Source: Phycisphaerae bacterium
Lineage (GTDB): Bacteria > Planctomycetota > Phycisphaerae > UBA1845
Assembly (NCBI GenBank): GCA_029260015.1
Contig: JAJDEB010000036.1
Span: 778,554 to 842,553 of the forward strand
DNA length: 64,000 nucleotides
Direction: 5' to 3'
Part shown: positions 1-64,000 of the stretch, piece after piece
Numbering within the stretch: position 1 is the stretch's first letter
Layout: every line of letters begins with the position of its first letter
Position numbers and translations under genes: made by a program
The notes under the pieces: model-generated
Database searches by the model: none
Told to the model about the DNA's origin: nothing
What the model saw: only the letters and a program-made list of their open reading frames with translations

Positions 1-259
1 GACCCTGAGCGGTTTCCGATGATGCCTCCGAGCTGAACAGATCGTCGAGCAGGCTATCTTCATCTGACGCGGGCGCCGGAACAGGTGGTGGCGCAGTGGC
101 TGTTGACTGAGATGCAGAACCCGACGCACCCGCCGGCGCGCCGACTAGAATCTTGAATCCGCACTTTGGGCATTTGACTTTTCGCCCTGCTGCAGCGGCT
201 GGCACTCGTAACTTCGCGCTGCACTGACAGCGCACAATCTGATGATCATCATTGGTCAT
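1..259 (-). CDS. Zinc-ribbon (CxC...CPKC) N-terminal protein, 3' end truncated by the window
   Basis: Manual translation of the minus strand from ATG at 259: MTNDDHQIVRCQCSAKLRVPAAAAGRKVKCPKCGFKILVGAPAG...DEDSLLDDLFSSEASSETAQG, open to the window edge; not in the ORF track because no stop is present. Confidence 0.75.
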   Translation of the reverse strand, partial: MTNDDHQIVRCQCSAKLRVPAAAAGRKVKCPKCGFKILVGAPAGASGSASQSTATAPPPVPAPASDEDSLLDDLFSSEASSETAQG

Positions 260-456
260 CAAGGAATTCCTTTCGACATGCTTCCCGACCGCCCAAGATT
301 GGCCCCACCATCATTGGATCAATTCATATGTTCCAGAAAATTGGCCATCGGATCAAGGCCCAACGATGAGAACTCCTGCTGGTATGGATTTTCGCTTCAT
401 AATAGCTACGCTAGCACCGAATCACTTGCTGCAACCCTACAAATGGATGAGGTTTC

Positions 457-3400
457 ATGTCTGAAATTGAACAGTTGGAGAAGGTTTACGATCCCGCCGT
501 CGTCGAGGGCGAAATCTATAAACGGTGGGTTGATGCCGATTGCTTCGGGGCGACGCCCGACGAACGACCGGTATCGAAGCGCTTTACCATCGTCATTCCT
601 CCGCCCAACGTCACCGGTGCGCTCCACCTTGGGCACGCACTGAACAATACGCTGCAAGACATCCTCGTCCGCTGGCACCGCATGATGGGCGACAACACGC
701 TCTGGCTGCCCGGTACCGATCATGCCGGAATCGCCACGCAAGCAGTCGTCGAGCGTCGTCTAAAAGCCGACGAAGGCAAGACCCGCCACGATCTTGGCCG
801 CGAAGAACTCGTCAAGCGCATCTGGGCGTGGAAGGATCAATACGAAGAACGGATCGTCTCGCAACTCAAGCTAATCGGTTGCTCATGCGACTGGTCGCGC
901 AAACGCTTCACGCTCGATGACGGACTAGCCAAAGCCGTTCGCTACACGTTCTTCAAAATGTTCAAAGACGGGCTGATCTTCCGAGGCAAGCGACTCGTCA
1001 ACTGGGACACGCAACTGCAAACCGCCGTCGCCGATGACGAGGTTTATCACGAAGAGGTCAAGGGCAGTTTCTGGCACTTCAAGTATCCGGTCAAAGATGC
1101 CAAGCCCGGCGAACCGACGCATGTGATCATCGCCACCACGCGTCCAGAAACCATGCTGGGCGATGTGGCCGTCGCGGTTTCGCCCGATCCGGAAGGCGCG
1201 ATCGCCAAGCGCGAGACAGAACTGCGCGAAAGGCTTTCGGCTGCACCCGGTAAAGAGAAGCCAGCGATCGAAAAACAGCTTGAACAATTGGCTACGCGGC
1301 GCGACGAGAAGCTTGCAGATTTCGTCAAACTTCGCGACATGGCCAATGACGGCCGCATGCTGATGCTGCCCTTGGTCGATCGCGAAATTCCGCTCATCAC
1401 CGACCAACATGCCGACCCGCTGCTGGGTACCGGGTGCGTGAAGATCACGCCAGCCCACGACCACAACGACTACGAAGTCGGTATTCGCAACGACCTGCCC
1501 ATGATCAACATGATGAACCCGGATGGCACGGTCAATGAACAAGGCGGTCCGTATGAAGGCCAGCTTATGTTCGACGCCCGCAAGGTCGTTGTCGCGGATA
1601 TGGAAGAGGCTGGCTTGCTCGATCATGTTGAAGACAAGGTGATCGACCTGGGGCACAGCGACCGCAGCAAGTCACCGGTGGAACCATACCTGTCCGACCA
1701 GTGGTTCCTCAAGATGGGTGAGTTGGCTGACGCAGCCCTCGACGTAGTGCGCGACGACGTGATCAAGTTCTTCCCGCAGCGCTACGCCAAGAGCTACCTC
1801 GATTGGCTCGGCGAGAAGCGCGACTGGTGCATCTCGCGGCAATTGTGGTGGGGACACCGCATTCCGGTTTGGAGCGTCGTCTTCACGGGAGGTGGACAAA
1901 ATCAAACCACAGCGACTATACGCAAATGGCAAATTGAGATGGTAAACCAGCTTGACACTCGCCTGAACGAGATCGCCAAGCTCACAGGCTGCGAAGGACA
2001 ATTCGCAGTCCAGTACGATGAGGATTCTCCCCATCGTTGCAATATCTGTGCGGGATCAGATGCAGCGGCGCGCCAACTGAAGGACTTAAGTGATTTCGTT
2101 GAGAGCTATAAGGCGCACAACGCTGGCCCAGGCATGCCGGACCCTCCGGTGCCACAAATACTCTTAGACGGACGGCAGGAATTATTCGAGCCGATTGTTC
2201 GCCTAGTGTCTGAGTTCAAAGAGGACGACGATGTCCTCGACACATGGTTCAGTTCCGCACTTTGGCCACACAGCACACTCGGTTGGCCTGACGAAGAAAG
2301 CGCCGATCTCGACTACTACTACCCCACCAGCGTTCTGGTGACATCGCGTGACATCATCACTCTGTGGGTTGTCCGCATGGTGACCACCGGTTTGTACAAC
2401 ATGGGCGAGATTCCGTTCGACCATGTGTACATCCACACGAAAATCCTCGACGGCCGTGGCGAGACGATGAGCAAGTCGAAGGGCAACGGTGTCGATCCGC
2501 TCGACGTGGTCACCGTGTATGGCGCCGACGCCCTGCGCTACTCCATCGCCGAGATGGCCACCGAAACGCAGGACGTCCGCATGCCGGTCGATTACATCTG
2601 TCCGAAGTGTCAGCACCTGACACCGCAAGCTGGTATCGTGCCCAAGGGCAAGCAGCCAGCCGACGTACACCGCGTGACATGTAGCAAATGCAAAGATAAA
2701 TTCGCAACGCAATGGGCCCCGGAAAAAATCAAAAGCGAATTGCCCGTCGCCCGCGAGACGTCCGAAAAATTCGAAGTCGGCAGGAACTTCTGTAACAAGC
2801 TTTGGAACAGTGCCCGCTTCTCATTTATGAATCTCGAAGGCGCACCGTGCGAACCGCTCGACATCGCCCAGCTTCCGCCGGAAGACCGCTGGATTCTCGC
2901 TAAGCTTTCGGAAACGATTCGCGGCGTGCATAACGAATTGAAACAGTATCACTTTTCATCGGCGATCAAACTCATCCGCGAGATGTTTTGGGAATCGTTC
3001 TGCGACTGGTATATCGAACTTTCAAAACCGCGCATGCGCGACGAAGCCACGGCTGGTACCGCCAAGCAGGTGCTTGCGATGGTTCTGGATCAGATCCTGC
3101 GACTGATGAGCCCGTTCATGCCCTTCGTGACCGAGCGTCTGTGGGAAGAACTCAATCGACTCGCATCAAAACGCGGCATCCCCGGCGCGATCGATCTGGA
3201 AATCAACTCGCACCTGATGCTCAGCGCGTTCCCACCAGCAGAAGGTTGGACCGTCGCCGATGACGAAACCATCGTTCAAGTCTTCGACAACGTGCAGCAA
3301 GCCGTCCGCGGTATTCGTGACCTGCGCAACAAATGCACCGTGCCCAACAAAGACCGCGTGAAGGTCAGCATCAAATCCACGCAGGAACACCTCGACCTGC

Positions 3401-3738
3401 TCGCCCAGCAGCAGCACATCGTCGAGCAGATGGCCGGTGCGTCGTCACTCGAACTCGTCACAGAAATAGACCGCCCCAAGAACGCCGGAACCACCGTCGT
3501 TGGTCCGCTGCAAATCTTCGTCCACGACATCAGCGACGATGACGCCGAACGCAAGCGTCTGGAAAATGAGAAAGCCAATATCGAAAAACGAATGGCCGGC
3601 ATCGAAAGCAAACTCGCCAACGAAAAATTCGTCAGCAACGCCAAGCCAGAAGTCGTCGCCACCGAAAGAGAACGCCTGGCCGAAGTCAAAAAATCGCGAG
3701 ACGCCCTCCAAGAAAGCCTAGCCGACCTGGGTGGATAA
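457..3738 (+). CDS. valS: Valyl-tRNA synthetase with lineage-type insertions
   Basis: PPPNVTGALHLGHAL (HIGH region), TTRPETMLGDVAVAV editing domain, SRQLWWGHRIPVW, DVLDTWFSSALWP, ETMSKSKGNGVDPLD (KMSKS), C-terminal coiled coil. Confidence 0.97.
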   Translation: MSEIEQLEKVYDPAVVEGEIYKRWVDADCFGATPDERPVSKRFTIVIPPPNVTGALHLGHALNNTLQDILVRWHRMMGDNTLWLPGTDHAGIATQAVVERRLKADEGKTRHDLGREELVKRIWAWKDQYEERIVSQLKLIGCSCDWSRKRFTLDDGLAKAVRYTFFKMFKDGLIFRGKRLVNWDTQLQTAVADDEVYHEEVKGSFWHFKYPVKDAKPGEPTHVIIATTRPETMLGDVAVAVSPDPEGAIAKRETELRERLSAAPGKEKPAIEKQLEQLATRRDEKLADFVKLRDMANDGRMLMLPLVDREIPLITDQHADPLLGTGCVKITPAHDHNDYEVGIRNDLPMINMMNPDGTVNEQGGPYEGQLMFDARKVVVADMEEAGLLDHVEDKVIDLGHSDRSKSPVEPYLSDQWFLKMGELADAALDVVRDDVIKFFPQRYAKSYLDWLGEKRDWCISRQLWWGHRIPVWSVVFTGGGQNQTTATIRKWQIEMVNQLDTRLNEIAKLTGCEGQFAVQYDEDSPHRCNICAGSDAAARQLKDLSDFVESYKAHNAGPGMPDPPVPQILLDGRQELFEPIVRLVSEFKEDDDVLDTWFSSALWPHSTLGWPDEESADLDYYYPTSVLVTSRDIITLWVVRMVTTGLYNMGEIPFDHVYIHTKILDGRGETMSKSKGNGVDPLDVVTVYGADALRYSIAEMATETQDVRMPVDYICPKCQHLTPQAGIVPKGKQPADVHRVTCSKCKDKFATQWAPEKIKSELPVARETSEKFEVGRNFCNKLWNSARFSFMNLEGAPCEPLDIAQLPPEDRWILAKLSETIRGVHNELKQYHFSSAIKLIREMFWESFCDWYIELSKPRMRDEATAGTAKQVLAMVLDQILRLMSPFMPFVTERLWEELNRLASKRGIPGAIDLEINSHLMLSAFPPAEGWTVADDETIVQVFDNVQQAVRGIRDLRNKCTVPNKDRVKVSIKSTQEHLDLLAQQQHIVEQMAGASSLELVTEIDRPKNAGTTVVGPLQIFVHDISDDDAERKRLENEKANIEKRMAGIESKLANEKFVSNAKPEVVATERERLAEVKKSRDALQESLADLGG

Positions 3739-3799
3739 CGATCGCTGGACCGATGAGTCTTTCTCACTCATCAAAACAATTCGTATCATTTCAATAGAA

Positions 3800-3840
3800 C
3801 AGCGGCGATTCCGAATCGTTTTGAATCGGAACCGCCGCTG
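3800..3840. terminator. Bidirectional terminator-like hairpin between convergent valS and the 3881-5665 gene
   Basis: CAGCGGCGATTCCGA-atcgttttgaa-TCGGAACCGCCGCTG inverted repeat in the convergent gap. Confidence 0.7.
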
Positions 3841-3880
3841 ATTGTTTGTGGATTGAATGTTGGACTACAGACCCAAACGT

Positions 3881-5665
3881 TTAGCCTTCTCCGACCGTAT
3901 CCGCTTCTTTGCCTTCGTCCTCATCGCTGGGGGCGGGGGGCGGGGAAACTGGCTCCGAATCGCCCGGGGGCGGTCCGCCTTGCATCGACATGGCGAAGTC
4001 TTTGCCTGCGATCACCATTTCCATCGGAACGGCGACGTCAATCTGGAATCCGTTTCCGCCGATTGGTGCACCGACGATGCCAACAGGCACATCGACTTTA
4101 GGAAATGGCGGTGGCGGCATTTCATTGACGGCATTGGAGGCTGCGGTCGCAAACTTCATGGTGTTGTCGATCGAAAAATAGCCTTCAAACGTCTTGGCTT
4201 TGGGAAGCGTGCTGCCCACTTTTTTGATGCCTTCGTTGGCTTTGAGCGGAGCGTCGCCACCTTTGACCAAGCCTGCAATGCTTTCCATGAAGCTTTTGCC
4301 ACCGCCGAAGGTAACCGCGACATGATTGTCATCGATGGCGGCCATCCGAATGAGCAGGCCTTCTGCACCAAAGATCGATTTCATTTCGCCAAAGTCTTTT
4401 TCGCTGACGCCATCCATCTGATCGACGGCGACGGCCAACTGATCGACCGAGACGCCTCCGAGGTTTTCGGCATCGCTCTTGAAGTTCACGTGCTGTACGG
4501 CTTCCTGGGCTTCTTCACCGGTAAACATTCCGGACACCAGCATGGTGATGATCTCGCCCATCTTGGCACACTTGCCTTTGGCGTCACCGCTGAAAGTGAG
4601 AACCTTGGTCATGCCAATGAGTCCGTCCGATCCTTCCGGCAATGCACTGATGGAGAACGATACGTCGCGAACGTCTGCAACAAGAGCAGCCGCCTTTGCC
4701 GCAACTTCCTGCATCTTTGCAGGGTCGGCACCGAGGTTCATCGCCATCATCGGATTGCCCAGGATCGCTCCATAGGCTTCGCTGTACTTGGCAAACATTT
4801 CTTTGCTGCCGTGCAATCCAGCCGCAAACATGTAGTCGCCACCGGGCAACCCACCCAGCAAACTGTCCGTCGATGGCTTGACCGACCCAAGGATATTTGC
4901 CGAAGGCGACCCTTCGATGACCTGGTAGTACACACCGAGATTCAGTCCGTCGTCGCCCACGCGAAGAGCAATCGACATGCTGTCAAGATCGTTAAGATCC
5001 TGCGGGTTGAAGGTTCCACCGGCTGCCAACATCGGCAACATGGCCTGTACCATCGGGCTGGCGATGACCCCTTTCAAGTTGACATGCAGTGTGATGTCGT
5101 CCTGCTCAAAACGCCCGAGCTGGTGCTTCGACCATGCAGCATCGGACATCGGATTGCTCGCGGCGGCCATGTATGCCTGTACGCCAGCGGCTGATGGGCT
5201 CAAGACGGCGTAATCACCATGCTGGGCGATATACGATTCTTCTGCTCCCATCAACATACCGCGCGACACTCCACCTACCGGTTCTTCCAACGTCATGTTC
5301 CCCGTCATCGTTGCATAGTCGGAGCACGGAATCAAAACCGCAAAAGCGCTATTGGGGTCAGAAGGGTTGAGCAATGGCATCATCACGATCGCCACGCCTG
5401 CATCATTGTTGACCCCGGTCAACTGCAGCATACCCTTGAGCATTTCCAACGGCGACATCGGAACCGGCGTATTCAGCCGCTGCGCGAGGGCCATCAGTTT
5501 GTTGTCCAACTCGCCCACGTTTCGGATCGTCAGCGAAGCCCACGCCTCTGCCGGAACGACCTTCAACGCATTGACCGATTCCGCGCGTGCTGGCATTGCG
5601 GAAACAAGAATAGCCATGCAGCAAGCCATCGCGCCGAAGCGCCCCATTTGTTTCATCTTCATCAT
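3881..5665 (-). CDS. Secreted/exported hypothetical protein with signal peptide
   Basis: 594 aa ORF; N-terminal signal MKMKQMGRFGAMACCMAILVSAMPARA, Pro/acidic-rich C-terminus; no family recognised. Confidence 0.75.
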   Translation of the reverse strand: MMKMKQMGRFGAMACCMAILVSAMPARAESVNALKVVPAEAWASLTIRNVGELDNKLMALAQRLNTPVPMSPLEMLKGMLQLTGVNNDAGVAIVMMPLLNPSDPNSAFAVLIPCSDYATMTGNMTLEEPVGGVSRGMLMGAEESYIAQHGDYAVLSPSAAGVQAYMAAASNPMSDAAWSKHQLGRFEQDDITLHVNLKGVIASPMVQAMLPMLAAGGTFNPQDLNDLDSMSIALRVGDDGLNLGVYYQVIEGSPSANILGSVKPSTDSLLGGLPGGDYMFAAGLHGSKEMFAKYSEAYGAILGNPMMAMNLGADPAKMQEVAAKAAALVADVRDVSFSISALPEGSDGLIGMTKVLTFSGDAKGKCAKMGEIITMLVSGMFTGEEAQEAVQHVNFKSDAENLGGVSVDQLAVAVDQMDGVSEKDFGEMKSIFGAEGLLIRMAAIDDNHVAVTFGGGKSFMESIAGLVKGGDAPLKANEGIKKVGSTLPKAKTFEGYFSIDNTMKFATAASNAVNEMPPPPFPKVDVPVGIVGAPIGGNGFQIDVAVPMEMVIAGKDFAMSMQGGPPPGDSEPVSPPPAPSDEDEGKEADTVGEG

Positions 5666-5939
5666 CTTTCCTCGAATCGTTTATTGTTTGTGAATCATCA
5701 AAAGTTAATTGGCCCGGTTGATTGAAAATTGAATTTCCCGACCACTCTTACAACACGGCCACCAACTGACACTCCAAACCTAATCCATTTTCGGATTCAG
5801 GCAAAGTAGGGCATGTTGGAATTCGTATGAAACAGTCAAACCCCCCGCCCAAATCGCGGGAATACTCTATCAGCGGCACATTTGTGTCAAGGTCTCGGTG
5901 CTTGGGTATTCGATATCACCGGCCGGGTATACTTGAGAA

Positions 5940-6974
5940 TTAAAATTGGTTGGTGGTTGTGAGTTTCTGCAACTGGACGACGCGGTCACTGTGATGGCAT
6001 GCGGCTGCTTGACTGATCGGCTGTCCTTCCGGCGTAACGAGTTCGGGTGACTGCGAACGGCATCGGTCTGTCGCGATGGGGCATCGTGGGTGAAAAGCGC
6101 ACCCGTTCGGTGGGTTCTGGGGGCTGGGAGGTTCTCCACCGAGAATGGGCGAATCATGCTGAAGTCGTTGGCTGGCGGAATTGAGAAAAAATGTATAAGG
6201 GTGCCTGGGTTGGCGGGCGATTTGACTGACGGACCCGGTCTCGACAACCCGCCCGAGATACATGACCGCCAACCGGTCGCAGATCGAATACGCGACATCA
6301 AGATCGTGCGTGATGAACAGCATGGTCAGCGATCGTTCGCGTTGAATCTCTTTGAGCTGGGCAAGAATTTCGACCTGGGCGGTGACATCCAGGGCACTGA
6401 CCGGTTCGTCACAAATCAAGACGTCGGGATCGAGTACGAGTGCCCGGGCGATGGCGACGCGTTGAAGTTGTCCGCCGGATAACTCATGGGGATAGCGCCG
6501 CCGCAAATGGTCATCCAATCCGACAACGCATAGGACTTTTGATACTCGATCGGCCCGCTCGCTTTTCTCGCATCGATCATCAAACCGCAGCGGATCAGAC
6601 ACGATCGCTTCAACGGTCATCCTTGGGTTCATGCTGGAATGGGCGTTTTGAAAAACCATTTGCACGCGTTGACGGGTTGCTTTCGATTCGAGAGTGCGAC
6701 CGTCGAGTGCAATTGTTCCGCGTTCAACTGGTGTCAGTCGCATGATCGCGCGGGCCAGCGTCGATTTTCCACATCCGCTTTCGCCGACGAGGCCGAGACA
6801 TTCGCCTTTCCGGATCGAAAGGTCAATGCCCTTGACGGCTTGTATGCGCGGCGACGCCCCAAGACTCGATCCAAACCATCGACGCGAACGATCGGCAAAC
6901 GAGACGTGAAGATCCGACACGCGAATACGAACGGGTTCGGAGTCGTCGCGACTAGCCACTTCGTGGTGCGTCAT
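5940..6974 (-). CDS. Oligopeptide/dipeptide ABC transporter ATP-binding protein (OppF/DppF type)
   Basis: GLVGESGCGKSTLARAI Walker A, ELSGGQLQRVAIARAL signature, oligopeptide-type C-terminus HPRCPIATDRCR. Confidence 0.93.
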   Translation of the reverse strand: MTHHEVASRDDSEPVRIRVSDLHVSFADRSRRWFGSSLGASPRIQAVKGIDLSIRKGECLGLVGESGCGKSTLARAIMRLTPVERGTIALDGRTLESKATRQRVQMVFQNAHSSMNPRMTVEAIVSDPLRFDDRCEKSERADRVSKVLCVVGLDDHLRRRYPHELSGGQLQRVAIARALVLDPDVLICDEPVSALDVTAQVEILAQLKEIQRERSLTMLFITHDLDVAYSICDRLAVMYLGRVVETGSVSQIARQPRHPYTFFLNSASQRLQHDSPILGGEPPSPQNPPNGCAFHPRCPIATDRCRSQSPELVTPEGQPISQAAACHHSDRVVQLQKLTTTNQF

Positions 6975-7810
6975 CGTCCACCGTCCATCGTCGCTGCAAC
7001 CTTTTGACGTTTGGAGGCAGCGGCTTCGACAAGTCGCCGGGTTGCCGCGTGCCGATTCGATGCGTTCGCAGCTTCAATCGGAAGATCATCGACGATGCGA
7101 TTCTCATTCATCACACACACCCGCGATGCAAGCGCATCGGCGACGGCCATATCGTGCGTGATCAATAGCAACGACAAACCCGAATCGCGCCTGCACTCAC
7201 AGATCAACTCGACGATTTGGGCTTGCACGTTTCCATCGAGCGCGGAAGTGGGTTCGTCTGCGATGAGAAGCTCGGGTTCGCCAGCCAGTGCCATCGCGAG
7301 CGTCACGCGTTGGGCCATCCCGCCGGACAGTTCGTGGGGCCAGGCTCGGGCCAACCGTGAGGGATCGGCAATCCCGACACGTTCGAGCAATTGCAAAGCT
7401 TTGCTCCGTGTGGCACTTCGCGCAGACTTACGCCCCGCAAGAATGACTTCCAGTATTTGATCACCCACTCGCATGACCGGATCGAGCGAACCGATTGGGT
7501 TTTGAAACACCATCGCGATCCGCTTGCCGCGAACAGACTGCATCGTCCGTTCGTCTGTCCCGAGAATATCGATCGGCCCCGACCCGCCGCGTTCACCGAG
7601 CACAATCGAACCGCGCACCATCGCGTCTGCCGGTAACAGCCGCATCATCGTTAGCGCCAGTGTCGACTTCCCGCAACCACTGTCGCCAACCAGCGCGATC
7701 GATTCGCCGGGATCCATCGAAAATGAAACGTCGCGCAGCACCGGCAGCTCGCCTCGAGCGTATCGTACGGACAGGTCCGCAACATCAATTAGTGCGCTTG
7801 TTGATTTCAT
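6971..7810 (-). CDS. Oligopeptide/dipeptide ABC transporter ATP-binding protein (OppD/DppD type)
   Basis: ALVGDSGCGKSTLALTMMRLL, HELSGGMAQRVTLAMALA, LLIADEPTSALD; 4-nt overlaps with both neighbours. Confidence 0.92.
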   Translation of the reverse strand: MKSTSALIDVADLSVRYARGELPVLRDVSFSMDPGESIALVGDSGCGKSTLALTMMRLLPADAMVRGSIVLGERGGSGPIDILGTDERTMQSVRGKRIAMVFQNPIGSLDPVMRVGDQILEVILAGRKSARSATRSKALQLLERVGIADPSRLARAWPHELSGGMAQRVTLAMALAGEPELLIADEPTSALDGNVQAQIVELICECRRDSGLSLLLITHDMAVADALASRVCVMNENRIVDDLPIEAANASNRHAATRRLVEAAASKRQKVAATMDGGR

Positions 7811-8865
7811 GCCACAGACCGACCGTAACTATTACGCGGATCGAGCGAACGGCGCAACCGCTCGCCCATAATATGGCAACATAAGACACTCAGAAATATC
7901 GCGACACACGGCGCGACCATCAAACCCGGGTGCGTGCGAATCTGATCGTACGCATCGCGCAGCATTCCGCCCCATGTCGCCATTTCGGAACCCACGCCCA
8001 AACCAAGCCACGACAAGCCGGCTTCTAAGAGAATCGCGTCCGCAACACCGAACGTCAGCACCACCAATGTCGGGGCGAGAGCACCGGGCAGCAGGTGCCG
8101 GATTGCAATGTATGACCCGGTCGCGCCGTAGGACCGCGCCGCATCGACATAGTCCAACTCGCGCGCCGAAATAAATTCCGCCCGAACCAATCGCGCGATG
8201 GATGTCCACTGCGTTAAACCAATCACAAGAATCACACCGGTCACGCCATTTCCAATCCAGACCATCACCACCAAAATCAAAAAGAACGCAGGAAAGCACA
8301 TCATGATTTCAATCAAACGCGAACATATCCAATCGACCGCACCACCATAAAAACCCGCCGCCCCACCGATGATGATCCCCACGAGTCCTGCAAGCAGCAT
8401 TGAATAGACGCCCACGCGCACTGAAACCCGCGTACCGTGAATCAACCGAGCCAGCACGTCTCGACCCCGATCATCGGTACCCAACATGTGCGCCCCAGAT
8501 GCAGGAAGATTAGCGCCGGCGATCATTTCCGACGGTCCGTAAGCAATGGGCGGCCAAAGCGCGAAGGTGTCGGAATCGAGCGCGGTTCGGGCGTCAAACG
8601 AGGGGAAGCGAAACGGTTTACTTTTCTGAATCCAGCCGCCAACAAGCGGTATTCGGCTAAATGTGTCGGCGACGGCTGGGAAGTGGTAGGTGCCTTGGTA
8701 TTTGCAAACGATCGGCTGATGCCATGCCAATAGCGGTGCGAAGAGTGCAACCGATACAAATAGCGCCGCAGTCACAAGCGCGCCGCGCGTCAACCAACTG
8801 CGTTCGTCGATCGCGAGCGACCGGTCAAACGCGAGTATCGAATTGGAATGGTTCATTGCCGTCAT
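7807..8865 (-). CDS. Oligopeptide ABC transporter permease (OppC type)
   Basis: HMLGTDDRGRDVLARLIHGTRVSVRVG, multiple TM segments, EAGLSWLGLG motif. Confidence 0.92.
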   Translation of the reverse strand: MTAMNHSNSILAFDRSLAIDERSWLTRGALVTAALFVSVALFAPLLAWHQPIVCKYQGTYHFPAVADTFSRIPLVGGWIQKSKPFRFPSFDARTALDSDTFALWPPIAYGPSEMIAGANLPASGAHMLGTDDRGRDVLARLIHGTRVSVRVGVYSMLLAGLVGIIIGGAAGFYGGAVDWICSRLIEIMMCFPAFFLILVVMVWIGNGVTGVILVIGLTQWTSIARLVRAEFISARELDYVDAARSYGATGSYIAIRHLLPGALAPTLVVLTFGVADAILLEAGLSWLGLGVGSEMATWGGMLRDAYDQIRTHPGLMVAPCVAIFLSVLCCHIMGERLRRSLDPRNSYGRSVA

Positions 8866-9839
8866 GCGTACCTCACCCGAGGGTCTGCCAACGCGTAGAG
8901 CACGTCAACGATGAGGGTGACGCCGAGTACGATGACCGCCGACAGAACCGTCATGCCCATGATGACCGGGTAGTCGCGCTGAAGAATGGATTCGTAAAGC
9001 AACCGTCCCATTCCCGGCCAGGAAAACATGACTTCGAGCACGACCGACCCACCGAGAACCGCCGGTACGATAAGTCCCATCACCGTCAGCAGCGGTCGCA
9101 GTGTGTTGGGCAACACATGCCTGAAGATAACCCTCCGCCGACTCAGACCGCGTGCGAACGCAGCCCGAACGAAGTCTTCTTTCAATACCGCAAGCATCGT
9201 CGCCCGCACGAACGGAACGAGGTAAGCCACGAGCGGATATAGAATGCACGCACCGATCAATACGCTGTGGTTGATGAGATCGACGAGTCTCTGCCAACCG
9301 TTCATCTGCGCATGATCTTCAGAAGTGAGACCGCTGAACGGAAACCAATCCAGGGCTACGCCCACGACCAGGATCAGTAGCATGCCAAACACATAGGGCG
9401 GTATCGCATACAATCCAACGCACGCGCCAAGAATGACCTTGTCTACGAATCCCCCAGCGTTCAATGCAGCATAGGCCGCAACCGGAATAACGATTAAGAG
9501 TGCGATGACAATGATCGAGAACGTCAGGATTAACGTCGGGTAGACGCGCTCGATGATTCGCTTTGACACGGGCTGACCGTCGGCGAACGACTGCCCAAAA
9601 TCGAAACAAGCGACGCGCATGATCCAGCGACCGAAGCGCTTTGTCACCGGTGCATCGAGTTCGAAATGCTCGCGCAGCCGATCATGGTTTGCCGCGCTCA
9701 CACCGCTTTCACCAAACCCGCCGACCGTTCCCGTCGCGGGTGAACCGGGGGCCAGGTGAATCACGACAAATGTCAAAAGTACGATTCCGACAAACGTCGG
9801 GATGGTCAGCAGGATTCGTTTGAGTAGGTAATGCCACAC
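8862..9839 (-). CDS. Oligopeptide ABC transporter permease (OppB type)
   Basis: YLLKRILLTIPTFVGIVLLTFVVIHLAPGSPATG; ORF is open to 9953 but an in-frame GTG at 9839 (VWHYLLKRI) avoids the overlap with the upstream gene; start uncertain. Confidence 0.88.
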   Translation of the reverse strand: MWHYLLKRILLTIPTFVGIVLLTFVVIHLAPGSPATGTVGGFGESGVSAANHDRLREHFELDAPVTKRFGRWIMRVACFDFGQSFADGQPVSKRIIERVYPTLILTFSIIVIALLIVIPVAAYAALNAGGFVDKVILGACVGLYAIPPYVFGMLLILVVGVALDWFPFSGLTSEDHAQMNGWQRLVDLINHSVLIGACILYPLVAYLVPFVRATMLAVLKEDFVRAAFARGLSRRRVIFRHVLPNTLRPLLTVMGLIVPAVLGGSVVLEVMFSWPGMGRLLYESILQRDYPVIMGMTVLSAVIVLGVTLIVDVLYALADPRVRYA

Positions 9840-9867
9840 GCCATTCTGCCGGTGCTGTAAAGGGTTG

Positions 9868-11631
9868 TCATGGGGCGTCGGTGTGCGGCAGTCCAGTCCG
9901 CAACTCGTCATCGATCGGTTGAGGTATTCGCGGTGTCCACCAACCGCGAACACCGGGGAATGCGTGCAGCGGACCGCGCGGGCTTAGCGTCACACCGCGT
10001 ACCCGATGACCAAACGCCCAAAGCGTCGGCGCCTCAACCAGAAACGTGTACGGTTCGTCGGTGAGGATTAACTGCTCGATCTTGTGATAAATCTGTGCCC
10101 GCTTCGCAGGGTCCGTTTCGCGTACACCCCTATCAAACAAGGCGTCCACTTCCGGATTCAGATATCCGACATAGTTGCGACCGTTCTCAACGGCGTTACT
10201 GTGAAACAAGTTCCGGGCTTCATCCGGATCAGGTCCGCACGTCCACGCCGAAAGGTACGCATCGAACTGATGCGCCAGATTGCGTTCGTTGAATACCGAC
10301 CATTCCAGCGTCTGCGTTGTCATCTCTACGCCAAGTTTGCGCAAGTCGGCACGCAGAATATCAGCGACACGCGGTGACGTTTGCGAGCCCGCGACCAGAT
10401 TCAGCACAAAGCCAGCCTTCTCTTTGCCTCCGTCACGATAGCGCCAACCGTCGTCGTCGCTGACCTTCCAGCCGGCATCGTCCAAGAGTTTAGCAGCGCC
10501 AGCTATGTCAAACACACTGGTCGATTCGTTTGCATCGCGAGCGGTAAATGACTCCGGGAAGATTCCGCGACTTTCGGAAAACAAGCCGTGAAACACACGC
10601 TTGCGAATGAGTGGCCTATTGACCGACAACCCCAGCGCCTTGCGCACGCGGGTGTCGGACAGGAACGCTTTTGACCCGGCTACATTCCAACCGATGTAGT
10701 AATTCGTCCATTGCTTCCCGCGAATCTTGACGCCGCGATCCGCAAACTGCTTTCCGGACGTATCCTCGGCAAACTGTCTCGGAGCCAGCGACATCTCATC
10801 GATATCGCCGGCTTCAAATGCGAGCAGCGCTGCATTGTTGTCCGGGATCACCTTGAAGATGATCTTGGCGAACGCAGGTTTCGGACCAGAATACCCCTCC
10901 CATCGCGACAACACGATCCGTTCGCCGCTTGCCCACTCAGTCACCCGGTAGGGGCCGCTGCCAATGGGTTGGCGATTGGCTCGCACGCTGGCATCGCTTC
11001 GCTGCATGGTCGGATCGCTGGTGCAAAGCGGCTCGTAGATATGCTTGGGAACAATGGGGAAATCGACGCTCCATTGGTTGGTGGCGAGAGCCTCTTTGAA
11101 GATGAACCGAACCCTTTGCGGGTTGACGGCTTCGCACTTGCTGACTTGCTCGGTCCCATGTCGCGCTTTGCGGGCAAGCACCTGGTCATCGAGAATCCGC
11201 TGCCAACTGAACACAATATCGGCAGCCGTCAACGGCGTATCGTCCTGCCAGCGCAATCCTGATTTCAGGACAAGGGTCGCCTCTCGATGGTCGTCACTGC
11301 ATTCAAAGGATTCGACGACGGCTGAGTTGATCGACCATTTGAGGTTTTCGTCTAACACAAACGGGCGATCCCAAAGCAGATAATCGAATTGCGCGTCGAT
11401 GGCCGTGAACATCAGGACAGGATTGAAGCTCGACGGTTCGGACCGAAGACGACAACGCAGCGTCGCGCCCTCATCGATCATCGACCGATTGGCCGGAATC
11501 GGCTCGAACACATGGTCCGCAGCAGAAACTGGCCCTATGCCACTATCAACGACAGCCAGCAAGACACCAACAACATGCATGATGCGCAATTTGGATTTCA
11601 TCCTTTTTCGCGCCGAGCACATACACGGCAC
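9868..11631 (-). CDS. ABC transporter substrate-binding protein (OppA/DppA, SBP family 5)
   Basis: Signal peptide followed by SBP_bac_5-like sequence (TAADIVFSWQRILD, IGSGPYRVTEW, NVAGSKAFLSDTRVRKALGLSVNRPLI); first gene of the opp-like operon. Confidence 0.9.
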   Translation of the reverse strand: MPCMCSARKRMKSKLRIMHVVGVLLAVVDSGIGPVSAADHVFEPIPANRSMIDEGATLRCRLRSEPSSFNPVLMFTAIDAQFDYLLWDRPFVLDENLKWSINSAVVESFECSDDHREATLVLKSGLRWQDDTPLTAADIVFSWQRILDDQVLARKARHGTEQVSKCEAVNPQRVRFIFKEALATNQWSVDFPIVPKHIYEPLCTSDPTMQRSDASVRANRQPIGSGPYRVTEWASGERIVLSRWEGYSGPKPAFAKIIFKVIPDNNAALLAFEAGDIDEMSLAPRQFAEDTSGKQFADRGVKIRGKQWTNYYIGWNVAGSKAFLSDTRVRKALGLSVNRPLIRKRVFHGLFSESRGIFPESFTARDANESTSVFDIAGAAKLLDDAGWKVSDDDGWRYRDGGKEKAGFVLNLVAGSQTSPRVADILRADLRKLGVEMTTQTLEWSVFNERNLAHQFDAYLSAWTCGPDPDEARNLFHSNAVENGRNYVGYLNPEVDALFDRGVRETDPAKRAQIYHKIEQLILTDEPYTFLVEAPTLWAFGHRVRGVTLSPRGPLHAFPGVRGWWTPRIPQPIDDELRTGLPHTDAP

Positions 11632-11755
11632 GCCCCCCGATTTGATGTTTCGGTCGCACGCACAGTATGGAATGACGCGAACGCGACCGCCAGAATATTC
11701 TGGCGCGCCTCTGTCAGTTCGCTGAAATCAAGCTTAAGAGAGTTGGTTCGACCGG

Positions 11756-12925
11756 TTATGGAGCGCCGACAGGTACACTCCAGGGGGCTTTATTGAGCGT
11801 GCCCTCGGTCTGTTCGGTACCGATCCAAAGAAGAAGTTCAATCTTCATGGCTGGCACAACCGATGGACTGCCTTTTTCATGCTTCGACATTTCACCGCGA
11901 ATGTCGGGCTTCTTACCGCCGGGACTGACCATCGCTTCAATCAATTCTTCAAGCAATACGATCATCTGTTCGAGCGAATCGCGGCGCGACTCAGCCTCCG
12001 AACCTTGCGACTCTGCGTCTTCGTATGCCTCGACCGATAGCCTCAGCAGCACAGCCAGTCGTCCGACGATCGCAACCTTGTCGTCATTGCTGAGGCCATT
12101 GAGTTCAGAGATAAATTGTATCGCCGTGATCTCGGCTGCATCGACCGCCTGCAGCGATGTACGCATTTGTTCGAGGCGGCCATCCAGAATGATCAAGAGC
12201 GCGGCCAATACCTTTGGCGTGTGGTCGTTGTCGTATCGAATCGCTTCATACATCGCAGCCGCCACCACATGGTTGGATTCTTTGTTGGCGGCTTCTGCGA
12301 TTGCGTCGAGGGTCACCTGTGTCAACCGCGCATCGGCAGAGATGCCATCGATGATTGCGGCCAAACCCTTCGCGCAAAGATAACGCACAACCTGATCCGT
12401 TGACTGCAATCCCAACAGCAGCGCATCACGCGCCGACACAGAGGCCATCTTCGACAGCACCGTCGCCATCGCGCGAACGGCGATTGGGTTAAGGTCAGCC
12501 CCTCGATTAAACTGCTCGACAAACTTCAAGCCCGCCCGCTCAGCCAGCTTCAGCTTGAAGCTGATCGTGTTGTTAGAATTGTCGTACTGCTCCATAAATC
12601 GCGAAACGAATACCCGCGCACCGTCCCGAGCCACCAAGTCGGTCCCGTTCCCCGCAGCGTTAAGCCGGTTGATTTCCGTGTCGATTCGTTCGTCGAAGGA
12701 TTTGTCGTCGGCGGTGGTCGGTTCACCGGTCCGAATATTTTCCAAGAATTCATCTTTGGGATCGAAGCCCGAATTGGCCTGCGCCCAGACATCCGGCGCG
12801 ATAAACCCCATCGAAAGGACAGCCAGCAGAACCGACGAGTAAAGTGTCGAAGAAAGACGCATCCATTTGCTCCAAAGTGAGTTGCGTACTTTGTTGTTGT
12901 CAAGTGGACCACGATCGCGACGCAC
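11756..12925 (-). CDS. Exported alpha-helical (HEAT/ARM-like) hypothetical protein
   Basis: 389 aa; signal peptide MRLSSTLYSSVLLAVLSMGFIAPDVWAQ, then helical repeats. Confidence 0.7.
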   Translation of the reverse strand: MRRDRGPLDNNKVRNSLWSKWMRLSSTLYSSVLLAVLSMGFIAPDVWAQANSGFDPKDEFLENIRTGEPTTADDKSFDERIDTEINRLNAAGNGTDLVARDGARVFVSRFMEQYDNSNNTISFKLKLAERAGLKFVEQFNRGADLNPIAVRAMATVLSKMASVSARDALLLGLQSTDQVVRYLCAKGLAAIIDGISADARLTQVTLDAIAEAANKESNHVVAAAMYEAIRYDNDHTPKVLAALLIILDGRLEQMRTSLQAVDAAEITAIQFISELNGLSNDDKVAIVGRLAVLLRLSVEAYEDAESQGSEAESRRDSLEQMIVLLEELIEAMVSPGGKKPDIRGEMSKHEKGSPSVVPAMKIELLLWIGTEQTEGTLNKAPWSVPVGAP

Positions 12926-13312
12926 CGCTTGCGATCATGGTCGGGTACGAACACTATTCAAAGGTCCGCAAACCTGTCAAGCCGTTGCACCTTTTCAACG
13001 ACAATCCGTGCTGCGTAATCGTCTCAATCCTCCCACTTGGCCCTTTTGGTTCATCGCCCCACAATTCGGGCTCGACCATATGGGATTCGCAGAATCGCTG
13101 CGACCTTCCACTCAAACGCTTTTGACGGTTGAGCGAATGACCCGGCAAATGTATAGTTTGACTTCAACCTCAACGACGGCACTTTAGAGCGATTCGAATC
13201 AAACGTGTCGCGTCCGAAGATGCAAATACGCCGCGAATATTCGGCGATTGGTCGCTACAAGTCATTAGAATCAGTTCCAATGTGAATTCATCGGGGACGC
13301 GTCACTCGAGCT

Positions 13313-13954
13313 ATGGGCAAGCACGAATCCATCCCAACACCAGCAGTCAGGCGACTGAGCCTGTATCTCCGCCAGCTTGAAGCATTTCAGGACACCAACC
13401 TGCGAACCGTTTCCAGCAAGCAGCTCGGACAGGCGCTCCGCATCACCGACGCCCAGGTGCGCAAAGACCTTGCCTACTTCGGGCAGTTTGGCCAACCGGG
13501 GATCGGCTACGATGTTGACGAACTGATCGCCAAGCTTCGGCACATCCTCGGTACCGATCAGACCTGGCCGGTGCTCCTCGTTGGCGCGGGAAATCTCGGG
13601 AGGGCGCTGCTGTCGTACAAGGGGTTTCAATCCAAGGGGTTCGACGTGGTGGCCGTCTTCGATGAAGAAGCGTCTCTGCACGGACGGAAGGTCGGTGAGA
13701 ATGGCCCCACCATTCAACCCATGGGTAAACTGGATGCGGTCGTCAAAGACACGCAAATCCGATTGGCGATACTTGCGGTACCTGCGATCGTCGCCCAATC
13801 GGTAACCGACGTAATGATATCAGCCGGCATCAAAGGAATTCTCAATTTCGCACCGGTCGCATTGCAAGTACCACGCGGTGTCAGCGTCGCCAACGTCGAC
13901 TTGGCCGTACACCTCGAACAACTATCATTCAGCATAGGTTCGTCAGACGCATAA
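13313..13954 (+). CDS. rex: Redox-sensing transcriptional repressor Rex
   Basis: N-terminal winged helix (TVSSKQLGQALRITDAQVRKDLAYFGQFGQPGIGYDV) and Rossmann VGAGNLGRALLSY. Confidence 0.95.
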   Translation: MGKHESIPTPAVRRLSLYLRQLEAFQDTNLRTVSSKQLGQALRITDAQVRKDLAYFGQFGQPGIGYDVDELIAKLRHILGTDQTWPVLLVGAGNLGRALLSYKGFQSKGFDVVAVFDEEASLHGRKVGENGPTIQPMGKLDAVVKDTQIRLAILAVPAIVAQSVTDVMISAGIKGILNFAPVALQVPRGVSVANVDLAVHLEQLSFSIGSSDA

Positions 13955-13963
13955 CCCCAAAAC

Positions 13964-14128
13964 GGGTGCCCCGCCCTTCAGGGTGGGGGACTGACGAAGC
14001 ACAATAACCCGTACAACAATTTAAACGATCTCAAACTCGTGACGTGTCCTGAACAATGGCTCCTGCTCTCATAACGCAATGATCGATTCGGGCACCTTCA
14101 GTCCCCCATCCTGAAGGATGGGGCACCC
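13964..14128. repeat. REP-like inverted repeat pair, family E (31-bp arms, each itself a hairpin)
   Basis: Arm 1 GGGTGCCCCGCCCTTCAGGGTGGGGGACTGA (13964-13994); arm 2 TCAGTCCCCCATCCTGAAGGATGGGGCACCC (14098-14128). Confidence 0.85.
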
Positions 14129-14308
14129 AATGCGTCCGATAGTCTCGGTGCCAAAGCCCTTTCAAGTTTTGGTTTCGCGAAACATTCCTGCATCAATCGC
14201 GTTAAACCAAACAACTTCACCCAAATCGGCGGGTACTTGGAAATTCAATCGTAGACTTGGGCGTCAAGAAATGGTTTGGAGAGATTGGCAATCGTCCAGA
14301 GGTGACAC

Positions 14309-14671
14309 ATGCAGCTTGAAGAATTCGTCCCCATCACCACAGCAAGCATCGAAGAAGTGCTGCGCCAACGGTTTGGTTACTCGGAAGATGGTTACGATGA
14401 CGGGCGGCGAACGCGACCGCGTTGGCCCTTCCCTGGAACGGTCGAGCTATGGATTCCAGACGAAAACGGAGAAGAGGAGTATGTGCTGGCCAAGGCGCTG
14501 AATCTCAGCCCCAAGGGCGTCGCCATTCTCAGCGATGACGATCTCGAAATCGGAATGACGCTGTCGATCGCCATCCATCAACCCGAGACCACATTCGTCG
14601 GCAAAGCCATCGTGCGACATCGTACGGAGAATCGTCGGGGTCATCGTGTCGGGTTGGAATTCATACTGTGA
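14309..14671 (+). CDS. PilZ-domain protein
   Basis: ALNLSPKGVAILSDDDLEIG...IVRHRTENRRGHRVGLEFIL matches the PilZ layout. Confidence 0.75.
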   Translation: MQLEEFVPITTASIEEVLRQRFGYSEDGYDDGRRTRPRWPFPGTVELWIPDENGEEEYVLAKALNLSPKGVAILSDDDLEIGMTLSIAIHQPETTFVGKAIVRHRTENRRGHRVGLEFIL

Positions 14672-14678
14672 TTCCAGC

Positions 14679-14741
14679 GTAGGGTGGGCCGTGCCCACCG
14701 CCATTTGCGATTTACGGATTGGTGGGCACGGCCCACCCTAC
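14679..14741. repeat. REP-like inverted pair, family A (GTAGGGTGGGCCGTGCCCACC)
   Basis: GTAGGGTGGGCCGTGCCCACC...GGTGGGCACGGCCCACCCTAC, between convergent PilZ and der genes. Confidence 0.9.
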
Positions 14742-14751
14742 GCGCAAACCA

Positions 14752-16155
14752 TCACATGCTTTCCTCGACTTGATCCTGATCTTCGACGATTTCCTCTTCC
14801 CACTTCCCACTCGACACGTCCGGTGTTTGACGCCCACGGCGCGCTCGAAACAACACCCGGATCGGCACTTCTTCAAATGGCAGATGCGCCTGCAGATTGT
14901 TCATCAGATAGCGTTTGTAGGTGTTCTTAATCAGCGACGGATGATTCACGAACAACACGATCGTTGGCGGTGAAATGCTCACCTGCGTCGCGTAATAAAT
15001 CCTCGGCGCTTTGGAACCACGCTTGGGCGACGGACCGCGTCCACTGAGCGCTTCAGCCAATACCTTGTTTAACTGACCGGTCGTCACTCGGGTGCGGGCC
15101 TGCTTGAACAGCGACCACGCTGTATCAATCACTGCATCGGTATTGTGCGAATCCTTCGCCGACGTAAACACCACCGGTGCGTAATCGACCTCCGGAATGG
15201 TCTTCGTCAGGTAATCGCCATAGGTGTCCGTGGACGCACGATCAAGGGCAAGGTCCCACTTGTTGACCACCAACACACACGGCTTATTTTCATCCGCCAC
15301 CTTACGGGCCAGCTTCTTATCAACCGACGTGATGTCCTTCGTCGAGTCGATAAACAGCACGCATACATCCGCCCGCAAGATCGATTTCTCAACGCGGTTG
15401 TATCCATAAAATTCAATCGAACCCGACCATTTGCTGCGCTTCTTCACGCCAGCCGTATCGATCGCAATAAACGCTCGCCCTTCAACCTCAAACCGCAGGT
15501 CAACCGCATCACGCGTTGTGCCCGGTACTTCGCTGACAATCACATGTTCTTCACCGGCGATCGAATTGATGAACGTGCTCTTGCCTGTGTTCTGCCGGCC
15601 AATCACCGCCACCTTCATGATCGGTTCCGGCGGTGCTTCGCCTCCTTCGCCGATCAGTTCAGCCAACTTCTCGAGCAGATCGCGACGCCCTCGATTGTGC
15701 AGCGCCGACGTGATCATCGGTTCGCCAAATCCCAATCGCATGAATTCCGGAGCCGACATCTCACCAGCCATGTCGTCGGCTTTGTTGGCGACCAGCGTCA
15801 CCCGATCCTGATACGGTCGCAGCAACGTCGCCACCTTCAAATCAAGCGGAACGATGCCAGCCACCACATCGACGACGAACATGATCCGCGTCGCCTGCTC
15901 GATGGCATAGCTGATCTGCCGCTCGACGTGAACGGTCAGATCGTCATGGTCTTCGATGCCATACCCACCGGTATCCACCAATTCAAAGTGAACGCCATCG
16001 ACCTCGCACATGCAACTCACGCGGTCGCGCGTCACGCCCGGTGTGGGTTCAACGATGCTGACCTTGCGGTGCATCAGGCAATTCATCAGCGAGCTCTTGC
16101 CAACGTTGGGCCGGCCCACAATGGCGACAATCGGTACGAACATTTGAGGATTCAA
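14752..16155 (-). CDS. der: Ribosome biogenesis GTPase Der (EngA), tandem G domains
   Basis: IVGRPNVGKSSLMN, GVTRDR, IGRQNTGKSTFINSI, DTAGVKKRSK, C-terminal KH-like domain. Confidence 0.96.
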   Translation of the reverse strand: MNPQMFVPIVAIVGRPNVGKSSLMNCLMHRKVSIVEPTPGVTRDRVSCMCEVDGVHFELVDTGGYGIEDHDDLTVHVERQISYAIEQATRIMFVVDVVAGIVPLDLKVATLLRPYQDRVTLVANKADDMAGEMSAPEFMRLGFGEPMITSALHNRGRRDLLEKLAELIGEGGEAPPEPIMKVAVIGRQNTGKSTFINSIAGEEHVIVSEVPGTTRDAVDLRFEVEGRAFIAIDTAGVKKRSKWSGSIEFYGYNRVEKSILRADVCVLFIDSTKDITSVDKKLARKVADENKPCVLVVNKWDLALDRASTDTYGDYLTKTIPEVDYAPVVFTSAKDSHNTDAVIDTAWSLFKQARTRVTTGQLNKVLAEALSGRGPSPKRGSKAPRIYYATQVSISPPTIVLFVNHPSLIKNTYKRYLMNNLQAHLPFEEVPIRVLFRARRGRQTPDVSSGKWEEEIVEDQDQVEESM

Positions 16156-16182
16156 CTTAGTGGAATTAGAAATCGAAAGTGT

Positions 16183-16245
16183 GTAGGTCGGGTCATCGAC
16201 CCGACAGAATTGCTCGACGCATGTCGGGTCGATGACCCGACCTAC
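16183..16245. repeat. REP-like inverted pair, family C (GTAGGTCGGGTCATCGACCCGAC)
   Basis: GTAGGTCGGGTCATCGACCCGAC...GTCGGGTCGATGACCCGACCTAC. Confidence 0.9.
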
Positions 16246-16285
16246 ATTCCGCCGAATGCCTTCATGGCCAACACAGCCACCGCCA

Positions 16286-17524
16286 TCAGTCTACGCGAAG
16301 TTTCACAAACTTTCTCTTACCCCGCTGAAAGACCTGTCCGGTACGAATCGCCACCGTTCCCTGCGGATCGGTCAATAGCTCACCATCGAGACGAAGCCCG
16401 TTTTCCGCGATTAGCCGCCTCGCTTCGCCCTTGGATTTGGCAAAACCGGCACAGACGGCTAAGTCCACCGCCCCAATCGAATCGCCATCGCGAAGGTCAG
16501 CCGGCACCTGCAAATCGTCCATCTCATCCGGCAAGCCCGACTTCCCGGCTCCATGAATCCGAAAGAACTCATCCACCGCAGCCGTCGCCGCATCCGCATC
16601 ATGGAACCGCGTCACGATGATACGACCCAACTCGACCTTGCCATCGCGCGGGTGCGTCTTAGCCGCATCGGTCAACTCCGCAACTCGCGCCGCGTCTTCA
16701 GTCGTCAGCAGTTCGTAATAGTTGGCCATCAACTCGTCGGGGATGCTCATCACCTTGGCGAACATCTCAGCCGCCGGATCGGTGACCGCGATGTAGTTGC
16801 CCAGCGACTTGCTCATCTTCTCTTTGCCATCGGTGCCGACGAGCAGTGGCATAACCATGACGACCTGCGGCGGTTGATTGGCGCTGCGTTGGAAGTCGCG
16901 GCCCATCAGATTGTTGAACGTCTGATCGGTCCCGCCGAGTTCAACGTCGGCTTTGATCTCGACGCTGTCTTGGGCCTGCATCATGGGGTAGAAGAGTTCG
17001 TGGATGAAAACTTCGGCGCCGGCTTTTAGGCGTTTGGCGAAGGTGTCGCGTTCCATCATTCGCGCGACGGTAACTTTGCCGGCCATCTGGATGACGTCGG
17101 CGAATGACATCGGTTCGAGCCATTCGCTGTTCTTGCGAATCTCGAGTTTGTCGGGCGAGGTGTCGATGACCTTCCCGGCTTGTTCGAGATAAGTCTGGGC
17201 GTTGGCATCAACCTGCTCGCGCGAAAGCACCGGCCGAGTCTTAGACTTACCGCTAGGGTCGCCGATCATCGCGGTGTAATCGCCAATGATCAGAATCGCC
17301 TTGTGCCCCAAGTCCTGAAAATCGCGAAGCTTCTGAAGGACAACGGTGTGCCCAAGCGTAAGGTCAGGCGCCGTAGGGTCCATCCCAAGCTTAACCCGCA
17401 AAGGTACACCCTTCTCCGCCGAACGAGCCAGCTTCTTAGCCAACTCCTCCTCAGAGTAAACCGTGTCCGCCCCTCGCATCACCCGCGAAAGTTGTTCGTT
17501 AATGTCTGCCAAAACCAACCCCAA
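16286..17524 (-). CDS. tyrS: Tyrosyl-tRNA synthetase
   Basis: KLGMDPTAPDLTLGHTVVLQKLRDFQDLGHKAILIIGDYTA, ELGGTDQTFNNLMGRDFQ, KEKMSKSLGNYI, C-terminal S4 domain. Confidence 0.96.
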   Translation of the reverse strand: MGLVLADINEQLSRVMRGADTVYSEEELAKKLARSAEKGVPLRVKLGMDPTAPDLTLGHTVVLQKLRDFQDLGHKAILIIGDYTAMIGDPSGKSKTRPVLSREQVDANAQTYLEQAGKVIDTSPDKLEIRKNSEWLEPMSFADVIQMAGKVTVARMMERDTFAKRLKAGAEVFIHELFYPMMQAQDSVEIKADVELGGTDQTFNNLMGRDFQRSANQPPQVVMVMPLLVGTDGKEKMSKSLGNYIAVTDPAAEMFAKVMSIPDELMANYYELLTTEDAARVAELTDAAKTHPRDGKVELGRIIVTRFHDADAATAAVDEFFRIHGAGKSGLPDEMDDLQVPADLRDGDSIGAVDLAVCAGFAKSKGEARRLIAENGLRLDGELLTDPQGTVAIRTGQVFQRGKRKFVKLRVD

Positions 17525-17653
17525 AACATGCGGCTCGCCGCACCGAATAAGCCAAAATACAAGTCAGAATCCAATGAATAGCCTGCGGATGCTACAGAAT
17601 AGGAAGAAAAGGATCAACCGTCGCGTATCGCCACGGTAGAATGAACGAACACT

Positions 17654-17711
17654 GTAGGGTCCGCTGTGCGGACCGATTAGGAACAACAATGGTCCGCACA
17701 GCGGCTCCTAC
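17654..17711. repeat. REP-like inverted pair, family B (GTAGGGTCCGCTGTGCGGACC)
   Basis: GTAGGGTCCGCTGTGCGGACC...GGTCCGCACAGCGGCTCCTAC. Confidence 0.9.
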
Positions 17712-17755
17712 ATTTTCGCCACAATAATGAAGATTGCTATGTCGAGGAATGTTGA

Positions 17756-17965
17756 GTGGATTGCAAATGCCATGATAAGAACCAGATATCAAGCAAGGAA
17801 ATCGAGAGTTTCATTCTTGATCATCTCATTGTTGTGGAGACTCGCGATAGTGGGTGGGCATTGGTGTACCAGTGCAAGCACATAGGATCGCGATGGCTGT
17901 TAGATTATCCAAATAGTGAAGCTCACGGCGGCGGACCCCCTCGATTGATTAGACTGACCGAGTAA
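17756..17965 (+). CDS. Imm27-like immunity protein (small, orphan)
   Basis: GTG start with GAGGA upstream; 69 aa with SGWALVYQCKHIGSRWLLDYPNSEAHGGGPPRLIRL, resembling the W..LYR....G..W.L.YP.SE.HGGGPP.L pattern recalled for Imm27. Confidence 0.55.
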   Translation: MDCKCHDKNQISSKEIESFILDHLIVVETRDSGWALVYQCKHIGSRWLLDYPNSEAHGGGPPRLIRLTE

Positions 17966-17969
17966 CCAT

Positions 17970-17990
17970 GTAGGGTCCGCTGTGCGGACC
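17970..17990 (+). repeat. Single REP arm, family B, directly upstream of the RAYT gene
   Basis: GTAGGGTCCGCTGTGCGGACC, exact match to the arm at 18582. Confidence 0.88.
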
Positions 17991-18009
17991 GTTGTGATAT
18001 AATGGCGCA

Positions 18010-18585
18010 ATGCCGAACTACCACCGCGCGATCGTTCCTGGCGGAACATTCTTCTTCACCCTTGTGACAGAACGGCGCGCGCGAATCCTCTGCGATCCAT
18101 TCGCTCGACAATGCTTGCGCAAAGCAATCCAAGCGACGCAAGAGCGATGGCCATTTGAGATTGACGCAATCGTTCTGCTGCCCGACCACTTGCACACGAT
18201 TTGGACGCTGCCCGACGACGACCACGATTTCTCACGCCGCTGGGCCTTCTTGAAAAAAACATTCACACGATCATGGTTGGCTGTTGGCGGGCGCGAACAA
18301 CCGACCAGCACAAGCCGCGAAAAGAACCGACGACGCGGCATCTGGCAACGCCGATTCTGGGAACGGACGATACGAGATGAAAAGGAATTCGAACGGTATT
18401 GCGATTACATTCATCACAATCCGGTCAAGCATGGGTTGGTGACGTGCCCGCATGCATGGGAGTTTTCGAGTTTTCATCGTTTTGTTTGTGATGGATTTTA
18501 CGAACAGAATTGGCAATGCGTTTGCAATAAGCGCAAACCAACGCCACTAGATTTCGACGATTTGAGTGATACGGTTGGCGAGTAG
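18010..18585 (+). mobile_element. REP-associated tyrosine transposase (RAYT, Y1/HUH transposase) coding sequence
   Basis: HUH-type motif LLPDHLHTIWTLP, catalytic-Tyr helix FERYCDYIHHNPVKHGLV, WQRRFWERTIRDEKE; bracketed by family B REPs. Confidence 0.92.
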
Positions 18586-18663
18586 GGTCCGCTGTGCGGA
18601 CCGTCGTTGGGCATCGTACATTTGATTCGCAATGAACGTTTCGGTCCGCACAGCGGACCCTAC
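18582..18663. repeat. REP inverted pair, family B, between convergent RAYT and CPBP genes
   Basis: GTAGGGTCCGCTGTGCGGACC...GGTCCGCACAGCGGACCCTAC; outer GTAG/CTAC overlap the stop codons of both flanking genes. Confidence 0.93.
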
Positions 18664-19556
18664 ATTGCCAGCGTCACCCACAACAACGTCTTCGCGTTGA
18701 ACAGCGCGTGCGCGATGATCGGTCCTACCAGCGAGCCTCTTCTTTCGTAGATGATTCCCAGGATGATGCCGAATGCGGTGATGGCTGGGATGACTTGCGG
18801 CAGGTCGGCGTGGGCCATGCCGAATAGCAGGCTTGCTGCTACGATCGCCATCCAGCGGCTTGATAGCCATTTGCTTAGCAGCGTTTGCAGGATTCCGCGG
18901 AAGAAAAACTCTTCGGCGATTGGAGTGATGATTGCTGCGCCGGTCCACATCAGCGTGCTCATCCATCCCGGTTGATCGGGCGAGGTCATCAGACCTATTA
19001 CGCGATGGCCGGGAAACTGATGCTCCGGATCGAAATAGACGATCAACCACTGCGTTGCGAATAAAATTCCCTGGCAAATCGCTATCGCAGCGAGTGCGCC
19101 GAACAGCCCCGCCAATGCGTCACCTCCGATGCGCTTCTGGCCCAGGACGAATGTGTTACCGGGACGGCTGACAAACTTCCTGCCGACCCAATATGCGGCG
19201 AACAGCGCACAAACCGTGCCCGTATTCTGCGCCAATGCGAGGACGGCATGCACATGCGGGTCGTCGGTGTTCTTGAGGTCGATGCCTTCGTACATGCGGC
19301 TAAACAGCGTCACGGCGAGCGATTGACCGATGGCTAGGACCAGTATCGGCAGGAGCAACATCTCAACCGGAATGCGATCGCTGCGTGCTGGGGCGAACGC
19401 GACGAGGGGGCTGGCTTGGCGACTGCGGATCAGTTGAACGAGCAGCCAAAGCACCACCGCACTGCCGAACCCGATCAGCACCCAATCGACGCGATCGAGA
19501 ATCAGCTTCATATCCGCCAACAGATGCATTGAATTGAACTTGAATTCTGCGTTCAC
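18660..19556 (-). CDS. CPBP family intramembrane metalloprotease (Abi/CAAX-protease-like)
   Basis: PIAEEFFFRGILQTLL (EExxxR), LLFGMAHADLPQ (FxxxH), IIAHALFNAKT (HxxxN). Confidence 0.88.
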   Translation of the reverse strand: MNAEFKFNSMHLLADMKLILDRVDWVLIGFGSAVVLWLLVQLIRSRQASPLVAFAPARSDRIPVEMLLLPILVLAIGQSLAVTLFSRMYEGIDLKNTDDPHVHAVLALAQNTGTVCALFAAYWVGRKFVSRPGNTFVLGQKRIGGDALAGLFGALAAIAICQGILFATQWLIVYFDPEHQFPGHRVIGLMTSPDQPGWMSTLMWTGAAIITPIAEEFFFRGILQTLLSKWLSSRWMAIVAASLLFGMAHADLPQVIPAITAFGIILGIIYERRGSLVGPIIAHALFNAKTLLWVTLAM

Positions 19557-19642
19557 TACACTCGCCCGGACGACGATGCCGATTCTTCAATGCAGGCATC
19601 GTCTGTAAAGTTCCTCAACGTCGTCAAACTCGGGAGCGCCCG

Positions 19643-20449
19643 TTGAACAATATCCTGCAGCAAATCATCGCCGACAAACGCATCGAAGTTGATCGGCAAA
19701 TGTCTGAAACGCCGCTGGCCGACATTGTCGCCATGGCCCGGGACGCAGAATCGCCGCGCGATTTCAAAAGCGCCCTGACCATACCCGCGCCGGCTGGCAT
19801 TCACCTGATCGCCGAGATCAAACGCAAGTCGCCGTCGGCTGGCATTATTCGCGATTCGTTTGAACCGGCGCGTATCGCCGAAGTCTATCAGCAAGCCGGC
19901 GCTTCGGCGATCAGCATTTTGACCGATGAGAAATACTTCGACGGGCGGTTGGAATACATCGCCCAGGTTCGCGATGCTTCGACACTGCCACTACTGCGGA
20001 AAGACTTCATCGTCGATGCCTATCAAATCGCGCAAGCACGGGCGGCTAGTGCCGATGCGATCCTGCTCATTGCCGAAGTACTCAAACCGCGTGCGATTGC
20101 GGAGTTCGCGGCGATGGCAGCAGACTTTGGGTTGTCTACCCTCATCGAAGCGCACAACGAAGCGGAACTGCAAGGCGTCATCGATGTGTTTGGTGCGTCG
20201 TTTCCGGCGAACGTCATCATCGGAATCAACAACCGTGACCTGACCGTCCAGAGAACTGACATAGCCACCACCGTGCGACTCGCGAAGATGCTCGACGGTT
20301 CAACGACGATCGTATCTGAAAGTGGCATCCACACCCGCGACGATGTCGTCAACATGAAGCAAGCCGGTGCGAATGCGATCCTCGTCGGTGAATCGATCTT
20401 GAAGGCGGAAGACATGAACGCGAAGATAAGAGAATTGTTGGGGACGTAG
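19643..20449 (+). CDS. trpC: Indole-3-glycerol phosphate synthase
   Basis: LIAEIKRKSPSAGII, LTDEKYFDGRLEYI, LLRKDFIVDAYQI, GINNRDLTV, VSESGIHTRDDV. Confidence 0.96.
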   Translation: MNNILQQIIADKRIEVDRQMSETPLADIVAMARDAESPRDFKSALTIPAPAGIHLIAEIKRKSPSAGIIRDSFEPARIAEVYQQAGASAISILTDEKYFDGRLEYIAQVRDASTLPLLRKDFIVDAYQIAQARAASADAILLIAEVLKPRAIAEFAAMAADFGLSTLIEAHNEAELQGVIDVFGASFPANVIIGINNRDLTVQRTDIATTVRLAKMLDGSTTIVSESGIHTRDDVVNMKQAGANAILVGESILKAEDMNAKIRELLGT

Positions 20450-20472
20450 ATCGAAGGGTGAGTCGCTCAAAC

Positions 20473-20608
20473 GTCATTCCCGCGAAAGCGGGAATCTAGG
20501 ACTGAAAGAGAAACCCCACTGTATTCTAAACTATATATGACTGCGGAAGCCCACCTTTGCTGCCATGCGTAACGCACCAATCTGGATTCCCGCGTGCGCG
20601 GAAACGAC
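20473..20608. repeat. Inverted repeat pair, family D (GTCATTCCCGCGAAAGCGGGAAT type)
   Basis: GTCATTCCCGCGAAAGCGGGAATC...CTGGATTCCCGCGTGCGCGGAAACGAC. Confidence 0.75.
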
Positions 20609-20611
20609 AGC

Positions 20612-20632
20612 GGTGGGCACGACCCACCCTAC
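20612..20632 (-). repeat. Single family A REP arm abutting the family D element
   Basis: GGTGGGCACGACCCACCCTAC (complement GTAGGGTGGGTCGTGCCCACC). Confidence 0.85.
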
Positions 20633-21735
20633 GCGCTGGTAATCATCTTAGCGGCGCGTTTTACTTCTTCGTCGGTAGTGTGGCGTCCGAGGCTGAAACG
20701 CACCGTACCCAGCGCCAATTCCTGTGACACGCCCATCGCCGAGAGCACCGGCGACACGAACGGTTTATCGCCATGACAAGCCGCCCCCGCACTCGCGCAG
20801 ATGTCCGGCGCATTGGCTAAAACTTCTGCACCAATCTTCCCGCGAAACGCTGCGCTTAACGTTCCGGGTAGTCGCAGTGTGGGGTGGCCATGAAAGACCA
20901 CGCCATCGCCCAATTCATTTTGCAGCCTTTCTTGCAAGGTGTCGCGCTGCATCCGCGTCTTGTCACCCGACCGATCGGCTTGCACCAATTCTGCGGCTTT
21001 GCCCAATGCGACAACATTCGCCACTGGTTCCGTTCCTGCTCTGCGGCCCATTTCGTGACCGGCACCGTGAATGAGCGGTTCTAGCGTGATGCCTTCGCGA
21101 ATGAACATAGCCCCGATGCCCTGCGGCGCGTAGCACTTGTGGCCGGCCAGCGTGAGCAGATCGACGCCCAACTCGCGGGCATTGACGGGGATCTTGCCGA
21201 CGGCTTGTGCGGCATCGGTGTGCATCCATGCGCCGGCGTCGCGAGCGATCTTGGCGATGTCGGCGATCGGTTGAATCGTGCCGACCTCGTTGTTGGCCAG
21301 CATGATCGACACCAATATCGTGTCGGGTCGAATCGCCGCTCGGACGTCATCGGGATCGACCATACAAGTCGAGTCTACACCAACGCGGGTGATTTCAAAT
21401 CCGTGTTTTTCGAGAAACGCGCAGGCGTTCAGGATTGCCGGATGTTCGACAACGGACGTGACAATGTGCCGTCCTTTACCCATTCGGGCCCATGCCGCAC
21501 CTTTGATCGCGTGGTTGCACCCTTCCGATCCGCCGGAATTGAAGATGATCTCGCCGGTATCTACACCCAGCATCGATGCCACATGCAACCGCGCGGTATC
21601 GACAGCCAACCGCATCGCCCTGCCCGGTGCATGTGGACTCGATGGATTGCCGTGATGCTCGCAAAGATAAGGCGTCATCGCTTCGGCGACGGCTGGGTCG
21701 ATTGGGGTCGATGAATTGTGATCGAAGTAGATCAA
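20629..21735 (-). CDS. Cysteine desulfurase (NifS/IscS family)
   Basis: IYFDHNSSTPIDPAV, NSGGSEGCNHAIKG, LTLAGHKCYAPQGIGAMFI (PLP lysine), RAGTEPVANVVALGKAA. Confidence 0.94.
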   Translation of the reverse strand: MIYFDHNSSTPIDPAVAEAMTPYLCEHHGNPSSPHAPGRAMRLAVDTARLHVASMLGVDTGEIIFNSGGSEGCNHAIKGAAWARMGKGRHIVTSVVEHPAILNACAFLEKHGFEITRVGVDSTCMVDPDDVRAAIRPDTILVSIMLANNEVGTIQPIADIAKIARDAGAWMHTDAAQAVGKIPVNARELGVDLLTLAGHKCYAPQGIGAMFIREGITLEPLIHGAGHEMGRRAGTEPVANVVALGKAAELVQADRSGDKTRMQRDTLQERLQNELGDGVVFHGHPTLRLPGTLSAAFRGKIGAEVLANAPDICASAGAACHGDKPFVSPVLSAMGVSQELALGTVRFSLGRHTTDEEVKRAAKMITSA

Positions 21736-21744
21736 CGCAAACTC

Positions 21745-22659
21745 CTATGCAGCGAACATCGCATCGACATACGCCTGCGGGTCGAACGGTTCGAGATCGT
21801 TTTCCGTCTCACCGAGTCCGACAAATTTCACCGGAACGTTGAGCTTGTCGCGAATACCGATGACGATGCCACCCTTGGCGCTGCCGTCGAGTTTCGACAG
21901 CACGATACCGCTGACGTTGACATGCTCACTGAAATGCGATGCTTGCAAAATCGCGTTTTGCCCGATCGTTGCATCAAGCACCAAGAGCACCTCATGCGGG
22001 GCGCCTTCGATTTTCTTCTGTACGACTTTTTGAATCTTGGAAAGCTCGCGCATCAGGTTGTCCTGCGTATGCAGGCGGCCGGCTGTATCGACAATGAGCA
22101 CATCGGCATTGCGAGCCAACGCCGCTTCGCATGCATCGTACGCCACCGCGCCGGGGTCAGCCCCCTGTTTGTGCTTGACGATCTGCACGCCAATTCGCTC
22201 GGCCCACACCGTAAGCTGCTCGACGGCTGCTGCACGGTATGTATCAGCTGCCGCAACGATGACCTTCTTGCCTTCGTTCGACAGCAACTTCGCAAGTTTG
22301 GCGATGCTCGTCGTCTTGCCCGAACCGTTGATACCCGCGACCAGAATAACCGTCGGACCTTGCGGCGCGTAGTTGAGCTTGCGATCGCCTTCGGGCCATT
22401 TCTCGACGATGACCGATTTGAGATGTTCGACGATGTGCTGCGTTTCGGTGATCTTGCCTTTCTTCCAGGCGGTGCGAACGGAGTCGATCAAGTCGGCAGT
22501 CGCCGTCGGACCAATGTCCGAAACGAGCATGGTATCTTCCAGCTCGCTCAGCACCGCGTCATCGATCTTCTTACCGAACGGCAGGATCGAACGAAAACCA
22601 GCTCCGATTTTGTCGCGGGTTTTCGCCAGCCCCTTCTTGAGTTTGTCGAACAATCCCAC
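21745..22659 (-). CDS. ftsY: Signal recognition particle receptor FtsY (NG domain)
   Basis: [57 protein letters not shown]. Confidence 0.96.
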
Positions 22660-22665
22660 TTAAGA

Positions 22666-23112
22666 CTACCCCTTCTTATCTCGCGCGTTTGGATCGGTCA
22701 TGTTCCAGACTTTGTCGAGAATTCCATTGACGAAACCGCCCGATTCAGCTGAACCGAACTCCTTGGCGATTTCAATGGCTTCGTTGATGATGACTTTGGG
22801 CGGCGCCTTGGCGAAGTCGAACTCGGCCATCGCGACGCGCAGGACGTTTCGATCGACAGAGGCCATGCGGGTCATCGTCCAACCCTGAGAGTGTTGCGCG
22901 ATTTCCGTTTCGACGACTTCGCGTTCGCGCCAAGCCAATTCGACGAGTTCATGGGCATATGAAAGCGTCTCACCCGATTCGATATGATCGGCGAGAAACG
23001 TTGCCACGGTCGGTAAGTATTCTTCGCCCTGACTATCTAGCTGGCAGAGTGCCTGCATAGCCAGGATTCGCGCTTTGTGTCGATCGATCGCCAATGTGTT
23101 CCCAATTCCCAA
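22666..23112 (-). CDS. nusB: Transcription antitermination factor NusB
   Basis: RHKARILAMQALCQLDSQG, RNVLRVAMAEFDFAKAPPKVIINEAIEIAKEFGSAESGGFVNGILDKV. Confidence 0.94.
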   Translation of the reverse strand: MGIGNTLAIDRHKARILAMQALCQLDSQGEEYLPTVATFLADHIESGETLSYAHELVELAWREREVVETEIAQHSQGWTMTRMASVDRNVLRVAMAEFDFAKAPPKVIINEAIEIAKEFGSAESGGFVNGILDKVWNMTDPNARDKKG

Positions 23113-23141
23113 TGACGACCTGTTGCGTTAAGGCAGTCGGT

Positions 23142-23206
23142 GTAGGGTGGGCCGTGCCCACCAAGTTTTTCGTAATTCAAACGGCGGTGGGCACGGCCCA
23201 CCCTAC
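23142..23206. repeat. REP inverted pair, family A, in the nusB-ribH gap
   Basis: GTAGGGTGGGCCGTGCCCACC...GGTGGGCACGGCCCACCCTAC. Confidence 0.9.
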
Positions 23207-23232
23207 GTCTCAGATCCCTACGTCTTAAATCC

Positions 23233-23706
23233 TTACGTCTTGGATAATTTGGAAAGCAGACTCACCAATTCAATGGCACCCGAGGCTGCGTCTGAACCCT
23301 TGTTACCGGCTTTGCTTCCGGCGCGTTCGATGGCTTGCTCCAACGTATCCGACGTAATCAATCCGAACGTCGTCGGCACACCGGTATCCAAACCCACTTG
23401 CGCAATCCCCCGCGCGGCTTGGCCAGCCACATAATCAAAGTGCGGCGTCTGTCCACGAATCACGCAACCCAAGCACACGACCGCATCATACGCACCGCTG
23501 GCAGCCGCCCTCTTGGCCATGAATGGCAACTCAAATGCGCCGGGCACAAACAAGATGGTGATATCATCATCGGCAGCCCCATGTCGGATGAGCGTATCAA
23601 TCGCCCCATCGACAAGCTTGCTGGTGATAAAATCGTTAAAGCGACTGACGACAAGTGCGAACTTGAATCCCGCGCCACTCATCTCGCCGGAAATGCGTTG
23701 AGCCAT
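23233..23706 (-). CDS. ribH: 6,7-dimethyl-8-ribityllumazine synthase
   Basis: [65 protein letters not shown]; start at MAQRIS (23706) preceded by AGGAG. Confidence 0.95.
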
Positions 23707-23934
23707 CTTAAACACTCCTGGTGACATCCGGGTTACAACTGTCGCAACCCAATCATCACGAAACTGCAAACAAATGTCACAAGCCGGATTGTGACCGATA
23801 GGCTGCTAGGGTCAAGGGTTGCTATTCGCTCCTGTTGACCATTGAAGGCACGGGTGGGCCTTGTGCTGGAATGCTCAAGCACACACAATAGGGATCAGCC
23901 GGCATAAACCATCGCCTAATTTGAGGGGTTCAAC

Positions 23935-25215
23935 ATGCATATGAAGACAAACCGACGAATGAATTGGAAGCTCATCAGCGGATCAATCTGCTGTGCGTTC
24001 GCAGTGATCACCGCCTTGCCAAGCTTCGCCGGTTCGCCGGATTGGCCGCAATGGGGTGGGCCTTCGCGAGACTTTAAGGTCTCCGCACCGAAGCTCGCCA
24101 ACTCCTGGCCGGAATCCGGTCCCAAGGTCAAATGGCGACGTCCATTGGGTGAAGGTTACTCGGCGATCGCGGCCAAAGACGGCGACCTTTACACCATGTA
24201 TCGCCAGGACGGCAAAGAAGGCAAGGACGTCATCGTCGCCCTTAGCGCCGAAACCGGCAAGACCAAATGGGAATACGCTTACGATGCCCCACCGCACGAA
24301 GGCAGCACCGATCGATTCGGAACCGGCCCGAATGCAACACCACTCGTACTCGGCGATCGCGTGATCACCCTCGGGTTCACCGGCATTCTGCAATGCGTCG
24401 ACCGGACCAATGGCAAACCGATCTGGTCGCATGATCTCGTTAAGGAATACGAGGGCAGCGTGTTGGACTTTGGCTCGGCGGCAAGCCCGCTTATGTACAA
24501 GGGCAATGTCATCGCACTGGTCGGTGGCAAGAAGAACGGCATCATGGCCTTCAGCCCCAAAGACGGATCGATTGTCTGGAAGAGCGAACCGTATGACGTT
24601 AGCTATGCGTCACCGATCGTGATCAATGTTGACGGACAGGATCAGATCGTATTCTTCTCTTCAAGCGATGTAATGGGCGTGGATGCTTCAAACGGACGAT
24701 TCCTTTGGAGCTACCCATGCAGCAATCAATACAAGAACAACGCCTCGGATGCCATCTGGGGCGATGACAACTTGCTGTGGGCTGCGACCCAACTCGATGG
24801 CGGCACCCGCGTAATTCGCCTGTCGCAAAAAGATGGCAAGACCACCGTCGAAAAAGTTTGGGAATCAGACAAGATCAAAGTCTTCCACTGGAACGCTGTT
24901 CGCGTCAAAGATCATATCTATGCATCGGTCGGCGGGAAGGTCACGCTGCTGTCAGCCGTCAACGTCAAGACCGGCGACATTGCCTGGAAAGAACGCGGAT
25001 TCCACAAGGCCAATTGCCTCTACGCTGACGACAAGCTTATTTTTGTGGATGAAAACGGCGTACTCGCGATGGCGAAAGTGTCACCTGATGGCATGACAAT
25101 TCTGGGCCAAACCGAATTGTTCGAAAAGGTCGCGTGGACTGTTCCGACGCTCGTTGGCGATCAGCTTTACGTTCGCGACACCAAGGAAATCGTCGCCCTC
25201 GATCTGGGTGCGTAA
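23935..25215 (+). CDS. Secreted PQQ-like/BamB-type beta-propeller repeat protein
   Basis: Signal peptide, then SPDWPQWGGPSRDF, LSAETGKTKWEYAYDAP, and repeated IWSHDLV/IVWKSEP-type W-motif blades. Confidence 0.88.
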   Translation: MHMKTNRRMNWKLISGSICCAFAVITALPSFAGSPDWPQWGGPSRDFKVSAPKLANSWPESGPKVKWRRPLGEGYSAIAAKDGDLYTMYRQDGKEGKDVIVALSAETGKTKWEYAYDAPPHEGSTDRFGTGPNATPLVLGDRVITLGFTGILQCVDRTNGKPIWSHDLVKEYEGSVLDFGSAASPLMYKGNVIALVGGKKNGIMAFSPKDGSIVWKSEPYDVSYASPIVINVDGQDQIVFFSSSDVMGVDASNGRFLWSYPCSNQYKNNASDAIWGDDNLLWAATQLDGGTRVIRLSQKDGKTTVEKVWESDKIKVFHWNAVRVKDHIYASVGGKVTLLSAVNVKTGDIAWKERGFHKANCLYADDKLIFVDENGVLAMAKVSPDGMTILGQTELFEKVAWTVPTLVGDQLYVRDTKEIVALDLGA

Positions 25216-25280
25216 GTTGTATTAGAAACTGTACCACCAGCAATTTGTCTGCCAGTACAGTTACTGCAATCAAAAGCATA

Positions 25281-25321
25281 CCGATGATTCTGATCCAACG
25301 ATCGGAATCATCGGTTTTTTG
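25281..25321 (+). terminator. Rho-independent terminator after the PQQ-like gene
   Basis: CCGATGATTCtgatccaacgatcgGAATCATCGG followed by TTTTTT. Confidence 0.88.
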
Positions 25322-25339
25322 GTGTTGCTGCAACGTCCG

Positions 25340-26293
25340 TCAGAGTACGGCTGGCATCTTCATCAAGATATCAATCACGGCACACGTCGCCAACAACAAA
25401 CTGACCATGCCATTGATCGTGAAGAACGCGAGATTGACCTTCGAGAAATCGTCGGCTCTTACGCTGAGGTTCTCGATCAACAGCAGCAGCGCGACCATGC
25501 CAACGCCCGCAAGATAGACCCAGCCCAATCCGGTCAGCTTTCCGACAAACACCAACAGCGCGACGACGATCACATGCGCAATCCGCGTAATCATCAACGC
25601 ACGCGCCGGTCCTATGCGTGAGGGCAAGCTGAATAACCCTTCCTTGCGATCGACATCAATATCCTGACACGCGTAAATAATGTCGAACCCAGCGATCCAA
25701 AGCATCACTGCAGCGGAAAGCAAGATCGCCGGCAACCCCACCGTTTCCGGATGAATTGCGATCCATGCGGCCAATGGTGATATGCCAATGGCGCTGCCCA
25801 ACCAGAAGTGCGAATAACGCGTGAAGCGTTTGGAAAAGGAATAACCGCACAATACTGCAAGCACCGGACCACCGAGCAGCATCGGCCAAGCGTTGCCGAA
25901 TTTGAAATAGAAGCCGAAGCAACCGATCGTGTAGGTCGCAAAAAAGATTCCCAGAAACATCCAAGCCTGAATCAAAGTCAGTCGGCCGGCGGGAAGCGGG
26001 CGCGATGCGGTGCGTGGGTTTCGGGCATCGATCCGCGCATCGACGATTCGGTTGAACGTCATCGCAACGCTTCGGGCGGCAACCATGCACACGACGATCA
26101 ATACGAGATGCAGCCATCCCGGACGCCCATCCGGAAGAGACCTGCCCGCCAAAAATGTAGCGATTATTGCAAATGGAAGGGCGAACACCGAGTGCGAGAA
26201 TTTTATCATCTCAGTCCAAACGCGAACGGAAGCGAGTAGGCCCGTTCGCTCTGAAGTTATCGAAGAGGGTGACTGGTCGCTGCGGCTGGTCAA
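25340..26293 (-). CDS. UbiA-like polyprenyltransferase (menaquinone biosynthesis candidate, MqnP/MenA/UbiA type)
   Basis: NRIVDARIDARNPRTASRPLPAGRL (NDxxD-like), YACQDIDVDRKEGLFSLPSRIG (DxxxD), polytopic membrane protein. Confidence 0.9.
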   Translation of the reverse strand: MTSRSDQSPSSITSERTGLLASVRVWTEMIKFSHSVFALPFAIIATFLAGRSLPDGRPGWLHLVLIVVCMVAARSVAMTFNRIVDARIDARNPRTASRPLPAGRLTLIQAWMFLGIFFATYTIGCFGFYFKFGNAWPMLLGGPVLAVLCGYSFSKRFTRYSHFWLGSAIGISPLAAWIAIHPETVGLPAILLSAAVMLWIAGFDIIYACQDIDVDRKEGLFSLPSRIGPARALMITRIAHVIVVALLVFVGKLTGLGWVYLAGVGMVALLLLIENLSVRADDFSKVNLAFFTINGMVSLLLATCAVIDILMKMPAVL

Positions 26294-26937
26294 TGATTTT
26301 CCTTAGAAAGATTTTCCTTAGATTGTGTCGCCTGCGCTTTAAGCATGTCGGTCCAGCGTGTGTTGAGGTTGTGCGGAACGCCAACCAGATCCATCATCTT
26401 CCCGACGACGAAATCGACGATGTCGTCAACGGTCTTGGGAAGCATGTAGAATCCGGGCGACGCAGGACAAATGATCGCACCGGCTTGGCTGAGTCGCAGC
26501 GCGTTTTCGAGATCGAGATGGCCCATTGGCATTTCTCGCAACACGAGCACCAGCCGCCGTCGCTCTTTCAGCGTAACTTGGGCGGCGCGGGTCAACACGT
26601 TTGAACCCAATCCGCCCGCAATCGAACCGAGAGTATTGCTGCTGCACGGGCAGATGATCATTCCGTCAGTGTGCATCGACCCGCTGGCGATGCTGCTGCC
26701 AACATCCTGATGCGGATGGATGATGAGTCTTGGCGATTCCTTGCCCAAGAGTTTCTTGCTGTTGAACTCGGTGTAGTCGAGTTCATCGTGAAACAGTCGG
26801 CGACCATAGGGCGTGATTGCCAGGTGAACTTCGACGTCAGCATCGATCAGGCAGCGGACCAACCGCTCGGCATACATCGCCCCACTGGCACCGGTGACGC
26901 CTACCACGACGCGCTTGGATTGTCCTTGAGCTTTCAC
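26290..26937 (-). CDS. ubiX: UbiX-family flavin prenyltransferase
   Basis: VVVGVTGASGAMYAERLVRCLIDADVEVHL, IICPCSSNTLGSIAGGLGSNVLTRAAQVTLKERRRLVLVLREMP. Confidence 0.94.
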   Translation of the reverse strand: MKAQGQSKRVVVGVTGASGAMYAERLVRCLIDADVEVHLAITPYGRRLFHDELDYTEFNSKKLLGKESPRLIIHPHQDVGSSIASGSMHTDGMIICPCSSNTLGSIAGGLGSNVLTRAAQVTLKERRRLVLVLREMPMGHLDLENALRLSQAGAIICPASPGFYMLPKTVDDIVDFVVGKMMDLVGVPHNLNTRWTDMLKAQATQSKENLSKENH

Positions 26938-26964
26938 TGTTGCACGTACATCTTTCAGTACTTG

Positions 26965-28854
26965 TCAGTTTGTCACTTCCGCATCGATGGGGGCTGGCAC
27001 GCGGAGAAACTCTCTCGCCGAATTCGCCCAGATGCAATCCGGATATTCGTTTAGAATTCGCTCACAAAACGTCCGCCCCTTCTGCACGTCACCCAGCGCA
27101 GCCCAGGTCATTGCAAGGCGATAGTACGCTTGCGGCACGGCGTCACCTTCGGGATGCTTTTCGATGACTAGTTCCAGCAATCGCGTCCGCTCTTCCAAGT
27201 CTTCGTTCTGCATCGCGAGAAACACCAAGACATTGTCTTCGACCAGCGCGCTGGGATACGCCACCAGGATCGCCGCGAGGTTGTGCTTGTACAACAGATG
27301 TTCGGGGTCCGATTTCAGCAAGCCCCCGCAAAACGGTTCACCGCGGCGCGAACCGCACATGGGCCGATCGCCATAGCGAGGATCGTGTGCGTTGTTGCGC
27401 AATAAGTCGCGGAACTCGCGAGCGCGGGAGTCAATGGCTTCCATGTCAATTTTGAGTTGGTCATCTGCCGGTGCGCTCTTAAGCACGCCCACAACACCGC
27501 TGTCGCCTTTGGCGGTTCGAATTTTGTCGGCCTCATTCTCGCTGATGAGTTGATCGAGAAAAGCAATCGCGCTATCCATTCGACCACCGCGCGCCTCGAT
27601 ATGGGAAAGCTTGTACAACGCCACTCTCGCCGCCCTGGAGGCCTCGGCGTTTGCGAAAAGTTTTCGCCAAACCACATCTGAAACATCCGACGGGAAATCG
27701 GAGTAGTATCGCAGTATTTTTTCTTTGCTGCGAAACGCCTTCAAATCGACGCGCATATCTAGCGTTTGCCCCTGAAAATAAAGCACATTTGGAGCATACC
27801 GCGAATCTGGAAAATGCTTAAGGAAATGCTTGCACTCGCGGTTGATCGAATCGCGCTGCCTGGCAAATTCGGTTCGCACCTCCGACTTGACGTCCAACTC
27901 CAACGCCAAACGAAACTCAAGCACTTCGCGCACCACCGAGAATGGCTGCTTCGGTTCCGGTTGACCTTGCCAATAGCGGTACGCCATCCGCTCAAACTGC
28001 TCTGAGAAATTATATTCGGGGACGTAGAACTTCTCCTGAAAATGGCGGGCGAGCAACTGGTAATAAAGTTCGTCACGCCCGACGTATTTTTCAAAAAAGA
28101 CAACCGGTAACGCGAAACCCAACACGAGCAGCGGCGCGATCACACCGGGTCGATAGTTCACGGCTTTGGCGAGAAACAACACCCCACCCATGAGCATGCA
28201 CGACGTCAACGTCGCGAGCAGCCACGGAGCAATGAACTTGATCCGCTCTGACGGTGCATACTCAGCCACTTGCGGTGCGCTCTGTCTGGAAGCGCCGTAA
28301 AAGTAAAACATGACCAGCACCAAACCCAGCAGCGCTGACGCAAATCGAAACCGAAACCGAAACGGCTTGACTGACGCAAGAATACATGCCCCGGTCAGTG
28401 TGATCGCCAACCAAGGCATCACCGCGACAAACGCGACGACCAACAAGAACGGAATGCAACTTGCGAATCGATAGAGTATTGAAACAAGAATAGGGATGGA
28501 AACCAAAGCGGCTAACAGCAACCCGACCACCACGCCGTGCATCGGAATCAAATCTAACCGGACGGGAAACAGCACGAAATTCGCCAGCGTCGCGTCGCCT
28601 CTAGGCAGAAACGTCTGCCCCAACTGTGACCAATACCCCGGTTCCAGGAATGCGAACATGACACCGGTGCGAAGCCAATAGGCAAAGCAACCCAAACCGA
28701 CAAACAATATCGTGTTGATCAGCAGAAGAATAATCGCTCGAACGCGATACTTCGACGTGGACCGCGACCACACGTCAATGACTTCAACATCGCCACCGTC
28801 GTCACGGGTTGGGCCGTCATCGTGTGATCGGATTTCCGCATTGACAGTGCTCAT
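26965..28854 (-). CDS. Polytopic membrane protein with C-terminal TPR-like repeats
   Basis: 629 aa; multiple N-terminal TM segments; C-terminal HFPDSRYAPNVLYFQGQ and YYRLAMTWAALGDVQKGRTFCERILNEYPD TPR-like motifs; 4-nt overlap with ubiE-like gene. Confidence 0.75.
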   Translation of the reverse strand: MSTVNAEIRSHDDGPTRDDGGDVEVIDVWSRSTSKYRVRAIILLLINTILFVGLGCFAYWLRTGVMFAFLEPGYWSQLGQTFLPRGDATLANFVLFPVRLDLIPMHGVVVGLLLAALVSIPILVSILYRFASCIPFLLVVAFVAVMPWLAITLTGACILASVKPFRFRFRFASALLGLVLVMFYFYGASRQSAPQVAEYAPSERIKFIAPWLLATLTSCMLMGGVLFLAKAVNYRPGVIAPLLVLGFALPVVFFEKYVGRDELYYQLLARHFQEKFYVPEYNFSEQFERMAYRYWQGQPEPKQPFSVVREVLEFRLALELDVKSEVRTEFARQRDSINRECKHFLKHFPDSRYAPNVLYFQGQTLDMRVDLKAFRSKEKILRYYSDFPSDVSDVVWRKLFANAEASRAARVALYKLSHIEARGGRMDSAIAFLDQLISENEADKIRTAKGDSGVVGVLKSAPADDQLKIDMEAIDSRAREFRDLLRNNAHDPRYGDRPMCGSRRGEPFCGGLLKSDPEHLLYKHNLAAILVAYPSALVEDNVLVFLAMQNEDLEERTRLLELVIEKHPEGDAVPQAYYRLAMTWAALGDVQKGRTFCERILNEYPDCIWANSAREFLRVPAPIDAEVTN

Positions 28855-29636
28855 GTCGCCACCTTATCAGCCCGATAGACCGTGACAACACCAAAGGTCA
28901 GAGGCGTCGCGGTTGCCGCTGCGAACCCCGCCGACTTCAACCGATCGCACATTTCGCCCGCACCCACAAAACTGACGACCGATTTGGGCAGATACGAGTA
29001 CGCCCCGGTTCGATCGCGACTCATAAGCCGCGCCCCCCAAGGCATCAACCTTGCGCTATAAAACTCGTGCACGGACCGGATCAGCCGATTGGTCGGCCTG
29101 GTAAACTCGAGGATCACCGCCCGTCCGCCCGGTCGCAAGACGCGCTGCATCTCTTGGAGGCCCACATCCAGATTCTGAAAATTGCGTACGCCAAACGCGC
29201 AGCTTGTGATGTCGAAAGATTCATTCGCAAATGGCAGTCGCAAACCGTCGGCTTGCAGCCACCTGGCGCGGGGATCAGAATCCACCGCGTGCTGCAACAT
29301 GCCCAGCGAAAAATCCGCACCGATCAGGCCAGAAGGATCAACCGACCCGGCCCCAAACGCACGTAACAAATCGCCCGTTCCACAAGCGATGTCCAGCACT
29401 GAATCGCCACGATTCACACCAGCGATCTCGACGGTCCGCTTTCGCCAGTATCGATCGCGCCCACCACTGAACAACGTGTTGATGCGCTCGTAAGTCGGAG
29501 CGATCGAATCGAACATGCTGCGGACGCGCTCAGACTTGTCGGCTTGCGTGTGTACCGCGTCCAGGCGACCTTGATCCCAAAGCGGTTCCTTGGATTCGCC
29601 GCAATTGTCTGCCGGTTTCTCGATCGCCATCGTCAT
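28851..29636 (-). CDS. UbiE/MenG-type (demethyl)menaquinone/ubiquinone C-methyltransferase
   Basis: RVRSMFDSIAPTYERINTLFSGGRDRYWRKRTV, VLDIACGTGDLL, GVRNFQNLDVGLQEMQRVLRPGGRAVILEFTRP. Confidence 0.95.
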   Translation of the reverse strand: MTMAIEKPADNCGESKEPLWDQGRLDAVHTQADKSERVRSMFDSIAPTYERINTLFSGGRDRYWRKRTVEIAGVNRGDSVLDIACGTGDLLRAFGAGSVDPSGLIGADFSLGMLQHAVDSDPRARWLQADGLRLPFANESFDITSCAFGVRNFQNLDVGLQEMQRVLRPGGRAVILEFTRPTNRLIRSVHEFYSARLMPWGARLMSRDRTGAYSYLPKSVVSFVGAGEMCDRLKSAGFAAATATPLTFGVVTVYRADKVAT

Positions 29637-29735
29637 TCCGTGTGAATCCCATCGTGATTACCAACGACAACTGTCATGCGAACGCGGATGGTGCGTACGA
29701 AGATTCCGCCCTGCCATTGTAGTTCGGCGGTGGCG

Positions 29736-29781
29736 ATGGACAATCAAATACCGATTGACAATCAAACACCGATTTGTCCAT
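29736..29781. repeat. 8-bp inverted repeat enclosing a 2x18-bp tandem repeat
   Basis: ATGGACAA...TTGTCCAT flanking GACAATCAAATACCGATT-GACAATCAAACACCGATT. Confidence 0.7.
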
Positions 29782-29785
29782 ACAG

Positions 29786-29824
29786 AACGAGCGGCAGGGG
29801 CATCGTCTCCCCCACCGCTCGTTT
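29786..29824 (-). terminator. Terminator-like hairpin downstream of the superoxide dismutase gene
   Basis: AACGAGCGGCAGGGG-catcgt-CTCCCCCACCGCTCGTT inverted repeat; no strong T-tract on the minus strand. Confidence 0.5.
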
Positions 29825-29848
29825 AATTCATTCAGATGGAACTGTGCC

Positions 29849-30460
29849 CTACTTGGCGGCTGCGAAACGCTTGGATACTTCCGCCCAGTTGACGACATTC
29901 CAAAACGCCGCAATGTAGTCGGGCCGGCGATTCTGATAATTCAGATAGTACGCGTGCTCCCAAACATCGATGCCTACGAGCGGTGTGCAACCGAGGCTGT
30001 ATGGGCTGTCCTGATTTGCAAAACCCGCGAGGTGCAGCTTGCCCGAACCATCGACCGACAACCAAGCCCAGCCCGATCCAAACTGGCCCGCCGCAGCAGC
30101 CGCGAATTTTTCTTTAAACGCGTCGAAGCTTCCAAACGCACTCTTGATCGCAGCGGCCAAGTCACCATCCGGCGCACCACCGCAACCGGGCCCCATGATC
30201 GTCCAGAAAATCGAGTGATTGCTGTGACCGCCGCCATTGTTGCGAATCGCGCCACGAATCGAATCGGGAAGCGAATCCAAACCACGCAGCAAATCCTCAA
30301 CACTCTTCGCCGCAAGATCCGGACTCGACTCCAGCGCCGCGTTGGCTTTGGCGACGTATCCGGCATGGTGCTTATCGTGATGGATCGTCATGGTCTTCGC
30401 ATCGATGTGCGGTTCGAGGGCGTTGTAATCGTACGGTAGCGGTGGTAATTCGAATGCCAT
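29849..30460 (-). CDS. Fe/Mn superoxide dismutase
   Basis: [66 protein letters not shown]. Confidence 0.96.
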
Positions 30461-30624
30461 TGGCCAGCTCCTTAGCGTGTATTGCAGTGTATGATTTTGG
30501 GTCAGATTGCAGCGCCTGAAGTTCCTAGGTGCCGCACGAATCTCACCGTATATTGCGAACTGGGGAGGCTATCCTTGACCACCGAAATCGTCAAGCAACC
30601 CGGATAGCACCACCCCCAATGCCT

Positions 30625-31710
30625 TTAACTATCGACGATACGCCATCGCTCGTGGGGCCAGGTCATCGTCACCTTTTCGTTTCGACCGCGGCCTTTCTCA
30701 CAACGCACCATGATCTTGCGACCAATCGGAAGGATTGCTTGCGGCCAGGTGTGCCCGACGAACTTCGTGTGAATCACCGGCACCGAACGATCTGACGGCA
30801 AATGATACTTGAGAATTGCAAGCGTTTCGGCGGTCTGGTCTCGATCGCCCATGTGAAAGTCGCCAATCAACACACCCGCGCATTGTTCAAACCAGCCAGC
30901 CAACTTGAGATGGGCAAACTGTCGATCGATGCGATGCGGCGCTTCTTCCAAATCTTCCAGCACAATCCACTTGCCCGCCGGCTTGATATGCCTGGCATAC
31001 TTCGCAACAGTTAGCGGCGTAACCAACGATAAGCATCCACCGATGAATGTAGCTTCGGTTTCCTTAGATAGCGAACCGCTGATCAGATTTCCCGTAAGCG
31101 TTCTGCTCGGACCCGATCCTTCGATGGTCGACGCGACATCGCGGAAGTATGCGTCAAACTGCTCGCGCGCTTGACGCTGTGCCCAGCGTTTCGCAAATGC
31201 GCCGATCGCCTTGGCGCCCATCGGCGTCTGTTTGAGCTTCGTGATGTTCAGTCGGGCATACCGCTCCATCGCGGTGGTCGGATACCCGGGCGTCATATAA
31301 TAGAATCCATACCCGCGTTTGCGAAGTCCAATCAGATTAACCAGCGGGGTGATTTCGCTGAACCCGAAAACCGCCAGTGGCGTCCGCCGCTTTTGCAATG
31401 GTTGAAAATCGATGTGCGGAATTATGCGGGTCAGCCAACCGCCACCTTTAAGAGTGACAAGGGCAACAACGCGATCGTCTTCAATGACCGATTGCAATTC
31501 CTTCACTCGGGCGTTGTCGTCGTTCCGACCACCATCCTGATCATCGACGGCCGCTTCAACCAAGCGGGCTTTCGCACGCACGCGATAACGCGACCCGACT
31601 GCCTTGCGGACTGCGTCAGTCAGTTCCTTCGTCGAGTTGAACTTTAGTGATCTCAACATCGCACCCGCAGGGTTGGCGGGTGCAGCAAGGTGAATGATGG
31701 GTTTCGACAT
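30625..31710 (-). CDS. LD-carboxypeptidase-like S66 family protein (MccF/LdcA type)
   Basis: HLAAPANPAG, VFGFSEITPLVNLIG; start trimmed to MSKPIIHL because the upstream MGTAHPTKR is read-through of a REP. Confidence 0.8.
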   Translation of the reverse strand: MSKPIIHLAAPANPAGAMLRSLKFNSTKELTDAVRKAVGSRYRVRAKARLVEAAVDDQDGGRNDDNARVKELQSVIEDDRVVALVTLKGGGWLTRIIPHIDFQPLQKRRTPLAVFGFSEITPLVNLIGLRKRGYGFYYMTPGYPTTAMERYARLNITKLKQTPMGAKAIGAFAKRWAQRQAREQFDAYFRDVASTIEGSGPSRTLTGNLISGSLSKETEATFIGGCLSLVTPLTVAKYARHIKPAGKWIVLEDLEEAPHRIDRQFAHLKLAGWFEQCAGVLIGDFHMGDRDQTAETLAILKYHLPSDRSVPVIHTKFVGHTWPQAILPIGRKIMVRCEKGRGRNEKVTMTWPHERWRIVDS

Positions 31711-31717
31711 GCGTTTC

Positions 31718-31782
31718 GTAGGGTGGGCCGTGCCCACCGCCGTTTGAACGTTTTACGGATTGGTGGGCACGGCCCACCCTAC
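31718..31782. repeat. REP inverted pair, family A
   Basis: GTAGGGTGGGCCGTGCCCACC...GGTGGGCACGGCCCACCCTAC. Confidence 0.92.
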
Positions 31783-32576
31783 TTCCTTACAGCGGCTATA
31801 AATGCGTCAGCCAGCGCTCGATCGACCGGCTTTCTGATATCGCCATTCGGTTTCAACGCCGACCCAACGATCGCACCGTCCACCATCGAAAGTAATTTCG
31901 CAATCGTTTCCTTGGTCGCTCCGCTGCCGATGTACACGAGTTTGTCGGGTACCGCACCTTTGACTCGGGTTAGATCCTCTTGGTCGACAGCCCGTCCCGT
32001 CGTCGAGCCCGAAACGATGATCGCATCGGCCTGACCACGATACGCCGTCTCCTCAGCCGCCAGCGCGATGTCGGGTTGATTCACGCAAATCGCGTGCTTC
32101 ACATGAACGTCAGCCAGAATCCGCACGTTCGGACAAAGCGCCGCACGATCGCGCAACGTCTGGTGGGCATCGCCTTCGATCATTCCTTGATCGGTCGCTG
32201 CCACCCCCGTCAAGACATTCACACGAATAAACGCCGCGCCAACCGCAGCCGCAATGCCCAACGCACTTCGCGCATCGTTACGCAAACAGTTCACACCGAT
32301 CGGCAGTTTTGTTTCCTTACAAATTTCGCGAATGATGACCGCCATCGCAGCCACCGTTTCGGGAGCAATCGCCCCACTCGTAAACGGCGCATCCCCGAAA
32401 TTCTCAACGATGATCCCACCGAACCCGGCGGCGGTCAGCGTTTGCGCATCGCGCATGGCATGCCCGAAGATATCATCCAGGCTCAACACCGAACCCGGAC
32501 TTCCGGGAAGTGCCGGCAGATGAACCATTCCAATCAGTTTGGGTAGCGGCGTTTGCGTTTCAGACATGTCGGGCAA
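31779..32576 (-). CDS. BtpA/SgcQ family protein
   Basis: KLIGMVHLPALPGSPG, GFGGIIVENFGDAPF, PIGVNCLRNDARSALGIAAAVGAAFIRVNVLTG. Confidence 0.9.
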   Translation of the reverse strand: MPDMSETQTPLPKLIGMVHLPALPGSPGSVLSLDDIFGHAMRDAQTLTAAGFGGIIVENFGDAPFTSGAIAPETVAAMAVIIREICKETKLPIGVNCLRNDARSALGIAAAVGAAFIRVNVLTGVAATDQGMIEGDAHQTLRDRAALCPNVRILADVHVKHAICVNQPDIALAAEETAYRGQADAIIVSGSTTGRAVDQEDLTRVKGAVPDKLVYIGSGATKETIAKLLSMVDGAIVGSALKPNGDIRKPVDRALADAFIAAVRK

Positions 32577-32639
32577 TCGAAGTGTGAGGAATCAATTCGG
32601 ACAGCATTCACGCCAGGCGCGATTGCTTCACTGTTACTT

Positions 32640-32963
32640 CTACTTCACTTTGCGAAAGACAGCCACCACGTCCTCAATCGGGACGACGAAGAGTTGGTTG
32701 TCCGATTCAAAATCGACCGGGATCGCGTGCTTCGGGTTGAACAGCACCTTGTCGTATTGGCGGATCGGGAAGTCGTCGTCGTTTTCGATCTGGGCCGATA
32801 CGGCGACCACGCGCCCCGTGATGGTGGGGATCTCAACCGAGTCCGGTAACTCTATCCCGCCCTTGGTTCGCTTCTTGTCTTCGTCTTTGCGGATCAGGAC
32901 CCGCTCCCCGAGGGGCTCGACCGTCTCCATCGCTGACGTCTGGGCTTGGGCTTTCTCGGCCAT
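32640..32963 (-). CDS. GroES-like co-chaperonin (orphan, no adjacent groEL)
   Basis: VEPLGERVLIRKDEDKKRTKGGIELPDSVEIPTITGRVVAVSAQIENDDDFPIRQYDKVLF; start trimmed to MAEKAQ. Confidence 0.85.
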   Translation of the reverse strand: MAEKAQAQTSAMETVEPLGERVLIRKDEDKKRTKGGIELPDSVEIPTITGRVVAVSAQIENDDDFPIRQYDKVLFNPKHAIPVDFESDNQLFVVPIEDVVAVFRKVK

Positions 32964-33210
32964 TCTGCTTCCTTCTTTCGATCCTATCACCAAAGAACGG
33001 TTGGGACTTATGTCGCCCCTTATGGTTCGGTCACACCGTATCCGAATCTCCACGCCATTCAAGAAATTGATTCTAGTATAGTCCGCGAGCGATCTCCAAT
33101 CGCGACAATCGTCCCAATCCAATCAAATCCGACCTTCGACAATGCCAGCGACGTAGCTACAATGGCATCAACGAGCGGCACGTCCGCTCCCCAATAGGAA
33201 ATCGACGCCC

Positions 33211-34581
33211 ATGAGCCAATCCACTCCCAAACATGTCGCATTCGTATCCCTCGGGTGCGCCAAGAACACGGTGGATTCCGAGAAGATGCTCGGACAGTTG
33301 GCAGAAGCCGGCTGCGTGCTGGTCGCCAATGAAAATGATGCAGACGTCGTCGTGGTCAATACCTGCGGTTTCCTCGAAGACTCGCGGACCGAAGCCACCG
33401 GAATCATTCGCGATCTGGTCAAATCCAAAAAGTCGCGCTCGTCTCGGCTCAAACGGGTGGTCGTGGCTGGCTGCCTTGTGCAGCGCGATGGAGTTCAGCT
33501 TTCTGACTCGGTCAAAGGCATCGACGCGTTGGTTGGCGTGAACAATCGCGACGATGTGGTGCGGGCAGTGCTGAACAAGAAACACCAGCGCAACACGGTC
33601 GATCAGTACTTGGGCGATTACCACCCGTTCGTCAACATCGACACCGCCCGGCTACGCATCACGCCAAAGCACTGGGCATATTTGCGCATCAGCGAAGGCT
33701 GCGATCAGAAATGTACGTTCTGCACGATCCCCAGCATTCGCGGACCGATGCACTGCAAACCACCCGAAATCGTCCTCACCGAAGCCCGCGAACTCATCGC
33801 CGATGGAGCGATTGAACTGTCGCTCATCGGTCAGGACACCAGCAGCTACGGTGACGACATGGGTTACGAACCGGGGTTAGCCGGTCTGCTTCGACAACTT
33901 AACGAACTCGACGGGTTGTCGTGGATTCGATTGATGTATGTGTACCCGTCCGTCTTCACCGACGCCATGATCGACGCCATCGCCGAGTGCGACAAAATCG
34001 TCAAGTACGTCGATATGCCGCTTCAGCACATCAGCGACAAGATGCTCAAAGCCATGCATCGCCGCGTCGATCGCAAGACCACCGTCGACTTGCTCACCCG
34101 CATCAAGACACGCATCCCCGACGTCACCTTGCGGACGACGCTCATCACCGGATTCCCCGGTGAGACCGAAGCCCACCATCAAGAACTCATCGAATTTATT
34201 CAGGAATTTGAGTTCGACGCGTTGGGCGTCTTCCCGTACTCTCTGGAACCTGAAACGCCAGCCGGGCGCATGGCGGGGCAGATCGACCGCGAAACCAAAC
34301 TCCGCCGACGCCAGGAATTGATGCTCGCGCAGCAGGAAATTGCCTTCAAACGTGCCGATAGCCGCATCAATCGGGACTTCGACGTCATCGTAGACACGCC
34401 GCTTTCCGATGGCTTCCAGCAGGCCCGCCATGCCGGACAGGCGCCCGAGGTCGATAGTGTTACGCTGCTGCGTGATTGCAATTACGAACCCGGAAAGTTC
34501 GCTCGCGTCCGTTGTGTGGGTCGCGACGATTACGATTTGATCGCCGTACCGAAAACAATTTCGCTTCCGACGCTTTCCTAA
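33211..34581 (+). CDS. rimO: Ribosomal protein S12 methylthiotransferase RimO
   Basis: VSLGCAKNTVDSEKMLG, EGCDQKCTFCTIPSIRGPMHCKPPEIV (CxxxCxxC radical SAM), C-terminal TRAM domain. Confidence 0.96.
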   Translation: MSQSTPKHVAFVSLGCAKNTVDSEKMLGQLAEAGCVLVANENDADVVVVNTCGFLEDSRTEATGIIRDLVKSKKSRSSRLKRVVVAGCLVQRDGVQLSDSVKGIDALVGVNNRDDVVRAVLNKKHQRNTVDQYLGDYHPFVNIDTARLRITPKHWAYLRISEGCDQKCTFCTIPSIRGPMHCKPPEIVLTEARELIADGAIELSLIGQDTSSYGDDMGYEPGLAGLLRQLNELDGLSWIRLMYVYPSVFTDAMIDAIAECDKIVKYVDMPLQHISDKMLKAMHRRVDRKTTVDLLTRIKTRIPDVTLRTTLITGFPGETEAHHQELIEFIQEFEFDALGVFPYSLEPETPAGRMAGQIDRETKLRRRQELMLAQQEIAFKRADSRINRDFDVIVDTPLSDGFQQARHAGQAPEVDSVTLLRDCNYEPGKFARVRCVGRDDYDLIAVPKTISLPTLS

Positions 34582-34606
34582 AGCCAACGGAATCAAACGC
34601 AACCTC

Positions 34607-35215
34607 ATGAATCTGCCCAATCAGATCACGCTTACCAGACTTCTGCTCGCGATTGTTTTTTTCGTCCTGCTTTCGCGATTCGATATCGTCACCGCTCCCG
34701 ATACCTGGATTCTCGATTTGTGCGCTGTTTTGTTCATGGTTGCGGCTGCGACCGATGCGCTGGACGGCTACCTTGCCCGACGCAACAACCAAGTCACCGC
34801 GTTTGGCCGCGTACTCGATCCGTTTGTCGATAAAGTCCTGGTGTGCGGCGCGTTCGTGTTCCTTGCCGGCGGCAACTTTCGCACCGAAGAAGGCATTCAA
34901 ATCACCCACATGAAATCGTGGATGGTGGTGTTGATCCTGGGTCGCGAATTGCTCGTTACCGGTTTGAGAGGATTCTCCGAAGCCAAGGGTGCGGCATTCG
35001 GGGCCAACATCTACGGCAAAGCCAAGATGATGTTTCAAAGCGGCGCGATTCCCGTCATCCTGTTCATCATCGCCCACAGCAAGGAACCAGCCGCCGACGC
35101 CAACCGGTTTTCCATCCAGATCATCGTATGGGCCACCGTCGTCGTCACGACACTCTCGATGCTCCCGTATCTCTACCAGTCCAAAGACATCCTCACGCAG
35201 ACGGACAACTCGTGA
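34607..35215 (+). CDS. pgsA: CDP-diacylglycerol-glycerol-3-phosphate 3-phosphatidyltransferase
   Basis: NLPNQITLTRLLLAIV and DALDGYLARRNNQVTAFGRVLDPFVDKVL (CDP-alcohol phosphotransferase motif). Confidence 0.94.
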   Translation: MNLPNQITLTRLLLAIVFFVLLSRFDIVTAPDTWILDLCAVLFMVAAATDALDGYLARRNNQVTAFGRVLDPFVDKVLVCGAFVFLAGGNFRTEEGIQITHMKSWMVVLILGRELLVTGLRGFSEAKGAAFGANIYGKAKMMFQSGAIPVILFIIAHSKEPAADANRFSIQIIVWATVVVTTLSMLPYLYQSKDILTQTDNS

Positions 35216-36045
35216 ACGAACTCTCGTACGTCCAAGCCATCATCCTTGGCATCGTCCAGGGATTGACCGAGTTTCTGCCCATCAGCAGCAGCGGACACCT
35301 CGCGCTGGGGGCGTATTGGTTTGACCTCGAACCCGAATCGCAACCGATGATGCTGTTCAACATTGCCGTGCATCTCGGCACGGTCATCGCGGTTGCGGCG
35401 GTTTTTGCCCGAAAATTCGCATCGTACTTCGCCCGCCTGATCGCCGAAATCAGCCCCAGCTTTGAAGGTCGCCGCATCGCCTGGAAAATCGCAGCACTCG
35501 GCGTCGTTGCCAGCATTCCGACAGCCGTCATCGGCCTTGGGTTCAAAGATCAACTTGAACAAGCATTCGGCAACCGCCTTGGCATCGGCATCGCCCTAAT
35601 CGCCACCGGCTCATTGCTATGGGTCACCGGTAAAATCCCCCGTCCCAAGCGCGGATGGCGAAGGTTCGGCTGGGGTCGGGCGTTGATCATCGGTCTCGGT
35701 CAGGGCATCGCGATTCTGCCGGGCGTATCGCGCAGTGGCACCACCATTTCGCTGGCGATGATCTGCGGGATCAAACGTCAGTGGGCCGGCGAGTTCAGCT
35801 TTTTTATCGCCATCCCAGCCATCTGCGGCGCGGCGTTGGTTTCGACCATGGACGTAATAAACGATCCCGCCATGAGCCTGAAAGACTTCATGACGGGACC
35901 GCTACTGATGGGGTCGATTGTGGCAACCGCGACCGGGTACTTCGCCCTCCGCATGCTCATGTCAGCCGTACGAAACGCCAAGCTCCATTACTTCTGCTAT
36001 TACTGCTGGATGCTCGGGCTCGTCGTGATCGTAGCCATGCAATAA
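35212..36045 (+). CDS. uppP: Undecaprenyl-diphosphatase UppP (BacA)
   Basis: AIILGIVQGLTEFLPISSSGHLAL, ILPGVSRSGTTISLAMI; GTG start at 35212 overlaps the pgsA stop (GTGA). Confidence 0.94.
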   Translation: MNELSYVQAIILGIVQGLTEFLPISSSGHLALGAYWFDLEPESQPMMLFNIAVHLGTVIAVAAVFARKFASYFARLIAEISPSFEGRRIAWKIAALGVVASIPTAVIGLGFKDQLEQAFGNRLGIGIALIATGSLLWVTGKIPRPKRGWRRFGWGRALIIGLGQGIAILPGVSRSGTTISLAMICGIKRQWAGEFSFFIAIPAICGAALVSTMDVINDPAMSLKDFMTGPLLMGSIVATATGYFALRMLMSAVRNAKLHYFCYYCWMLGLVVIVAMQ

Positions 36046-36178
36046 TGTGGGCTTCGACAGAACAACCCGTCCAAAAGAGCATTGACACGATCAGATCGCA
36101 TTCTGAAAAGAAATCGCAAATGAATTGGAATTGCCCGCCCAATCCGGTCAAGAGGGGCAGAATTGCCCCCCTTGCCGA

Positions 36179-36670
36179 CTATGGTTTTGACGGGTTGGGA
36201 ATAAGAAAACTCAGATGGTGCTCGCAGTGCCAAAGCTGCTGATGCTTCCACTGGTCGCGGGTCAGCTTGCCAAAAACGAGGTGATCGACGTACGTTGCAT
36301 CTGGGGCTGAAAACCGCTCGATAGCCTTGCGCAACCGCTCGACACCGACGGCGTCATCGACTGGTAAATCCTGGCGGGCAAATACTGGAGCAGTCACGCG
36401 CAAACCCGTCGGCTTATGCTTGAGCATTCTTGGCAAAACCAGAATCCGCGCCACCCACTGCATCGGGCGTGACCACTTCATCGGAAAACCATCTAGACCG
36501 CCCTCCAACACAATCGCGAGATGGTTGCAATTCTGACCGAGGCTATGTTCGCCAACGCGATCGTAACCGTAGGCCGCCATCCGATCGACGTCGGCCAGCA
36601 CATCCTCCCAGCGATCAAAGCGAATTGCGCGACGCTTTGTGGAATCCATATTCATGCCGACGTCCTCCAT
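36179..36670 (-). CDS. DUF1569-like (DinB-fold) protein
   Basis: SLGQNCNHLAIVLEGGLDGFP...HLVFGKLTRDQWKHQQLWHCEHHLSFL. Confidence 0.75.
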   Translation of the reverse strand: MEDVGMNMDSTKRRAIRFDRWEDVLADVDRMAAYGYDRVGEHSLGQNCNHLAIVLEGGLDGFPMKWSRPMQWVARILVLPRMLKHKPTGLRVTAPVFARQDLPVDDAVGVERLRKAIERFSAPDATYVDHLVFGKLTRDQWKHQQLWHCEHHLSFLIPNPSKP

Positions 36671-36673
36671 CGG

Positions 36674-37168
36674 TCAGCCCATGATGGGTGGTCGTCCCAG
36701 ACCGCGATGCGCAATCGTTGCCTGGCCAGCATGGAGACCTTCATGGAACGTCGCCAACTTAAAGACTGATTCCACCGTCGGCAGAAACTCCGGAGTACCT
36801 TCCGGGGTTGGCTTGTCCAAATCCGCTTCCGAAAGCCCGTCAAGAACACTTAGCAATCGCGCCCGCCCTTCATCCAATCTCTTGCGGACCTCTTTGGGGC
36901 TGGGATAGATCGCCGCATCGTTCACCGGTTTGGTTCCGGAACCGAAAAGCTTTTGCGCCTCCGTCGTGTCGATCGCTTTGTCTGGCGCGAGTGTGGACAC
37001 AAACCAATCGTCGGTCAGCGCCAAATGCCCCGCGCACCACATGGCATGGTTCGCTTCAGGATGGGCTTGATACATCCAATCACTGTCCGACTCAAACTTA
37101 TCCAAAAGTTGATTGGTAAAACCACGTGAGAAATCCAATGCCTCTTTGATGAATTCTTTTCGCGTCAT
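36674..37168 (-). CDS. DinB family protein
   Basis: AHPEANHAMWCAGHLALTDDWF...LATFHEGLHAGQATIAHRGLGRPPIMG metal-ligand His pattern. Confidence 0.85.
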   Translation of the reverse strand: MTRKEFIKEALDFSRGFTNQLLDKFESDSDWMYQAHPEANHAMWCAGHLALTDDWFVSTLAPDKAIDTTEAQKLFGSGTKPVNDAAIYPSPKEVRKRLDEGRARLLSVLDGLSEADLDKPTPEGTPEFLPTVESVFKLATFHEGLHAGQATIAHRGLGRPPIMG

Positions 37169-37266
37169 TGCAATTGACTCCTTGTTGATTGTCGACCCGT
37201 TAGAATCTTGCTAGGTTCGTATTCCGATTCTTGACTATCTATTCCAAAATACTTCAGAAAAATACG

Positions 37267-37860
37267 TCATGATTTTAGTGAAGCAATCGCTCCCTCCGCT
37301 ACGCGATCTAATGTCTCGCGAGATGCGCCTGTCTTGGACATCAACAACATCCCTTGAAAGATACCCACCAGAAACGTCGCCAATTGCAAAGGATCGATAC
37401 GCTTACTCAATTCGCCGGCTTCGATGCCCTGCCGTATGGTTTGACGCATCCCCCGCTCTAAAGATTGAAACCGGTTGCGGATGGTTTTTAGAATTGGCGA
37501 GTCGCGGTCCGTCCCTGCGAATTCGACGGCAGTATTGACCATAAGGCATCCTTTGTGCTCGCCCGACGAACAATGCTCAGCCACCCTCCGAAAAAACATC
37601 TTGAGATTCTTGGCAGGCGATCCGGGCGCTTGCAGAATCGCCAGCATGGGGGCAGACGCCGCTTGAAAGTACGCCTCAATCGCCTCGCTCATCAGCGACT
37701 CCTTGTCGCCAAAGGTGTTGTACAGGCTTTGCCGCCCAATCCCCATTCGGGCAGTCAGGTCTTCGATCGATGTCGCTTGATAGCCCTTTTCCCAAAACAC
37801 CTCGACGGCACTTTGCAGCGCTTCGGTTCGATTAAATTCTAGTGGCCTGCCCGGTACCAT
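37267..37860 (-). CDS. TetR/AcrR family transcriptional regulator
   Basis: EALQSAVEVFWEKGYQATSIEDLTARMGIGRQSLYNTFGDKESLMSEAI helix-turn-helix; start trimmed to MVPGRP. Confidence 0.92.
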   Translation of the reverse strand: MVPGRPLEFNRTEALQSAVEVFWEKGYQATSIEDLTARMGIGRQSLYNTFGDKESLMSEAIEAYFQAASAPMLAILQAPGSPAKNLKMFFRRVAEHCSSGEHKGCLMVNTAVEFAGTDRDSPILKTIRNRFQSLERGMRQTIRQGIEAGELSKRIDPLQLATFLVGIFQGMLLMSKTGASRETLDRVAEGAIASLKS

Positions 37861-37947
37861 GCTTGGATTCTGGCATATCTGGACTAAGCAGTCAAGAATC
37901 AAACAAGCCACCGGACAAGTTTCTACACTCAGCGCCCTGCGATCGCC

Positions 37948-40104
37948 CTAACCGTTGGGAGCCAGAACCTGCGCCGACCTTGCGGGCAGATAAGCCTGTA
38001 CACTTTGCTGGCGGCTATGATAGGTTTGAATCTGCTTGGGATAGACCTGCCCCTCGGGAACACTGCCGAATCCGCCAAATGCCGTCGCGTCGGTATTGAG
38101 CACGACGCGATAGTCCGTTGGATCAGGGATGCCGAAACGATAGTGCTCTAACGAGTGCTGCGGATGAAAGTTAAACGCAAACACCAAAGGCCCACGTCGG
38201 AAAATCAGCACCTTCTGATCTTCATCGACGTTGAGTTGCTCGATCAAATCGCTTTCGAGCAAGCCAAACGGTTCATCGATCGCCAGCATCGCCTTATCAA
38301 ATGCCGCAAGAAACGAGTACCGCAGCGCCTCATGATCGACCAGCGACCATTGCCTGCGACAATGCTTATACGAATTGCCGTTGCCCTCCCTCGGAAAATC
38401 CACCCACTCGGGATGACCGAATTCATTGCCGATGAAGTTCAGGTACGATTCACCGCCCAAAGCAAACGTAATCAATCGAATCATCTTGTGCAGGGCCATT
38501 CCCCGATCGATCACCGGACTCTCACTGGCCCGATCCATGTACCAGTACATCGCCGAATCCATCAGCCAGAACGCCAAAGTCTTATCACCCACCAGCGCCT
38601 GATCGTGACTTTCGGCATAGGCCACATGCTTTTCCGATCGACGACGATTGGTCAGCGTGTGATACAACTCGCCCATCTGCCAGTCTTCATCGGGCGAGTG
38701 CTTCAGCAGTTTGATCCAGTAATCCGGAATGCCCATCGCCAACCGATAGTCAAACCCCAGTCCGCCTTCCGCAACCGGCCGCGCAAGCCCCACCATTCCC
38801 GAAACATCTTCGGCGATTGATATCACATTCGGATTGATCTCATGGGCGAGTTGATTGGCAAGTTGCAGATAAACGATCGCGTCCTCGTCAAGATCATGAA
38901 CCAGATAATCGTCATAACTGGCGAACGCCTTATTGCCATGATGCAGGTACATCATGCTGGTCACGCCATCGAAACGAAACCCATCAAATCGATATTCGTC
39001 CAGCCAGAAGCGCACATTGCTCAAAAGGAATCGCAGCACTTCCCACTTGCCATAATCAAACAGCAGTGAATCCCAATTCGGATGCTCGCCCTTGCCGCCA
39101 GAATGAAAATACTGATGGTCCGTGCCATCGAACGCATTGAGTCCGTCGAGCATGTTCTTGACCGAATGGCTATGCACCACGTCAAGCAGCACAACCAGAC
39201 CCATCCCGTGGGCTTTATCGATTAGTCGCTTGAGCGCATCGGGCGTTCCAAATCGCGACGACACCGCAAAAAAGTTGCTGACGTGATATCCGAACGATCC
39301 GTAGTACGGATGCTCCTGAACGGCCATCAACTGCACCGCGTTGTAGCCAGCCCGCGCAATTCGCGGCAGCACGTCGTCGGTAAACTCATCAAACGTTGCG
39401 ACGCGTTCCTGCTCCGACGACATGCCCACATGGGCCTCGTAGATGCGCAATCCGCCAGAGTGCTTGGCCGCTTCATGTTGCCACTGATACGCGGATGGCG
39501 GATTCCAGAATTGCCCGGTAAACGCCCCGGTCTCCGGATCCTGCACGCTGCGACGAATGTATGCCGGGATTCGATCCTGCCCGCCATTCGCACTTTCCAC
39601 ATGAACCTTGACCAAGCTCTCGTGAGTCAGCCGATCGGCGTACTCGCGATCTGGAAGGAACGTACTCCAAACGCCAAACTCAGTTCGCTGCATCGGGTTG
39701 GCTTTCCGATCCCAATGGTTGAAATCGCCAACGAGACACAACCGCAGCGCCCCCGGTGCCCATTCGCGATAGAACACCCCGGGCTCGCCATCTTTCTCAC
39801 CGCGATTAAATCCGAAGAATTCATGCCCGCGGCTGAAGTTCGCCAGCGAACCCTCGGCTGTGTCGATTTCCGCAAGCTTGGTCCGATACTTTTTGAATCG
39901 ATGGCGGAGGGCATCGGCGTATGGCTCGAGCCACGGATCAATGTCAATCAACCCGGTGCCATCAGTGCGCACAGGTTTGTCGGTCGTCGAAGAATTGGAT
40001 TGTCGAGGCTCAGGCATTTGGATGCACCGGAAGGCCAACCGTGCGCGTTCATCACGCGAACCGGCAATTCTAGGGCAACCAGCGACCATTGGCCAACACC
40101 GCAA
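37948..40104 (-). CDS. glgB: 1,4-alpha-glucan branching enzyme, eukaryote-like GH13 form
   Basis: YREWAPGALRLCLVGDFNHWD, VVLLDVVHSHSVKN, DGFRFDGVTSMMYLHHG, SIAEDVSGM, YAESHDQALVGDKTLAFWLMD, FGHPEWVDFPREGNGNSYKHCRRQWSLVD. Confidence 0.92.
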   Translation of the reverse strand: MRCWPMVAGCPRIAGSRDERARLAFRCIQMPEPRQSNSSTTDKPVRTDGTGLIDIDPWLEPYADALRHRFKKYRTKLAEIDTAEGSLANFSRGHEFFGFNRGEKDGEPGVFYREWAPGALRLCLVGDFNHWDRKANPMQRTEFGVWSTFLPDREYADRLTHESLVKVHVESANGGQDRIPAYIRRSVQDPETGAFTGQFWNPPSAYQWQHEAAKHSGGLRIYEAHVGMSSEQERVATFDEFTDDVLPRIARAGYNAVQLMAVQEHPYYGSFGYHVSNFFAVSSRFGTPDALKRLIDKAHGMGLVVLLDVVHSHSVKNMLDGLNAFDGTDHQYFHSGGKGEHPNWDSLLFDYGKWEVLRFLLSNVRFWLDEYRFDGFRFDGVTSMMYLHHGNKAFASYDDYLVHDLDEDAIVYLQLANQLAHEINPNVISIAEDVSGMVGLARPVAEGGLGFDYRLAMGIPDYWIKLLKHSPDEDWQMGELYHTLTNRRRSEKHVAYAESHDQALVGDKTLAFWLMDSAMYWYMDRASESPVIDRGMALHKMIRLITFALGGESYLNFIGNEFGHPEWVDFPREGNGNSYKHCRRQWSLVDHEALRYSFLAAFDKAMLAIDEPFGLLESDLIEQLNVDEDQKVLIFRRGPLVFAFNFHPQHSLEHYRFGIPDPTDYRVVLNTDATAFGGFGSVPEGQVYPKQIQTYHSRQQSVQAYLPARSAQVLAPNG

Positions 40105-40405
40105 TCACCGCCCGCACACAACCGCCTGACTCGTTTCATCGATAGTGGAAACGTTTGACGGGACCAGAGTTGACCGCACGCAATACGGTTTCGGCAATGT
40201 TTGCGCGGCACCTGCCACATGACCCCAGCGACAAGATTTTATCTGACACACACCGCCAAAAGGCACCAAAACCCCGCGTCCGCATTGACGCCTCGCCTCA
40301 CTACCCGAACCAGATTGTACGCTGATACCTGTTCAAGCAGTAATCTAACCAGACAAGAGGACCAGCAGCCCAAAGGACCAGCAGCTTTCAGGAGTTGAAC
40401 CGGCG

Positions 40406-41068
40406 ATGAATACAAACACGAATAATTCGGCAATGGGCAAGCAATCGACGCCTAATCGAAATCGACGCACGAAGTACATCATCAACCCCGCGTTTCAATG
40501 GAAGTACATCAGTATAGTTGGGGGTGGTGTTTTTGTCGCGGCGTGCCTGATGAGCACCGTCCTGTACGGGATGGTGTACTATCAGGCCCGCGAGCGATTG
40601 TTGCACCTGTCGCAATCGGAGCCGCTTCAAAACACCTACGGGATTCTCATTTTCGCGGGTGCCTTCGCGCTATTGATGGCCGTCGGTTTCGCCGCATGGA
40701 CCATGATCCTGACCCATCGAATCGGCGGCCCCATCCATGTGATGATGAATTACTTTGCCGACTTGTCGAACAGCAAGATTCCACGAGTGCGACCACTGCG
40801 GGCGAAGGACGAATTGAAGTCATTCCACGATTCGTTCCGCCGGGCGGCAGATTCGCTGCGGTGTGACCGCGAAGCTGAAATCAAGATGGTCGATGAAGTC
40901 CTGCAACTTGCCAACCAAGCCGGTTCCTCCACCGACGGTTCCAAGCAATCGATGACCGAACTCGTCACGAAACTGACGGACCTTCATCTGCACTTGGCCA
41001 ATTCGATCGGAGCCGAAACCAACACCACCGCGTCAGCATCAACCAGCGACGCACCGGTCACTGCGTAA
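40406..41068 (+). CDS. Two-TM HAMP-domain-like membrane protein without output domain
   Basis: Two hydrophobic helices, then TMILTHRIGGPIHVMMNYFADLSNSKIPRVRPLRAKDELKSFHDSFRRAADSL. Confidence 0.7.
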   Translation: MNTNTNNSAMGKQSTPNRNRRTKYIINPAFQWKYISIVGGGVFVAACLMSTVLYGMVYYQARERLLHLSQSEPLQNTYGILIFAGAFALLMAVGFAAWTMILTHRIGGPIHVMMNYFADLSNSKIPRVRPLRAKDELKSFHDSFRRAADSLRCDREAEIKMVDEVLQLANQAGSSTDGSKQSMTELVTKLTDLHLHLANSIGAETNTTASASTSDAPVTA

Positions 41069-41093
41069 AGAACAAACGTCCAACTCACAAAAC

Positions 41094-41138
41094 AAAGACT
41101 CTCGTCAGGTTCAATGCGAACCCGACGAGAGTCTTTTC
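41094..41138 (+). terminator. Rho-independent terminator
   Basis: AAAGACTCTCGTCAGGTTCaatgcGAACCCGACGAGAGTCTTTT. Confidence 0.88.
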
Positions 41139-41200
41139 TGTTGAAAGCGCCGAAGTATCTAATGTGGGGCCACGCGTCATCTTGCGGGTTGCGCTCCACT

Positions 41201-41280
41201 GTCATTCCCGCGAAAGCGGGAATCCAAGTCCCGCACGTTGCTCATCGCCCGTTCTGGACTCCCGCGTACGCGGGAGTGAC
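41201..41280. repeat. Inverted repeat pair, family D (GTCATTCCCGCG...)
   Basis: GTCATTCCCGCGAAAGCGGGAATCC...CTGGACTCCCGCGTACGCGGGAGTGAC. Confidence 0.85.
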
Positions 41281-41350
41281 GATCGGGCACCCGCATATCT
41301 AGCCGTGAGAGTGTACTGGTGCCGCACAAAACCAATGCGGTTTGAAATTC

Positions 41351-43159
41351 CTACTTAATCAGAGCGACTTGCTGCGAGCCACCGATGGTCTCGAACACTT
41401 CGTCCAGTTTGTTACTGTACTGATCGATCGTGCCTTCCGCATGAAAATGCGTTCCGCCCGTCGCCGACGCAATGTCGTCCATCAGGTTAAAATCAGAATC
41501 AACTCCGACACTGACCGTGAAGATCTGAATGCCTTTTGTCGCAGCCAATGCTGCCATCTCGCGGGCGTATCGTGCCCCGCCGGATGGATCGTAGCTCGTG
41601 CAGGTTTCGCAACCGATGTTGGCCATCCCGTCAGTCAGCAAGATCATCACCTTTCGCGATGCCGGGTTGGCATTTCCGCCAATCAACGTTTGAATTCCAC
41701 GGAGAATCCCTCCGCCGGTGTTTGTGGATTGCGTGTAGTGAGCGGCTTGCATTTCGTATAGTCGGTTGCTGACCTTTTCATAATCCTTTGTCAGATCGAT
41801 TTCATGAACCGCCTTCGTCGCGTAAATTTCAAGCGACAACCGATCGTTGCTGTGTAGGTTTTCCACCGTTGTGGTCAGGTGGTCAACCGCATCCTTGACG
41901 GCCTGCATCGGATAGTGCGGCGTGTTTGCGAGTTCCGGCGTCTTGGCGTGAGACCCTCGTTTGTTCAACAAATAGTCTACAAACGTCTTGAGTCCGAACT
42001 GGTAGCGCATGTTGCTGTTTGCTTTAGCCATACTGGAATTCGAGGGACGCACATAGTTCTTGATGTAATCCTTCCAGATATTCGCCGAATCATTGGTCGA
42101 GCGGTCTCCGAACTTCTCGACCCAGACGATCTCGCTACTGCCGATCGTGCTGTTTCGGTTTCCAGCCGAACCACTCCCAGCAGTTTCCCACCGACCACCG
42201 CTGATACCGCTGTTCCATTCTGCCAAGCCAAGCGCGACAGCCACGCGATTCGTATAGTCAGTCGAATTGTCATCCTGGTCGCCCGACATGATCGCGTTGA
42301 CTTCGTCGTCATTGTAACCCTGATCGAAAAGGTAACCCTCGAGTTTGTTGTTCGACCAGTCGGATCGATAACCCAACTTGATCAAGCCGGCATCGTTATT
42401 CGGGTTGTAGTCGGAAGGCGTGTTCACATCGCCATAACCGATGTTCTTGAAGAAACCCCATGCAGGACCGGAACGCTGTGCGAACTGCTCGTCGGTCAGC
42501 TCCGAAGGGTCTCCGCTCCAACTCGTCCCGATTTCATCGATACCCCCCGGCAGATTGTCCCACACTTCATGCAGGTTGATGTCGGTTCGTTTGTAGTTCT
42601 GGAAACGGCTGTCGTAGCTGTGCGATCCCGAAAGATCAGCGACAACCGCAATATCGCGCGGCAACAGCATCGCGATCGCCTCCGCCGTCACGTCTTGCGT
42701 ATCCTTCCCGAAAATGCGTGCGAAGAACAGTGTCACGCCGCCATTGGTCGAACCCTCTGACTTGCGCACCGTAACCTTTGCGGCGTCTGGAAAGACATTC
42801 GTCGGAACGAAATCGAATTGCTTGGTCTGTGGATCCAGGACCGCTCTGCCGAAAATAATATCGCTGTCTTCGATCGTCACCTGCTTGTTGAGCACGGCGT
42901 TTTGCGAGGTGATGCTCATCGCGGCATCGCGACCCAACACAAGCGGATCGCCCGATTCATAATCGCCCAGTCGGCCAGCCGCTGCCAGAGCGGCTGCGTC
43001 GGCTGCCCGCTGAAGATCGGTTTTGGTGTTGTAGATCAGACCGACGTCAATGGTCAGCGCCGCAAACCCGATGAGGACCGGGATGCACACTGCGACCATG
43101 ACCGCAGTCGCGCCACGACGTCGATAACCCACGCGAAGGGATGTACACAAATTTTTCAT
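41351..43159 (-). CDS. TadG-like (N-terminal Tad pilus-type) VWA-domain protein
   Basis: RRGATAVMVAVCIPVLIGFAALTIDVGLIYNTKTDLQRAADAAALAAAG; C-terminal VWA: AVVADLSGSHS, VMILLTDGMANIG, ASATGGTHFHAE; start trimmed to MKNLCT. Confidence 0.88.
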   Translation of the reverse strand: MKNLCTSLRVGYRRRGATAVMVAVCIPVLIGFAALTIDVGLIYNTKTDLQRAADAAALAAAGRLGDYESGDPLVLGRDAAMSITSQNAVLNKQVTIEDSDIIFGRAVLDPQTKQFDFVPTNVFPDAAKVTVRKSEGSTNGGVTLFFARIFGKDTQDVTAEAIAMLLPRDIAVVADLSGSHSYDSRFQNYKRTDINLHEVWDNLPGGIDEIGTSWSGDPSELTDEQFAQRSGPAWGFFKNIGYGDVNTPSDYNPNNDAGLIKLGYRSDWSNNKLEGYLFDQGYNDDEVNAIMSGDQDDNSTDYTNRVAVALGLAEWNSGISGGRWETAGSGSAGNRNSTIGSSEIVWVEKFGDRSTNDSANIWKDYIKNYVRPSNSSMAKANSNMRYQFGLKTFVDYLLNKRGSHAKTPELANTPHYPMQAVKDAVDHLTTTVENLHSNDRLSLEIYATKAVHEIDLTKDYEKVSNRLYEMQAAHYTQSTNTGGGILRGIQTLIGGNANPASRKVMILLTDGMANIGCETCTSYDPSGGARYAREMAALAATKGIQIFTVSVGVDSDFNLMDDIASATGGTHFHAEGTIDQYSNKLDEVFETIGGSQQVALIK

Positions 43160-43469
43160 CACTCTCTCCTCTGCTCCAACAAGCGGACTCCAACAATCCA
43201 CCCCGCAGGCACACCGTCCTTGCGCACCTGCAACTTCAATCGATTGATAGAACCCGAGCTTGTCGCAGTCAAAATCCGTCAACAATAACCGGCGCACTTC
43301 TCGCGGAACCGGTACTGTTTACTTGTCGGCTAATCAAAATAGGTCTGATAAAGGCGGTGCGGATCGCCGCCGATGAGCGATTTGGGAAGGCGGCGGACCG
43401 GCAAGAAATTTGTTTTTGATTACGCGATTTGCGGACGCAAAGGACCACACCCCCTGCCGTTATCACGCA

Positions 43470-44633
43470 TCAGGATTTGGATTGGGCTAAGAGTTTGTCA
43501 TAAAGGTCCGAAATTTCATGGACCATTGTCGCAACGTCAAAACGCTTCACGCAGTGATCGCGTGCGGCGATCCCCATCGACGCACGCAAATCCTTGTCGT
43601 TGCACAAACGAGCCACTCGACCGGCCAACGCTTTCCAATCGCCAAGTGGCACAAGCCAACCTGTCCGACCATCACTGATGGCTTCGGGTGCACCATCATT
43701 GTCGAAACTCACGCACGGCACTTGCATCAAAGACGCCTGCACCAACACCCTTGGCAACCCTTCCCACTGCGATGCATGCACCAAAACATCCATCCCATTC
43801 ATCAAACGCGCCACTTCATCGGGCTTGACCAGTCCCGTGAAAACTACGCGATCGCTCAATCCATGTCGGGCCAGCACCGCTTCGTACTGCTGACGATGCG
43901 CGCCATCGCCAACCCATACGAATTTCACGTTTGCATTCGCCCTCACGATATTGGGCATCGCCATCAGAATGTCTTCGTAGCCTTTATTCTTAAACAGTCT
44001 CGCAACCGTTCCGACGACGATGCAATCGTCAGAGACATTCCAACCCTTGCGGACATGCAATCGCGTTTGTTCGTCGCGTTGAAAGAGCGCCGTTTCAATT
44101 CCCGAGCGAATGGTGTTGAATCGATCGCGCGGTGCGATGTTGGCGGCAACGGCCTGCTCCGTCATGGCGTCGGCAACACAGATGAATGCGTCGGTCCAGC
44201 GCGCTGCCCTTCGCTCAAGGGTTGAATAACCGCACTGAGTCAATGCCGATTGCGTGCGGTTGAAACTCATGCCGTGAATCGTGTGAACGACTTTGGCATT
44301 CCCTTCCCGATGGGCAGCATATCGTGCGACGATGCCAGCTTTGCTGCTGTGGGTGTGGATGATGTCGAATTTTTCGCGTCGAAAGATCGCCGTCAACTCT
44401 CGTGCGCACTTATAATCAAGCAGCGGTTTGACGCTTCGCCGCATCGAATCAAGCTTGATGGTGCGCGTAGATGCCGCTTCGCCTTGGGGCCAGAGCGACC
44501 CTTCCGGACCGGTCTCCGGACCGGCGATCAGCGTGACATCGTGCCCGCGATCGCGAAGCCCGGCGCACGTCAGCACCGTGTTCTCTTGAGCGCCACCAAT
44601 GATCAGCCGGGTTATGACGTGGGCGATCTTCAT
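43470..44633 (-). CDS. Glycosyltransferase family 4 protein
   Basis: HVITRLIIGGAQENTVLTC, HTHSSKAGIVARYAAHREG, VHASQWEGLPRVLVQASLMQVPCVSFDNDGAPEAI. Confidence 0.92.
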   Translation of the reverse strand: MKIAHVITRLIIGGAQENTVLTCAGLRDRGHDVTLIAGPETGPEGSLWPQGEAASTRTIKLDSMRRSVKPLLDYKCARELTAIFRREKFDIIHTHSSKAGIVARYAAHREGNAKVVHTIHGMSFNRTQSALTQCGYSTLERRAARWTDAFICVADAMTEQAVAANIAPRDRFNTIRSGIETALFQRDEQTRLHVRKGWNVSDDCIVVGTVARLFKNKGYEDILMAMPNIVRANANVKFVWVGDGAHRQQYEAVLARHGLSDRVVFTGLVKPDEVARLMNGMDVLVHASQWEGLPRVLVQASLMQVPCVSFDNDGAPEAISDGRTGWLVPLGDWKALAGRVARLCNDKDLRASMGIAARDHCVKRFDVATMVHEISDLYDKLLAQSKS

Positions 44634-44663
44634 CCAGCCATCCGTATGCGACCACAGTACAAG

Positions 44664-45476
44664 TTACGTCGCCGGGAAATCGCGCGAACGAAAAACAAGC
44701 AAGCCAGCCAGCCAAAAAACCAAACCGGCTATCGAAAGCACCGCCACCGAACTCCATTGCACCGATTGCGTTTCGACGATTTTGAGCGGTGCGTAATATC
44801 GAAAGAAGCTGCTGTACGATACGAATTTCAGTGCCGGCCAAAATGCGGATAGCACATTGACCGTAAACGCATACAACACCGCCCCAAAGCAAATCGTGAT
44901 CGCCACGACGCGGCGGCTACACATTGCTGAAACACCCAATGCCATCCCGCACAGAAACGCAAAGATGAAGAAGAATTGAACCGCCACGAGCACGAGGTTA
45001 CCCATGTCGATTTCGGTTTGTCCGGTAAGTTTGCGCCCGACAAACGCACCGAGCCAGAGCGAAACGCACATGAGCGGACCACAGCTTAGCAGTGCCGCCG
45101 ACACCGATGCATAAATTCTCGACCTCGAAATCGGTAGGCTCGCGAGCAGGTCAATCGTTCCGCGATCGATTTCACCGACGAGTCCGGCGCTGGCCATTGA
45201 AAACACGACCGCGATCATGATCGCAAGCATCACCGGATGCGTAAACGAAAACGTAGCCATTCCGCTGGGCGTTAATACACCGGTTATGTCCGAACCCATC
45301 AGCGAAGTGATCAGCGACTTGATCCACGGTACGTCCATCCACACCTTGGTCTGTTCCATCGGCAGCGAGTTGGTCGCAAACATAAACACCACGACAAACA
45401 GTCCCATCAGGAAACTGCCGCCGAGAATAAAAAATCGATGATCGCGAAGTGTTTTGATAAACAGCGCAACATTCAT
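44664..45476 (-). CDS. ABC-2 type transporter permease
   Basis: Polytopic; AGLVGEIDRGTIDLLASLPISRSRIYAS; adjacent to ATPase gene. Confidence 0.85.
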   Translation of the reverse strand: MNVALFIKTLRDHRFFILGGSFLMGLFVVVFMFATNSLPMEQTKVWMDVPWIKSLITSLMGSDITGVLTPSGMATFSFTHPVMLAIMIAVVFSMASAGLVGEIDRGTIDLLASLPISRSRIYASVSAALLSCGPLMCVSLWLGAFVGRKLTGQTEIDMGNLVLVAVQFFFIFAFLCGMALGVSAMCSRRVVAITICFGAVLYAFTVNVLSAFWPALKFVSYSSFFRYYAPLKIVETQSVQWSSVAVLSIAGLVFWLAGLLVFRSRDFPAT

Positions 45477-45482
45477 CCGCCG

Positions 45483-46370
45483 CTAATCCTCCTGCTCACG
45501 GTAATACGTCGCAAACAAATCCTCCAGACTCGGCTGACTGATGGACACATCGTCAAGCTTCAAACCGGCAAGCCAACCGACCAGTGGATCGACCGCACCG
45601 GACCATGTCCCTGTCAGCGTGCCATCCTGTCGCGATCTAACGGACATGCCCTCGGGGAGCGCAAGCGTTTCGGGAAATCCACCGCGACGCTTCATTACAA
45701 TCCGACGCAGCGCCCGATGTCGCAGCGACTCGGTGGTACCGGCTTCTACAATCCGACCGCCACGAACGATCGCCACCCGGTCGCATAGTTGTTCGACTTC
45801 GCTGAGCGTATGACTTGAAAACAGAACCGTTCGCCCCTCAGCCGTCACGCCGCGCAATTCTTCATACAACGCGTGCTGCATCAACGGGTCCAGCCCACTG
45901 GTGGGTTCATCCAGAATCAAGAGGTCCGGCTTATGCATGAGCGCTTGAATGATCGCCAGCTTTTGCCGCATGCCCTTCGAGTATCCACGAATCTTTCGGG
46001 CCGCCGCGAGTTCAAAGCGTTCACACAAGCGCTTTGCCTCCGACCATCCCCCGCCGCCCCGCGCACGATCGATGAATCTGAGCAATCCTGTCCCGGTCAT
46101 GCCATCGTATAATCGAGCGTCACCACTAAGGTATGCAAGTCGCTGACGAATCTTTGTAGAATCCGTCCAGGCGTCCATGCCGAAGACCTTCGCTGCCCCA
46201 CCGCTGGCTCGAAGCAAACCGATGAGGATGCGCAGCGTCGTCGATTTGCCCGCACCGTTTGGCCCGAGAAATCCAAAGCGCGAACCTGTTGGCACCGTCA
46301 GCGATACATCACGCAGCGCCACGATATCGCCATAGTTTTTTGCAAGATTGGATATTTCGACAACATTCAC
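45483..46370 (-). CDS. ABC transporter ATP-binding protein
   Basis: GFLGPNGAGKSTTLRILIGLL, GYSKGMRQKLAIIQALMHKPDLLILDEPTSGLDPL. Confidence 0.94.
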   Translation of the reverse strand: MNVVEISNLAKNYGDIVALRDVSLTVPTGSRFGFLGPNGAGKSTTLRILIGLLRASGGAAKVFGMDAWTDSTKIRQRLAYLSGDARLYDGMTGTGLLRFIDRARGGGGWSEAKRLCERFELAAARKIRGYSKGMRQKLAIIQALMHKPDLLILDEPTSGLDPLMQHALYEELRGVTAEGRTVLFSSHTLSEVEQLCDRVAIVRGGRIVEAGTTESLRHRALRRIVMKRRGGFPETLALPEGMSVRSRQDGTLTGTWSGAVDPLVGWLAGLKLDDVSISQPSLEDLFATYYREQED

Positions 46371-46394
46371 GGTGGGGATTGTAATCGAAGATGA

Positions 46395-47180
46395 TTAACT
46401 CGGCGATGTGATTGGCGGTGGCTGCAACATGCGAGCCGGATATTGCACCCATTGAAGGCTCAACCCTTCGCACGGTGCGGTGGGCCCGGCTTCGCTGCGA
46501 TCTTTGTTTTCGAGAATTTCGGGCAGTTTTTCGATGGGCCAATACCCCCGCCCGATTTCGATCAGCGTACCGACCATATTGCGAACCTGATGATAGAGAA
46601 ACCCTTTGCCGATCACGTCAACGCGAATCTCGTCGAGGTGTCGGTGTACGTCGCAGCGCAGCACCGTCCGCACCATCGTTTCTCTTTCGCGGCCAGACCC
46701 GGCCATCGCGGTGAAATCCATCGTTCCGATGAAATGAAAAGCCGCCGCGTGCATCCGTTCGACGTCGAGATCATGCCAGCAATGATAGGTGTAGCGCTGC
46801 GTTAAACGATCAACCGAGCGCCGCGATCGATTGTGAATCCGATAGCGATAGCACTTGCATTCCGCCGACAGTATCGAATCGAACTTGGGATGCACTTCGC
46901 TCACATCGAGCAAGCCGATGTCGTCGGGAAGTCTCCCACCGATGGCATGCCACAAATTCTGCGTCGGAATCGCGCAGGTCGTACGAACATTGGCAACCTG
47001 ACCACGCGCGTGAACGCCCGAGTCCGTGCGCCCGCTACCGCGAATCGCGAGCGGATGTCGCAACACGCGCTGCATAGCCGCTTCAAGTTCGCCCTGCACC
47101 GTTCGGAAACTCGGCTGACGCTGCCAACCGCTAAAGTCCGTACCGTCATAGGCAACCACCAATTTCAGATTCCGCTCCAT
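46395..47180 (-). CDS. truA: tRNA pseudouridine(38-40) synthase TruA
   Basis: LVVAYDGTDFSGWQRQPSFRTVQGELEAAM, RGSGRTDSGVHARGQVANV, LYHQVRNMVGTLIEIG; start trimmed to MERNLKL. Confidence 0.95.
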   Translation of the reverse strand: MERNLKLVVAYDGTDFSGWQRQPSFRTVQGELEAAMQRVLRHPLAIRGSGRTDSGVHARGQVANVRTTCAIPTQNLWHAIGGRLPDDIGLLDVSEVHPKFDSILSAECKCYRYRIHNRSRRSVDRLTQRYTYHCWHDLDVERMHAAAFHFIGTMDFTAMAGSGRERETMVRTVLRCDVHRHLDEIRVDVIGKGFLYHQVRNMVGTLIEIGRGYWPIEKLPEILENKDRSEAGPTAPCEGLSLQWVQYPARMLQPPPITSPS

Positions 47181-47230
47181 CAAGGCATGATAAACCCAAG
47201 CGCACAAAGTGGCGACCAACGACAGCGCGC

Positions 47231-47262
47231 AAAAAAAAAATGACCACGAAACCGTGGCCATT
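47231..47262 (-). terminator. Rho-independent terminator after the sigma factor gene
   Basis: Minus strand GGCCACG-gttt-CGTGGTCA followed by a run of about 10 T. Confidence 0.88.
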
Positions 47263-47334
47263 CTCAAAGTATGATTATCTTCTAAGGATGTGCCACTGCT
47301 CTGTGAGCAGTGCAAAAGACATCAAAGCAACCGA

Positions 47335-48123
47335 CTACGCAGCCAATTCCTCAGCCAACGAGGAACCAAACCGCTGACGCAGACGCTGCAAGATGTCCTT
47401 GTGAATCTGGCTGACACGCGATTCGGAAAGATTCAGAACCGTTCCGATTTCAGCCATCGTCAATTCTTCATAATAATAGAGCACCAGAATCAAACGCTCT
47501 TCGCGAGCAAGGCCCTTGCTGATGTGTTCGGTGAGAAGCTGACGTGACGTACTCAACGCCGGATCGACACTGTGCGTGTCGCGAACGTCCCATGAGCGCG
47601 ACGGGCCACGGGTGCGGGCACCATCATCTGATTCCATGGCGCTGAAGTGTACTTCCTTACCCAGCTGCGAGAGGCGCGACAAATCTTCGTAGCGCTGCAC
47701 ATCGACACCCATGCGTCCCGCAACTTCGTTGGCTGTCGGCGGACGACAGTTTTCGGTGTCGAGCATTTCCTTGGCTTTCAGGCGGCGCTTTTCAAACGTT
47801 CGCACCGTTCGACTTTGCGGGTCGAGACTACGAAGCCAGTCCATCACTGCACCAGAAATGCGCTGCTGACAGAAGGTTTCAAACTTGGCTTTGTGACAGG
47901 GGTCATAGGCTTCGACGGCTTCGATCAAACCGTCAAATGCGGCGCTGCAGATTTCATCATAAGTAATCTGTGCGGGCAGGCGTCTGGACAACCGAGCCGC
48001 ATGGGCATGAACGAGATGGGCATAATTAACGACCAGATGATTTCGATCAGCGACCTTGCGGGTCTTGAGAAATCGCTTCCAAACCTTATCGACCGGTGAG
48101 GCTGTCTGTTGCTTGCGCGCCAT
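47335..48123 (-). CDS. FliA/WhiG-type RNA polymerase sigma factor
   Basis: ITYDEICSAAFDGLIEAVEAYDP, FETFCQQRISGAVMDWLRSLD, ERLILVLYYYEELTMAEIGTVLNLSESRVSQIHKDIL. Confidence 0.93.
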   Translation of the reverse strand: MARKQQTASPVDKVWKRFLKTRKVADRNHLVVNYAHLVHAHAARLSRRLPAQITYDEICSAAFDGLIEAVEAYDPCHKAKFETFCQQRISGAVMDWLRSLDPQSRTVRTFEKRRLKAKEMLDTENCRPPTANEVAGRMGVDVQRYEDLSRLSQLGKEVHFSAMESDDGARTRGPSRSWDVRDTHSVDPALSTSRQLLTEHISKGLAREERLILVLYYYEELTMAEIGTVLNLSESRVSQIHKDILQRLRQRFGSSLAEELAA

Positions 48124-48562
48124 CTGCGATGCTCCTTGTCCAACAATGAAATGCGGGTTCAGTTTTTTTTGTTTTGGCTTCCGTTTTTATTCTGCCGAAG
48201 TGACTGGCTCGTGACTGCTACCCACGCTTCCTGGCAGAACATTCCCTTAGTCGGTTTGGGCAATCTGATTAGACTAGTTAAAATAGGAAGAATCCCGTTT
48301 GGTTCTATCGGTTAGTATGTGCAATAAAACCAGCGCATTAACGCTGAAAAACGACCCTTCCCCCCGATTTCAACACTGCGGCGCGGTCGGCTTCTCGTTA
48401 AAGAAAATTATCAATATGGGCAATATGGGTCGAATTCGACGAATTCGCGCAAGAATTGCGCGGTGTGTTATCGACCTCGAAGGGAACCGACGGGCAGAAA
48501 TGGCGCAAGAAGAATGCCCCAACTGGCCGATTGGACCTTATTTCTTCAATGGAAATTAACGG

Positions 48563-48611
48563 GGCACACATCGCAGGTGACTGGTGAGTTCACCTGCAAA
48601 TACTATGTGCC
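48563..48611. repeat. Extended two-tier hairpin downstream of the dockerin-like gene
   Basis: GGCACAca..GCAGGTGActggtgagTTCACCTGC..TGTGCC. Confidence 0.6.
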
Positions 48612-48629
48612 TAATGATTCTGCCCCCGC

Positions 48630-49658
48630 CTACTGCGGGCCGGCAAGGTGATCGTGGAATTTCAGGTAGTCTGCCTCCGTGAAAACAGCATCGCGATTTA
48701 TGTCGGCAAACTCACAGAGCTCTTCAAAACCGGGCTGACCAAATTCGATCATACAAATCTGAAAGCGGCCAAAGTCGGCCAAGTCCACATCGCCATCAAC
48801 ATCAATGTCGCCGGGCCAAGGCATCGCCCCGGTGATCTGCTCAACGAGCATGTTTGTATCTGCCCCATCGATGAAGTTGTCGTCATTGAGGTCGAGCTTT
48901 TCGCAACCGTTGGTTGAAACCATTTGGCCGTCAATCGGCACACAAATCTGCATCTCGTAATAATCGTGCAGGTCGATATCGCAATCGCCATCCGCATCCG
49001 CCGATTTAATCGTCGGGGCATCCACGACTTCGATGATACCGACCTCCGGCGCAATCGAACCGGTGACCTGCGGTCCTTGCAAAATTTTGCCGGTGATTCC
49101 GACGGACCAAAGGCGCTGCGGAATCTGAATCGCGAATTCATATCCGACCAACCCAACGTTTAGACCCGAAACAGTAAAGGTTCCCAAACGCGTGGGCGAA
49201 CCGATTCCGGCAGATGTCGGCGATGCAATCGTGAAATAGGCGCGATCGAAATCTCCGGTATCAGGCATGTTGTCCAACCCGGAATCCAATGGAAGCCATC
49301 CGGTAAAATCAGTCGCGGGCGTAAAATCAATGTTGTACGAAACAACGTCCGTTGTGTCTGCGTCCAAGAAGAACGCAAAGCTCGTCATCATTGTATTTGC
49401 GTCGGGTGGATCGGTCACTTCAACCCAGACTTCTAGTTCAAGCGACTCGCCGACATTCACGACCGAGTCGGACTCTGACGCTCCGAGTCGCAATTCAAAA
49501 TGGGCAGCCGGTTCCGCCAATGCCGGTCTGGTGAATCCGGTGATCGAGAAAATAAATGCAGATGCGAATAGTTGTTTGAATCTTGTTGACCGCAGAGTCC
49601 GAAGCACCAGCAATCTAAAATGTGCTGGCAGACTTTCCGCGCGATAATATCGATGCAT
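48630..49658 (-). CDS. Exported protein with cohesin-like region and dockerin/EF-hand-like repeats
   Basis: Signal peptide; DADGDCDIDLHDYYEMQIC, DLNDDNFIDGADTNMLVEQITG, DIDVDGDVDLADFGRFQIC, DINRDAVFTEADYLKFHDHL. Confidence 0.8.
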   Translation of the reverse strand: MHRYYRAESLPAHFRLLVLRTLRSTRFKQLFASAFIFSITGFTRPALAEPAAHFELRLGASESDSVVNVGESLELEVWVEVTDPPDANTMMTSFAFFLDADTTDVVSYNIDFTPATDFTGWLPLDSGLDNMPDTGDFDRAYFTIASPTSAGIGSPTRLGTFTVSGLNVGLVGYEFAIQIPQRLWSVGITGKILQGPQVTGSIAPEVGIIEVVDAPTIKSADADGDCDIDLHDYYEMQICVPIDGQMVSTNGCEKLDLNDDNFIDGADTNMLVEQITGAMPWPGDIDVDGDVDLADFGRFQICMIEFGQPGFEELCEFADINRDAVFTEADYLKFHDHLAGPQ

Positions 49659-50032
49659 GACGCTTCCTTACCCATCCTTCCGCCTATGAACACAACGGCG
49701 TCAAACACAACGATCCGTCAGTGAGTTCATCGGCGGTCCAACAATCGTCGAGCCCAGCCGGATGGAATGACTCGCATTGAAATGGTCGAATTTCGCCTCC
49801 TCCTCAGGTGCGAACCCTTTATTATGGTGATTCGCTGGTTTGTATTCAAGTGGTTGGACACAAAGCGGGTTGGATGCATCATGCTGTCGTTTTGGCCTTA
49901 TTGACACAGTGGGAGTGCTTATTAGAGTATCGCTTCTCGCAAGCCGATGGTGAGCATAACCGCCAACCGGCAGACGCGAGCCGCCTTTGACCCGCTTTTC
50001 GGCATTCGATTGGGTCGAATCGCCGGAAGAAA

Positions 50033-50105
50033 GGGCTCATAGCTCAGTTGGCAGAGCGCGTCGCTGATAACGACGAGGTCCCAGGTTCAAGTCCTGGTGG
50101 GCCCA
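50033..50105 (+). tRNA. tRNA-Ile (GAT)
   Basis: GGGCTCATAGCTCAGTTGGCAGAGCGCGTCGCTGATAACGACGAGGTCCCAGGTTCAAGTCCTGGTGGGCCCA; 7-bp acceptor stem and GAT anticodon. Confidence 0.95.
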
Positions 50106-50125
50106 TTTTTTGAAAGAAACTCACA

Positions 50126-50200
50126 ATGTTTTTGGATTGGTTCTTAATTGTAGGGTTGGGAGCGATTGCTCTCTATGTCGTGATCAAGGGGGGTGGCTGA
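50126..50200 (+). CDS. Candidate 24-aa single-TM micropeptide in the inter-tRNA spacer
   Basis: Manual translation MFLDWFLIVGLGAIALYVVIKGGG*; below the ORF-track length cutoff. Confidence 0.3.
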   Translation: MFLDWFLIVGLGAIALYVVIKGGG

Positions 50201-50333
50201 GGACCGAAGCACTCAGGCTGAGCGTGTCTCAGCCAGGTCGTTCCAGCTTGCTCACGCTGCCTGCGAATCGCCAATTCGCGACATGCATTCAGACATTTTG
50301 GCATTCAGACAATTTGAATGTGTCGCAGCAACA

Positions 50334-50405
50334 GGGGTCGTAGCTCAATGGGAGAGCACCGCGTTTGCAACGCGGGGGTTGTCGGTTCGAGTCCGATCGA
50401 CTCCA
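50334..50405 (+). tRNA. tRNA-Ala (TGC)
   Basis: GGGGTCGTAGCTCAATGGGAGAGCACCGCGTTTGCAACGCGGGGGTTGTCGGTTCGAGTCCGATCGACTCCA; TGC anticodon. Confidence 0.95.
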
Positions 50406-50431
50406 GTCAATTCTTAGAACTTTGCGATCTG

Positions 50432-51877
50432 TCACAATCCGAACGCAACAGCCACGTCCAAAGCGTCCTTCAAGACTGAAGGGGTTTGCACACCGCCAAG
50501 GATTAATGACCCGATCACGAAATACGACAGCACGCTGACGATGTCGTTCGTCGTTGTGACGATCGGTCCCGATGCAATCGCCGGATCGACGCCTAACTTT
50601 CTGAACAAGTAAGGCAACGTCATCCCCAGCATGGACGCCGTCAGGATCGCCACGGTCATCCCGCTTCCGACTGCGACTGTCATCAAAATTTGCGGAACTG
50701 AATCATCGACCATCCCCCAACTCTTCAAGAAAGGCAAGCCCAAAAACGTGATGATCGTCGCTGCTGCCCCGCAACACGGAGCCATAATCAAAGTGATGGG
50801 AATTTCGCGAGCTATCGTCAACCGCACCTTTGTCGAAGCAAGGTCTCCGGTGGCCAATGATCGAATGATAATCGTGGAAATCTGAATACCGCTGTTCCCA
50901 CCCATCGCCCCCATCATCGGTACAAACATCACCAGTGCGATGTACACTTCATGCGGCACGGCTCGATTGAAACCGCCGACGATGATTCCGCTGATCGCTG
51001 TGCCAATCATGCACGCCAATAGCCAACGCAATCGAATACTCGCCGCCCGAAATGATGATGGCTCTTCAAGTTCCTCCGGGGCGGTACCGGCCATCAGATA
51101 AATGTCTTCTGCCGCTTCTTCTTCCGCAATATCAAGCACGTCGTCGTGTGTGATCTGGCCACGCAGACGCCCCGCACCATCGATGACCGGAACCGTGGTC
51201 AGGTCGTACTTCCGCATCTTGTTGGCGACGTCTTCCTGATCGTCGTCCACATGAACAACCACGGGATCAGCAACACTGATCGATGCCAGCGACGTCTCGT
51301 CTCGATTGGTGACCAACTGGCGTAACTGAACCAGTCCGACCAATCGACCTTTGTCATCGACTGTATAAACATAGTGGACGTCCGCCGCCTCTGCAGCCTG
51401 CCGCACCGCGTCCACCGCTTCCTTCACCTTCGCGGTATGGGGCAGCGCGACCAGCTTGGGCGTCATGATTCCGCCAGCCGACTCCTCGTCGAACTCTAGC
51501 AACTCTTCCAATCGGTCGGACTGCTCATCGGGAAGCTGCTCGAGGACATACACACGCTGTTCGTCGGTCAGTTCCGAGAGCACGTCTGCCGCGTCGTCCG
51601 GTTCCAATTCGGTGACGACTTCTGAAAGATTTGCGGTGTCAATATCTTCAACCGCTTCACTTCGCTCGGCTTCATCGAGTTCCGCAATCAACGCTGCCGT
51701 CGCCGGAGGTGGCAGGAGAAACACCAACTGCGACCGCTGTTCGTCATTTAGAACGGAGTAGATGTCAGCCAGGTCGGCAGGATGCACCTCAGCCAACTGC
51801 GCCGCCAGAAGCCCGCTGTCACTGTGATCGAGTGCTGCACGCACATCTTCAAGGATTTGTTCAACGCTTTGGCGCAT
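50432..51877 (-). CDS. mgtE: Magnesium transporter MgtE
   Basis: N domain, tandem CBS domains (MTPKLVALPHTAKVKEAVDAV), PMMGAMGGNSGIQISTIIIRSLATGD membrane domain. Confidence 0.95.
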   Translation of the reverse strand: MRQSVEQILEDVRAALDHSDSGLLAAQLAEVHPADLADIYSVLNDEQRSQLVFLLPPPATAALIAELDEAERSEAVEDIDTANLSEVVTELEPDDAADVLSELTDEQRVYVLEQLPDEQSDRLEELLEFDEESAGGIMTPKLVALPHTAKVKEAVDAVRQAAEAADVHYVYTVDDKGRLVGLVQLRQLVTNRDETSLASISVADPVVVHVDDDQEDVANKMRKYDLTTVPVIDGAGRLRGQITHDDVLDIAEEEAAEDIYLMAGTAPEELEEPSSFRAASIRLRWLLACMIGTAISGIIVGGFNRAVPHEVYIALVMFVPMMGAMGGNSGIQISTIIIRSLATGDLASTKVRLTIAREIPITLIMAPCCGAAATIITFLGLPFLKSWGMVDDSVPQILMTVAVGSGMTVAILTASMLGMTLPYLFRKLGVDPAIASGPIVTTTNDIVSVLSYFVIGSLILGGVQTPSVLKDALDVAVAFGL

Positions 51878-52030
51878 GGGTGATTCTTCAGGTCTTGCGG
51901 AATTCTCGGATCAGGTTGTGCGTATTATGGGGAGTGATGCATTAAACGCAAACGAGCAAAAGCGCCGAAAACCAGCGACGATTGCCATGATCATGAGCTT
52001 GTTTGGATATCGAGCGTCGAGAGTGAGGGT

Positions 52031-53149
52031 TCAAACTGACGCCAATTCAAACATCAGTCCGTCAATACAAAGCGGCGCGTGCGCGTTCTGTGCCAGTCGA
52101 AACTCTGCATCGGAGATGGCGTCGATCGACTGGGCGGCTGTCTCCTGATCGATGCCATCACGACGAGACTCGAACGGGTGCGGGCGACCCGCCGCCGCGT
52201 GCAGATAGCTTCCGTACCATGCGGCCATCGCGCCTAAGATATCCCCCAGTGCCACGCGACGGGCGGCTGCGTCCGAAAGATTCTTGTCGCGTTTCTTGTA
52301 GCGGTCAGCCGACTCTTTGGCCATTTCGACGATGCGTTTGGAATACTTCAAAGCTGAAACCCGATCGAGACCAGCCAGCATCGTCGCCACTTCGTCGAAC
52401 GACTCCGCGAAACCGTCCTGGGCATAGAGCACCGCCCGACCGAGACTGCCCTGCGCCAGAATAGCCAGCAGTTCCGCGGTCTTCGCGTCCAACCCATCAA
52501 CCAATTCCGCCAACCGCTGCGCCACAAACTCGCTCGGTAGTGATGCAAACCCAACCATCTGACAACGCGACCGCGTCGTCGCAAGCAAGCGATCCGAAGC
52601 CGACGCGAGTAGAATCAAGAACGTGGTATCCGGGGGTTCTTCGAGCGTTTTGAGCAATGCGTTCTGAGCCTGAGGCGTGATCTTGTCAGCCTCTCGAATG
52701 ATGAACACCTTCACCGGTCCAACCGTGGGACGAAGACCGACCGCGTCAATCACGAAATGTCGAATCACATCGACACCGAGATCCAGCGCCTTTCGCCCCC
52801 GTACAGCGGAGTCGGGGTGACTTGCTGCCAACTGGCGATACACCAGATGAAGATCGGGATGATTTCCTGCATCGACTAGCACGCAGCTTCGACAGGTTCC
52901 GCACGAATCCTTCGTCGGCGAATCACCCTCGCCCAACTTCGGCGATTCGCATAACAGCAACTTCGCCACCGAGTGGGCAAACATTTCCTTACCCACACCG
53001 TCGGGGCCGTGGAAAATATAAGCATGTGGTAATCGGTCTGAGGAGAGGGCTTGTTGGATGAGTCGCTGGGCCCGGGATTGGTGCTGCACGTCGCTAAGGC
53101 AAACGCTTCGAGGCTTGACAACCTTCTGGTCTCGTTTACTGGAAGCCAC
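52031..53149 (-). CDS. holB: DNA polymerase III subunit delta prime-like (HolB)
   Basis: RLPHAYIFHGPDGVGKEMFAHSVAKLLLC, CGTCRSC zinc module, ADKITPQAQNALLKTLEEPPDTTFLILL; start taken as GTG at 53149 overlapping tmk. Confidence 0.9.
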   Translation of the reverse strand: MASSKRDQKVVKPRSVCLSDVQHQSRAQRLIQQALSSDRLPHAYIFHGPDGVGKEMFAHSVAKLLLCESPKLGEGDSPTKDSCGTCRSCVLVDAGNHPDLHLVYRQLAASHPDSAVRGRKALDLGVDVIRHFVIDAVGLRPTVGPVKVFIIREADKITPQAQNALLKTLEEPPDTTFLILLASASDRLLATTRSRCQMVGFASLPSEFVAQRLAELVDGLDAKTAELLAILAQGSLGRAVLYAQDGFAESFDEVATMLAGLDRVSALKYSKRIVEMAKESADRYKKRDKNLSDAAARRVALGDILGAMAAWYGSYLHAAAGRPHPFESRRDGIDQETAAQSIDAISDAEFRLAQNAHAPLCIDGLMFELASV

Positions 53150-53861
53150 GGGCCACCGCCTGCCAGATATTCTCATGGACGGCATCTGACTCCAAACCCC
53201 CGTCCACGATGACCACTTTGCGCGGGTAACTATCCGGCAGCGACAACAAGGTGTCGCGTACCTTTCGATGAAAATCGAGCGGGCGGGCTTCCATCGCATC
53301 GGTCTGCACATCGTCGAGCAGCATCCCCTGCCCCGCGTGTCGCGATCGATTCTTTCCGGCGTGTTTGGGCTGACGTCCGGTGCGTTCGAAACCAAGTTCA
53401 ATCGGTACATCGAGGATCAGAGTCAAGTCGGGCCAAACGTCTTCGACGGCGTACTGTCCCAATTCAAGCACGCGCTTCATGTCATAGCCAGCCGCCACCT
53501 GGTACGCGCACGTCGAAGAAATAAACCGATCGCACAGCACCGTTTTGCCAGCCGCCAGCGCCGGTTTCACGATTTCGCCAACAAGCTGCGCGCGAGAGGC
53601 CATGAACAAAAATGTCTCACAGCGCACGTCCATCTTGGTCAAATCGTGATCCAGCAAGATGCTGCGGATCATGTTGCCAAAGTCGGTTCCGCCGGGGTCT
53701 TTGCAATGGACCACATCTGCGCCCAGTGACTCCAGGCGTTCGCCAAACCGCTCGCGCTGCGTGCTCTTGCCCGAACCATCCGGTCCGTCAAACACGATGA
53801 ACTTGGAGCGCAGGTTCTCGACGTAGTCCTTATCCGACCAGATGGCATCTGACTGGGGCAT
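53136..53861 (-). CDS. tmk: Thymidylate kinase
   Basis: FIVFDGPDGSGKSTQRERF, DRFISSTCAYQVAAGYD, LTLILDVPIELGFERTGR; TTG at 53876 is an alternative start. Confidence 0.93.
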   Translation of the reverse strand: MPQSDAIWSDKDYVENLRSKFIVFDGPDGSGKSTQRERFGERLESLGADVVHCKDPGGTDFGNMIRSILLDHDLTKMDVRCETFLFMASRAQLVGEIVKPALAAGKTVLCDRFISSTCAYQVAAGYDMKRVLELGQYAVEDVWPDLTLILDVPIELGFERTGRQPKHAGKNRSRHAGQGMLLDDVQTDAMEARPLDFHRKVRDTLLSLPDSYPRKVVIVDGGLESDAVHENIWQAVARGFQ

Positions 53862-53872
53862 GAATTGGTTTC

Positions 53873-54796
53873 TCAACTATTCTCGGCGCGTGCCGTTCGT
53901 GTTTTCTCGAATACTTCGGTCGCATTGTAACTCGACCGGACAAAGGGGCCCGACGCAACACTCAAGAAACCCATGCCTTCCGCCACAAGCTTCAACTGAT
54001 CGAACTCGACGGGCGAATAGAATTTCTCAACGGGAACGTGCATCGGCGTATTGGTCGGTTGAAGATATTGACCGATCGTCAGCACGTCGCAATCAACTTC
54101 GCGAAGGTCTTCAAATGTCTGGTGCAATTCTTTAACCGTTTCACCCAAACCAACCATGATCCCCGACTTCGTCAGCGTGGCTGGGTCGATTTGTTTGACG
54201 ACTCGCAAGACTTCCAGCGATCGATGGTACTTACCCTGCGGACGAATCTTCGGCGTGAGACGTTCGACCATTTCGAGATTGTGGTTGTACAAATCCGGCT
54301 TGGCCGCGCAAAGCGTTTCAATACAGTCGCGTCGGGCGTGGAAGTCTGCCGGCAGGACTTCGATCGTCGTCGCGGGCGTCGCCAACCGAATCGCCTCGAC
54401 ACATCGGGCAAAGTGCCCCGAACCCTCATCTTTCAGATCGTCGCGGGCGACGGCTGTGATTACTACATGCGACAGGTTTAGTTTCGCCACTGCAACAGCC
54501 AACCGATCCGGCTCATCGAATTCAACGGGATCGGGCTTTGACGTGTCCACGGCGCAGTAATGACATCGCCGGGTACACTTGTCACCAAGAATCATGAACG
54601 TCGCGTGACGCTTCGCCCAGCATTCGGTGAGATTTGGACAGCGGGCTTCCTGACAAACCGTCGCGACACCGCTCTCTTCAACAATGCGCCGAGTGCTCAT
54701 GAAGTCATCGCGGCCGGGTAGCGGACGCTTCAACCAGCTTGGCAAACGCCGGCGACGCTCTTCAGGTCGGCCAGTGATGACGGGAAGTTCGATCAT
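53873..54796 (-). CDS. lipA: Lipoyl synthase
   Basis: ARCPNLTECWAKRHATFMILGDKCTRRCHYCAVDT, LSHVVITAVARDDLKDEG, TKSGIMVGLGET. Confidence 0.96.
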   Translation of the reverse strand: MIELPVITGRPEERRRRLPSWLKRPLPGRDDFMSTRRIVEESGVATVCQEARCPNLTECWAKRHATFMILGDKCTRRCHYCAVDTSKPDPVEFDEPDRLAVAVAKLNLSHVVITAVARDDLKDEGSGHFARCVEAIRLATPATTIEVLPADFHARRDCIETLCAAKPDLYNHNLEMVERLTPKIRPQGKYHRSLEVLRVVKQIDPATLTKSGIMVGLGETVKELHQTFEDLREVDCDVLTIGQYLQPTNTPMHVPVEKFYSPVEFDQLKLVAEGMGFLSVASGPFVRSSYNATEVFEKTRTARAENS

Positions 54797-54844
54797 GAAA
54801 TCACGCGATTCAGCAGAAGGTGAAGCCGTTCAAAATCATGCGCC

Positions 54845-54909
54845 GTAGGGTGGGCCGTGCCCACCAATTTGTGCGCCTTGCTGACGACGGTGGGCACGGC
54901 CTACCCTAC
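54845..54909. repeat. REP inverted pair, family A, upstream of lipA
   Basis: GTAGGGTGGGCCGTGCCCACC...GGTGGGCACGGCCTACCCTAC. Confidence 0.9.
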
Positions 54910-55098
54910 CAACGACGCCATTGATCTTAAAACAAACCAAGGTCAAACATGGCTACAGCGGCCACGAAGGATGATAGGTTTGCAGGGTCTTTTTGCAAGA
55001 CTACCGCAACTTCACAACCGGAATGCGTTTGACGACCATGAAAACGTGGGCTAGGCTTTCATTGACGGCGAACGTTGCGAAAGGCACTAAGAAACAAC

Positions 55099-55572
55099 AT
55101 GGCCATCAAACTCAACAAGATCCTTTACCCTACCGACTTCTCCGAACTCTCCGTCCTCGCCCTGCGCTATGCCCGCGAGTTTGCAGAGCAGTTTTCGGCA
55201 CAGCTTTATTGCCTCCATGTGGTCGATGAAGCGCAGCAATACTGGTCGGCAGTCGGTCCGGAAGCCGCCCCCATCTGCCCGCCAGTCGGAGAAATTCTCG
55301 AGTCTGCCAATAAGCAGATGCAGTCTTTCTTCGACGAGCATCTTGTTGGGTTGGAATATCCCGCGATCACGCACGTTTCGACGGGGCGACCCTTCATCGA
55401 GATCATTCGGTACGCGAAAGAAATCACCGCAGACATCATCATCATCGCCACGCATGGCCGCGGCGGCGTCATGCACGCCCTCATGGGCAGCACGGCGGAG
55501 AAAATCGTTCGCAAAGCCCCCTGCCCCGTCCTGACCGTCCGCAGCGGCGAGCATGAATTCGTCTTGCCATGA
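55099..55572 (+). CDS. Universal stress protein (UspA) family
   Basis: ILYPTDFSELSVLALRYAREFAEQF, ADIIIIATHGRGGVMHALMGSTAEKIVRKAPCPVLTVR. Confidence 0.93.
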   Translation: MAIKLNKILYPTDFSELSVLALRYAREFAEQFSAQLYCLHVVDEAQQYWSAVGPEAAPICPPVGEILESANKQMQSFFDEHLVGLEYPAITHVSTGRPFIEIIRYAKEITADIIIIATHGRGGVMHALMGSTAEKIVRKAPCPVLTVRSGEHEFVLP

Positions 55573-56627
55573 CGACGTCCGAGCCATCGCCCAACGACCG
55601 TTATTCGCGCCAGATTCTGTTTGAACCGATCGGGGCAGAAGGGCAAGCGAAGTTAGCCGCCGGACGCGTCCTGTTGGTCGGTTGCGGCGCATTGGGCACG
55701 GTGCTGGCCAGCACCCTGGCACGGGCGGGTGTCGGGCATCTTCGCATCTGCGATCGCGACTACATCGAATTGAACAACTTGCAGCGGCAGGTTCTTTTTG
55801 ACGAAGACGACATCGCGCAGAACGTCCCCAAAGCCATCGCAGCGGCCAACAAACTTTCGCGCGTCAATTCGTCGATCACCGTTGAGCCGGTTGTCACCGA
55901 CGTCAACTTCAAAAACATCGCCCATCTGGCAGAGGGTTGCGATGTAATTCTTGACGGTACAGACAATTTTGAAACGCGCTATCTCATCAACGACTATTGC
56001 GTCGATCGCGGAATGCCTTGGGTTTATGGCGCCGTCATTGGCGCAACGGGATTGGTCATGCCCATCATCCCCGGTGAAACACCCTGCCTCCGCTGCGTGT
56101 TCGAGAACGCACCTCCACCCGAGATGAGTCCGACGTGCGACACGGCTGGCGTTATCGGACCGGCTGTCAACATCGTTGCATCCATGCAATCGGTCGAAAC
56201 GTTCAAACTCTTGATGGGCAAGCGCGACGACGTTGTTCGCAAACTACTCAGCATCGACGTATGGTCAGGACGCGTGGTGCAACTCGCAGTTGCGAAATCA
56301 GAAGGCGAGAATGCGTGCATCTGTTGCAGTCAGCGCCGATTTGAGTATTTGCGGGGAGAAGTGGGCTCGCTCACAACAACGCTTTGTGGGCGGAATGCTG
56401 TTCAGATTCAATCGCAATCAACGCGTGATGGCGGTGCCGATCTAGCAGCGATCGCGCGAAAGTTGGCGATGGTGACGCGCGAAGAAGTCAAACAAAGTGA
56501 ATACCTGGTCCGTGCGCAAGTTGAAGGCTATGAGTTGACTGTTTTCAAAGATGGACGCACGATCATCAAGGGCACAAAAAACCCTGACGAAGCCCGCAGC
56601 GTTCATGCAAAGTACATCGGTTCATAA
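55569..56627 (+). CDS. ThiF/MoeB/HesA-type E1-like adenylyltransferase
   Basis: RYSRQILFEPIGAEGQAKLAAGRVLLVGCGALGTVLASTLARAGVG, LDGTDNFETRYLINDYCV, TPCLRCVFE, CICC, C-terminal YELTVFKDGRTIIKGTKNPDEARSVHAKYIG. Confidence 0.92.
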   Translation: MTTSEPSPNDRYSRQILFEPIGAEGQAKLAAGRVLLVGCGALGTVLASTLARAGVGHLRICDRDYIELNNLQRQVLFDEDDIAQNVPKAIAAANKLSRVNSSITVEPVVTDVNFKNIAHLAEGCDVILDGTDNFETRYLINDYCVDRGMPWVYGAVIGATGLVMPIIPGETPCLRCVFENAPPPEMSPTCDTAGVIGPAVNIVASMQSVETFKLLMGKRDDVVRKLLSIDVWSGRVVQLAVAKSEGENACICCSQRRFEYLRGEVGSLTTTLCGRNAVQIQSQSTRDGGADLAAIARKLAMVTREEVKQSEYLVRAQVEGYELTVFKDGRTIIKGTKNPDEARSVHAKYIGS

Positions 56628-56650
56628 ACAGCGCGAACGCTGTGCCTTTT
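56628..56650 (+). terminator. Weak terminator-like hairpin after the thiF-like gene
   Basis: ACAGCG-cgaa-CGCTGT-gcc-TTTT. Confidence 0.5.
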
Positions 56651-56810
56651 AGCCGCAGCCGCCCAATCGAAATGGCAGCAAGAAAATGTTGTTGAGAAAC
56701 CCGGTCGCAAAACTGAATTCCAGCGGACCGGCAAGGGCCATCGCACAATCGGCGACGAGGCCAACACTCAGCACGAACACAACCGTTTGAAGAAATCTTT
56801 TTCGTTTCAT
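56649..56810 (-). CDS. Candidate small exported/membrane protein, antisense in the thiF-JAMM gap
   Basis: MKRKRFLQTVVFVLSVGLVADCAMALAGPLEFSFATGFLNNIFLLPFRLGGCG; signal-like N-terminus. Confidence 0.4.
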   Translation of the reverse strand: MKRKRFLQTVVFVLSVGLVADCAMALAGPLEFSFATGFLNNIFLLPFRLGGCG

Positions 56811-56829
56811 CAGAGGGCGGTCACTTTCC

Positions 56830-57393
56830 ATGATCGAGGCTTTGAATCAAGTTTCCAGTCTATCCGTTCATATCGGCAAAGGCATCCTTGAAGGAATAGT
56901 CGAGCGAGCCAAACGGGATTGGCCGCTGGAAACCTGCGGATTGCTGTTGGGCTGGCGCGCGGCAACTGAGGCGAATGTCGCTGCATATGTACCGGCAATA
57001 AACATCGCGCCCAAACCGAGCGTTTCTTACGAGATCGATCCGCACACCGTATTGAGGCAGATTAGCACTGATTCGACCGCTAAAGAAGCCGATCAAAATC
57101 CACGGCTGATTGGTTTTTACCACTCCCACCCATCAGGGTCAGCCGATCCGTCACCGCGCGATCTCGCGGAAGCCTGGCCCGACATGCTCCATCTCATCGT
57201 TCGCTCTAAATCAAACCGAATCCGTTTCAATATTTTTTGGCACAACTCCGGCACCCTTTACGCCACAGAAGTAGACCGGCCGCGTTCGACCGACCCCGCA
57301 TTGACACGATTTTCGCAGGGGTCTACGATCACGGTGCTTCATCGCAAAGGCGGGGCCGGACTGACGAAGTATCAAGAAAATCAAGCAGACTAG
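56830..57393 (+). CDS. JAMM/Mov34 (JAB) metallopeptidase domain protein
   Basis: [13 protein letters not shown] (catalytic E) and [18 protein letters not shown] (HxHPSGxxxPSxxD). Confidence 0.9.
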
Positions 57394-57415
57394 CAAGAAC
57401 AAGGGAGTATGTAGC

Positions 57416-58363
57416 ATGGCCAACCGATTTGAATCAGCGGTCGAGAGCATCGGGAATACACCGATGATCCGGATCCAGCGCATGATCGACGCACCCGCAA
57501 AGGTGTACGCAAAACTCGAATACCGCAATCCATTGGCCAGCGTAAAGGATCGAATCGGTTGGTCGATGATCGAAGCCGGCGAGAAAGCGGGCAAGATCAA
57601 CAAGGACACTATCGTCGTCGAACCCACCAGCGGTAACACCGGGATCGGTCTGGCCTTCGTCTGTGCGGCGAAGGGAATCAAACTGCGATTGACGATGCCC
57701 GAAAGTATGTCGCTCGAACGACGTCGCGTGCTGCGGCAATTGGGGGCTGAATTGATCTTGACCCCTGCCGCCGATGGTATGCCGGGCGCGATTCGTGCGG
57801 CAGAACAACTGCTCGCCGAGTCACCGAACTCATTCCTACCGCAACAGTTTAGCAATCCAGCCAACCCTGAGGTACATCGCAAGACGACGGCTGAGGAAAT
57901 CTGGAACGACACCGAAAGCGAAGCTGATATTCTCGTCGCCGGTGTCGGCACGGGTGGAACGATCACCGGCGTCGGTGAAACGCTCAAGGGTCGAAAGAAC
58001 TCATTCCTCTGCATCGCCGTCGAACCGGAGGCATCACCGGTCATCACCCAAGCCATGAACAAAGAAAAACTTCAACCGGGCAAGCACAAGATTCAAGGCA
58101 TTGGGGCTGGCTTCATTCCTGAAAATCTGAATCTCGACATTGTCGATGGCGTCGAGTGCGTGTCTGACGACGACTCCTTTGCATGGGCGAGGCGTGCTGC
58201 TCGTGAAGAGGGAATTCTCTGCGGCATTTCATCGGGTGCGGCGCTGTGTGCGGCCAACCGTGTGGCCAGCCTTCCGGAAAATAGCGGCAAAACGATCGTT
58301 GTCATCCTCGCCAGCGCGGGTGAACGCTACGTTTCGTCGCCGTTGTTTGAAGGTACGGAGTGA
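57416..58363 (+). CDS. cysK: Cysteine synthase (O-acetylserine sulfhydrylase)
   Basis: [61 protein letters not shown]. Confidence 0.94.
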
Positions 58364-59868
58364 GTATCGGTATCGCTGACGATTGGTACGTCCCGTCCGA
58401 TGGCGTCTAATTCAAAGCGATCTTCGCGCTTGCGCCGAAACGATCGTTCGACCCAATATCCAACCACCACGACTGCGATGGCAATTCCGAGTTGCACAAC
58501 GATTCCAATTTGAAAATAGGAATCCGGAAACCACCAAGTGGATATCAGCGTACCGATCGGCGAAAGATAAAACAGCACACCCATGCGCGTGCTTTGGGGG
58601 GCAAAGTCGCGGGACAACTCAACGCCCATCCAGACGGCTGCTATGATTGCGGGGAGCACCCAATACGCGATGATCTTCGTCCAGGTTGACGTCGTAGAAC
58701 CCTTGCGGAAGGCGCCGCACCGAAACGCGCCGAAGTACAGCAAAGTCGAGGCAACCAACACCAACCATAAATCGTTGAATTTCTGATTCCAATTCATGTA
58801 TGCGTAGGTGATCACCCACATCAGCATTAACGCAATTAGCAATGCAGCGATCGCACTCGGCCAAATCTTGGATTTGAGCCGCCCCATCGGCTCTCGCGAT
58901 TGCAAAACCTCGCTCCGAAATGACTGTGCGGCGGCAGCTATTGGCAATCCAATCGCAACCATCGACAACGTCGCTACAATCATCCCCATCAATGGAAGCG
59001 TCTTCTCGCCGATGATCCTTGACCCGGCATGAAGCACGTCCTTGTTCAGAAAGCTTCCTCCTGCACACATTGCCCAAAGCCCGATTAGAATTACGGCACC
59101 GCGCGCACTGAGCGCAGATGATTCCGGACGCCGAAATCGCCTCACTGCCGCCCAAAACCAAAAGAGTGTCATCACCACTGACGCGAACAATCCGATCGCG
59201 AGGGAATTCTGCGCCGGATACGCGCCGCGCATGATGCCCATACTCGACACAGCCGGATGTAACCCCAAAAAAAGCGACGTGCCGGGCGCACACTGCAATG
59301 CTTCGTTAATTCGACCCATGAAGAAAAACGCCACATACGCAGCAATGATGGCGCCGTTGGGTTTCTTGGGCCCAACCCCGAGAAACACCTGCAGCGACCA
59401 TGCCGTCATCACCGAGATGAGCAACACCGCATTTCCAAACATCCAATCGCCCGAACCGCCCAGGCCATACGCGTTAATCACAACCCAGCCGACCACCACA
59501 CCGATGAGCCACGCAATCAAAGTCGCAATCACCGGACCGAACAGGTAACCGGCGACAACGGACGTAGCTCGCATCGGTGCAATTCTGATGGACTCGATCA
59601 TCACCGTTGTATGATCGCGGATCATCGCCTTGGCCCGCGCCGGCATGCCCGACGCAAAAAGGACCAGTATCTGGACGTACGGGAGCGTCTTGATGATCCA
59701 AATCGCCGCCTCTCTTTCGGTCTTGAATTCCTGCCACTTCAACGCAACAGCGCATACCACAACCAACAGCAGCGCGTAAAACGCCGACGTCCAAAACAAA
59801 CGACGCCAACCACCTTGCAGCGCAAGTTGACCAGACCACATCGGATTGCCCAGCACCAAATACTGCAT
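58327..59868 (-). CDS. ABC transporter permease-like polytopic membrane protein
   Basis: About 12 hydrophobic segments; stop/start nearly coincident with adjacent ATPase gene. Confidence 0.78.
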
Positions 59869-60800
59869 CAGTCCACCTGTCGAACACCGGTTTTTAGGTA
59901 CACTTCTTCGAGGCTATCTTTGATCTTCGTAAACGACACGACTGCCAGCCGCATCTCCACGAGATTTCGCAACAACACCGCCGCCGCTTCTTCGCCGATG
60001 TCATACTGAACCACATACTCGCTGCCTCGCTTGAGAATATGTGAGACGCCTTCGACGGCCATCAGCGCCTGAGTATGATCCGCGTCACCACCAATCTTCA
60101 TCTTGTAATTGCAGCGACCCGTATCTTCGTGAGACAACTCATCGACGTGCGAATATCGCAGAATACCGCCGCGCTCGATGATGGCGATGTGCGTGCAGAA
60201 CTCTTCGAGGTCGGCAAGGATGTGTGACGAAACGATGACGGCTTTCCCCTGGGCTGCCAGACTGGCGATGACCTGCCGCAGTTGAATTCGACCAGCCGGG
60301 TCGAGTCCGCTGGATGGCTCATCGAGCAACACCACCGCCGGACTTGGAAGGAGCGTCTGTGCGATGGTAATTCGCTGCCGCATCCCGCGCGACAGGCTTG
60401 AGACCTTTTCCTCGCGTTTGTCTTCCAGCCAAACCTGATCAAGCCAATAGTCAATTCGTTCTTCGGCTTCGGTTCCGTGGATGCCATTGAGGTCGGCGAT
60501 GAAGCAAAGGAATTGTTCAACTGTCATTTCTTCATAAGCGGGCGGTGAGTCCGCAGCAAATCCGACTTGGCCACGCACCCGATGCGATTCGTCGCGGACA
60601 TCGTACCCCAAAATCTTCGCCGATCCTGAAGTCGGAGATTGCAAGCCAGCCAACACGCGAAGGAGCGTCGTCTTGCCCGCGCCGTTGGGGCCAATCAACC
60701 CCAGCAAATCGCCTGCCGACATGGTGAAATTCACATCGTCAACTGCAATCAGCTTGCCGAACTCAACCCGGATGTCATTGGCTTCAACAAGTAGTGACAT
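59868..60800 (-). CDS. ABC transporter ATP-binding protein (ABC-2/gliding-type)
   Basis: GLIGPNGAGKTTLLRVLAGLQ, SSLSRGMRQRITIAQTLLPSPAVVLLDEPSSGLDPAGRI. Confidence 0.94.
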   Translation of the reverse strand: MSLLVEANDIRVEFGKLIAVDDVNFTMSAGDLLGLIGPNGAGKTTLLRVLAGLQSPTSGSAKILGYDVRDESHRVRGQVGFAADSPPAYEEMTVEQFLCFIADLNGIHGTEAEERIDYWLDQVWLEDKREEKVSSLSRGMRQRITIAQTLLPSPAVVLLDEPSSGLDPAGRIQLRQVIASLAAQGKAVIVSSHILADLEEFCTHIAIIERGGILRYSHVDELSHEDTGRCNYKMKIGGDADHTQALMAVEGVSHILKRGSEYVVQYDIGEEAAAVLLRNLVEMRLAVVSFTKIKDSLEEVYLKTGVRQVD

Positions 60801-61035
60801 GCATTTGCCTGCGATTCCTGACGATAAGACCGCGAACCGATGGGACGCAGTTATACCCTACTGATTTCGTTTTGGCACGCCTATCAGACACCGCAGGAGA
60901 ATTCCGACAATCCATGAACTGTTCATACATTTCGGTCGGCTGGGAATTGGAGTCGCGGCGCGATGACGGTTACAATGGCTGCTCGAAGTTTCATCTGAAA
61001 TGCATACGAGCACCTCAAACGCGCGGAGAATATAA

Positions 61036-63099
61036 TTGATGTTTCTGAATTCCAAACAGACAAAAATTCTTTGCATCACTGCTGTCATTGTGGGGACAAC
61101 CATGAGTGCGACGCCGTCTTTAGGAGAACCGCATCCGTTTTCGATCCACGACATGCTGGCGATGGAGCGCATCGGTGGCATCAATGTTTCACCAGACGCA
61201 AAGCGCGTGGCCTTTACCCGCCGCGTGACCGACGTCGAAGCCAATAAATCGCACACCGACATCTGGCTCGTCAATGTCGATGGCAGCGGCATGCGTCGCC
61301 TGACCTCGCACGAATCGAGCAGCAGCAGTCCGAAATGGTCGTCCGATGGGACTACGATTTTCTTTCTCACGTCTCGCAAGGAATCGTCGCAGGTCTGGCG
61401 GATTGCCGTCGATGGCGGTGAGGCTGTCCAGGTGACTGACCTCCCGCTCGATGTATCCGGGTTCGCCGTGTCGCCTGATGCAACCCACTTGGCTGTCAGC
61501 ATGGACGTCTATCCCGATTCCGACTCGCCAGCTGACACCAAAAAACGCCTCGACGAAAAAAGCGAAAGTAAATCGACGGGGATGATTTACGACCAACTGT
61601 TCATCCGCCATTGGGATCATTGGAAAGATGGCCGGCGGTCGCATGTGTTTGTTGTTCCGGTCAAAGGTGGCGACCCGGTCGATGTAATGAAAGGGATGGA
61701 TGCAGACTGCCCCGCAAAACCCTTCGGGGGCGATGAAGACTTCACGTTTTCCCCGGATGGCAAGTCGATCGTTTTCTCAGCCCGCGATGCCGGACGAGAG
61801 GAAGCCTGGTCCACCAACTTCGACTTGTTCGTATCGCCGATTGACGGATCGAGCAAACCCAAATCAATCACTACCGACAACCTCGCGTGGGACACGCTCC
61901 CGGTGTTCTCGCCCGATGGCAAGACCCTCGCCTACCTCGCCATGGAAAAACCTGGATATGAATCGGATCGGTTCAGAATTGTGCTCAAGGATTGGGCATC
62001 GGGTCAGAAAAAAAATCTAACCGAAAAATGGGATCGCTCAGCCGGAGGCATCGTTTGGGCGGCTGACGGTGCAACCATCTACACCACCGCAGCCAACCTC
62101 GGACAGCGTTCGCTATTTGGCATCGACACCAACACCGGACAAGTAGCCACCATCCTTCACGAAGGCAACGTTCGCAGCCCCGGAGTCGCGGGCGACAAGA
62201 TCGTCTTCGGTATGGATCACCTGCGGTCACCGGTGGAACTCTACACAGTGTCACCTGATGGCACTGACATCAAGCAAATCAGCAACGTCAACGGAGAAAA
62301 ACTCGCCAACGCTCAGATGGGCGAAGCGGAACAGTTCACGTTCAAAGGTGCCAACGACGACACGGTTTACGCCTACGTCGTCAAGCCAGCCAACTTCGTC
62401 GAAGGCAAGAAATACCCGATCGCATTTCTGATTCATGGCGGACCGCAAGGCTCATTCGGAAACGACTTTCACTACCGGTGGAATCCGCAGGCCTATGCCG
62501 GGGCTGGCTATGCTGCGATTATGGTGGACTTTCACGGTTCGACCGGTTACGGCCAAGACTTCTGCGATTCAATCAATCAGGACTGGGGTGGTAAACCGCT
62601 TGAAGATTTGCAGAAGGGACTCGCGGCTGCATTGGAACGCTACCCCTGGATGGATGACCAGCGCGTTGCGGCGCTCGGCGCGTCTTACGGTGGGTTCATG
62701 ATCAACTGGATCGCCGGTAATTGGCCCGACCGCTTCAAGTGCCTCGTCAATCACGACGGCAACCTCGACGAGCGGATGGCCTACTACGACACCGAAGAGT
62801 TGTGGTTCCCCGAATGGGATCACGGTGGAACCCCGTGGGACAATCCCGAGAACTTCAGCAAACACAATCCGATCGACCACGTCAAGAATTGGAAAACACC
62901 AATGCTGGTGATTCACGGCGCGCTCGACTACCGCGTCGTCGATACGCAAGGGATGTCAACGTTCACTGCATTGCAGCGGAGAGGAATTCCATCGCGATTC
63001 CTGTACTTCCCGGATGAAAACCACTGGGTGCTCAAGCCGGCCAACAGTATCTTGTGGCATGACACCGTCATCGAATGGTTAGATAAGTGGACAAAGTAG
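61036..63099 (+). CDS. S9 family peptidase (acylaminoacyl/prolyl oligopeptidase type)
   Basis: WD40-like beta-propeller (SPDAKRVAFTRRV, SPDGKSIVFSARD) and alpha/beta hydrolase core ALGASYGGFMINWIAGNWPDRF, HGALDYRVVDTQG, DENHWVLKP. Confidence 0.94.
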   Translation: MMFLNSKQTKILCITAVIVGTTMSATPSLGEPHPFSIHDMLAMERIGGINVSPDAKRVAFTRRVTDVEANKSHTDIWLVNVDGSGMRRLTSHESSSSSPKWSSDGTTIFFLTSRKESSQVWRIAVDGGEAVQVTDLPLDVSGFAVSPDATHLAVSMDVYPDSDSPADTKKRLDEKSESKSTGMIYDQLFIRHWDHWKDGRRSHVFVVPVKGGDPVDVMKGMDADCPAKPFGGDEDFTFSPDGKSIVFSARDAGREEAWSTNFDLFVSPIDGSSKPKSITTDNLAWDTLPVFSPDGKTLAYLAMEKPGYESDRFRIVLKDWASGQKKNLTEKWDRSAGGIVWAADGATIYTTAANLGQRSLFGIDTNTGQVATILHEGNVRSPGVAGDKIVFGMDHLRSPVELYTVSPDGTDIKQISNVNGEKLANAQMGEAEQFTFKGANDDTVYAYVVKPANFVEGKKYPIAFLIHGGPQGSFGNDFHYRWNPQAYAGAGYAAIMVDFHGSTGYGQDFCDSINQDWGGKPLEDLQKGLAAALERYPWMDDQRVAALGASYGGFMINWIAGNWPDRFKCLVNHDGNLDERMAYYDTEELWFPEWDHGGTPWDNPENFSKHNPIDHVKNWKTPMLVIHGALDYRVVDTQGMSTFTALQRRGIPSRFLYFPDENHWVLKPANSILWHDTVIEWLDKWTK

Positions 63100-63160
63100 G
63101 GTGGGCCGTGCCCACCAATCCGTAAATTATGCAAACGACGGTGGGCATGGCCCACCCTAC
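63096..63160. repeat. REP inverted pair, family A
   Basis: GTAGGGTGGGCCGTGCCCACC...GGTGGGCATGGCCCACCCTAC. Confidence 0.92.
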
Positions 63161-63191
63161 AAATCATTCGATGCACCTCGGTCGCAATCGC

Positions 63192-63614
63192 ATGAACGTT
63201 GACACGCAAACCATCGACGTCAAAACACGCGGCAATAGCGAGGTCATCAACCTTTCGCCTGCGATCGATGCGTGCGTTCATAAATCGTCGATCAATGATG
63301 GCACTGTTACAGTATTCGTAATCGGCTCGACGGCTGGCATTACCACGACCGAGTTTGAACCCGGATTAGCGAACCACGATTTAGCCGCTTTCTTCGAGCG
63401 CATTGCACCAGAGCACGATACCTACCAACACGAAGAAACCTGGAAGGATGACAACGGCCACTCCCATGTGCGGGCCACGCTATTGGGTCCGGGGATTACC
63501 GTTCCGCTGGTGGCCGGGCAGCTCACCCTGGGCACATGGCAGCAGATTATCCTGATCGACTTCGACACCCGCCCGCGCGATCGCAAGATCGTCCTGCAAT
63601 TCATGGGGAATTAG
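63192..63614 (+). CDS. YjbQ/UPF0047 family protein (secondary thiamine-phosphate synthase family)
   Basis: VFVIGSTAGITTTEFEPGLANHDLAAFFERIAP, HVRATLLGPGITVPLVAGQLTLGTWQQIILIDFDTRPRDRKIVLQFMG; start set to MNVDTQTI because upstream residues come from a REP. Confidence 0.92.
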   Translation: MNVDTQTIDVKTRGNSEVINLSPAIDACVHKSSINDGTVTVFVIGSTAGITTTEFEPGLANHDLAAFFERIAPEHDTYQHEETWKDDNGHSHVRATLLGPGITVPLVAGQLTLGTWQQIILIDFDTRPRDRKIVLQFMGN

Positions 63615-63736
63615 ATCGCCAAAACATCACCACGATATACCTTGCCCTCGGTGCGTTTCGTGTCCTAAAATAGCTAGTACCTACTCATCTTGCGGGCACT
63701 CAATTCCCATGGTCCCGCCATCGAAAGGTGCGCTTG

Positions 63737-64000
63737 ATGCCGGATCACGAATCCTCAGAAGCCCTGATGGAAGTCGTCTACGACGAGTTGCGCGATGTCG
63801 CCGAGCGCTACTTCCGACGTCAGCCAGCCGGCTTCACCATGCGCCCTACGGAAATTGTCCACGAAGCTTGCATGCATTTGATCCAACATGGCAACGTCGA
63901 ATGGACCAGCGCCAATCATTTTCGGGCGATCGCCATTCGCAAAATCTGGCAGATCATCGTCGATCATCTTAAGAAACGCCAAGCCAAGAAACGCGGTGGT
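63737..64000 (+). CDS. ECF-like RNA polymerase sigma factor, truncated by the window end
   Basis: Manual translation MPDHESSEALMEVVYDELRDVAERYFRRQPAGFTMRPTEIVHEACMHLIQHGNVEWTSANHFRAIAIRKIWQIIVDHLKKRQAKKRGG; open at the window edge, so absent from the ORF track. Confidence 0.85.
   Translation, partial: MPDHESSEALMEVVYDELRDVAERYFRRQPAGFTMRPTEIVHEACMHLIQHGNVEWTSANHFRAIAIRKIWQIIVDHLKKRQAKKRGG

Follow-up and report, generated by a model that had tools for sequence, protein, structure and literature searches.

Stop codons supplied by GTAG-headed REP elements in a Phycisphaerae genome and their possible origins

At one intergenic site in the genome of a Phycisphaerae bacterium, the gene for a REP-associated Y1/HUH transposase (RAYT) and a convergent gene for a CPBP-family protease both terminate inside the same REPIN, which consists of two facing family B REPs and a short linker (Table 1). 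The RAYT coding sequence ends GGC GAG TAG, with the TAG (18583-18585) lying within the GTAG head of the left arm (18582-18585), and on the minus strand the CPBP gene ends GCA ATG TAG, with the TAG (18660-18662) lying within the GTAG of the other arm (18663-18660). How do a mobile repeat and a gene come to share a stop codon? A first-pass annotation of the window, the 64-kb stretch of DNA that was analysed, had reported the same overlap for the cysteine desulfurase, BtpA and S9 peptidase genes and had proposed that REPs enter at GTAG sites formed by a TAG stop preceded by G. All five overlaps were confirmed from the sequence, so that 5 of the window's 16 REPs supply a stop codon, and the names of the five genes are backed by Pfam.

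Table 1. Coordinates of the focal REPIN, the adjoining genes and other GTAG repeats in the window.
Feature	Position	Strand	Basis or remark
RAYT gene	18010..18585	+	Pfam Y1_Tnp 1.4e-6; sequence; relatives of 46-87% identity
Family B REP, left arm of focal REPIN, head GTAG	18582..18602	+	GTAGGGTCCGCTGTGCGGACC exact
Linker joining the focal REP arms	18603..18642	.	sequence
Family B REP, right arm of focal REPIN, head GTAG	18643..18663	-	sequence
CPBP-family (Rce1-like) protease gene	18660..19556	-	Pfam Rce1-like 6e-24; ORF list
Family B REP upstream of RAYT, within the RAYT-REP unit	17970..17990	+	repeat family D4; same layout in L101
Further upstream family B REPIN, not at a stop	17654..17711	.	
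Single family A REP (one mismatch), gives cysteine desulfurase stop	20612..20632	-	head 20632; gene 20629-21735 (-)
Family A REPIN, minus-strand head is BtpA stop	31718..31782	.	head 31782; gene 31779-32576 (-)
Family A REPIN, plus-strand head is S9 peptidase stop	63096..63160	.	head 63096; gene 61036-63099 (+)
Family A REPIN flanked by convergent genes, stops 7 and 10 bp away, no overlap	14679..14741	.	
Family A REPIN 26 bp past a stop, no overlap	23142..23206	.	
Family A REPIN, not at a stop	54845..54909	.	
Example of the GTAGGTCGGGTCATCGACCCGAC repeat family	16183-16245		C30:794736-794798

The window lies on contig C30 of a 5.36 Mb genome (G000), and repeats and genes were counted on contigs C30 and C16, which together cover 2.06 Mb or 38% of the genome. 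In these 2.06 Mb 192 of 197 REP matches start with GTAG, the stems are near invariant, and the head is followed by a short perfect hairpin. There are 83 inverted pairs, along with 26 arms that are single or unpaired, and nearly all REPs are non-coding, stop and start overlaps aside. Family A alone has 190 exact copies genome-wide. A GTAG head with a hairpin, many copies, a non-coding location and a majority of inverted pairs are the features by which REPs and REPINs of the GTAG superfamily are recognised, and in the available text of Di Nocera et al. 2013 (PMC3733652) the superfamily is likewise described as having the GTAG head and a short hairpin, occurring in many copies and in inverted pairs, and being located at 3' ends; the two families found here differ in belonging to what is most likely a Phycisphaerales genome. 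The RAYT translation contains the PDHLH (HUH) and YCDYIHHNP motifs, scores above the Pfam cut-off for Y1_Tnp and is predicted to be catalytic; its nearest named relative is that of Phycisphaerales UBA1845 (87%). The gene is flanked by cognate family B REPs, at 17970 and 18582-18663, and the same is true of the RAYT at locus L101. A Y1/HUH transposase amid its own REPs and REP doublets that behave as a unit are equally found in described RAYT/TnpA-REP systems (PMC2817692; Bertels and Rainey 2011, PMC3116915; REPtrons, PMC8266576). The elements of the window are best regarded as ordinary RAYT-mobilised REPINs of the GTAG superfamily, kept at gene 3' ends.

To place these REPs relative to genes we determined how far each REP head lies from the preceding stop on its own strand, using 1,595 genes called with a home-made program based on coding potential and codon statistics. 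For 31 of the 192 GTAG-headed REPs the TAG is the in-frame stop of a called gene (20 of 147 in family A, 11 of 45 in family B). At neighbouring distances of 0-20 bp the density is 2.2 REPs per position, and every other single distance within 60 bp has at most 5, which makes an excess of about 15-fold at one exact phase (Poisson P(>=31) = 5e-25). The excess is real, and it holds after correction for the clustering of REPs at gene 3' ends. A control hairpin repeat of the same genome, without the GTAG head, shows no phase-locking. Only one gene in the 2.06 Mb reads through into a REP, whereas blind insertion into coding ends predicts one in-frame junction for every two read-throughs (31 against 1 observed; binomial 4e-14). 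Both convergent stops are given by the same REPIN in 3 of 33 cases, about 2.2 being expected for independent ends, and the idea that double-stop REPINs are a special design was rejected. Since one insertion reaches only one of two convergent stops, such REPINs need a second process.

REP-stop overlap has been known in outline and in general terms since 2013: the available text of Di Nocera et al. states that the GTAG termini of REPs often supply the stop codon of flanking ORFs (it names TAG opal; TAG is amber), and that text yielded neither statistics nor a comparative test of the origin of the overlap. That brief remark has now become a measured pattern. REPs lying directly after rayt stops were described by Nunvar et al. 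2010 (PMC2817692); in some genomes the REP thus begins immediately past the rayt stop, whereas here the stop lies inside the REP head, as it does in 5 of the 79 RAYT loci examined, including L101 and the Botrimarina locus. The QMITE2 element of Coxiella (PMC5896051), which carries a GTAG REP, likewise lies at gene 3' ends. The stop of enhC was shifted relative to QMITE2 by an indel, a turnover similar to the one described below, but read-through into QMITE2 also lengthens the protein by 33 residues, and in the present genome read-through is almost absent.

Overlap could arise when a REPIN inserts or at a later time, and the two were compared in four genomes of the same genus (0.87 Mb of relatives' sequence). 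The genus is about 77% identical at the DNA level and the sole outgroup, G002, is partly sampled, so the polarity of changes is limited; junction alignments at intergenic REPs were mostly uninformative at this identity. Orthologs of at least 60% identity were available for 22 of the 31 REP-stopped genes. Many REPINs are old, judging from their presence in several species between an identical pair of genes and often with common flanks. One and the same REPIN stands at d = -4 in G000 and at 0, +3, +4, 17 or 22 bp in sister species; spacing varies in this way at C30:217024, 398704, 520150, 810331 and 839591 and at C16:319056, and the downstream flanks are common at most of these loci. Overlap can therefore arise after insertion, which weakens the proposal that it originates by insertion at GTAG.

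Individual junctions document such changes. At C16:319056 three relatives keep the GTAG and a spacer, and the loss in G000 covers precisely the interval from one GTAG to the other. At C30:19014 the overlap was gained in G001, where a TGA was lost and the ORF runs 4 codons to the REP TAG; at C30:20769 the native stop is mutated in G000 and the ORF extends to the REP TAG; and at C30:999014 the native stop is deleted in G003 and the REP TAG is used instead. Genes were also released, by a new stop upstream at C16:722806 in G004 and by a 12-bp tandem duplication at C30:216079 in G000. Among the five loci that could be polarised, overlap was gained at three and lost at two. REP-stopped genes share the protein end of their orthologs less often than controls do (27/45 vs 246/308, p = 0.007), with shifts of 1-3 codons.

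We favour, with modest confidence, an explanation in which stop capture at kept REPINs, together with some insertion at existing GTAG stops, builds the phase-locked class; it draws on what was observed: phase-locked stops, almost no read-through, spacing that changes between orthologous REPINs, and individual stop-loss and deletion junctions. REPINs mobilised by the RAYT would be kept at gene 3' ends, and the spacer between gene and REP would gain and lose bases after insertion. The TAG of the conserved head would be the last possible stop ahead of a very stable hairpin that the ribosome would otherwise have to melt. After loss or deletion of the native stop, the protein would end cleanly before the hairpin only if the junction puts the REP TAG in frame; in-frame junctions would persist, and out-of-frame ones would be translated into the hairpin and purged. 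We infer this purging by selection because there are 31 in-frame junctions and only one read-through. Some insertions at stops that already read GTAG would add to the class. Both processes probably contribute. Two findings count against capture as the sole process: protein ends differ little in position from those of orthologs (-3 to +2 codons, with many offsets of 0), which pure capture does not require, and GTAG stops are enriched in REP-free orthologs, which fits insertion at such stops.

The nearest competitor, which we regard as doubtful, is that REPINs are inserted by the RAYT on the 3' side of a GTAG tetranucleotide retained in the target, which turns the stop of the gene itself into the REP head. 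It further supposes that coding GTAGs are purged by selection, leaving a GTAG stop as a safe site. Slightly less probable still is the full claim that REPIN transposition uses G-preceded amber stops as safe landing sites with stop and protein unaltered; were it true, a REPIN could enter the very end of a gene, the target keeping its stop and the protein remaining unchanged. In REP-free orthologs of REP-stopped genes the stop reads GTAG in 19 of 45 cases, a share akin to that of orthologs of control genes ending in GTAG (13/37) and unlike that of other genes (31/271; 19/45 vs 31/271, p = 3e-6; gene-level permutation p = 5e-4). The share drops to 8/26 (gene-level p = 0.046) when only orthologs without a REP within about 100 bp of the stop are retained, and loss of a REP would equally leave a GTAG behind. 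REP-free sites comprise 164 GTAG stops and 1,097 intergenic GTAGs, from which 13% of REPs are expected at stops, and 17% (31/181) are found there (p = 0.07). GTAGs at stops nevertheless carry REPs less often than do those 0-60 bp downstream (31:80 REPs vs 157:179 sites, p = 6e-4).

Empty orthologous loci lend the first-pass proposal of entry at pre-existing GTAG stops partial support. Contig C1 of G003, a genome with few REPs, was included as a source of empty sites and is syntenic only in part. At C30:217024 a GTAG stop without REP is present in both G003 and the outgroup G002, and the G003 sequence past the stop resembles that after the REPIN in G004; at C30:1084360 a GTAG without REP is present in G001 and G004. 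These comparisons support pre-existing GTAG stops at a part of the loci, best at these two. In contrast, empty relatives have no GTAG at the stop of the CPBP gene (CTAA in G003), the cysteine desulfurase gene (ATGA) or the gene at C16:490724 (GTAA, CTGA and ATAG), and in these relatives the gene ends are displaced by 1-2 codons. IS200/IS605 elements such as IS608 resemble the present system in their HUH/Y1 transposase and in hairpins with tetranucleotide guides. IS608 inserts 3' of a tetranucleotide target that lies outside the element; for the REPINs a retained GTAG target is putative. For TnpA-REP, GTAG has been described as the guide and recognition motif and cleavage occurs at CT (PMC8266576); a role of GTAG as target therefore does not follow from the literature. 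Overlap of a REP with a stop is by itself no evidence of a target site.

The two stops of the focal REPIN appear to have different histories. At L101 the same RAYT unit adjoins the same CPBP gene and the RAYT also terminates in the REP, in the same manner as in the window; GGCGAGTAGGGTCC is common to the window, L101 and Botrimarina L110. Because the RAYTs of L101 and L110 end in the REP alike, the RAYT stop is, on this comparative reading, inherited along with the RAYT-REP unit. The CPBP gene of L101 ends ...ACT AGT TAG, 5 bp ahead of the same REP and about 6 codons beyond the end in G000, and in G003 it ends with TAA 2 codons later than in G000. For the CPBP stop of the window, later capture through a change beside the REP is therefore the best reading. 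At L110, from Botrimarina colliarenosi, the RAYT end and family B REP are identical to those of the window over GGCGAGTAGGGTCCGCTGTGCGGACC while the protein is only 53% identical, which suggests either strong co-conservation of the rayt end with the REP or transfer. The neighbouring genes of the RAYT in G000 lie about 44 kb apart in G003 (G003:C1:193267-237116), and this stretch contains a partial second CPBP copy (194980-195230).

That the REP hairpin at the stop is selected for tuning translation termination or mRNA 3'-end stability seems improbable. The REPIN hairpin is indeed very stable (the whole focal element folds at -58.6 kcal/mol, z -11.3), and, according to work cited in the available text of PMC12306157, ribosome stalling and reduced translation are reported for E. 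coli REPs at most 15 nt from a stop. A function at the stop is at odds with the under-use of stop GTAGs relative to those just downstream and with the gain and loss of overlap between sister species, and the TAGs of REPs 0-60 bp downstream of genes are not enriched in frame as backup stops would be (31/80 vs 1/3, p = 0.34). Least probable by a narrow step, and already disfavoured, is blind insertion anywhere near gene ends, with in-frame hits in the last codons truncating the gene and supplying its stop: a few genes do end 1-2 codons before all relatives (C16:490724, C30:398704, cysteine desulfurase), but at 2.2 REPs per bp truncations reaching about 14 codons would be required to account for the 31 cases, 0 of 61 orthologs is longer by more than 2 codons, and read-through, expected twice as often as in-frame junctions, was seen once.

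If capture operates as we propose, the REP head would serve as a spare stop that genes adopt while the spacer erodes, and a repeat could thereby reshape protein ends; REPINs would then act as agents of C-terminal evolution. The pattern also suggests how stable hairpins can sit so near genes and yet stay untranslated.

Several further observations concern the repeats and transposases of this genome. A second RAYT (G000 C30:903767-904135, minus strand) lies between inverted family A REPs, has a TGA stop outside the REP and is probably the cognate transposase of family A. A Y1 transposase gene at C16:644518-644778 (minus strand) is bounded not by REPs but by a longer inverted repeat, GGGTGCCCCGCCCTTCAGGGTGGGGGACTGAC, and resembles the TIR-associated transposases described in the available text of PMC3733652. 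A further GTAG repeat family, GTAGGTCGGGTCATCGACCCGAC, has about 34 copies in C30 and C16, 3 of them at a stop. G002 shows another REP head (GTAGGGTGCGTCC...), which has one copy in the 2.06 Mb of G000. In 81% of off-stop family A REPs GTAG is preceded by a pyrimidine, vs 56% at background intergenic GTAGs. Among the 1,595 called genes TAG is the commonest stop at 55% G+C (TAG 587, TGA 529, TAA 479), and REPs contribute only slightly to this preference.
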